Shown here: positions 1 through 25,799 of the stretch, in pieces
Layout of the letters: every line of letters begins with the position of its first letter
Numbering within the stretch: the first letter of the stretch is position 1
Virus record (IMG/VR): IMGVR_UViG_3300049827_000022
Location: 1 to 25,799 of that record
Source of the DNA: a virus
Reading direction: 5' to 3' (one strand)
DNA length: 25,799 bases
Translations under genes and position numbers: made by a program
The notes under the pieces: model-generated
Told to the model about the DNA's origin: nothing
What the model saw: the letters and a program-made list of their open reading frames with translations, nothing else
The model's database searches: none

Positions 1-11
1 CACAAATGTAA

Positions 12-1202
12 TTATAAATTTACTTTAGTTCCTATCATTCCAAGATAATTTATAGGCACTTGCGGATTAGTATTGAACCCAGTTTTGAGTGCAAAGTTAA
101 ATTTAAAGCGTTTTGTAAGCGCAAAATCAAACGATGCACCAGTTAAAAAGCCCACATCGTCCGAAATAATAAATAGCTTTTGATTGGTTAGGTATCCAGT
201 TGATGATCCCGAAACATAAACATCTGGCGATATAGTCAAACGCTTATTAACTTTAATTGGTATTGTATAAAAGAGCAATATGTTATTAGATAAATTAAGC
301 CCTATATCTGCACCTGCAACTGAGAAAGTATAGTTAGCACCTGATACCCCATATTTGCCCATTGGCAGGATATATGCAGCCGTGCCAAAGCCTAGCACAC
401 TTCCGCCTAAATAAACCCCTGTAAGGCCATAGTTTGAAATTGATTGTAGTTTGCCTTCTACAAAGTTCATTTTAGTGTATCGTCCTGAGAGAGCAAACTG
501 GTCAAAGGAACTCCATATCATAGAGCTAACACCCCACGAGCTATTGCCCATTAAACTAGACTGACTAAAACCAACGGAAGCAATGATCTGTAAAACATCA
601 GTAGAAGGGGCAACCGTAAAATCAGATGAATAAATAATCGGATTAACTTTAGCTTGGCTCTTAGACGAAGATTTTTTTTCAGATTTGCTTTCACTTTTCG
701 ATTCGCTCTTCTCTTCACTTTTAGATTCAGCCTTACTTTCTGATGCTTCGGATTTGGTTTCACTTTTAGATTCGGCTTGTGGTGTGGATGAAGATGAACT
801 TGAGGAAGGCGCAGGAGCTGGCGGAGGCGGTGCTACCGATACCGATGCAGCAACCGCAGAGCTTGCCGCTTGGCTTGTGGCCTGACTGGTTGCTTGACTT
901 GTGGCTTGTGCAACCGCTTGTTGAACGGCATTCGTCACGGTCTGTTGAACTGCAACCTGAGCTTGAGGACACGGAAAGTTTACCGTTAAATTGTTTATCC
1001 ACGCTTGTAGCTCTCCCGATGTAATATCGTTTGCGCTTACCGTTCGAAACCTTCCACGATAAATGATTGTTGTTCTGCCGTTAGCAATTGGAACGGTTAC
1101 AACCGTGACTTGCCCAGAGCAGGGATCAATAAAGGTTTGAGTTAATACTTGAGCCGAAGCCGTAACGGTTACAAATGTAAACAATACGGCAAGCCATTTC
1201 AT
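12..1202 (-). CDS. Outer-membrane beta-barrel protein with periplasmic linker
   Basis: A 396-residue protein. The signal peptide is MKWLAVLFTFVTVTASA with Q18 next. A small N-terminal domain has two Cys (C28, C78) and the pattern QTFIDPCSGQVTVVTVPI, which could be disulfide-linked. Then comes an Ala/Gln/Ser repeat (QATSQATSQATSQAA, about 99-113), a Pro/Ser stretch, and a Ser/Glu/Lys linker (143-185) that could span the periplasm. Residues 200-396 consist of amphipathic strands, alternating aromatic and Gly residues (GLTGVYLGGSVLGFGTAAYI, YTFSVAGADIGLNL), typical of an 8-10-stranded barrel. It overlaps the CsgG-like stop by 4 nt. The role is unknown. Confidence 0.65.
   Translation of the reverse strand: MKWLAVLFTFVTVTASAQVLTQTFIDPCSGQVTVVTVPIANGRTTIIYRGRFRTVSANDITSGELQAWINNLTVNFPCPQAQVAVQQTVTNAVQQAVAQATSQATSQATSQAASSAVAASVSVAPPPPAPAPSSSSSSSTPQAESKSETKSEASESKAESKSEEKSESKSESKSEKKSSSKSQAKVNPIIYSSDFTVAPSTDVLQIIASVGFSQSSLMGNSSWGVSSMIWSSFDQFALSGRYTKMNFVEGKLQSISNYGLTGVYLGGSVLGFGTAAYILPMGKYGVSGANYTFSVAGADIGLNLSNNILLFYTIPIKVNKRLTISPDVYVSGSSTGYLTNQKLFIISDDVGFLTGASFDFALTKRFKFNFALKTGFNTNPQVPINYLGMIGTKVNL
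648..776 (-). repeat. Ser/Glu/Lys low-complexity coding repeat
   Basis: This stretch encodes SKSE-type repeats (residues about 143-185 of the barrel protein), with alternating Ser, Lys and Glu. The DNA has imperfect repeats of AGTGAAAGCAAATC-like units. Such regions can change length by slippage. Confidence 0.6.
867..908 (-). repeat. Tandem 12-nt repeat coding QATS
   Basis: Three imperfect 12-nt units in the same gene encode QATS-QATS-QATS followed by QAAS. They form the start of the low-complexity linker. Confidence 0.6.
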
Positions 1203-1906
1203 TTGAATAGCTTTTTCTTAATCATTCGAACAATGATTTTAGCAGATGCGTTTTCTAATGCTTTCTTTGTGGTGCTTCCGATTGTTGATTGATTGAACTT
1301 AATCTCTGCAAAGTTACCATCGTTCATTAGCGTTGCCTCTCTTGTTGTCTTTGCTTCGCCTAAACCTGAGCCTGTAAAGTATTCGCCTGTTTCAGCGTTT
1401 ACAAACTTAACCTGTAATCCCAATCTTGTTACTACGGTTTGCTTCACTCCATCCTTAAAGCTGATTGATTCATCCTCAGATACACTAAAGTCATAAACTT
1501 CAATGTACACAAAGTATTGTGCAAGCTTTATCTTGCCACGACCATCTAGTTTGTTTTCTGTAATACCCGACTGACTAGCTTGAAACTGCTTGACCATTCT
1601 ATTCTTAATCTCTGCCTTATCTTCGGTAAACGTAAAACGATTTGTTTCTTCTAGGAACTCGACAACGATGTTAGTTACACCAAGCCCTACACGCTTATCT
1701 TTTAGCTCTGGATAAGATGCGTAAACCTCTTCGCTTATTCCAAGCGAAAGTAATTGAATAGGAATTTTTGGCCCATCGTAATCCATTAGAGAATCGATGT
1801 TAATCTTTTTCTCAAATGATGCCGTATAGCTTTCAGTCTTTGTCGTAGCTATCTGACCAAAGGATGAAAACGACAATAACGATAAACAAATAATCCATTT
1901 TACCAT
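1199..1906 (-). CDS. CsgG-like curli-type outer-membrane pore protein
   Basis: A 235-residue protein with a signal peptide (cleavage near FSSFG|Q; no lipobox Cys at the right place, unlike E. coli CsgG). The mature part follows the CsgG order: VGLGVTNIVVEFLEETNRFT (like the LVTALKDSRWF region), a charged helix KAEIKNRMVKQFQASQSG, then KLAQYFVYIEVYDFSVSE (like the IMVEGSIIGYES strand), and RLGLQVKFVNAETGEYFTGS (like IAVNLRVVNVSTGEI). A C-terminal helix ends in KKKLFK. CsgG forms a nonameric outer-membrane channel for curli subunits. This one may be a phage-encoded secretion pore or lysis factor. Coupled on both sides (7- and 4-nt overlaps). Confidence 0.7.
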   Translation of the reverse strand: MVKWIICLSLLSFSSFGQIATTKTESYTASFEKKINIDSLMDYDGPKIPIQLLSLGISEEVYASYPELKDKRVGLGVTNIVVEFLEETNRFTFTEDKAEIKNRMVKQFQASQSGITENKLDGRGKIKLAQYFVYIEVYDFSVSEDESISFKDGVKQTVVTRLGLQVKFVNAETGEYFTGSGLGEAKTTREATLMNDGNFAEIKFNQSTIGSTTKKALENASAKIIVRMIKKKLFK

Positions 1907-2202
1907 TGCGGTGCTTTCTCTAGTTCTTCTTTAGCCGTAGGAGCTTTTGGCTTTGCTGGTTTCTCTACCACACGCTCAACAATCTTAGTGCCTCCGCCTG
2001 ATGCTTGCTTTTGTTGCTGAGTGTTGTTAGTTGTAATGTTGATAACTGGAGCAGGAGCTGACACCGCTGCTGGTGCTGGGCTTGCTTCTTCTTCGCCTGT
2101 TAATTGTTTTGTAACAAATCCGCCTACACCTAGTGCGATTGTAGATGCTAATCCGATAAGGATGCTCTTCAATGAGCCTCCGCCTTCTTGTTCTTCTGCC
2201 AT
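1900..2202 (-). CDS. Small one-TM protein with Pro-rich C-terminal tail
   Basis: A 100-residue protein. A charged N-terminus (MAEEQEGGGS) is followed by one Gly-rich hydrophobic helix (residues about 11-30, LKSILIGLASTIALGVGGFV), then an Ala/Pro linker, an Asn/Gln stretch (INITTNNTQQQKQASGGG) and a Lys/Pro/Glu tail (KIVERVVEKPAKPKAPTAKE) ending in W. The topology suggests anchoring in the inner membrane with the tail in the periplasm, somewhat like a TonB-like or linker protein. A pinholin-like function is also possible. It overlaps the CsgG-like start by 7 nt, so the two are co-translated. Confidence 0.65.
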   Translation of the reverse strand: MAEEQEGGGSLKSILIGLASTIALGVGGFVTKQLTGEEEASPAPAAVSAPAPVINITTNNTQQQKQASGGGTKIVERVVEKPAKPKAPTAKEELEKAPQW

Positions 2203-2203
2203 T

Positions 2204-2560
2204 TTATTTGATGTTTATGGGTAATTTAGATGCGTTTCCGCTTATGTCTAGTAAAATTAAATCGTAAATGCCTGCTTCAGTTTTATCAAAACTGACTACA
2301 AGGTTGGATTCTTCAGCAGTTGCCGTAAATCCTTGCGCCTTTATAGGCTCAGATTGCCCTAGTTTAGACAATTGAAGCGAGTATTTAGCACCTATTGTTG
2401 TCTTTGCTTTAACGTGTGCCGTGTTATTTACTACCGAATAACCGATAATTGCATTGACCTGAGGGTTTTCTCCTAGTCCGATAGGCTCAATAACCACGAT
2501 TTGTGGCTCAGTACATGATGCAAACACCAGCAAAACCGTGAAGATTATTAAATTTCTCAT
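2204..2560 (-). CDS. Small lipoprotein
   Basis: A 118-residue protein with a lipoprotein signal peptide, MRNLIIFTVLLVFASC; C16 would be the lipidated residue (lipobox F-A-S-C). The mature part is beta-rich (NTAHVKAKTTIGAKYSLQL… GIYDLILLDISGNASKLP) and resembles an Ig-like fold. It is likely attached to the outer membrane. It overlaps the secreted protein gene by 4 nt and the next gene starts 1 nt after its stop, so it belongs to the same module. It could be a partner of the CsgG-like protein or an outer-membrane spanin component. Confidence 0.65.
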   Translation of the reverse strand: MRNLIIFTVLLVFASCTEPQIVVIEPIGLGENPQVNAIIGYSVVNNTAHVKAKTTIGAKYSLQLSKLGQSEPIKAQGFTATAEESNLVVSFDKTEAGIYDLILLDISGNASKLPINIK

Positions 2561-4323
2561 TGAAATAAATTAATTCCTAGCAATCTAATTGATTCAGTAT
2601 TAAGATTTATGCCTAATTGGTAGCCAGTTTTACTACTGGCATCCATAACTGGACTCACTTTAATAAACGTATTTAGGTCGCTTCCGTTATTAATTGAGCT
2701 AAACCTTAATTTGAAAGGTGTTAAAACCCCAGTAATAGGATTCTTAACATCCTTGTCAATCGATCCGAATTTAATCTTACCTTCTTTGTTATTCACAAAC
2801 GTGTACCAAGTGTTCGGTAATTCGTTTGTAAGGCTCTCAAATTTCAATTTGGTAGCATCGTATTCAAACTCAAATTGAAGCGCAGAAACGGCAAGCGATT
2901 TAGTATCAAGCGCAACAGGAATCTCTATCGTATTGCTAGTAATGGTTTGGCTTTTAATGCTTACGTTAATAGATTGAATCGGTTGCGTTGTATTGATTAG
3001 CAAGTTAGCTTGAGGCGAGCCTAGATTCTTGCGTAAAGAAGGAACTGCGTTAGTTGCAATCGTGCTTCCTATAATTACCTGCGATGAATGCGATCGGTTT
3101 ATATCACCTTCTAAAACGTATTTAAGTTTCAACGGTAAATTCTTTCCTATCTCTGAGGTTTTGAAATACACTACATTGCTTGCATCCTTCCAATTTGATG
3201 CGCTTAATCCGTTAAATGTTGAATCAGTAAACGTTGCAACTGGGATGTACATATCCGTTCCTGAACTATAATTAGCAGGTAAGCTAACAATTGCATCTAC
3301 TCCTACCGCTTGCGAGAATATCCTGACCACATCACCACCATCAAACCTCTTGTTTTTGTTAATATCAGATGCGTAATAGCCTGCACCAGTTATAATTGAT
3401 TGCCCTTTAAATGTGCCATCTAAATTCTGGGTATTAAACTCAGCTTGTGCGGTTGTAAAATCTGAAACCGTAACTGCTGAAGCGTGTAAATCTAGGTAGC
3501 TATCTGCGTTTAAACTATTATAAACTTTGTAAACCGTGTTAGGTTTTAGCTGGGTTTGGTCAATTGGAATTGTTCCATTACCTAAAGCATCCACTTTGTA
3601 CGTTGTTTTTCTTAACGTATCCTCAAACACCACACGATTGAGCGTAAGCCCATCAATGTTTGTGTTATTGTCTATCGTAGCCGTCACATATTTGGATGCA
3701 GTAGGATCTAAAAGAATAACGTTAGTCAATGGAGTTGTCATCTCGGTAGCACCTGATGAGCCGTTTTGATTAAACGAAGCCCCGAAGTTCATCAAGATTG
3801 GATTCCACGCAAAGCCTTGAGCAGTAGTCTTTAATCTAAAGCGCATCACTACAAGCCTATCTTTGCCTAAACCACCTTGAGCAATTGCCCAGTTAAGATA
3901 ATAGCGTAGGATTGTTTTACTGCCTCCTTGAGTAAAATTGTATTGCGCCCAATTGTAGTTAGTATTGCCGTTGCTTGTATTATTTTGTGCAGTTTTATTA
4001 AACGAATAACCGGGATATAAGAAATGTGATTGACTTATTTGTGAGCCTGCTGGAATGATACCACCATTGCCCATTGTGCCTGTATGATTTATCGATACAA
4101 AATCAAATGCCGTGTTTTGAAATTCAAAATCAAAATATAAAGAGCGTGATGATGTATTACTATTGCCATCTGCAAATACAACCACATCAAACAAATCGCC
4201 CTTGTTGATTACGTTGCCATCTAGATTTACATTCGTTGAATCGTTCTGAAAGTATAGCTTAATTGTTTGGCTATTAGCTGAAAGGCTAATTAATACTAAG
4301 GCAAAGGCGAGAAGATTTTTCAA
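2557..4323 (-). CDS. Secreted protein with cohesin/dockerin-like features
   Basis: A 588-residue protein with a signal peptide (MKNLLAFALVLISLSANSQ), cleaved probably before or near Q19. The N-terminal region 40-200 and the C-terminal region 465-588 both look like cohesin-type beta-sandwiches; the C-terminal one has IEIPVALDTKSLAVSALQFE, EYDATKLKFESLT and the closing GVLTPFKLRFS. In between is a dockerin-type calcium loop, SDINKNKRFDGGDVVRI: D320, N322, N324, D328 and D331 are at the expected 1, 3, 5, 9 and 12 spacing. A second, poorer loop is GDINRSHSSQV (406-416). It could be an exported adhesin or extracellular component. No T9SS C-terminal domain is evident. Coupled by 4-nt overlaps on both sides. 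Confidence 0.6.
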   Translation of the reverse strand: MKNLLAFALVLISLSANSQTIKLYFQNDSTNVNLDGNVINKGDLFDVVVFADGNSNTSSRSLYFDFEFQNTAFDFVSINHTGTMGNGGIIPAGSQISQSHFLYPGYSFNKTAQNNTSNGNTNYNWAQYNFTQGGSKTILRYYLNWAIAQGGLGKDRLVVMRFRLKTTAQGFAWNPILMNFGASFNQNGSSGATEMTTPLTNVILLDPTASKYVTATIDNNTNIDGLTLNRVVFEDTLRKTTYKVDALGNGTIPIDQTQLKPNTVYKVYNSLNADSYLDLHASAVTVSDFTTAQAEFNTQNLDGTFKGQSIITGAGYYASDINKNKRFDGGDVVRIFSQAVGVDAIVSLPANYSSGTDMYIPVATFTDSTFNGLSASNWKDASNVVYFKTSEIGKNLPLKLKYVLEGDINRSHSSQVIIGSTIATNAVPSLRKNLGSPQANLLINTTQPIQSINVSIKSQTITSNTIEIPVALDTKSLAVSALQFEFEYDATKLKFESLTNELPNTWYTFVNNKEGKIKFGSIDKDVKNPITGVLTPFKLRFSSINNGSDLNTFIKVSPVMDASSKTGYQLGINLNTESIRLLGINLFQ

Positions 4324-4835
4324 AGTAATTTATTGATTAAGGAGTTACACGCTTTTTTTATAGCACTTGAAAGATTTTGTTGATTAAAGTTTCCACCTTC
4401 ATCAACTAGCAAGGTAGACATCGAAACCTCATCGGCTTTTTCTTCAACGATTGCTTTGCTTATTACTTTTCCTTTGTGATATAACGTGCCTCTTAATCTT
4501 ACAATAACGGATTCAGTTGCTCCGTGAAAGATAGATAGATTAGCCTCACGCTTATAAACATCCAAATAAAGGATTTCTACCTTAAGCACCTTATCCGATC
4601 CATCTGCTAAATCGTAATCCTTTACGACAAGATATTCTTCTAGTATGTTTTTAACTCCAAACGCTAAATTGCGATTACCTGCTAATGCTCCTATTTGTAC
4701 ACGATTCTCAACTGGTGCAACCGTGATAGGCTCAGTCGGGAAAAAGTGCTTATAAATGAAATAAGTTTGTACCGTAAAACTCATGCCAATGATAAGAGAA
4801 ACAATCTTGGCGGTAATTGCAAATGCGTTGTTCAT
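4320..4835 (-). CDS. Membrane-anchored CsgG-like protein
   Basis: A 171-residue protein with an N-terminal membrane segment (residues about 5-31, with SLIIGMSFTVQTYFIYKHFF) that lacks a cleavage site, so it is probably anchored in the inner membrane with a periplasmic domain. That domain shares landmarks with the CsgG-like protein at 1199-1906. FGVKNILEEYL compares with LGVTNIVVEFLEE, VIVRLRGTLYHKGKVISKAI compares with VVTRLGLQVKFVNAETGEYF, and LLVDEGGNFNQQNLSSAIKK compares with the LMNDGNF…KKA stretch there. It lacks the long central part and is smaller than CsgG, so it may be a partner or reduced paralogue. Both ends overlap neighbouring genes by 4 nt. Confidence 0.55.
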   Translation of the reverse strand: MNNAFAITAKIVSLIIGMSFTVQTYFIYKHFFPTEPITVAPVENRVQIGALAGNRNLAFGVKNILEEYLVVKDYDLADGSDKVLKVEILYLDVYKREANLSIFHGATESVIVRLRGTLYHKGKVISKAIVEEKADEVSMSTLLVDEGGNFNQQNLSSAIKKACNSLINKLL

Positions 4836-4960
4836 CGTCCCTGACCTTTATAACGTTTTGGTTTCTGTTCGTATTTGGAAAAGGCTCTTTTAGCCTTACC
4901 TTTTTTCTTTGTTCCGAATGAAATTTTTTGGTTGCCATTACCTGCTTTTGCCTTTGCCAT
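4832..4960 (-). CDS. Small basic protein (42 aa)
   Basis: A 42-residue very basic ORF starting MAKAKAGNGNQKISFGTKKK and ending KPKRYKGQGR; about one third of its residues are Lys or Arg. Its ATG overlaps the endolysin stop (TAATG) and its stop overlaps the next ATG (ATGA), so it is coupled on both sides and fills the gap exactly. A nucleic-acid-binding, ribosome-binding or virion DNA-associated role is possible. No family recognised. The overlapping frame with start at 4938 gives a less credible product and lacks this coupling. Confidence 0.65.
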   Translation of the reverse strand: MAKAKAGNGNQKISFGTKKKGKAKRAFSKYEQKPKRYKGQGR

Positions 4961-5808
4961 TATGCTAATAAATTATAGTATTCTTTAAAATGCTTTTGTC
5001 TGTCGGCAAGTCCAATTGTACCGCCATTTACTCGCTTAGTTACTGCCGTTACTACATCCATTGATGCACCTCTGTCGCAGATTGCCCATAGGTTATTACG
5101 CTTAAAGAAAAACGCTGCCGATGCTAAAGGGTATTTAGTTGCTACTAAATCAGGATTTTTAAGTATGTCTTCGCCTACGGTAGCATCAAACGCTCTATAA
5201 TTGTCCTTACCTGTGAGCTGGATATAGCCTCTTCCACGGAACGACCAACCCTCTCCTGATGCTTCATTGCCATTACCCATTCTTGATGAGTAAACACGGT
5301 TGGCAATCTTCTCTGGCTTGCGCTCGTATTGCATTGCCAAGTTTACATTTGTAAAATACTTGCGGAAAATACCTAACAATCCTTTTGCTGAATAGTTTAA
5401 GTTTTCACTTACTGCTCTAAAGCCTCCTGATTCGTGTCCGCATTGAGCCAAGAAGTGAGCTAGGCGCAAAGATGTAGTAATTCCAAACCTCGCTGCGGTG
5501 TCAGGTATTTGATTTATTACCGCTTGCGGAATATGTCCTACCAATCTATCTAATTTAAATCCGCTTGTGGGCACGATAGTTGGCTCTGGTTGAACGATAA
5601 CTTGCGGAGCGGGTACTTGTGTCACTTCAGCAAATAACTTGCTCCACGTTGCATCGCCTACAATGCCATCAGGTGTTAAGCCGTGAGCTGATTGCCAGCC
5701 CTTAACTGCGGCCTCTGTCTTTGGGCCAAATTTACCTATCGGATCGACTCCAAGTTTTACTTGAAGTTTTACGACATCATCCCCTGTTGATCCTACTCTT
5801 AAAAGCAT
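4960..5808 (-). CDS. Endolysin: PG-binding domain plus GH19-like lysozyme
   Basis: A 282-residue murein hydrolase. Residues 1-60 form a PG_binding_1 domain (LQVKLGVDPIGKFGPKTEAA… DGIVGDATWSKLF). A Pro/Val-rich linker follows (about 62-80). Residues 90-282 are a GH19 chitinase-like lysozyme, with probable catalytic E126 in LAHFLAQCGHESGGFRAVSE, then GWSFRGRGYIQLTGKDNY and RVNGGTIGL. Cleavage of the peptidoglycan glycan strand is expected. There is no signal peptide, so release through the holin is likely. The TAA stop shares one base with the ATG of the next gene. Confidence 0.9.
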   Translation of the reverse strand: MLLRVGSTGDDVVKLQVKLGVDPIGKFGPKTEAAVKGWQSAHGLTPDGIVGDATWSKLFAEVTQVPAPQVIVQPEPTIVPTSGFKLDRLVGHIPQAVINQIPDTAARFGITTSLRLAHFLAQCGHESGGFRAVSENLNYSAKGLLGIFRKYFTNVNLAMQYERKPEKIANRVYSSRMGNGNEASGEGWSFRGRGYIQLTGKDNYRAFDATVGEDILKNPDLVATKYPLASAAFFFKRNNLWAICDRGASMDVVTAVTKRVNGGTIGLADRQKHFKEYYNLLA

Positions 5809-5810
5809 AT

Positions 5811-6416
5811 CTATTTTATTTTGTGATAATAGCCAAAGCCGTACAATGGTTGCCCATTTAAATCGACTTGAGCCTTGACATTAAGCAATGCGTCCTTCTT
5901 TGTCTTGTAAATGATTCCTGCTTCAATACCTCTGATTCCTATTGAGTTGCTCGTATTAATTCCACCACCCACAAACAAAGCTCGTGATGGCGGTAAATAG
6001 CGTGTGATAGTTTTTGTTTCTTTAATCTCAGGTATCTGATAGTTCTCACGAGTTCGCCTGCTTGTTAATTTATTATTTTGAATTGAATCTAAAACTGCAA
6101 TGTATCCGTAATTGCCTACTCGTATTGTGTCGGAATAAATAACCTTATTCATATACAACTGAAGCAAAGCTAGGTATTGCCTTTTTAAATTATCGTAATT
6201 TGTGTCTGGTAGCATCTCAGGTTTTGATGCTACCTCGACAACAATCTCTTTTAATATAGGCACTTTCTTTACGATAATTGAATCGTATCTTTTCCAAGTT
6301 GTATCGTGTACAACTAGCGTGTCGTTTGGCTTTGCCTCTCCTGCTTGCTTATGCTTTGTGTAAGCATAGAAGATAGCAACCATACAACAAATGAAAAGGG
6401 CTATATTAACCTTCAT
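5811..6416 (-). CDS. Membrane-anchored periplasmic protein, spanin candidate
   Basis: A 201-residue protein with an N-terminal membrane segment (residues about 4-20, NIALFICCMVAIFYAYT). Then comes a periplasmic region with coiled-coil character (LKRQYLALLQLYMNKVIYSD) and a C-terminal Gly-rich beta region of about 55 residues (ALFVGGGINTSNSIGIRGIE… GYYHKIK). The latter might pack on or insert into the outer membrane. This fits a unimolecular spanin that joins inner and outer membranes in gram-negative lysis, but there is no lipobox. It lies between holin candidate (11-nt overlap) and endolysin (2-nt gap). DUF6808-like proteins of Bacteroidota phages look similar. Confidence 0.5.
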   Translation of the reverse strand: MKVNIALFICCMVAIFYAYTKHKQAGEAKPNDTLVVHDTTWKRYDSIIVKKVPILKEIVVEVASKPEMLPDTNYDNLKRQYLALLQLYMNKVIYSDTIRVGNYGYIAVLDSIQNNKLTSRRTRENYQIPEIKETKTITRYLPPSRALFVGGGINTSNSIGIRGIEAGIIYKTKKDALLNVKAQVDLNGQPLYGFGYYHKIK

Positions 6417-6693
6417 CTTCAGGCAATGGAGCTAGTCCACCTTGCAAGTTTTTTTCACGCTCTGCATCCGTTTTACGGTTAGCAACTTTCTCATAGCTTG
6501 CAATGCCAAAGCACCCAAATGTTAAGCCTGCAAATACCTCTAAGATAATCGGCTCGATAACAAATTGTTGTTGCTCTAATCCAGTCACAACATCAGCGAT
6601 GCCGTAAATAAATAGAACACCGAACGATGCAAATCCTAAAATTGCTTTCTCGTTGATTTCATTGTCATCCTTGAAAATGTCTAAAAATGCCAT
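6406..6693 (-). CDS. Holin candidate (two TM segments)
   Basis: A 95-residue protein with two hydrophobic segments, about residues 17-38 (AILGFASFGVLFIYGIADVV) and 46-66 (IEPIILEVFAGLTFGCFGIA), joined by a short loop. The C-terminus is charged (RKTDAEREKNLQ) and an acidic N-terminus is present. The topology matches class II holins, with both ends in the cytoplasm. It precedes a spanin candidate and an endolysin that lacks a signal peptide and therefore needs a holin. The identification is by topology and position only. Confidence 0.65.
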   Translation of the reverse strand: MAFLDIFKDDNEINEKAILGFASFGVLFIYGIADVVTGLEQQQFVIEPIILEVFAGLTFGCFGIASYEKVANRKTDAEREKNLQGGLAPLPEDEG

Positions 6694-6695
6694 AG

Positions 6696-6965
6696 TTATT
6701 CTTTTTTAAGTTTATGTAAAATTTGTGCCTTTGCAAAAATTGTGATTGCCTCACTATCCTTTACAAAGTTTTTGAATGTTTCTTGATCGGATGAATCTAA
6801 GTCTAGCACTTCGCCCTTGTTTAAAGCAACTGCCCAATCCCAGAATTTAAGCGCATCGCCTTTAGTTTGTTGAACTAATGTTTGAGCTACTAGCTTTCCA
6901 GCGTTTGTGTTTGGAACTTCTTTACCATCTAGGTCAAGTAAATTGCAGTTTAAATCGATTTTCAT
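6696..6965 (-). CDS. Small conserved phage protein (89 aa)
   Basis: An 89-residue soluble protein with MKIDLNCNLLDLDGKEVPNT at its start and a charged helical rest (FKNFVKDSEAITIFAKAQIL). No membrane segment. It is the first gene of the run leading through the lysis genes, with a 2-nt gap to the holin candidate. Function unknown; the position suggests a virion assembly or lysis-timing accessory, without direct evidence. Confidence 0.6.
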   Translation of the reverse strand: MKIDLNCNLLDLDGKEVPNTNAGKLVAQTLVQQTKGDALKFWDWAVALNKGEVLDLDSSDQETFKNFVKDSEAITIFAKAQILHKLKKE

Positions 6966-6990
6966 TTGTTTTTTGTTTTTGTTTTTTGTG
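6966..6990 (-). promoter_or_regulatory. A-rich translation leader without Shine-Dalgarno
   Basis: Minus strand CAAAAAACAAAAACAAAAAACAA before ATG at 6965. No AGGAGG-like sequence. Such A-rich leaders are typical of Bacteroidota genes; similar ones precede the starts at 7336, 14823 and 15419. Confidence 0.5.
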
Positions 6991-7009
6991 ATATAAAATT
7001 AGTAAAAAA

Positions 7010-7336
7010 TTATGATTGCCACGGTAGGGGATAAGCCACAATCGGAGGATTCAAAAAGTTCTCTATCTGTGCATCTAAATTCGCCTCGATTGCCTCGCAG
7101 TCTAGCCCAGCTTCTAGCCATGACTCGACCATTTCTTTCGTAACCTCATCGTAAGGAGTGAAACTCGCTTCGTGTGGTGCATCGACTGCTAAAGCTCCGT
7201 AAGTATTAGCCGTAAAATAAATAACATCCTCTTCATATTGCTTTTCAGCTCTCCAATGAATTACGCTAATTACTTTGTCCATTCCGTTAAGGGAAGGGAT
7301 AGAGTCTAGTTGAGATATTACCCAATTAAATGCCAT
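7010..7336 (-). CDS. Small conserved phage protein after the fibre (DUF7936-like)
   Basis: A 108-residue soluble protein, MAFNWVISQLDSIPSLNGMD at its start, followed by KVISVIHWRAEKQYEEDVIY, an acidic helical half, and a final NPPIVAYPLPWQS. The start pattern and the closing PLPW resemble small proteins often found beside tail fibres in marine and freshwater phages; I recall the family as DUF7936, with unknown function. The 38-nt AT-rich gap upstream has an A-rich leader (AAACAAACAAATAAT). A fibre assembly or chaperone role is a guess from position. Confidence 0.6.
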   Translation of the reverse strand: MAFNWVISQLDSIPSLNGMDKVISVIHWRAEKQYEEDVIYFTANTYGALAVDAPHEASFTPYDEVTKEMVESWLEAGLDCEAIEANLDAQIENFLNPPIVAYPLPWQS

Positions 7337-7374
7337 ATTATTTGTTTGTTTATTATTTCTTTATTTTTAATTTT

Positions 7375-10182
7375 TTATGCGGTTTGCCTTGTTTTAAATA
7401 CTTGAAATGCATATGTACCTGTACTTCCTGTATTATTTGTGAATCTATAACCACCTACACCAGGACTATGTGTCATTGCTCCAGTGCTATTAACAACAAA
7501 ACCTAAACTAAGGGTTACACCACCTCCACATATAAATACCTGAACAGCACCCGTATTAGTATTATTTACTATAATCATTCCAGACATTGATGGAAAATCA
7601 ACAAAAGCACCATTTGCTAGTGATATAAATGAACCGCTTGAATCTAATGTAGGATTTCCAACGGATACATTACTTTTAAATGTATTGCTAGTTAAAACTC
7701 CCCCCAAATCTAAAGACATAATAGGAGCATCAGAAGGGTTTATAATAGCAAAATTATCGCTTGAGTCTACCCCAATATGCCATCTATTAACATCATTTCT
7801 TTGCATTGTAAAATGTTTCCCAAACCCGCCTGATAATAAATTAGCAGTAAACATACCTCCGCCACCTTTGCTAAAAAATTGTCCCACTGAAATTGTAGTA
7901 TAACCAGCAGTAGAACCAATTTGTAAAGTATTATTAGTTAACAAATTTAATGGATTGCTATTACCGTCATTTGTGTAAAATTTTAATCCTCTTCCAGCCG
8001 TACCTACAATTTCTCCTTCACTTGAATTTGAAGATAAACGTAGTCCAGCACCAATTGATACACTACTTGAAAACGTAGCTGAGCCTGTAGAGGTTAAAAA
8101 TAAAGCGGTTACAGGTGTTGTTCCTGTTCCATTTGCACTAACTAAAAAATTAAGTTGACCTCCATTATTACCTGCAGCATTAGGATTAGAAGCAGATATT
8201 GCAGCTACTCTTTCATTACCTCCAAATGAATTATTTACTCTAAAATCTATTAAAGCTACATTTGAAGCACTTGCTCCTGTATTATTATAAATTGATATTG
8301 CAGCCGTAGATGTGCCAAAACCTGAGTTAAATCCTAAAGTTCCAGTAAGTGTGCCCCCCGCTAAAGGTAGGTAAGAGGATAACTGAGAGGTTAAGGCAAG
8401 CGTTCCGGTAGAAGAAGGCAAAGTAAACGATTGACCAGCTCCATTAGAAAAGCCAGCTTGTGCAATGATTGTACTTGTCGCTTGTATAGTACCTATAACC
8501 GTAACGCTACCACTTGCATACAAAGCAGAATTCCCCGTTGCAATTATAGATACTGCGTGATAACTTCCATTTGTATGGGTAATTCTTAAAGCATTACTTG
8601 CACTTGAATTACTTAAATCTATTGTTTGAGCATTAACGTAGGAGCTAAAATTGCCAAAAGTTCCGTTTAATCCTCCGGTTAAAGTTCCACCAGTCAAAGG
8701 TAAATAAGCCGTAGAATCTACTGAGCCATTAGCTTTTAAGAATTGAGCAGATGTACCACCCGTACGAATGAAAGATGAAGCAGTTAAAGAGGAATTAAAA
8801 GTACCTGCACCTGCATCGGTTAAAGTAATAACCGAAGCTCCAGTTTTTTGTATTGTAAAAGGTGCAGAGGTTGCAGCAGTATCGTTATTAATTAAAATAC
8901 CAAAACCGCTACCGCTAGAGTTTAAAGTTAAAGCTCTGCCTGATGAATGAGTAATTCTAATTGCATCGCCAGTACCTGAGCCAGTAACCCCCAATGCTAT
9001 GCCACTTCCTGACATTGCAAAAGTAGCAGTTGTTCCGACAATTGCACCAGTCATTGTTCCACCTGCTAATGGTAGATAATTAGCTCCGTTTGCAGGTGTA
9101 TAACCTAAAACGGTTGCAATACTTTTGTTCTTCCATAAATCGGTAGAAGATTCGTAAAATAAACCATCGTTATTTGTAAGCGAAGAAATGGCTACATCGT
9201 GAATTTCATCTAGCTCGTAACCGTTTTGAATCTTAACCTCAATTTGTCCTAATGTCGGATGCGCTCTAGTTACAACACCAATATAAACTAAATGCGCTGG
9301 GGCTAATTGCTTAGTAGTTGTATAAGTTCCTGCCGTTGTAGAAGAAAGATATAATTGCGCCCCTTCGGTTAATCCGCTTGTGTCTAAGCCACCTAAATCG
9401 CCCACACAAACGACATAGCCGTTAGCGTTATTAGATATATTAGCTTGAACCATTCCGAACGTTTGAGCCGAAGTAGCATCGCCAGTCGCAATAGCTTTTG
9501 AAACGGTTGGCTTATTGCCAGTCGCTCCGCTAATATAAACGATTGTGCCTTTTGTTAAAGTAGCCCCTGTTGTATTACGAACTTCACGAACTAAAGTGCC
9601 AGCTTGTCCAGCAACTGGAAACGTAATTAATGAGCCATCGCCTGCAATGTATTGAGTTGTATCGCCAGTAGGGTCATCAAACTTTGCGTTTAATGCATTT
9701 TGTAAATCTGTTTGAGAGCTTAAAGTTCCAGTTATCGCACCCCATACCGCAGTAGAATCTGCAATCTCAACGTAAACCGAGCCTGACCAACGATAGATTT
9801 TATTATTATCTAATGTGATGTATATCTTACCTGTTTCGCCTGTCGCTGGTAACGCTGCAAAATTAGCCACCTCAACTACATCATCAACGTATGAAGGCAA
9901 TTCTGAAGCGGGAACTTTACCACCTACTAAATTAGCCTTTAAAGCTAAAGCGTTATTAAGGTCAGTTTGGTTAGATAACGTACCTGTTATTTGCCCCCAA
10001 GAAACACCGAAATTGCTTGTTAAAGAATTGATATTAATTTCGACAACGGTAGGAGTTACATTTAAAACTATATCCTCTCTATTGTCGATTATATTGACAT
10101 CAATTATCTCATCGTTCGGTTGAGCCGTGATTTCAATTGTATTGGTAGTTTCGGTAACTATGATGTCTATAATATCTTCCAT
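7375..10182 (-). CDS. Tail fibre / receptor-binding protein
   Basis: A 935-residue, Ser/Thr/Gly/Ala/Asn-rich protein, the largest in the window. Repeats visible in the protein are WGQITGTLSNQTDLNNAL (62-79) and WGAITGTLSSQTDLQNAL (147-164), and three copies of YLPL(A/T)GGT(M/L)TG starting near residues 369, 493 and 604. These are typical trimeric fibre shaft motifs. The N-terminal 55 residues probably attach to the baseplate. The C-terminal 200 residues (…GGYRFTNNTGSTGTYAFQVF) would be the tip; no S74 intramolecular chaperone motif is visible, so a separate chaperone may be needed. It lies between a BppU-like adaptor and a small conserved gene. Confidence 0.85.
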   Translation of the reverse strand: MEDIIDIIVTETTNTIEITAQPNDEIIDVNIIDNREDIVLNVTPTVVEININSLTSNFGVSWGQITGTLSNQTDLNNALALKANLVGGKVPASELPSYVDDVVEVANFAALPATGETGKIYITLDNNKIYRWSGSVYVEIADSTAVWGAITGTLSSQTDLQNALNAKFDDPTGDTTQYIAGDGSLITFPVAGQAGTLVREVRNTTGATLTKGTIVYISGATGNKPTVSKAIATGDATSAQTFGMVQANISNNANGYVVCVGDLGGLDTSGLTEGAQLYLSSTTAGTYTTTKQLAPAHLVYIGVVTRAHPTLGQIEVKIQNGYELDEIHDVAISSLTNNDGLFYESSTDLWKNKSIATVLGYTPANGANYLPLAGGTMTGAIVGTTATFAMSGSGIALGVTGSGTGDAIRITHSSGRALTLNSSGSGFGILINNDTAATSAPFTIQKTGASVITLTDAGAGTFNSSLTASSFIRTGGTSAQFLKANGSVDSTAYLPLTGGTLTGGLNGTFGNFSSYVNAQTIDLSNSSASNALRITHTNGSYHAVSIIATGNSALYASGSVTVIGTIQATSTIIAQAGFSNGAGQSFTLPSSTGTLALTSQLSSYLPLAGGTLTGTLGFNSGFGTSTAAISIYNNTGASASNVALIDFRVNNSFGGNERVAAISASNPNAAGNNGGQLNFLVSANGTGTTPVTALFLTSTGSATFSSSVSIGAGLRLSSNSSEGEIVGTAGRGLKFYTNDGNSNPLNLLTNNTLQIGSTAGYTTISVGQFFSKGGGGMFTANLLSGGFGKHFTMQRNDVNRWHIGVDSSDNFAIINPSDAPIMSLDLGGVLTSNTFKSNVSVGNPTLDSSGSFISLANGAFVDFPSMSGMIIVNNTNTGAVQVFICGGGVTLSLGFVVNSTGAMTHSPGVGGYRFTNNTGSTGTYAFQVFKTRQTA

Positions 10183-10183
10183 T

Positions 10184-10522
10184 CTAGCGTGTTACTTCTG
10201 GTGTTACATTAAATCCTCCTTTTACGTATGTCTTTACTTCGCCACTTGACAAAGTAAATTGAATGTCGTAAACGTAATTAAAAACCTCAATGTTAATAAT
10301 TTGCGCATTGATTTTAAATAATCCGCTTGCTGCGTTAGTGATTGTGATGCCTGCCGATGAAGCGGATGTCAAAGAAAGAGATGCAGTCGTGTCTGAGTAT
10401 TGTTTACGAAGTTGCATTCTGATTGTTGCCCCAGTTAAGTTGATAGCCGTGCCGTTTTTCTTTACTTCGAAAGCTACTTCACTAAATGTATCGCCTTTTG
10501 TATGCGTGAAATTAAGAGCCAT
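10184..10522 (-). CDS. BppU-like baseplate/fibre adaptor
   Basis: A 112-residue beta-sandwich-like protein. It has the pattern of the BppU N-terminal domain: an initial strand and loop (FTHTKGDTFSEVAFEVKKNG), then the hallmark INLTGATIRMQLRKQYSDTT (about residues 27-46) and a final strand (GEVKTYVKGGFNV). In other phages such domains link the baseplate to receptor-binding proteins. The tail fibre gene starts 1 nt after its stop, which matches an adaptor for the fibre. Confidence 0.6.
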   Translation of the reverse strand: MALNFTHTKGDTFSEVAFEVKKNGTAINLTGATIRMQLRKQYSDTTASLSLTSASSAGITITNAASGLFKINAQIINIEVFNYVYDIQFTLSSGEVKTYVKGGFNVTPEVTR

Positions 10523-10587
10523 TTTCTATTTTGTTAAGGTAAACCTTTAATTTTTTAACGTTTGTATCTTTAGTTGCATATTTGCCC

Positions 10588-11088
10588 CTAGAGATACCAA
10601 CCTGTGAACGAGGCATCTTTGTCGGGGAACATATCTGCATTGCTATTCGTGTTATATTCTGGAAAACTTGACTGATTAAAACTCATATAATCAATGAATC
10701 TACGAGTGTAATGCTCTGCGATAGAGCGCTCTTTTTCGATTAAGAAGTCTATCTCATCCTTTTCTACGTTTTGAGCGTTCTCAGATGAATGTTTAAACAC
10801 TCCTTTGCCCCCAAATGTGTAAGCACTAAACGGCATAAACTCTACCATTGACCAATGAATTACCATCGGTTTGATATAAGTATTTAAAAGCGTTGTGTAA
10901 CCAGCTGGCAAGTTGCCTGCAACGATGCCATCATTAATTCTATTAAATAACTTTGTGCCTAAATACCCTTGAATGTGAATATCTTGTGCCACTTTTACCC
11001 ATTGAATAAAACGATCTGTGTCAATGTTACCGTTTAGAGCGGTAAATTTAACAATGTCATCACGGCTTATAAATAATGCTTGCGCCAT
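10588..11088 (-). CDS. Head-tail connector/adaptor protein candidate
   Basis: A 166-residue mostly helical protein starting MAQALFISRDDIVKFTALNG. The helical repeats FIQWVKVAQDIHIQGYLGTK and YTTLLNTYIKPMVIHWSMVE, then an acidic helix and a C-terminal Asn/Ser-rich tail, fit the gp6/gp15-like adaptor fold (DUF6712-like in Bacteroidota phages). It follows the portal gene with an 8-nt gap, which supports an adaptor that binds the portal ring. The exact family assignment is from memory. Confidence 0.55.
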   Translation of the reverse strand: MAQALFISRDDIVKFTALNGNIDTDRFIQWVKVAQDIHIQGYLGTKLFNRINDGIVAGNLPAGYTTLLNTYIKPMVIHWSMVEFMPFSAYTFGGKGVFKHSSENAQNVEKDEIDFLIEKERSIAEHYTRRFIDYMSFNQSSFPEYNTNSNADMFPDKDASFTGWYL

Positions 11089-11096
11089 TCTTTTAA

Positions 11097-12866
11097 TTAT
11101 TTGGGTAAAAATCCTTTATTCGGCATATCAATCGGTGCTTTGTAAACCAGATTGTTATCCTTTCTATATCCTTTGCCATCTGATTTATCAAATGGATTTG
11201 GCAAAATCTCGCCTGCTTTTCTTGCCTCTGCTGGTGTAATTTTTTCCGCTCCTTTTCTTCTTGGATCTACAAATCGCTTGTAAGTTTCACGAGTCCAAAA
11301 ATGATGACAAGCTCCACCCCCTTTGTAAAGGAATATGTCGTAAACATCTGCACCTCTTGGCCCAAATCCCGGGTTAGTATTTGGCTTTTCGCCCATACGG
11401 ATTATGTCCTCTTTACGGTATAGCTTATTTGCCTTTATCATTTTCTGGCAAAACTCACGAGAGTCTGCTGATATTTCGCCTGTATATCTGTAACGAGATG
11501 CAAACAATTGACCATCTTGCTCTGATTTTAAGTCTGGTCTTGCAACTCCTGTGGTTACAAATTCCCACACCTTAGACATAATAGACTTAGATGGGTTGTT
11601 TAAAGCCTCTAGCTCTGCATCTAAGCGTTCTTCATCTTCGTATGATACTGGACGGCTATCAATCAATTCCCATTCATCAGGATTCATTTCTGCCCCATAT
11701 TCTTCAACGTTTAATTTGTCGATATGAGATGATAATTTAAGCCCTGTTTCTTCTTCCATTTCATCCTTAGAAATCATCGGGTTTTGATCGATAAACTCCA
11801 AAGGTTGTAAAGTCTTAAAGTAAAGATTTAATGTGATGCCGTTAAATGCTAAAATAGCATCTAATGCCTCTAAAACTCTGTATTGTTTTGGTCTAATAAC
11901 CAAGTTATCAAATAAGATAGAAGCATTTTTTAACTCATCTGCATTTGAGCTAAATCCATTATTGGAAGGAATACCAAATAGCAAGCCCGATGTAATAGAG
12001 TGACCTAGCAAAATCTTGCCTCTTGATTCTTCGCTTAAATACTGATAATGAGCTGGCGCATCGTTTAATGGAACTGAATCGATAGTTGTTTTCTTAGTTT
12101 CATCGCTATTGAATGCAACTACAATTTTAGCACCTGTTGATCCTGTTAATTTACGTTTTACATCTGCTGCTTGCAATGCCATTTTCTCTTCGTCAGGCAC
12201 TCCATTATTGAAGTTAATTACAGATGTTGGAGAAAATCCATTTTGTACATCGTTAATTAAATAATCAGCAATTTCTTCTTCTAGCGTTGCGTATGCTAAT
12301 GCACCGATATAATCTACGTTTGAATAATACTTTTGTCCTACGCTATAATCACGCACACAAAGCAATTCAAGAGTTTGATTGCCGTATCCGAAAGCTGGAA
12401 TTCTTTTAGGCGGAAACTTTTTAGTTTCTTGCCAATTATCAGAATAATAATACGCTTCTATTTCGCCTTTATCGTTGCACTTTTCAGCTCTTAGCAATTG
12501 AGAAGGAACGTGCTCTACTCTTACAATTGAGTTCTTAGCCTTGTTGTATATTAATTGAAAGTATCCTTGACCTAGTAATTTATAGTCCGCTATAACGCAT
12601 TTTAATACCTCTGGTCTGAATAACATCTTCATCTGAGCGTAATCGTTCGGCTTCTTATTTGAATCCGTTGCATCTAAACCACGACCATAAATCAGTTTAT
12701 TGATTGAGTTAATAACCGAGTTATTTGTTGTCGAGTTATTATATCTATCAATTAAATACTGAAAGTAATCGTTGTCATCTCCAAACTCAACCCAATTATC
12801 TCTTTTCGATTCTGTGCTTGTTGGTGGCTTATGAGATTCAAAATTAAAAACGTGAACGTTACTCAT
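11097..12866 (-). CDS. Portal protein with C-terminal extra domain
   Basis: A 589-residue protein. Residues 1-360 have the portal pattern: an N-terminal motif (VEFGDDNDYFQYLIDRYNNS, about 26-45), NSINKLIYGRGL, the clip-like middle, and the long-helix region (GHSITSGLLFGI…ELKNASILFDNLVIRPKQ). After about residue 380 it continues through an acidic linker into a second segment, residues about 455-540: SADSREFCQKMIKANKLYRK, then GGGACHHFWTRETYKRFV, with C473, C520, H521 and H522. This resembles the C-terminal part of minor head (gpF-like) proteins, so this may be a portal/minor-head fusion. The portal call is good; the fusion interpretation is inference. Confidence 0.8.
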   Translation of the reverse strand: MSNVHVFNFESHKPPTSTESKRDNWVEFGDDNDYFQYLIDRYNNSTTNNSVINSINKLIYGRGLDATDSNKKPNDYAQMKMLFRPEVLKCVIADYKLLGQGYFQLIYNKAKNSIVRVEHVPSQLLRAEKCNDKGEIEAYYYSDNWQETKKFPPKRIPAFGYGNQTLELLCVRDYSVGQKYYSNVDYIGALAYATLEEEIADYLINDVQNGFSPTSVINFNNGVPDEEKMALQAADVKRKLTGSTGAKIVVAFNSDETKKTTIDSVPLNDAPAHYQYLSEESRGKILLGHSITSGLLFGIPSNNGFSSNADELKNASILFDNLVIRPKQYRVLEALDAILAFNGITLNLYFKTLQPLEFIDQNPMISKDEMEEETGLKLSSHIDKLNVEEYGAEMNPDEWELIDSRPVSYEDEERLDAELEALNNPSKSIMSKVWEFVTTGVARPDLKSEQDGQLFASRYRYTGEISADSREFCQKMIKANKLYRKEDIIRMGEKPNTNPGFGPRGADVYDIFLYKGGGACHHFWTRETYKRFVDPRRKGAEKITPAEARKAGEILPNPFDKSDGKGYRKDNNLVYKAPIDMPNKGFLPK

Positions 12867-13185
12867 AGAAAATTATGTTTTGAGTGCTTTCTACATATTC
12901 GCCATTATTAACCGAATACGTTGCAATCGTTTGGTTTGTGCAAAATACTTTATCACGATAAACTAAATTCGTGCCATCTAGAATTGTCATCTCATAGAAA
13001 TGACCTTCTTTTAAGGCAAGTATTTTAGAAAACGTAGAATAATAGGATCTTGATGAAGTTGTAATTGAATAAGTTGTAGAAACGTTTGTCGTTTCGTTTC
13101 TTAAAATTAAAGATGTTCCGCTACTTCTACGAGTAGGGATAAAGCGCACCGTTTGTGCCGTTCCTATTTCCTTTAATACTATCAC
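12859..13185 (-). CDS. Small beta-rich virion protein candidate (GTG start)
   Basis: A 108-residue protein that uses GTG as start (GTG ATA GTA TTA, read as M-I-V-L). It is Thr/Ser-rich with alternating strands (TTYSITTSSRSYYSTFSKIL, then FYEMTILDGTNLVYRDKVFC), which suggests a beta-sandwich. It lies between the tail tube gene's hairpin and the portal gene, with an 8-nt overlap with the portal start. No family recognised. A connector, decoration or adaptor role is conceivable. Confidence 0.6.
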   Translation of the reverse strand: MIVLKEIGTAQTVRFIPTRRSSGTSLILRNETTNVSTTYSITTSSRSYYSTFSKILALKEGHFYEMTILDGTNLVYRDKVFCTNQTIATYSVNNGEYVESTQNIIFYE

Positions 13186-13200
13186 AATAGATAAACGTAT
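13186..13200 (-). promoter_or_regulatory. ACGTTTAT element 5 nt before a GTG start
   Basis: Minus-strand ATACGTTTAT-CTATT-GTG, same element and spacing as at 16199-16212 and 22787-22800. Its presence just upstream of the GTG supports that codon as the start. Confidence 0.45.
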
Positions 13201-13226
13201 TTTAATATCGTTTGTTTATAAAATGG

Positions 13227-13250
13227 AAGAGGGGCAATCAAGCCCCCCTT
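13227..13250 (-). terminator. Terminator-like hairpin after tail tube gene
   Basis: Minus strand AAGGGGGGC-TTGATT-GCCCCTCTT: a 9-bp stem with one G·T pair and a 6-nt loop, followed by CCATTTTAT. The U-tract is short, so termination may be partial. It lies 23 nt after the stop codon. Confidence 0.65.
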
Positions 13251-13273
13251 CAAATCACAAAAAACAATCTTAA

Positions 13274-13801
13274 TTAAGAGCCTGAAACCACTGTGAATCC
13301 AGCAGCAACTAAAGTAGCACCTAAGAAGTTTGCAGGTACTGGCTCTTGACCAGTTAGTACCAATGTGTAGCCAGACAAATCGCCCATAGCTGCACCTGTT
13401 ACAATTGTTCCGCCAGATACCTCCATGCCATGGCGCAAGCCTGCATAGAATAGGTTTCCGTTGTTATCTTCAACGATAATTTGTGGACGGCCATAAGCTA
13501 ATAATTTGATTTGCTTGTGGTCGCTCATAGTTAATTTCTTTAAAGTCAAATTTAACGTTTGCTCAAAGAAAGTTGTTCCGTTTTCACGGCTTGATGTAAT
13601 AGTCTGCTCAAAGCTAGAATTTCCTTTCAAATCATATTTGTATGCGGTAGGAGTTCCAGCGACTGCATCAATTACATCAGTATCGGTTGCATCGTATGTG
13701 TAACCAGTTGCATCAAGCCAATTTACAAAATATACAGATTTTAACCCACCTGTACTGGTTTTGCAAGGTTCAATGCGCCCTAATGAAATATCACAAGACA
13801 T
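13274..13801 (-). CDS. Major tail (tube) protein candidate
   Basis: A 175-residue protein, MSCDISLGRIEPCKTSTGGL at its start, with beta-rich composition and no signal or membrane segments. Characteristic stretches are FEQTITSSRENGTTFFEQTL (about residues 63-82), LLAYGRPQIIVEDNNGNLFY (about 98-117) and SGGTIVTGAAMGDLSGYTLV (about 128-147). These resemble tail tube proteins of Bacteroidota siphoviruses. Hairpins lie on both sides (after the capsid gene and after this gene), as expected for one of the two most abundant virion proteins. A capsid decoration protein is the main alternative. Confidence 0.6.
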   Translation of the reverse strand: MSCDISLGRIEPCKTSTGGLKSVYFVNWLDATGYTYDATDTDVIDAVAGTPTAYKYDLKGNSSFEQTITSSRENGTTFFEQTLNLTLKKLTMSDHKQIKLLAYGRPQIIVEDNNGNLFYAGLRHGMEVSGGTIVTGAAMGDLSGYTLVLTGQEPVPANFLGATLVAAGFTVVSGS

Positions 13802-13830
13802 AGTATTATTATTTAAAAACGTTAAAAATT

Positions 13831-13854
13831 AGCACCCCGAATTAACGAGGTGCT
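13831..13854 (-). terminator. Rho-independent terminator hairpin after capsid gene
   Basis: Minus strand AGCACCTCG-TTAATT-CGGGGTGCT: a 9-bp stem with one T·G pair and a 6-nt loop, followed by AATTTTTAACG. On the plus strand it is followed by TTTTTTA, so it could be bidirectional, though no plus-strand gene reads toward it. It begins 15 nt after the capsid stop. Confidence 0.75.
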
Positions 13855-13869
13855 TTTTTATTTTGCTAA

Positions 13870-14823
13870 TTAGTTAGCAGAGTTAGTGATACCGTAAGTC
13901 ACGATTTCCTGAACGATTCCGTACTGAACACCTGCGCTCATACGCATTACTACACGAACGTTTTGAGATCCGTCAATATCTGCTAAGTCAATAACTTTAA
14001 CCTCAGTCATGTCAGATAACAAGCTAGTTCCAAAGTACAAGTTGTCTTTAGTAGTAGCGATAGCACGGTTAGCAGCTAATCCGTTTGCAACAAAGATTTT
14101 AACACCATCAAATGATAATGATCCGTTGTTGTACCATTGAGTTCCTTGAGCGTTAGTACCGTTAGCACCTAAACCTGAAGCACCAAATCCACCAAGAGCA
14201 CGAACGTAAGCACGAGCGATGTTTTGAGAAACGTAGATGTAAAGGTTTTCGTTAGTGTAAAGAGTAGCAGGGATTGCATCAACAATCTTGCCCATTTCAG
14301 CTACAACGTTTGCAGCAGTTACGGTAGTTCCAGCAACCTCTTGAGCAGCAGGTAGAGCAGCATCAGCAGCTAATAAAGCAGTAAATCCTGCAAACTCGCC
14401 AGCGTTAGCGTTTACACCTGACCAAATGTTAGTTTCGATCTTTGCAGCAACTTTAGCAGCAACGTGTGCAACTAAGAAATCAGCAAAAGATTTAGGCAAT
14501 ACATCGAAAGAAGAAAAACCTTGCTGAGCCGAAAGCCAGTCCGAATGGAAATCTTTTTTGCAAAGTTGTAAGTTTACTTGAAACTCCTCAGGTTGTAAAA
14601 TGCGCTCTGTTAAAGTAACAGTTGAAGTTGCATCAAAATCGCAAGTAGCATCTTTTAAAATGTCATCAGTAGAAAGTCTTTTGATAACCTCTTTGTATTT
14701 AATGTTTGGCTTGATCTCGATACCACCGTTATCGATAGTTGGAGAAGATAATAAAGCCGCTGCGATGATTTTATCCTTAAATTCACCCGCATAAGTCGTG
14801 GTAATTGATGTGCTAGTTGGCAT
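13870..14823 (-). CDS. Major capsid protein (HK97 fold)
   Basis: A 317-residue protein with the look of Bacteroidota-phage HK97-fold capsids. It includes an N-terminal region that may be trimmed, an E-loop-like segment (residues about 60-105, TVTLTERILQPEEFQVNLQL then KKDFHSDWLSAQQGF), a helix with ADFLVAHVAAKVAAKIETNI (about 113-132), an Ala-rich central helix, and a C-terminal beta region (GVQYGIVQEIVTYGI). The composition is Ala- and Thr-rich, as in abundant structural proteins. An A-rich leader precedes it and a strong hairpin follows it, which fits high, separately terminated expression. Position after protease and scaffold supports the call. Confidence 0.8.
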   Translation of the reverse strand: MPTSTSITTTYAGEFKDKIIAAALLSSPTIDNGGIEIKPNIKYKEVIKRLSTDDILKDATCDFDATSTVTLTERILQPEEFQVNLQLCKKDFHSDWLSAQQGFSSFDVLPKSFADFLVAHVAAKVAAKIETNIWSGVNANAGEFAGFTALLAADAALPAAQEVAGTTVTAANVVAEMGKIVDAIPATLYTNENLYIYVSQNIARAYVRALGGFGASGLGANGTNAQGTQWYNNGSLSFDGVKIFVANGLAANRAIATTKDNLYFGTSLLSDMTEVKVIDLADIDGSQNVRVVMRMSAGVQYGIVQEIVTYGITNSAN

Positions 14824-14840
14824 TTTTTTATTTAGTTAAT

Positions 14841-15419
14841 TTAGTTGAATAATTTATTGTAAACTGAATCCTGAATGTTTTTAGTGCGATTCTTTCCGTA
14901 CTTGTAACCTTCAGGTTTGATTGCTGATTCTGGATTAAAAGCCAATGGCTCTGCTCCTTCTTCTTGTGATGCTAATTCAATAGCCTCTTGTTTAACTTGA
15001 GCAGCTAATTTCAAAGCTTCGATTTCAGCTTTCAATTCAGCGATTTGAGATTCAAAGAATGTTTCTTTTGATACTGATTCAACGATTCTTTTAGCTTGTG
15101 GTGCTGATGAAGCTGCTTCCAATTCTGGTGCAACTGCTTCCTCAGGTGCTACTTCAGCTTCAGGAGCTTCCTCAGCCATTGGGCCAACTGAAGCAATAAC
15201 TCCTTCAACCTCAACAACTAACATTGTTCCATCTTGCAATTCATACTCGCCCACTGGCATCGGTACGATACCATCTGGAGTCACAATGCCAACTGAGTAT
15301 TCGGGCTCGAACTCTTCAGCCTCTACAACGGTAATGCCGTCTGCAAGAGTCATCTGAGCAAGCTTAACCTCTAGCGACAAAAGTGCTTTGATTTGGTTTA
15401 ACTTGTTTTTGTATTCCAT
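14841..15419 (-). CDS. Capsid scaffolding protein candidate
   Basis: A 192-residue acidic protein. The start at 15419 (MEYKNKLNQIKALLSLEVKL) is preferred over the longer frame to 15467, because the A-rich leader AAACAAACAAATAAA precedes it and the longer form would overlap the previous gene. The middle is Ala/Glu/Pro-rich low complexity (about residues 80-112), followed by a predicted coiled coil (SQIAELKAEIEALKLAAQVK). The C-terminus is basic (KPEGYKYGKNRTKNI), typical of scaffold tails that bind capsid protein. It lies between the protease and the major capsid gene. The call is based on composition and position. Confidence 0.65.
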   Translation of the reverse strand: MEYKNKLNQIKALLSLEVKLAQMTLADGITVVEAEEFEPEYSVGIVTPDGIVPMPVGEYELQDGTMLVVEVEGVIASVGPMAEEAPEAEVAPEEAVAPELEAASSAPQAKRIVESVSKETFFESQIAELKAEIEALKLAAQVKQEAIELASQEEGAEPLAFNPESAIKPEGYKYGKNRTKNIQDSVYNKLFN

Positions 15420-15444
15420 TTTATTTATTTGTTTGTTTAATTTA

Positions 15445-15630
15445 CTAGCTTCCAGAAACGACAACACGAGGCTCGTTTGTGTTAATTACTATCGCAGATC
15501 CTTGACCTACTAAAGCACCAATCCCTTGATTAATTGTTTCTCCTTTGCAACACTCCTTTGAGTATGTGCCATCTTCACAAAGACACGAATCTTTTGTGCC
15601 TCCTTGTGGACTTGATTTTTTATTTGCCAT
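15445..15630 (-). CDS. Small Cys-rich protein (61 aa)
   Basis: A 61-residue protein whose start overlaps the protease gene by 11 nt and whose stop lies 25 nt before the scaffold start. It has four Cys in a short span (CLCEDGTYSKECC), preceded by a Lys/Gly-rich N-terminus and followed by a Gly- and Val-rich tail (NQGIGALVGQGSAIVI). Four Cys could bind a metal or form disulfides. The position inside the capsid maturation block suggests a capsid-associated function, but this is inference. No family named with confidence. Confidence 0.6.
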   Translation of the reverse strand: MANKKSSPQGGTKDSCLCEDGTYSKECCKGETINQGIGALVGQGSAIVINTNEPRVVVSGS

Positions 15631-16198
15631 CTTTTAAAATGTTTAGTATTTCGTTAATCAATTTTTCGGCTTCTACTTCTTGCAAAGACATTTCTAATTT
15701 ATCTGCAAAATATCCTTCGATTGAGAAACCTTTGTATTTGCCATCCTTAACATCGCCCCAAACTTTGTCATCTTCAATTTTCATTGATATCATCCAAGTT
15801 CCTTTTGGTAATTCAAATCCGTATGCTTTAGATTTATCCATTTCTGGGTTGTCTATAATCCAAGATTCAACAACGGTTGCACCATCGAATTTTGTCTTAT
15901 GCTCTAGCGTAGCGTTTGATTGATTGCCATTTTGTAGGAATAATTCGCTTGCTTTCTTAACGGTTGATTCTGAAAAGAAAACGTAGAATTCATCCTTGCC
16001 GTGCTTACGGTAGATTTGTTTGTTTGGAACTAATGCCGCACCCATTAAGATACGCTTATCTGCATCGACTTCAGCAAGCTCCATTTTATATTCCTTAGCC
16101 AAAGCAATAAAATTCTCTTCGATAGCTGGCGCATCTACTAAGCTAACGGCATCAATGCCATCTAAGTCCTTTTCGATTACTAATTCTACTATTCTCAT
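15620..16198 (-). CDS. Prohead protease, XkdF-like (Peptidase S78 type)
   Basis: A 192-residue protein with the pattern of the XkdF-like serine protease family that matures phage proheads. Key stretches are GIDAVSLVDAPAIEENF (about residues 13-29), ILMGAALVPNKQIYR (about 50-64), the probable catalytic-histidine segment NATLEHKTKFDGATVVESWI (about 94-113), and GTWMISMKI with KGFSIEGYF near the C-terminus. In the known family a His and a Ser form the active site; the Ser here is probably in the ESWI or FSIEG strand. It lies just before the small Cys-rich gene, scaffold and capsid genes, as expected for a protease-scaffold-capsid module. Confidence 0.75.
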   Translation of the reverse strand: MRIVELVIEKDLDGIDAVSLVDAPAIEENFIALAKEYKMELAEVDADKRILMGAALVPNKQIYRKHGKDEFYVFFSESTVKKASELFLQNGNQSNATLEHKTKFDGATVVESWIIDNPEMDKSKAYGFELPKGTWMISMKIEDDKVWGDVKDGKYKGFSIEGYFADKLEMSLQEVEAEKLINEILNILKDGK

Positions 16199-16212
16199 AT
16201 CGCATAAACGTT
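16199..16212 (-). promoter_or_regulatory. ACGTTTAT element 5 nt before protease start
   Basis: Minus-strand AACGTTTAT-GCGAT-ATG. The same 8-mer with the same 5-nt spacing is found before the starts at 22786 and 13185. It could be a translation initiation element or a -10-like promoter element for a nearly leaderless transcript. Confidence 0.45.
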
Positions 16213-16238
16213 TAAAAATTATCCTTGTTTTATTTTCG

Positions 16239-17864
16239 TTATCCTAATGTCGCAGATTTTACGATATTTCTATCTAGTGCCTGCTGAGTAGTTACATCTG
16301 AAGATACAACGTAAGCCCTTACTGGTGTCTGCCCTTGCGCTCCGATTGTCTGTGCAATCTGATTAGCACCCCCAGTTCCTACAACGTTAAATGAAGGTGC
16401 TTGAGGTACTGAAGGATTTGAAACCGAGATACCTCCACCTGCACCCGAAGATTTGCCTGCTGATAAAATCCCTCTTGCTCTGTTTGCCGCACTTAAAACT
16501 GCGCCTATTTGAGTCGCATAAAATATAGGGAATGCAAACGCTGCCGCAGGCCCAGTTGCTTTTGCAGATTTTTGTGCAATATCTAAGCCTTGAACAAATC
16601 CTATTGCGGTGTTAATTGCAATCTCAGTTAGTGCAGCAGTTTTAGCGGCCGCAGTACCTTGTTCAAAGAATCCACTTAACGAACCGATTGCATTTCCAAC
16701 TGCTGAAGCGTACTGCAATTGAGCTTGTAATTTTACATCTAGTATTTTTTGGATATCGTCTCCTAGTTTTTTAAAATTATCTCGCGATATTTTAAGGTTT
16801 TTATCCTCATCATCTTTTGATTTTTTGTCAATCTCGCCTTGTTTGTTTGCTCTTTGAGCTTCTAATAAAGCATACAATCTATTTTTTTCTTTTCCATTTG
16901 TTTGAATTGCATCAATTTCTTCTTTTCTTCTTTTATACCATAAATTAAGTTTTTTCTGCTCTGTGTTTGCTTCTATATCTTCAAGCTCGGTATTGTATTG
17001 CTTTTCTAATTCAGCAATCTTTTTTAGATGCTCTTGGTATCTATTATATTCTTCAAGCAAAGATTGCGCATAATTATATAGATAATCATCGTTTACTTTT
17101 TCTTTTTCTTTTACTTCTTTTTTGTAAGTTTTAACTCTTTCCTTAGAATTTTTTGTTTCAGTTTTAGTTACGGTATCTGAGCCTGAGTTAAATCTTTTGT
17201 TTGCCTCCTTAAATTCTTCAACTGCTGAGTTCCAACTCCCAGTCAATTGTGAATACCCTTCTTTTAACGCATCAAAATCTAGCGTAAAAATTCCTTTTAA
17301 AATCTTACCTGCACCCATACCTACGTTTTTAACTAAGGTAAACAACGCAAATAAGCCTGAATAAAAACCTCCTACACCTTTAGCAATTAAAGGCAAGGCA
17401 CGCAATGCTAGATCAATAAAAGCATCAAGCAATGGCTCAAATACTTTCATAATCCCTTGAAGTATTTTATCGAAAGCGGCAAAGACTGGCTCAAGCTTTT
17501 TCATTGCAGTTTCTGATTTAGAGAAAGCAGCAACTAATCCACCAATTGCAAGCGTAATAATACCGATAACTGAAGCCTTTAAAACTCCATTAAAAGATGA
17601 AAATGTTTTTTCTGCACCTCTAATGCCTTTACCTAACACACCCAACGGCCCAGATGCGTTTTCTAAGTAACCTAAAAAGTCATCTGAGGTTGCGCTTGCA
17701 TCCTTAATCGCATCATCCATATCACGGATTTGTTGCGATATTCTATTAAACTCATCCGATCCAGCAGCGGTTTCTCTTAATTGCCTCTTTAGGGCTTTAA
17801 GGTTTTTAATTGTTGCCTCTGTGTTAGAGTTGATATTAATATCTACTTCGATATCCTTTGCCAT
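16239..17864 (-). CDS. Tape measure protein
   Basis: A 541-residue protein with the usual three parts. Residues 1-65 form a charged coiled coil (ATIKNLKALKRQLRETAAGS…). Residues 95-200 hold hydrophobic, Gly/Ala-rich segments (VIGIITLAIGGLVAAF, LFALFTLVKNVGMGAG). Residues 225-365 are a highly charged coiled coil, and the C-terminus is Ala/Gly-rich with another hydrophobic stretch. It sets tail length and is thought to enter the host membrane at DNA delivery. At the usual rough scaling of 1.5 Å per residue it predicts a tail of about 80 nm; no sheath gene was found, so a siphovirus is more likely. It is short for the family. Confidence 0.8.
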   Translation of the reverse strand: MAKDIEVDININSNTEATIKNLKALKRQLRETAAGSDEFNRISQQIRDMDDAIKDASATSDDFLGYLENASGPLGVLGKGIRGAEKTFSSFNGVLKASVIGIITLAIGGLVAAFSKSETAMKKLEPVFAAFDKILQGIMKVFEPLLDAFIDLALRALPLIAKGVGGFYSGLFALFTLVKNVGMGAGKILKGIFTLDFDALKEGYSQLTGSWNSAVEEFKEANKRFNSGSDTVTKTETKNSKERVKTYKKEVKEKEKVNDDYLYNYAQSLLEEYNRYQEHLKKIAELEKQYNTELEDIEANTEQKKLNLWYKRRKEEIDAIQTNGKEKNRLYALLEAQRANKQGEIDKKSKDDEDKNLKISRDNFKKLGDDIQKILDVKLQAQLQYASAVGNAIGSLSGFFEQGTAAAKTAALTEIAINTAIGFVQGLDIAQKSAKATGPAAAFAFPIFYATQIGAVLSAANRARGILSAGKSSGAGGGISVSNPSVPQAPSFNVVGTGGANQIAQTIGAQGQTPVRAYVVSSDVTTQQALDRNIVKSATLG

Positions 17865-18001
17865 TTGTAATTGCGTTTAATTTGAATCCATCCTTTTTTA
17901 AATGTCATTGGTAATTCATATTTACCTTTGGCAATTTCTATCGTTTCACTCCTTCCGTAATGGTCGAACGTGTTTAACATTTCTATTATTTGCTTTATCA
18001 T
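17843..18001 (-). CDS. Small protein (52 aa) between tail and tape measure genes
   Basis: A 52-residue ORF starting MIKQIIEMLNTFDHYGRSET and ending in a basic, aromatic segment (GWIQIKRNYKWQRISK). Its ATG overlaps the stop of the upstream tail gene (ATGA), and its last 22 nt overlap the start of the tape measure gene in another frame. This fills what would otherwise be a 133-nt gap in a region where every gene touches the next. No family recognised. A small tail or tape-measure accessory protein is possible; the coding call rests on coupling and reasonable composition. Confidence 0.6.
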   Translation of the reverse strand: MIKQIIEMLNTFDHYGRSETIEIAKGKYELPMTFKKGWIQIKRNYKWQRISK

Positions 18002-19986
18002 ATCGTTCTAAAGTCTGTTAGTAATTCAAAACTTACCTCGCCACTTGTTAAATCGGTTGTGAACTGGTTAATTATGTAACGTTTATCTCTGATAATTAGT
18101 CTATCGTTTACTTTTAAATTAGTTAATAAGCTAATTGGTAACATTCCTTTTAGCTTTACAATCCTGCTCCTTATTCCAAATATGTTATTTATGTAGTTGG
18201 AATAATAGTTATTAAACAACGATTGATTTTCTACGTTGTTTGTGTAGGTAGATTGCTCTGCTCCAAAGTTTAGCGTGTAAATTACTGAGCTAATTGAGGT
18301 GTCCTGCCCAAATATATTTGCCGTTGTATGAGATGTTGTAGATGTACCATCGTTAAATCTATAAGAAGAAACGGTTTGCGTAGATCCAAAATCGTATAAA
18401 ATAACTGGCTTTGGAACATAAGGTATAAAGCTAGGCTTTAGAGCATAAGCTACCTGAAGATTAGTGCCAGTAAATTTAGTACCTAATAAAGTTTCAAAGG
18501 GTAATTCTACCGTGTATTCTTCGCCATCATTGTCAAGCTCGTAATATAAATCCCCATAAGGCACTTTTGAACGTGACATAAATTCCTCATTCAAAAACGA
18601 TTCCCCCTTTTGGTATTTAAAATTTACTTTCTTGTATGCTTTACTTCGCTCTAATTCTATTGAATCGTTTATAATATATTGAGTCAAATCTCTAGTCGTT
18701 CCGCTTGCATACCAGCCCTCTAATTGCTCTATTTTAAATACTCCTGCCGTATCTGAATAGCAAGTCAAATTGAACATTTTAAGAATACCACTAAAAAATT
18801 CTTCAATAGTCATCTCTGGCATATACTGAGCCAAATCCATTGTCGTTGTCGTAGTCTGCGTTGTGGATTGCGTTACCGTTAAATCAGTTAATTTAGTGTA
18901 AGTGCCTCCGCTTAATACTCCAGTTTCATAGTAATAAACTGATGTGAATGATATCGCAGCGGTTGAGGCAATATAAAATGTGTAAGCTCCTGATTCTTCA
19001 AGAGGCACTTCTAAATACATTGCACTCGTTTGAGTCAAATAGCTTTGCGTATTAACTACAACCCCATCACGGTAAACGTAGAAATAAAATAATTGAGCAT
19101 CTTGCCCTACACTTGGAACGCTAAACGTGATTGTGATATTTGATTGGCTTTGGTATTCTGGCGCAGTAGGCTTAATGTAATTAAGCGTGTCGCTAAATAC
19201 ATTGAATATGCCTTGCGTTCCAGTTGTCGAAGTGCTGGTCTGAAAGTTTAATTTATTAGCAGTCGTTTTTAAAGAAAACAATTCGCTATTCTTTAGCCAT
19301 AAAAATGCACGAGTAAATCTAGCATCGCTTAAAAAAGTGCCTTCAAATGTTACTCCCAAGCTAGATGCAATTGCATCGAATACTTTGCTAACACGAATCG
19401 CAGGGAATAAATCGGTGTGATAAATTGGTGTAGCGTTATTTGCTATATTCCAAACTGATCCTGCACCGTATCCCCAAACGTTTTTAGATGATATTAAGGG
19501 AAACATTACATCATTTCCTGCGCCTGCCGTTACTCTAGTTTTAACAACCGTACCTGAATAGCTAAAATTGTAAGAGCTAAGGTTTAAATCTCTTAAAAAC
19601 TTACCGCCAAATGCATCCTTTAAGGAAATCAATGTGCCAAAAAACGTGATTTGATAATTGTCTATCACTCCGTTTTTATAGGTTGCTTTCTCTAGTTGAA
19701 TTTTTCCCTTACGAAATGGAGTATAGTCTAGTTCAATATAGGCATTCTTTCGTGTTCTAGCGTCGAATCCGTTCGTGATTGAATTCTCATACCAATGCCT
19801 AAAAATTCGGTTGTTATACGGAGTCGCAGGAACGGTAAACGATTGGGAAAAATCCGTGAATACTTTACTAATATCATTCACGTTTTGAATGTTACTGGTA
19901 ACGCTTATCTTTTCATCGTTGAATAATTCGACACGTTGAGGCTCTTGCGTGTAGTCATCGTAAATATATAATAAGACACTAATCAT
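17998..19986 (-). CDS. Large tail/baseplate structural protein
   Basis: A 662-residue soluble beta-rich protein. The N-terminal 130 residues, with DFSQSFTVPATPYNNRIFRH and YIELDYTPFRKGKIQLEKAT, look like the beta-domain of a distal tail or hub protein. The middle (about 230-380) is Ser/Thr-rich, and the C-terminus (RIVKLKGMLPISLLTNLKVN then DRLIIRDKRYIINQF) resembles a hub-like beta-domain closing the protein. It comes between another tail gene and the tape measure gene, fitting a Dit/Tal-like or hub function, which is inference. Its stop overlaps a small ORF by 4 nt. No peptidase or lysozyme motif is visible. Confidence 0.5.
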   Translation of the reverse strand: MISVLLYIYDDYTQEPQRVELFNDEKISVTSNIQNVNDISKVFTDFSQSFTVPATPYNNRIFRHWYENSITNGFDARTRKNAYIELDYTPFRKGKIQLEKATYKNGVIDNYQITFFGTLISLKDAFGGKFLRDLNLSSYNFSYSGTVVKTRVTAGAGNDVMFPLISSKNVWGYGAGSVWNIANNATPIYHTDLFPAIRVSKVFDAIASSLGVTFEGTFLSDARFTRAFLWLKNSELFSLKTTANKLNFQTSTSTTGTQGIFNVFSDTLNYIKPTAPEYQSQSNITITFSVPSVGQDAQLFYFYVYRDGVVVNTQSYLTQTSAMYLEVPLEESGAYTFYIASTAAISFTSVYYYETGVLSGGTYTKLTDLTVTQSTTQTTTTTMDLAQYMPEMTIEEFFSGILKMFNLTCYSDTAGVFKIEQLEGWYASGTTRDLTQYIINDSIELERSKAYKKVNFKYQKGESFLNEEFMSRSKVPYGDLYYELDNDGEEYTVELPFETLLGTKFTGTNLQVAYALKPSFIPYVPKPVILYDFGSTQTVSSYRFNDGTSTTSHTTANIFGQDTSISSVIYTLNFGAEQSTYTNNVENQSLFNNYYSNYINNIFGIRSRIVKLKGMLPISLLTNLKVNDRLIIRDKRYIINQFTTDLTSGEVSFELLTDFRTI

Positions 19987-21059
19987 TAGACTACATCGTT
20001 TATAAGGTTAAAGCCGTAGCTAAATTCAAGCTCGTAATTTATGTTTCTATCTCTAAGCGATGTCTTTAATTCGGTTGCCGTTGTAGCAATTTCTACTGGC
20101 ACGTTATCTAATAAAATTGTTTCTGCTAAAAGCAAATCTTGAATTAGCTCATTGTAGTTTTCAGGCAACCACCCAGTATTTAATTTAACGTTTTGCCCTC
20201 CGTTTATATTGAAGCTTTTAGTCTGCGCTCTTGAAGGGTTGTAATTAACTGCATCAGGTAATAGCTTAAACGTTGTACCCATCGTTTGAATGGTATTTGT
20301 TCTAGCTTTAAAGAAAGTCAGGAACTGCCAACCTCCATATCGGTTAATAAATTGACATTGAACTGGAGTGTACTTTGTTTCGCATATTGGTATAACTCGA
20401 ATAGTTGCGATGTCATCCGTGTATTCTCCAGTTGGCCTCCACTTAATTGTGCAGGTATTCCCATCGTTATATTTAACGCTTGTCGTTCTTAATGGAATTT
20501 TATAGAGCTTTGCCCCATCTCTTGCGATTGTAACTATAACCTCGTTACGGCCACGCAAATCCTTGTAGGATACGGTAAGCGTTGCAGGGCTTGCGTTGTT
20601 AGCCCACACGTTGATGTATGGATATTTAGATTCTGCTATCCCTTCTTGATAGTAGTATTCTAAGCTTGTGTTTGCAAGCGGTAAGATTGTGCTTGTAGAT
20701 CCGGTTTGGTTATAGCCTCCTGAGTAATTTGTATAGCCCCCAGTTGAATAATAAGTTGTCGTGTCTAGCTCAGTGTAGTTTCCAAGCGTTGCTTCTTTGA
20801 ATCGCTTAACCTCTACAATTGCCATCATCGAGTTCGTGTTATCAGCTGGTCTAATCGCATCTACATATTCACGAATATATGGGGCAATGTTATACACGTT
20901 TTTTCTATTCGATGTAGAAGCGATAGACTTTTTAAATTCATAAGTAAATACTGACGGCCTTGAGTTTGGATTGTTCCAAATTCTTAACTCAATTTTTGAG
21001 CCTAGTTGTCCGCTTTCATTTACCTCAATAAAATAAGGGCTTCTTGAATATATTATCAT
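19986..21059 (-). CDS. Tail structural protein (unassigned)
   Basis: A 357-residue beta-rich protein, without signal or membrane segments, rich in Thr, Asn and Tyr. It starts MIIYSRSPYFIEVNESGQLG and continues with short strands and loops, including a Gly/Tyr/Ser/Thr segment around residues 105-125 (STGGYTNYSGGYNQTGSTST). It is translationally coupled on both sides (4-nt overlap upstream, 1-nt downstream) and lies upstream of the tape measure gene, so a distal tail or baseplate role is likely. The closest kind of protein I can suggest is a minor tail or baseplate component of Bacteroidota siphoviruses; the exact position in the virion is unknown. Confidence 0.5.
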   Translation of the reverse strand: MIIYSRSPYFIEVNESGQLGSKIELRIWNNPNSRPSVFTYEFKKSIASTSNRKNVYNIAPYIREYVDAIRPADNTNSMMAIVEVKRFKEATLGNYTELDTTTYYSTGGYTNYSGGYNQTGSTSTILPLANTSLEYYYQEGIAESKYPYINVWANNASPATLTVSYKDLRGRNEVIVTIARDGAKLYKIPLRTTSVKYNDGNTCTIKWRPTGEYTDDIATIRVIPICETKYTPVQCQFINRYGGWQFLTFFKARTNTIQTMGTTFKLLPDAVNYNPSRAQTKSFNINGGQNVKLNTGWLPENYNELIQDLLLAETILLDNVPVEIATTATELKTSLRDRNINYELEFSYGFNLINDVV

Positions 21060-21595
21060 TTTCCTTGTAAGTTAATATCTATTATTCTATCGACATCGAT
21101 TGCCACCTGCGCAGGCATTTGACCTTCAATATATTTTTTAAATCCTGCTTCGTATGGTTTAGTAAAAAACAAACTAGGCTTTATTCCCTGAGCATAAATT
21201 CGTTTCGCAATAATGAATCCAAGCGTTTTATAGCTTCCTTTTTTAAACTGCCCTTTCTCATCTCGTAGCCTTATTCCTTTCTTCTTTGCCCATTCCCCCA
21301 ACGGCCCAGCAGGCGGACGCTTATTAGTAAACATAAAGCGTGAGTTTGGTGCTTTCTGCTTTCCGTTTTTAACTAATGAAGGGAATGCACCCTTCACACC
21401 TTCATCTAAAAATTGACCGTAGTTTTCCATTCTGAATCCTACAATCGCATAATTATTTTCTGTTACTACTTCGCCCTTGATGCTATTATAAAGAGTCTTA
21501 GACACATTGTTTCGCCCCTTAGACAGATTCGCCCTTGCTTGCTGAATAACATAATTCTTATATTTCTCAAGAAGCTTGTAGCTTGCGTTTAGCAT
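21056..21595 (-). CDS. HK97 gp10-like neck/tail completion protein
   Basis: A 179-residue basic protein resembling the HK97 gp10 family of head-tail connector and tail completion proteins. The useful marks are a helical N-terminus with K/R residues, the segment YGQFLDEGVKGAFPS (about residues 57-71; compare the family's Y-x-x-F-x-E-x-G), and a C-terminal GIKPSLFFTKPYEAGFKKY stretch that is typical of the family's closing helix. It lies between the tail terminator candidate (7-nt overlap) and a large tail protein (4-nt overlap). Confidence 0.65.
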   Translation of the reverse strand: MLNASYKLLEKYKNYVIQQARANLSKGRNNVSKTLYNSIKGEVVTENNYAIVGFRMENYGQFLDEGVKGAFPSLVKNGKQKAPNSRFMFTNKRPPAGPLGEWAKKKGIRLRDEKGQFKKGSYKTLGFIIAKRIYAQGIKPSLFFTKPYEAGFKKYIEGQMPAQVAIDVDRIIDINLQGK

Positions 21596-22044
21596 ATTGT
21601 CATATCGTTCGCAACAATTACATCAAATGTAAGTGTCCAGCCTGCAATCTTATTTTCAAAGCGATCTGTGAATGGCTCTGCGGTTGGCTCGCTTGTTATC
21701 ATTACTTGACTAGAATACAAAGAGCCTCGCATTAAATCGGCTGAGAGTCTTTGAGCTAAAGCAAGGGTTGAGTTTAAAACATCCTGCTCATTATCGTTAC
21801 CGTTCCAAATATCTGTTATCTCTTCCTTAGAATCGTTTACTAAATCCATAAAAAGTATAGAAACGTTCATTGTCATTGTTACCTCGCCTAGTGTTGCGGT
21901 GTTTACGATGATGTGATTTAATGGGAATATCGTTTGCTTTGTTAAATCAACTGCAAAAATATCGCCTATCGTAACGGTGTTCACGAACGGTGTTGCCTTC
22001 AAGTAATTTTTTAATGTATTTACAACGTAGAAATATCCGTTCAT
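21589..22044 (-). CDS. Tail terminator/completion protein candidate
   Basis: A 151-residue soluble protein without signal or membrane segments. The start overlaps the TGA of the frameshifted upstream ORF (ATGA), and the stop overlaps the next start by 7 nt. An N-terminal helix (YFYVVNTLKNYLKATPFVNT) is followed by alternating strands and a C-terminal region rich in beta residues (KIAGWTLTFDVIVANDM). Size, fold pattern and position next to the gp10-like gene fit a tail terminator (gpU-like) or joining protein. No diagnostic motif was recognised. Confidence 0.45.
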   Translation of the reverse strand: MNGYFYVVNTLKNYLKATPFVNTVTIGDIFAVDLTKQTIFPLNHIIVNTATLGEVTMTMNVSILFMDLVNDSKEEITDIWNGNDNEQDVLNSTLALAQRLSADLMRGSLYSSQVMITSEPTAEPFTDRFENKIAGWTLTFDVIVANDMTIC

Positions 22045-22786
22045 CGAATTGTTTTTTTAAGTAATTTATTTTCTAAATCTATTTTCTGCTTTTCAAATGT
22101 TAAAAACGTTAAACATTGATTAAGCGGAAGTCTGGAGATTTCATCAAATCGTCGGACATCTCCTTGAGCCAGTGCGTAAATTGATGAATACCAGCCCCAC
22201 CGTTTTCCGAATTGTGCTTGTTCAGAATAGTCTGAATCTGCGGATTCTCCTCCAAATAGGTCAGTGTACTTTTCAGTAACTCGTTGCCTAAATGATAAAA
22301 AAAAACCCTTGAGGCAAGTACAACATCTAGCGGTGCATCAAGCATTTTCTCAGCGTAAAAATTAGTTCCCTCGTAGGATTCAATTGTATACTTATCTTTT
22401 AGCTTCGTTATTATCGGCCGATACATTACCGCCATAGAGCGATGCAAATCTTTCCAATCAGTAATGTAGTTGTCTAAATCCATATACTCGCCTTGTGAGA
22501 TGTCATCAAGGTTAGGAATGAATCCGTACTCAGTACCGTTAAGGTTAAACCTATTTTTAAACGGTGGTATCTTTTCAAATAACTTGTTTATGGTAGTTAC
22601 AATTTCTACGATTTGCTTTCGTTTAAACTGACTTACATATTTTAGCTCAACGTTGCAGAATATCTCAATCATTTTGTGATGCAAGAAATCGGATTCCTCA
22701 TTCTGCTCTGCAATGTTCATAAATTTAATGTACTGAGATAGCTTAATTTCGCTCAAATCAGTTGGAATTGTTATCGCTAACTTCAT
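22041..22786 (-). CDS. Tail assembly chaperone, long product by -1 frameshift (gpGT-like)
   Basis: From 22786 the ORF reads normally for 163 residues to V161-F162-F163, encoded over a run of nine T. Shifting back one base there opens a second frame of 85 codons, giving a 248-residue fusion. That frame has no ATG, GTG or TTG start of its own and a TGA lies upstream, so only frameshifting can express it. It reads as real protein: …FGKRWGWYSSIYALAQGDVR…, then a charged coiled-coil tail ending KKTIR. Its TGA overlaps the next gene's ATG (ATGA), the coupling seen throughout this array, and it fills an otherwise empty 64-nt gap. The arrangement matches lambda gpG/gpGT-type tail chaperones, which bind the tape measure protein. 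A single-base homopolymer sequencing error cannot be excluded. Confidence 0.7.
22109..22786 (-). CDS. Tail assembly chaperone, short in-frame product (gpG-like)
   Basis: The 225-residue product of frame 0, mostly helical and lacking membrane segments or a signal peptide. A central stretch (ISQGEYMDLDNYITDWKDLH then MAVMYRPI, about residues 96-124) is the most family-like part. Residues 164-225 (FYHLGNELLKSTLTYLEE… to RLINV) are encoded in the region that the -1 frame also encodes. The start codon lies 5 nt after an ACGTTTAT element. It sits at the head of the tail gene block, immediately after the terminase genes. The chaperone assignment rests mainly on the frameshift architecture; if the T9 run were misread, this ORF would be an artefact beyond residue 163. 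Confidence 0.65.
   Translation of the reverse strand: MKLAITIPTDLSEIKLSQYIKFMNIAEQNEESDFLHHKMIEIFCNVELKYVSQFKRKQIVEIVTTINKLFEKIPPFKNRFNLNGTEYGFIPNLDDISQGEYMDLDNYITDWKDLHRSMAVMYRPIITKLKDKYTIESYEGTNFYAEKMLDAPLDVVLASRVFFYHLGNELLKSTLTYLEENPQIQTILNKHNSENGGAGIHQFTHWLKEMSDDLMKSPDFRLINV
22297..22305 (-). other. Slippery T9 run, candidate -1 frameshift site
   Basis: On the minus strand the sequence is AGG GTT TTT TTT TAT, nine T in a row, which contains a T TTT TTT heptamer in the correct phase for -1 slippage. After slippage the next codons are TTA TCA TTT AGG, and the new frame stays open for 85 codons. No downstream pseudoknot was resolved by eye. Confidence 0.65.
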
Positions 22787-22800
22787 AATTGATAAACGTT
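22787..22800 (-). promoter_or_regulatory. ACGTTTAT element 5 nt before tail chaperone start
   Basis: Minus strand AACGTTTAT-CAATT-ATG. Same 8-mer and spacing as in front of the starts at 16198 and 13185. These starts are not coupled to an upstream stop, unlike most others here. Confidence 0.45.
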
Positions 22801-22818
22801 AATTGTGATTTTTTGTTA

Positions 22819-24027
22819 TTAGTACACGAAATACTGCCCTTTGTTGGGATTAGACAAGTGATAGAACACGTTGTAACGTATGGCATCGATTGCGTGATTG
22901 TAATTATCGATAACCAATCCAGACTTTTTATCTGAGTAGGTGTAATTGTTAAGTTCCTTTGCAATGTTTTGTGAGTTAGGTTCTAAAACTATTTCAAAAT
23001 CCTGCATTAATGCTAGGCCAGCCGTTATACTTCCTGCTCCTTTCTCGGTTGCTACGATATTACAACGCTGACTTGATAGCTCTGCGATTAGTCTAGGCTC
23101 TGCGCTATCGGCTACAATTAACGAGCCTCCGCATACTTGCTTGTTTATTACCGCAATTTCTGAGGTCGTTAGCTTTGGTTTGTAAAGATGCTCCTTAACA
23201 TAAATCTTGCGTTTGTTCTTATCAATGGCCACCTCGACTAGCGTTGTCGGATCGATAGAGAATCCAAAGTCTTGCCCAAATGATGTTTGCAAATTGTCAG
23301 GGTTAAAATTACCAAAGCTCCAATTAGTAAACACAACACCTTCGGCTTTGTCTAGCCAACCCCCAAGAATTTGGTGCTTATATTTCTTTGGATTGTATTG
23401 CTTTATCCTTTCAATTTCATCTAGAAATGATTGTTCTAGGTGCTCAATGTTATCCTCGAAGGTGGTATGAATATAAGTAACATTATTCTTCACACCATTA
23501 AAGCCTTCATCTATTCCAGCCGATTCAAAGAAACGCTGGTAAATCCAATGCTCTTTTGTTGCAGGGTTTAAAATTAGAATCACTCTATTCTGAACACCCT
23601 TCTGTCTAATAGATAAGTTTATCTTATCAAATGTTGCCTCATCTGTTAGCTCCTCAGCTTCATCTAGTATCCAGGTTGTAACACCTTGCAATGATTTAAG
23701 GTTTGCAGTTTGATCGCCTGATGAAGTTCTAATCCCTTTGAAGATAATTTCAGAGCCTGATGTTTTATTTATTATTTCCGACTTTGTTATTTCAAAGTGA
23801 TGGCCTGCTTCTAATAGCTCTATTTTCTCTTGAAACTCTGGAATGATAGATAGGTGTGCAGATGTCATTGTCTGCCTTGTAAATAGAATCTTATGCCCTT
23901 TCTCAAATGATAAGAGGCTGGCAAATGTGCCAACCCCAAAAGATTTAGATGAACCACGACCTCCTGTAATAATAAAGAATCGTGTTGTATTTCCTAAAGC
24001 CTGATATTTTTTGTTTAAAATTATCAC
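22819..24027 (-). CDS. terL: Terminase large subunit (Terminase_3/PBSX type)
   Basis: The ATP-driven DNA packaging motor and headful/cos nuclease, 402 residues, typical for the family. The Walker A motif is TGGRGSSKS (residues 21-29) and Walker B is ILDEAEE (120-126). A coupling motif ILNPATKEHW lies at 152-161. The RNase H-like nuclease domain shows its three expected acidic residues at D253 (GQDFGFSIDP), D307 (VADSAEP) and D381 (NYNHAIDAIRY). Both domains look intact. The start overlaps the terS stop by 4 nt. A 32-nt gap containing an AACGTTTAT element separates it from the next gene. Confidence 0.95.
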   Translation of the reverse strand: MIILNKKYQALGNTTRFFIITGGRGSSKSFGVGTFASLLSFEKGHKILFTRQTMTSAHLSIIPEFQEKIELLEAGHHFEITKSEIINKTSGSEIIFKGIRTSSGDQTANLKSLQGVTTWILDEAEELTDEATFDKINLSIRQKGVQNRVILILNPATKEHWIYQRFFESAGIDEGFNGVKNNVTYIHTTFEDNIEHLEQSFLDEIERIKQYNPKKYKHQILGGWLDKAEGVVFTNWSFGNFNPDNLQTSFGQDFGFSIDPTTLVEVAIDKNKRKIYVKEHLYKPKLTTSEIAVINKQVCGGSLIVADSAEPRLIAELSSQRCNIVATEKGAGSITAGLALMQDFEIVLEPNSQNIAKELNNYTYSDKKSGLVIDNYNHAIDAIRYNVFYHLSNPNKGQYFVY

Positions 24028-24380
24028 TCCTTAAATTTAAAAACCTCTGCTGCGTTAAAATTTACTTCGTGCGTATTATTGCTTTCAACGTGTGTCATTG
24101 ATAACTGGCGAAGCTCATCAGGGCTTGCAATCAGCTTCATCAATCCCATTTGAAGCGTAGGATTGTCTGACTTGTACCACTTAGATCGCATCGAAACTTT
24201 AATTTCTGTCTTGACTTTTGTTAGCGCAGATTTTATAGCGTCAGATTCGTGTAGCTTACGAACGTAAAACGTTTCTTTACTGCACGGTAAATAGGCTACA
24301 ATATCCTCAATAAAAAATAGCTTGTATTTTTCTATTGCTTCAACCGATTGTTTTTCTAAATCTTCATATTTGTATGCCAT
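24024..24380 (-). CDS. Terminase small subunit candidate
   Basis: A 118-residue, mainly helical protein directly before the large terminase gene, with a 4-nt stop/start overlap (ATGA). The N-terminal 50 residues could form a helix-turn-helix (DIVAYLPCSKETFYVRKLHE), and the following charged helices fit an oligomerisation region. Size, position and predicted fold match a TerS that recognises the packaging site and feeds DNA to TerL. Sequence recognition alone is modest; the call depends mainly on synteny with TerL. Confidence 0.7.
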   Translation of the reverse strand: MAYKYEDLEKQSVEAIEKYKLFFIEDIVAYLPCSKETFYVRKLHESDAIKSALTKVKTEIKVSMRSKWYKSDNPTLQMGLMKLIASPDELRQLSMTHVESNNTHEVNFNAAEVFKFKE

Positions 24381-24381
24381 A

Positions 24382-25167
24382 TTATAAACCTTTAAATGCT
24401 TTTAACGGATAAAATACCAAACTATTTCGATAGCCATCTTTAAATGTTGGAACGATAGGAGTAACCCCGTGCACGTTTCTCCAAGCAGGATATACTAACA
24501 TTGAATTATCGCAAGAATCCATCGTTGCACCATAATCTGGAACGGTAGTATTCCCCCCAGTTGCATTTTCTTTTTTAGCAATAATAACATTTACGCATCC
24601 TTCTAAATTACCGTTGTCTCTATGGAACGGAGCAGGTATATTATAATTAGAAATTGATGAGGTAAACAACCTACCAAATCTCCATTTTTCTGAAGTTGTG
24701 CTTTCAATAATTTGCTTCTGCTTTTCGAATATATTAGGAGTTATTTTTTTTATAATTTCTTCTGATTCGTGACATAGCAAAAGCATTGCTTTAATAAAAG
24801 TTTGTGCGCTCTTAACTTGATGAACTGAAGATATAGTTGGGTATGGCCTTCTCATATGTGGCTTCGGTGGAACAGAGCCTAAAATAGTTGAGTATTGCAA
24901 AACTTCTTTGTCTTCGTTGCCATCTCCGAAACCAGATGAACGCTTCATCACAGATTTTGGAACGTTTTTAGATCGTAATTCGTGATTTGCAAGTGAGGCA
25001 AGTTTGCCTGCTTTCTCTGAATAATTAGTTATATTTTTAATATAAAACCCAATAGGCTCATTATTATAATAAAAAATAGAATCTTCTGTTATATTAGGCT
25101 CTATGATGCCGCAAATATCCCCTACTTGTACATTGTGGCTTTGCTGGACTAAATCTATTCTTTTCAT
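24382..25167 (-). CDS. 2OG-Fe(II) oxygenase-like protein (possible JBP/TET-like)
   Basis: A 261-residue protein whose C-terminal half reads as a double-stranded beta-helix dioxygenase. The iron-binding triad would be H182 and D184 (PAPFHRDNG) with H233 (NVHGVTP), and R247 (GYRNSLVFYP) would bind 2-oxoglutarate. A GG turn, a P-x-Y segment and the HGVTP pattern between them resemble the phage branch of the TET/JBP fold, which hydroxylates pyrimidine bases; that subfamily assignment is inference. The first 150 residues are not recognised. The gene lies between the FkbM methyltransferase and the terminase genes, with a 3-nt gap upstream and a 1-nt gap downstream. Protein hydroxylation or an unrelated substrate is equally possible. 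Confidence 0.55.
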   Translation of the reverse strand: MKRIDLVQQSHNVQVGDICGIIEPNITEDSIFYYNNEPIGFYIKNITNYSEKAGKLASLANHELRSKNVPKSVMKRSSGFGDGNEDKEVLQYSTILGSVPPKPHMRRPYPTISSVHQVKSAQTFIKAMLLLCHESEEIIKKITPNIFEKQKQIIESTTSEKWRFGRLFTSSISNYNIPAPFHRDNGNLEGCVNVIIAKKENATGGNTTVPDYGATMDSCDNSMLVYPAWRNVHGVTPIVPTFKDGYRNSLVFYPLKAFKGL

Positions 25168-25170
25168 ATT

Positions 25171-25799
25171 TTATTTATTAAAAGCAAAAACATTTGTACA
25201 AGCTGGGAACCAAGACTTTTGCCAAACGTCATAATCTCTAGTTTTAAATTTGCCTGTATTTCCTATATCTTTGAAATCGGAATATTGTTTTTTTTGTTTT
25301 TCAATTATATTCCAGAATCGTGGCAAGCTTCCATCTATATCAAAACTCCATTCGTAAACAAGTTTTTTAAAAACCTTATTAGTATTTTCTAATATAAGCA
25401 TTTCTGCACCTTCAATATCCATTTTGCAGCAATCAAATTTTTCTGCTTCTTCATCAAAATTTAAACATTTTACTTTTATGCCTTTATTATTCCATTGTTT
25501 TACTATTGAATTTCTCCATACATTTCCATTGTTTCCAATAAATAAAGTTAATTCTTTAGTATCATTATGAACTAATGCGTATTGTTTGATTGTAGCTTTA
25601 AAACCGTTTAGTTTTAAATTCTTTTCTATCATATCGCAATTGAATGGATCAGGCTCATATACCGTAACATTCGCTCCTTTAGAGCAAGCTAATAAAGCAA
25701 AAGCACCAACATTTCCACCGCAGTCCATCCAGTTTTCATTTTCCCGAATAGTTAAACCTTTTTTTAAATAGGTTTTATTGCCAACGACTTCTTCAAATG
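25171..25799 (-). CDS. FkbM-family methyltransferase, partial (5' end outside window)
   Basis: Probable SAM-dependent methyltransferase of the FkbM (Methyltransf_21) type. Near the visible N-terminus is the SAM-binding motif I, MDCGGNVGAFALLACSKGAN, followed by an acidic second strand (VTVYEPDP). Further on is KMDIEGAEMLIL, the family's usual post-IV motif. The reading frame stays open upstream of that Met to the window edge (…YLKKGLTIRENENWMDCGG), so the Met at 25728 is internal and the real start lies outside. The stop is 3 nt before the next ATG. FkbM enzymes usually O-methylate sugars or small molecules. In a phage, modification of host surface glycans, virion glycans or nucleotides are all possible. 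The family call is fairly secure; the substrate is unknown. Confidence 0.8.
   Translation of the reverse strand, partial: FEEVVGNKTYLKKGLTIRENENWMDCGGNVGAFALLACSKGANVTVYEPDPFNCDMIEKNLKLNGFKATIKQYALVHNDTKELTLFIGNNGNVWRNSIVKQWNNKGIKVKCLNFDEEAEKFDCCKMDIEGAEMLILENTNKVFKKLVYEWSFDIDGSLPRFWNIIEKQKKQYSDFKDIGNTGKFKTRDYDVWQKSWFPACTNVFAFNK

Follow-up and report, generated by a model that had tools for sequence, protein, structure and literature searches.

A seven-gene block behind the endolysin gene

The window, by which we mean the whole 25,799-nucleotide stretch of viral DNA analysed, carries on its minus strand seven open reading frames (A–G, 12–4960) located 3′ of an endolysin gene (LYS, 4960–5808, minus strand), whose product contains PG_binding_1 and Glyco_hydro_19 domains and matches phrog_181 at E 1.8e-71. 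The junctions from LYS/A to F/G measure, in order, –1, –4, –4, –4, +1, –7 and –4 bp, bearing out the initial annotation, which had described seven coupled genes behind the endolysin. The first of these, A (4832–4960), encodes a basic protein of 42 aa and was read directly from the sequence, as it is shorter than the size cut-off of the open reading frame list. It is followed on the same strand by B (4320–4835, 171 aa), with an N-terminal membrane segment and then a domain remotely like F; C (2557–4323, 588 aa, TTG start), a secreted protein with a cohesin domain at residues 464–523; D (2204–2560), a 118-aa lipoprotein; E (1900–2202, 100 aa), with a single membrane segment near its N-terminus, a Pro/Gln-rich tail and a terminal Trp; F (1199–1906, 235 aa), an exported protein with a predicted CsgG-type fold; and G (12–1202, 396 aa), a predicted outer-membrane protein. 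On the other side of LYS, also on the minus strand, are RZ (5811–6416, 201 aa), with an N-terminal membrane segment and a conserved Gly-rich C-terminus, and HOL (6406–6693, 95 aa), which has hydrophobic segments and is holin-like by eye. A long gene upstream of the module looks tail-fibre-like, again by eye. A scan for the Bacteroidota-type promoter pattern, with an assumed consensus, returned one match against 1.48 expected by chance, and sigma-70 and terminator scans of positions 1–10500 gave counts below the shuffle means.

To follow the module beyond the window we collected 163 loci and merged those sharing identical 400-mers into 93 non-redundant ones; near relatives are over-represented among them because each locus search contributed its best 80 matches. 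Relatives of F occur in at least 589 and those of B in 403 stretches of viral contigs, counts in which near-identical contigs may recur. All of B, C, E, F and G are present in 68 of the non-redundant loci, while 25 of the 93 are without at least one of them, some perhaps cut by contig ends; the A family is found in 60 of the 93. Where all five are present they are always on one strand (68/68) and nearly always in the order B-C-E-F-G (64/68), so the linkage in other phages, whose absence had been named beforehand as grounds for refuting the proposal, is conserved. The commonest arrangement, HOL-RZ-LYS-A-B-C-D-E-F-G, accounts for 32 of these 68 loci, with a further 12 that differ in having no HOL. 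In some loci HOL lies between E and F. F is better conserved than any other module protein: its median pairwise identity over the 68 loci is 0.74, versus 0.71 for the endolysin.

The phages that carry the module are diverse. Among 17 module-bearing records, hand-picked for varied size and arrangement, only one has a relative of the window's terminase, so the module is common to phages without visible kinship. Matches to phrog_2, a large-terminase family, coincide with the window-type terminase in the sole record with both, and several of the other phrog_2 matches are weak. Searching 395 Bacteroidota genomes with two peptide patterns, and scoring up to seven and up to five first-look candidates per genome in the follow-up, returned F in one genome, on a phage-like contig. 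Among 50,697 deposited phage records, tblastn with F found four records of the cultured Flavobacterium phage immuto only; C likewise matched immuto only, and B and G gave no match. Judged from these comparisons, the module is a conserved phage-borne kit of Bacteroidota viruses that is almost absent from bacteria, and we recognised no description of it in the open-licence literature. As its cost of 4.9 kb is borne and the block is retained across unlike phages, it should have an important role in the infection of aquatic Bacteroidota.

Envelope proteins of the module

Six of the seven proteins had been credited with an export, lipoprotein or membrane signal, and the relatives agree. These counts come from simple pattern tests, not SignalP, on distinct proteins of the 93 non-redundant loci, second copies included. 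A signal peptide with an xAQ-type site is found in 86 of 87 relatives of C, 74 of 74 of F and 68 of 72 of G. The N-terminus of B is hydrophobic in 82 of 83 relatives, 18 of which have an xAQ-type site, and E has a hydrophobic N-terminal segment in 75/75, as expected of the one-TM protein first proposed, with no lipobox and an xAQ pattern in 6 of the 75; its C-terminal residue is W in every one (75/75). D is a lipoprotein as annotated, with a lipobox in 66 of 67 relatives and an invariant Cys16 (15/15 aligned). Single-protein Pfam and PHROGs scans of B, D, E, F and G gave chance-level matches at most, and profile searches of the PDB sequences, starting from F, B and C, gave nothing meaningful.

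G consists, in order, of a signal peptide, an N-domain with two conserved cysteines (Cys28 and Cys78, invariant in 22 aligned rows), a low-complexity linker and a predicted 12-strand barrel (residues 189–395). Its AF2 model is of modest confidence (mean pLDDT 65), and the top Foldseek matches are to FapF (E 2.3e-7), while VIA scores NalP (Z 24.0) and KdgM (Z 19.9) alongside FapF (Z 19.1). The 12 long strands and these matches support the outer-membrane barrel suggested initially.

The CsgG-like pore of the initial annotation is F, and here fold and function have to be separated. The AF2 model of F is also of modest confidence (mean pLDDT 62, pTM 0.53). Foldseek matches it to CsgG with a best E of 4.7e-7 (TM-scores 0.37–0.46), and the best 20 rows are CsgG or curli-complex entries throughout; VIA gives Z 10.4 over 170 residues at an rmsd of 4.1, tied with Cj1090c (10.5) and PelC (9.1), and shows that proteins such as PelC and LptE have this fold as well. 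In a fold search of BFVD the single match at E <0.001 comes from an uncultured phage and is annotated as CsgG. A CsgG fold at 1199–1906, the absence of which had been set beforehand as a refuting test, is thus present in the model. At the sequence level, hhalign of F against an alignment of 18 CsgG sequences gave a probability of 42 and E 2.6e-4, which is suggestive only. Control pairs gave E 0.0016–0.0093 over short stretches, and two of these controls are imperfect in that they match the signal-peptide region and the C-terminal extension of long Bacteroidota CsgG. Against E. coli CsgG alone the result was not significant (E 0.09). This last alignment pairs the same stretch of F as the 18-sequence one. 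The Pfam CsgG family matched neither F nor any of 22 aligned members, and PF03783 was found in 0/17 module-bearing records under the same search that scored E. coli as positive.

The pore part of the claim fares less well. Not one of the 74 relatives of F has a lipobox, the hhalign alignment with CsgG opens a 10-residue gap in the first hairpin, and an acidic motif occupies that hairpin in 74/74 relatives. This hairpin is more charged in F (0.30) than in CsgG (0.19) when hand-picked stretches are compared, a scan for strand amphipathicity does not tell the two proteins apart, and the second hairpin region is modelled at low confidence. Because of the missing lipobox, the gapped and acidic hairpin and the position of F outside Pfam CsgG, F is probably not an outer-membrane pore, and we have dropped the idea of a proven one. 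B, initially described as membrane-anchored and CsgG-like, keeps the membrane segment, but its likeness is to F, and a weak one: hhalign links B to the F profile with a probability of 68 (E 4.9e-5) and the F profile picks up immuto B at E 0.0011, whereas B against CsgG itself was not significant.

Protein C and the role of the module

C matches Cohesin (PF00963) at E 8.1e-6, with 26.5 bits against a cut-off of 24.1, as do 16 of 20 aligned members of its family when E values up to 0.1 are counted. Its dockerin-type loop, DINKNKRFDGGD, begins at residue 320, and GDINRSHSS begins at residue 406; the complete loop pattern recurs in 82 of 87 relatives, as does a single motif of the GDxNxSHSS type. 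The cohesin/dockerin-like secreted protein that had been annotated is upheld by the domain, the loop and the signal peptide, with the proviso that the dockerin call comes largely from counting motifs, Pfam Dockerin_1 matching only weakly (0.068 and 0.024). Some relatives are further equipped. The type 9 secretion system (T9SS) sorting domain TIGR04183 is present in three of nine C proteins scanned (L080, 4e-11; L084, 2e-7; L053, 4.8e-6) and Por_Secre_tail in 3 of 20 aligned members; a loose sorting pattern occurs in 7 of 87 relatives, and most are without the domain. In a scan of ten proteins, gp15 of immuto combines Cohesin (6.4e-9) with Por_Secre_tail (5.4e-9) and gp13 of immuto has Lectin_C (1.9e-15). 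By the same scan, a second C-type gene in L053 has Lectin_C (3.4e-7), a second gene in L078 has GEVED (2.3e-12), and L052 has Lectin_C (1.3e-5), its Cohesin and Dockerin_1 matches falling below threshold. No enzyme domain was found in the C proteins scanned.

We therefore favour, on account of the T9SS domains and the lectin and GEVED partners in relatives, a late trans-envelope module that exports C and keeps it attached to the outside of infected Bacteroidota cells, and give this reading a probability of roughly 0.45. In such a model F, perhaps together with B, would form a periplasmic ring or adaptor that is itself no membrane pore, and G would serve as outer-membrane conduit or anchor. E would act as a tether in the inner membrane and dock on a partner through its C-terminal peptide with the constant final Trp, and D would fix part of the complex to a membrane. 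C would leave the cell by the host T9SS where a sorting domain is present and through G, aided by F, in window-like lineages, and would assemble outside through cohesin–dockerin contacts. The weakest step is the outcome, most likely a late coating or cross-linking of the surface, which would make virions less prone to re-adsorb to dying cells and debris or would keep cells joined. Late expression is deduced from gene position, the promoter patterns being not above chance. The gene overlaps, the conserved order and strand, the export signals, the CsgG-type fold of F and the barrel of G, whose top Foldseek matches are to FapF, an amyloid secretion channel, also speak for this reading. Against it, C of the window has no sorting domain (TIGR04183 or PF18962) and no lectin partner is shown in its record, making the exit route an inferred one, and gene neighbourhood is the sole link between C and the proteins F, B, D, E and G.

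The lysis genes next door suggest another role. Here, once holin and endolysin have acted, E and B in the inner membrane, F in the periplasm, the lipoprotein D and the barrel G would bridge and break the outer membrane as an accessory stage of lysis, with C as an exported crosslinker. The module's genes overlap the endolysin's run in the window, and the commonest arrangement places A–G right behind the lysis genes. In 15 of the 16 records with a phrog_181 match, of 17 searched, the endolysin lies within 5 kb of F, flanking it on one side or the other and oriented alike or oppositely, implying that the link outlives rearrangement; a pure surface role would not need it. However, the L052 record has its endolysin match 20 kb from the module, and in immuto the module is ∼27 kb from the relatives of the endolysin and HOL, which directly adjoin each other. 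For the latter reason HOL was dropped as a part of the module, and the distance in immuto is why we prefer surface display to a dedicated lysis stage. The retention of the module in both phages without adjoining lysis genes agrees with display, while a gene annotated as a glucosaminidase, which in immuto lies 5.7 kb from the module, counts against it. A large secreted protein whose relatives carry T9SS, lectin or GEVED domains would moreover be an odd lysis factor. RZ, with relatives in 14 of the 17 records, is by eye a possible spanin-like protein and hence a separate candidate for that task, and a survey, as far as its available text goes, states that Bacteroidetes phages use unimolecular spanins exclusively (PMC12596118). 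Of the three hypotheses first offered, display is thus the favoured one, and a lysis stage, given the nearby endolysins, is the main rival, though less likely.

The proteins might instead act early, excluding superinfection or masking receptors at the surface apart from the late programme. They are surface-directed, and the immuto module sits among DNA-metabolism genes, which may be early ones; B, E and G gave profile matches in the immuto stretches examined, in which A and D were not found. An endolysin is usually a late gene, and in 46 of 68 loci the module comes next to it, downstream on the same strand at no more than 1 kb, which makes early exclusion improbable. Still harder to sustain is a true CsgG-type channel, with F as a depolarising or gated outer-membrane pore that times lysis, as has been proposed, in the part of the source available, for methylophage Melnitz (PMC9004378): the modelled fold and the amphipathicity scan would allow it, but the hairpin, the lipobox and PF03783 results oppose it, as does the occurrence of the fold in PelC and LptE. 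Nor did the ten window proteins scanned with Pfam and PHROGs include a CsgF-, CsgA- or CsgB-like match, a search that could miss remote relatives in a record ending 11 bases after G. The idea of a complete curli system was dropped. Finally, that some of C–G decorate the virion or form adsorption fibres is the least probable reading: lectin-type domains do occur in phage adsorption proteins and the window run follows the tail-fibre-like gene, but tailed phages assemble in the cytoplasm, out of which the signal peptides (C, F, G) and lipobox (D) direct these proteins, and relatives have T9SS sorting domains.

As both immuto and its host, Flavobacterium sp. LMO8, have been isolated, the question is directly testable; the accessible portion of the paper on LMO8 phages does not mention immuto (PMC7077304).

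Comparison with known systems

Cellulosome-type scaffolds share with C the cohesin, the dockerin-type calcium loop and sometimes a lectin domain. C differs in being phage-borne, in having no enzyme domain among the proteins scanned and in its weak Pfam dockerin, and its binding is a prediction. FapF is built of an N-terminal domain, a linker and a 12-strand outer-membrane barrel, the architecture predicted for G. FapF entries are also the top Foldseek matches of G, but identity is 5–9%, and in VIA the scores of NalP and KdgM match or exceed that of FapF; Pfam and PHROGs scans of ten window proteins found no Fap-like protein other than G.

Cryophage, in the text available, has three variable T9SS cargo genes, encoding an endoglucanase, a glycoside hydrolase and a PA14 protein (PMC7468147). 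These resemble C of some lineages as phage-encoded secreted proteins with a type A sorting domain that would use the host T9SS, whereas C, the presumed cargo here, is part of a conserved module and has the sorting domain in some lineages only. Annotated csgG or csgGF genes are reported, in the portions of the papers seen, for sediment temperate viruses (PMC9636769) and reef phages (PMC7003362), a likeness at the level of single genes, with no such module described there.

The closest parallel is the curli (type VIII) genes, including CsgG, of pelagiphages and Melnitz, for which the excerpts available propose roles in lysis timing or as surface fibres (PMC7029224, PMC9599517, PMC9004378). Going by these excerpts, both are multigene export modules with a phage CsgG-type protein, occur in several phage families and are missing from the reported hosts. 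The CsgG of pelagiphages and Melnitz is accompanied by CsgF, and in pelagiphages also by CsgA/B and FecR, none of the Csg partners being recognised among the ten window proteins scanned. F has neither a lipobox nor a match to the Pfam CsgG family, and is encoded alongside a barrel protein, a lipoprotein and a cohesin protein in phages of Bacteroidota hosts. We tentatively suggest that the module could be a phage-exclusive system for secretion and surface assembly, in which a hairpin-less CsgG-type ring (F, B), the tether E, the FapF-like barrel G and the lipoprotein D would place a cohesin–dockerin scaffold (C), in some lineages with lectin or GEVED partners, on the dying cell, as an independent counterpart of pelagiphage curli.

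Gene run, conservation and distribution

The window spans an entire virus record of 25,799 bases. Nearly all its long open reading frames lie on the minus strand, in the succession terminase, structural genes, tail-fibre-like gene, holin-like HOL (6406-6693), spanin candidate RZ (5811-6416), endolysin LYS (4960-5808) and genes A to G, the structural labels being assigned by eye. The terminase large subunit (22819-24027, minus strand) has relatives, at most 64% identical, in Nonlabens phages, followed by others in Riemerella phages. From HOL through G adjacent genes overlap or lie at most 2 bp apart, and G (12-1202) reaches down to base 12; the initial annotation had placed seven genes behind the endolysin, and its coordinates and gene count were correct.

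Genes B (4320-4835), C (2557-4323), E (1900-2202), F (1199-1906) and G are all present in 68 of 93 non-redundant loci, on one strand in all 68 and in the order B-C-E-F-G in 64, the exceptions being the L052 type, the cultured Flavobacterium phage immuto, and loci L084 and L162, which bears out the earlier expectation that these genes are linked in other phages. As a relative of the window terminase was found in 1 of 17 module-bearing records and F in all 17, the block is common to phages whose packaging genes differ, transfer being the simplest explanation. A terminase-like match to phrog_2 is present in 9 of the 17, and contigs of 66-68 kb encode an F 91% identical to that of the window. Among nine families compared, F and the endolysin are the most conserved (median identity 0.74 and 0.71), with lower values for G (0.44), C (0.41) and D (0.37). 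Gene A (4832-4960) encodes a small basic protein; its family turned up in 60 of the 93 loci and, in the gene orders tabulated, sits between endolysin and B. An additional family, not present in the window, occurs in 13 of 16 loci examined (L018 7396-7974 and L067 6947-7504 among them), 12 times between E and F; its proteins have two hydrophobic segments, followed in several members by EF-hand-like DxDGDG repeats and a CxxC pair, and the single member tested had no Pfam match.

No fewer than 589 viral contig stretches encode a relative of F, and 403 encode one of B. Among deposited phages, tblastn matched F and C only in four immuto records, and nothing matched B or G. A scan of 84,980 species genomes returned two relatives, both in metagenome-assembled genomes, and profile searches of Bacteroidota genomes recovered F from a single genome among 395 and G from a single one among 296, both on one 254-kb contig of a Bacteroidetes metagenome-assembled genome (L084). 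This contig carries the module together with a terminase-family match and endolysin matches, and probably represents a large phage that was binned with a species genome. Within the reach of these searches, then, the module is carried by phages. In searches of the open-licence literature we recognised no published description of it.

Predicted folds of F and G

The AlphaFold2 model of F is of modest quality (30-row alignment, mean pLDDT 62, pTM 0.53). The 20 best Foldseek rows against the PDB all came from entries for CsgG or the curli complex, with a best E of 4.7e-7 and low TM-scores of 0.37-0.46. VIA-align scored CsgG at Z 10.4 over 170 residues (rmsd 4.1), level with Cj1090c at 10.5, with PelC (9.1), FlgT (8.6) and LptE (8.1) not far behind. 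On these scores the modelled F is a member of the CsgG/Cj1090c/PelC/FlgT/LptE fold group, with CsgG its best representative. Alignment of F with 18 CsgG sequences by hhalign (probability 42, E 2.6e-4, nearly full length, versus E 0.0016-0.0093 over short stretches only for comparison pairs) is suggestive of a sequence link. No Pfam CsgG match was obtained for F, for the 22 aligned members or for the 17 module-bearing records searched, whereas the family is present in 39 of 118 Bacteroidota genomes.

CsgG is a lipoprotein whose barrel is built from two hairpins. A pattern test found a lipobox in 0 of 74 F relatives, and the first hairpin of F has a 10-residue gap relative to CsgG in the hhalign alignment, an acidic motif in all 74 relatives, and more charge than its E. 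coli CsgG counterpart (0.30 versus 0.19 over hand-chosen stretches). This argument against a pore is tempered by a strand amphipathicity scan, which did not tell F and CsgG apart, and by the low model confidence of the second hairpin region. F is thus more likely a periplasmic ring or adaptor, so that of the initially proposed CsgG-like pore the fold is supported and the pore is improbable.

In the model of G (mean pLDDT 65), an N-terminal domain bearing two invariant cysteines is joined by a low-complexity linker, modelled at very low confidence, to 12 long strands spanning 189-395. Its best Foldseek matches are FapF (E 2.3e-7), and VIA Z scores were 24.0 for NalP, 19.9 for KdgM and 19.1 for FapF. 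The model supports the first annotation of an outer-membrane barrel and can safely be read as one of 12 strands, which may be FapF-like or autotransporter-like. Shorter G-family proteins (about 260-300 aa) lie close to G in L046 (8713), L161 (11930) and L084 (13504). Separately, CsgG proteins of Bacteroidota (L176-L180, L184, L187) fall into two size classes, ~460 aa and ~240 aa; the additional C-terminal portion of the larger class weakly matches the G profile and may be a barrel.

Export signals and a possible surface route

Signals were scored by simple patterns on distinct relatives from the 93 loci. An xAQ-type signal peptide site is present in C (86/87), F (74/74) and G (68/72), and D (2204-2560) has a lipobox in 66 of 67 relatives, its Cys being invariant in 15 of 15 aligned sequences. 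All 75 relatives of E have a hydrophobic N-terminal segment, six with the xAQ pattern as well, and all end in Trp, mostly preceded by Pro-Lys or Pro-Gln, a possible docking peptide. B of the window is membrane-anchored; some relatives have, by eye, an ordinary signal peptide instead (xAQ-type site in 18/83).

Proteins with a type A sorting domain are carried to the cell surface by the host T9SS. Pfam Cohesin is matched by C of the window and by 16 of 20 aligned members, and 3 of the 20 have a T9SS sorting domain; three of nine proteins scanned (L080, L053, L084) matched TIGR04183, and the domain scan found no sorting domain in C of the window. Of 87 relatives, 82 have a dockerin-type loop and 82 a GDxNxSHSS-type motif. 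Nine of the 68 loci carry a second C-family gene, which in the three scanned encodes Lectin_C (L053), GEVED (L078), or Lectin_C with Cohesin and Dockerin_1 below threshold (L052). Immuto has Lectin_C in gp13, and Cohesin together with a sorting domain in gp15. Phage-encoded T9SS type A cargo is reported for Cryophage (PMC7468147).

Lysis genes and likeness to curli

In 46 of 68 loci the endolysin gene is on the same strand, no more than 1 kb upstream, and in 15 it was not found inside the locus; searches of whole records found it in 16 of 17. The link is strong, not obligatory, and a late envelope function consequently fits better than a necessary lysis factor. We favour a late surface-display apparatus, at a probability of about 0.45. 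The main alternative, an outer-membrane stage of lysis, draws on the endolysin lying no more than 5 kb from F in 15 of those 16 records, whether to one side or the other and in either orientation, but we rate it less likely, since the endolysin is 20 kb away in the record of L052 and the HOL and endolysin relatives of immuto lie ~27 kb from the module end. The immuto module sits amid DNA-metabolism genes, and a gene annotated as a glucosaminidase lies 5.7 kb downstream of it. The conserved RZ family, present in 14 of 17 records, combines a membrane segment at the N-terminus with a Gly-rich C-terminus resembling, by eye, four beta strands, and just one of 61 relatives shows a lipobox pattern; RZ could be an unusual spanin whose strands reach the outer membrane.

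The possible role of the favoured surface-display apparatus is like that of phage curli genes. However, F differs from CsgG in failing two tests of CsgG membership, and for this reason we do not class the module with phage curli.

Follow-up and report, generated by a model that had tools for sequence, protein, structure and literature searches.

Does a run of nine T inside a phage structural gene, with two frames open beyond it, give one gene two protein endings and, if so, is it the ribosome or the RNA polymerase that slips there? The question is raised by a gene of the window (i.e., the whole stretch of 25,799 nucleotides analysed here, from the IMG/VR virus record IMGVR_UViG_3300049827_000022), whose structural genes sit on the minus strand. 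Frame 0 of this gene (22786-22109) encodes 225 amino acids, and its codons 161-164 comprise the T9 run, the only one on the minus strand of the 25.8-kb record, with the heptamer U_UUU_UUU standing in frame. Beyond the run, frame 0 continues for 62 residues, while the -1 frame, which is open from 11 codons upstream of the run and in the window lacks any ATG, GTG or TTG, continues for 85 (LSFRQR...FGKRWGWYSSIYALAQGDVR...), carrying a conserved F..(K/R)WGWY motif. Its TGA (22043-22041) overlaps the ATG at 22044 with which the next gene starts, and the gap behind the frame-0 stop that it fills spans 64 nt (22045-22108); the predicted trans-frame product would have 248 residues. Several of these features, from the position of the run to the absence of a start in the -1 frame, the ATGA overlap and the length of both endings, had been put forward in a preliminary description of this DNA, whose coordinates and numbers proved correct on recheck. 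In AF2 models, the common part (residues 1-170) is predicted with pLDDT values mostly of 80-94 and the -1 tail as an all-alpha domain (pLDDT 84), and the last ~33 residues of the frame-0 tail are predicted to be disordered.

Features of the recoded gene and its immediate neighbours in the window
Feature	Coordinates	Strand	Remarks
Shared N-terminal part of both products, Met1-Phe163	22298..22786	-	Predicted alpha/beta domain; phrog_32199 (function unknown)
T9 slip site, frame 0 GTT TTT TTT TAT, in-frame U_UUU_UUU	22297..22305	-	T9/T10 in 464/465 loci
Frame-0 C-terminal tail, 62 residues + stop, 225-aa product	22109..22297	-	Purifying selection, NS/uS 0.375
-1 C-terminal tail, 85 residues + TGA, predicted 248-aa trans-frame product	22041..22298	-	SN/uS 0.25
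Putative dual-coding overlap, both frames read	22109..22298	-	Substitution classes
Next gene, 151 aa, phrog_30964 (function unknown), ATGA overlap with the -1 stop	21589..22044	-	
Terminase large subunit, directly upstream	22819..24027	-	PHROG and Pfam terminase

Is this arrangement a property of the gene or of one assembly? Homologous loci were collected in six scans of IMG/VR and one scan of GTDB genomes which, with the record of Nonlabens phage P12024S (from the phages collection) and the window included, add up to 465; some of them come from one contig, and 356 are distinct by sequence context. Lineages, defined as clusters at <85% nucleotide identity, number 160. With a single exception, the run is found at the same codon of every locus as T9 or T10, and runs of 7-8 or more than 10 T are absent from the slip site in all 465. 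At the level of lineages, the run, which occurs in three reading phases, is T9 in 130 and T10 in 30, never shorter or longer. The scans were biased toward FF/FFLSF at the slip site, a bias countered by three of them keyed mainly on the downstream WGWY, in which the run was still always of 9-10 T; since these three were keyed well downstream of the slip site, the conservation is not an artefact of the search. The chance that the same amino acids were encoded with a run of at least nine is ~0.2 per lineage, and other A/T runs of at least nine are found in these loci about once per 46 kb (13 in 602 kb). Judged from these sequences, the conservation of the run is far beyond chance. The exceptional locus (L293, ~2500) has a deletion across the site that removes the run, and in it frame 0 goes on in frame and the -1 tail cannot be reached.

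The -1 tail was found in every lineage, at ~85 codons, its end always coinciding with the next gene's start or lying close to it. Frame-0 tails measure ~50-80 codons in nearly all lineages and 18-27 in the P12024S clade, for which reason the frame-0 ending is not universal; this shortening is all that emerged when homologues devoid of one of the two C-termini, which the preliminary description had named as evidence against its reading, were sought. P12024S and P12024L, both Nonlabens phages, are the only isolated relatives found. In the former (3001-3695 of the extracted locus, i.e., 23136-23830 of P12024S), gp38 and gp39 (phrog_32199, phrog_38404) are homologous to the window gene (32% in frame 0, 28% in -1) and carry T9 at the same codon but, unlike the window gene, they have a frame-0 tail of 27 codons and stand in the annotation as two separate hypothetical genes, where one recoded gene should be given.

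How much of the overlap is read in both frames was addressed with 93 independent sequence pairs, classing the mutations in the overlap by their effect in each frame. Relative to neutral, the rate is 0.375 (NS/uS, 0.33-0.42) for changes silent in -1 that alter frame 0 and 0.25 (SN/uS, 0.22-0.28) for changes silent in frame 0 that alter -1, the value for ordinary nonsynonymous changes upstream being 0.20 (uN/uS). At the level of sequence evolution, this shows both C-termini under purifying selection; that being so, the overlap is dual-coding except in the P12024S clade, and the earlier suspicion that the region codes twice is borne out by the constraint on both frames.

Several explanations would dispense with one or both of the endings. 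The run might be a sequencing or assembly error, or the site of phase variation or gene decay, with one frame really continuous: T9 homopolymers are indeed prone to errors and mutation, and L293 does have its deletion. However, the same run and the same two frames are met again across hundreds of independent assemblies, as well as in the isolated P12024S and P12024L, no run length ever makes the -1 frame continuous, and both frames are under purifying selection, so that this cross-lineage conservation is taken to rule error or decay out, with practically no probability left to it. Hardly better placed, and highly improbable as well, is the view that the -1 ORF starts internally and is an overlapping gene in its own right, which is how P12024S is annotated, with gp39 beginning at an internal ATG. 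A -1-frame ATG precedes WGWY in only 8 of the 160 lineages (ATG or GTG in 25, and neither in the window), and the -1 frame is conserved directly from the T run (FFLSFR); the other 152 lineages have no internal ATG, and this view was rejected. And might only the -1 tail be functional, the frame-0 tail being its passive shadow in what would be an ordinary gpG/gpGT pair with no early stop in the short form? The few codons left after the run in the P12024S clade would agree with this, as would the predicted disorder of the final ~33 residues, the weak constraint in some bins (e.g., 0.68 at codons 32-40) and the NGxGI motif of frame 0, which is forced by WGWY in frame -1. Nonetheless, apart from NGxGI, the part that is indeed a shadow, the substitution classes make a passive frame 0 unlikely: its constraint peaks over the first 16 codons (0.11-0.23), changes stay under the neutral rate all along, and random synonymous recoding of the -1 protein leaves frame 0 open to the observed length in ~1% of trials per sequence.

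What is proposed instead is that one phage gene gives rise to two proteins, presumably both made, with a common 163-aa N-terminal domain and two different C-termini that share ~190 bases, one read in frame 0 and the other in frame -1. Slippage at the run of 9-10 T, most likely during transcription, would switch between them. RNA polymerase would insert one U (U9 to U10) in part of the mRNAs, from which ordinary translation would produce the 248-aa form, whereas the unslipped mRNA would produce the 225-aa form and the loss of one U a protein ending ~4 codons past the run. The pair would most likely resemble gpG/gpGT of lambda, i.e., a tail-assembly chaperone whose short and long forms are made at a fixed ratio. 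Taken as a whole (one gene, two endings, mostly transcriptional slippage at T9-10 and a gpG/gpGT-like role), we lean slightly towards this explanation.

As to which machinery slips, ribosomal and polymerase slippage predict the same junction protein (VFF-L). Slippage of the ribosome into -1 requires just seven in-frame T's. In the 160 lineages, the numbers of T's flanking the two in-frame TTT codons (5',3') are (2,1) in 125, (2,2) in 20, (1,2) in 5, (1,3) in 1 and (0,4) in 9, and none has (1,0), (1,1) or (2,0), each of which would leave the full slippery heptamer intact. All six lineages with a single 5' T have at least two 3' T's, a state shared by 20 of the remaining 145 (Fisher p 1.5e-5, with no correction for phylogeny, these six phase-2 lineages not being all phylogenetically independent). 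The run length thus appears to be held at nine or more whatever the reading phase or the need of the heptamer, which is suggestive given the few phase-2 lineages. Likewise, the heptamer never varies (e.g., to U_UUU_UUC or A_AAA_AAG) in the 160 lineages, no compensatory base pairs were found, Shine-Dalgarno-like elements are not enriched upstream (9% vs 12.8%), and downstream RNA structure was not detected in a model of pseudoknot-free folds, hairpins included (mean z -0.03 and -0.24, vs -0.74 in control windows). Unstimulated heptamers shift ~0.3% at best in E. coli (PMC4066793), and nine A/T is a slippage-prone length in many bacteria (PMC1088944; PMC5009743).

It is for these reasons (a run never of 7-8 T although the amino acid constraint would sometimes permit it, T's that trade sides with a total of at least nine, no conserved hairpin, Shine-Dalgarno element or compensatory pair, and the weakness of unstimulated heptamers compared with nine A/T) that transcriptional slippage probably fits better. 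The rival reading is a programmed -1 ribosomal frameshift on U_UUU_UUU, similar to that of lambda G/GT, with the extra flanking T's as accidents of protein constraint. The heptamer, of the X_XXY_YYZ type, is present in frame in every lineage, which counts against the polymerase, ribosomal slippage being compatible throughout; shifting at U_UU.U_UU.U is measurable in E. coli (PMC4066793), all well-described tail chaperones rely on ribosomal frameshifting (PMC5009743; PMC10885494), and the protein accounts in part for the flanking T's, with a hydrophobic residue before FF and Tyr/Trp after. Nevertheless, a heptamer-driven shift accounts poorly for the absence of 7-8 T runs and for T's that switch sides, and we regard it as possible but rather doubtful, while both processes may act. 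Hence, of the -1 frameshift described in the preliminary description, the conserved -1 trans-frame extension stands, the ribosomal mechanism becomes one of two, and the homopolymer length points to slippage in transcription. The conserved +1-frame stop, no more than 10 nt from the run in 97.5%, was considered as a sign of polymerase deletions and dropped, since the two coding frames largely dictate it.

With genes that use transcriptional slippage (Shigella mxiE and spa13, Thermus dnaX and some IS transposases), the window gene shares a run of at least nine A/T within the coding sequence and the dispensability of an RNA stimulator. Slippage yields the longer product in mxiE and the shorter one in dnaX. 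Unlike them, the present case is a phage structural gene with both downstream frames long and selected, in which slippage is deduced from sequence. The likeness to lambda gpG/gpGT and other tail-chaperone frameshifts lies in the short and -1-extended forms of one gene, the small C-terminal extension, the neighbourhood of structural genes and the -1 direction (here as seen in sequence and evolution). However, the two endings overlap here over 50-80 codons, with both tails selected, whereas in those systems frame 0 ends soon after the slip site; the slip site is an invariant T9-10 in place of varied heptamers; the gene has the terminase on one side and a tail/neck-like gene on the other, and does not directly precede the tape measure; and it has no sequence similarity to a curated chaperone family.

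What function, then, can be assigned to the pair? The gene order is conserved: in 144 of 148 lineages the gene immediately downstream is a homologue of the 151-aa gene, and in 120 of 149 a homologue of the terminase lies upstream. A putative tape measure ORF, read from sequence at 16239-17864, lies ~4.2 kb and four genes downstream, which agrees with the earlier remark that the gene is next to the terminase and far from the tape measure. No match was obtained to any curated Pfam or NCBIfam family, PDB returned only noise by sequence or Foldseek, and PHROGs list the family as of unknown function. The fold search in BFVD brought up many uncharacterised phage proteins and one weak match (E 0.029, prob 0.97) bearing the annotation “Tail assembly chaperone protein”, and 12 of 67 members have weak matches to phrog_166, “tail protein” (best E 1.3e-4). 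From the architecture, the neighbours and these weak fold and PHROG matches, a tail-assembly-chaperone (gpG/gpGT-like) function is plausible, and to this extent the name of tail chaperone given earlier may hold, although without counterpart in Pfam, NCBIfam or PDB. Because the gene is found between TerL and the 151-aa gene, and not in the lambda-type position between the major tail protein and tape measure genes, it is called here tail-assembly-chaperone-like, short of a proven lambda-type member. The fold match to R9VW65 of Flavobacterium phage 6H is weak (TM ~0.3); this protein appears to lie in a tail region, where it was placed by length match only.

Recoding in tail chaperone genes ranks with the best-conserved traits of tailed phages and is generally attributed to the ribosome. 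Searches of open-licence papers turned up neither this family nor a tail chaperone with transcriptional slippage. The family appears to attain the same -1 logic by means of a strictly conserved homopolymer, together with real dual coding of both endings. That a large phage group, probably of Bacteroidota, sets its tail-chaperone ratio by transcriptional slippage at an invariant T9-10, with both frames coding over 50-80 codons and up to three C-terminal forms, seems to us as open to acceptance as to doubt. In any case, whether phages can swap ribosomal for polymerase slippage could be tested cleanly at this locus, as the isolates P12024S and P12024L exist. It also bears on annotation: the P12024S gene has been entered as a pair of unrelated hypothetical genes, and genes of this kind could escape frameshift finders built around short overlaps or heptamer motifs.

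Some minor observations accompany the survey. One 33.6-kb contig (IMGVR_UViG_3300043447_000083) contains two different homologues (L010 and L017) near opposite ends, and may be either a chimera or two joined phages. Elsewhere in the window, all on the minus strand, 1199-1906 encodes a 235-aa secreted protein, an unusual phage cargo that presumably resembles a lipoprotein of the CsgG/curli-export type and adjoins a low-complexity, SKSE-rich protein (12-1202); 2557-4323 encodes a 588-aa secreted protein with a cohesin/dockerin-like look, possibly a host-surface or moron gene; and 4960-5808 combines a peptidoglycan-binding domain with a GH19-like lytic domain, being likely the endolysin.
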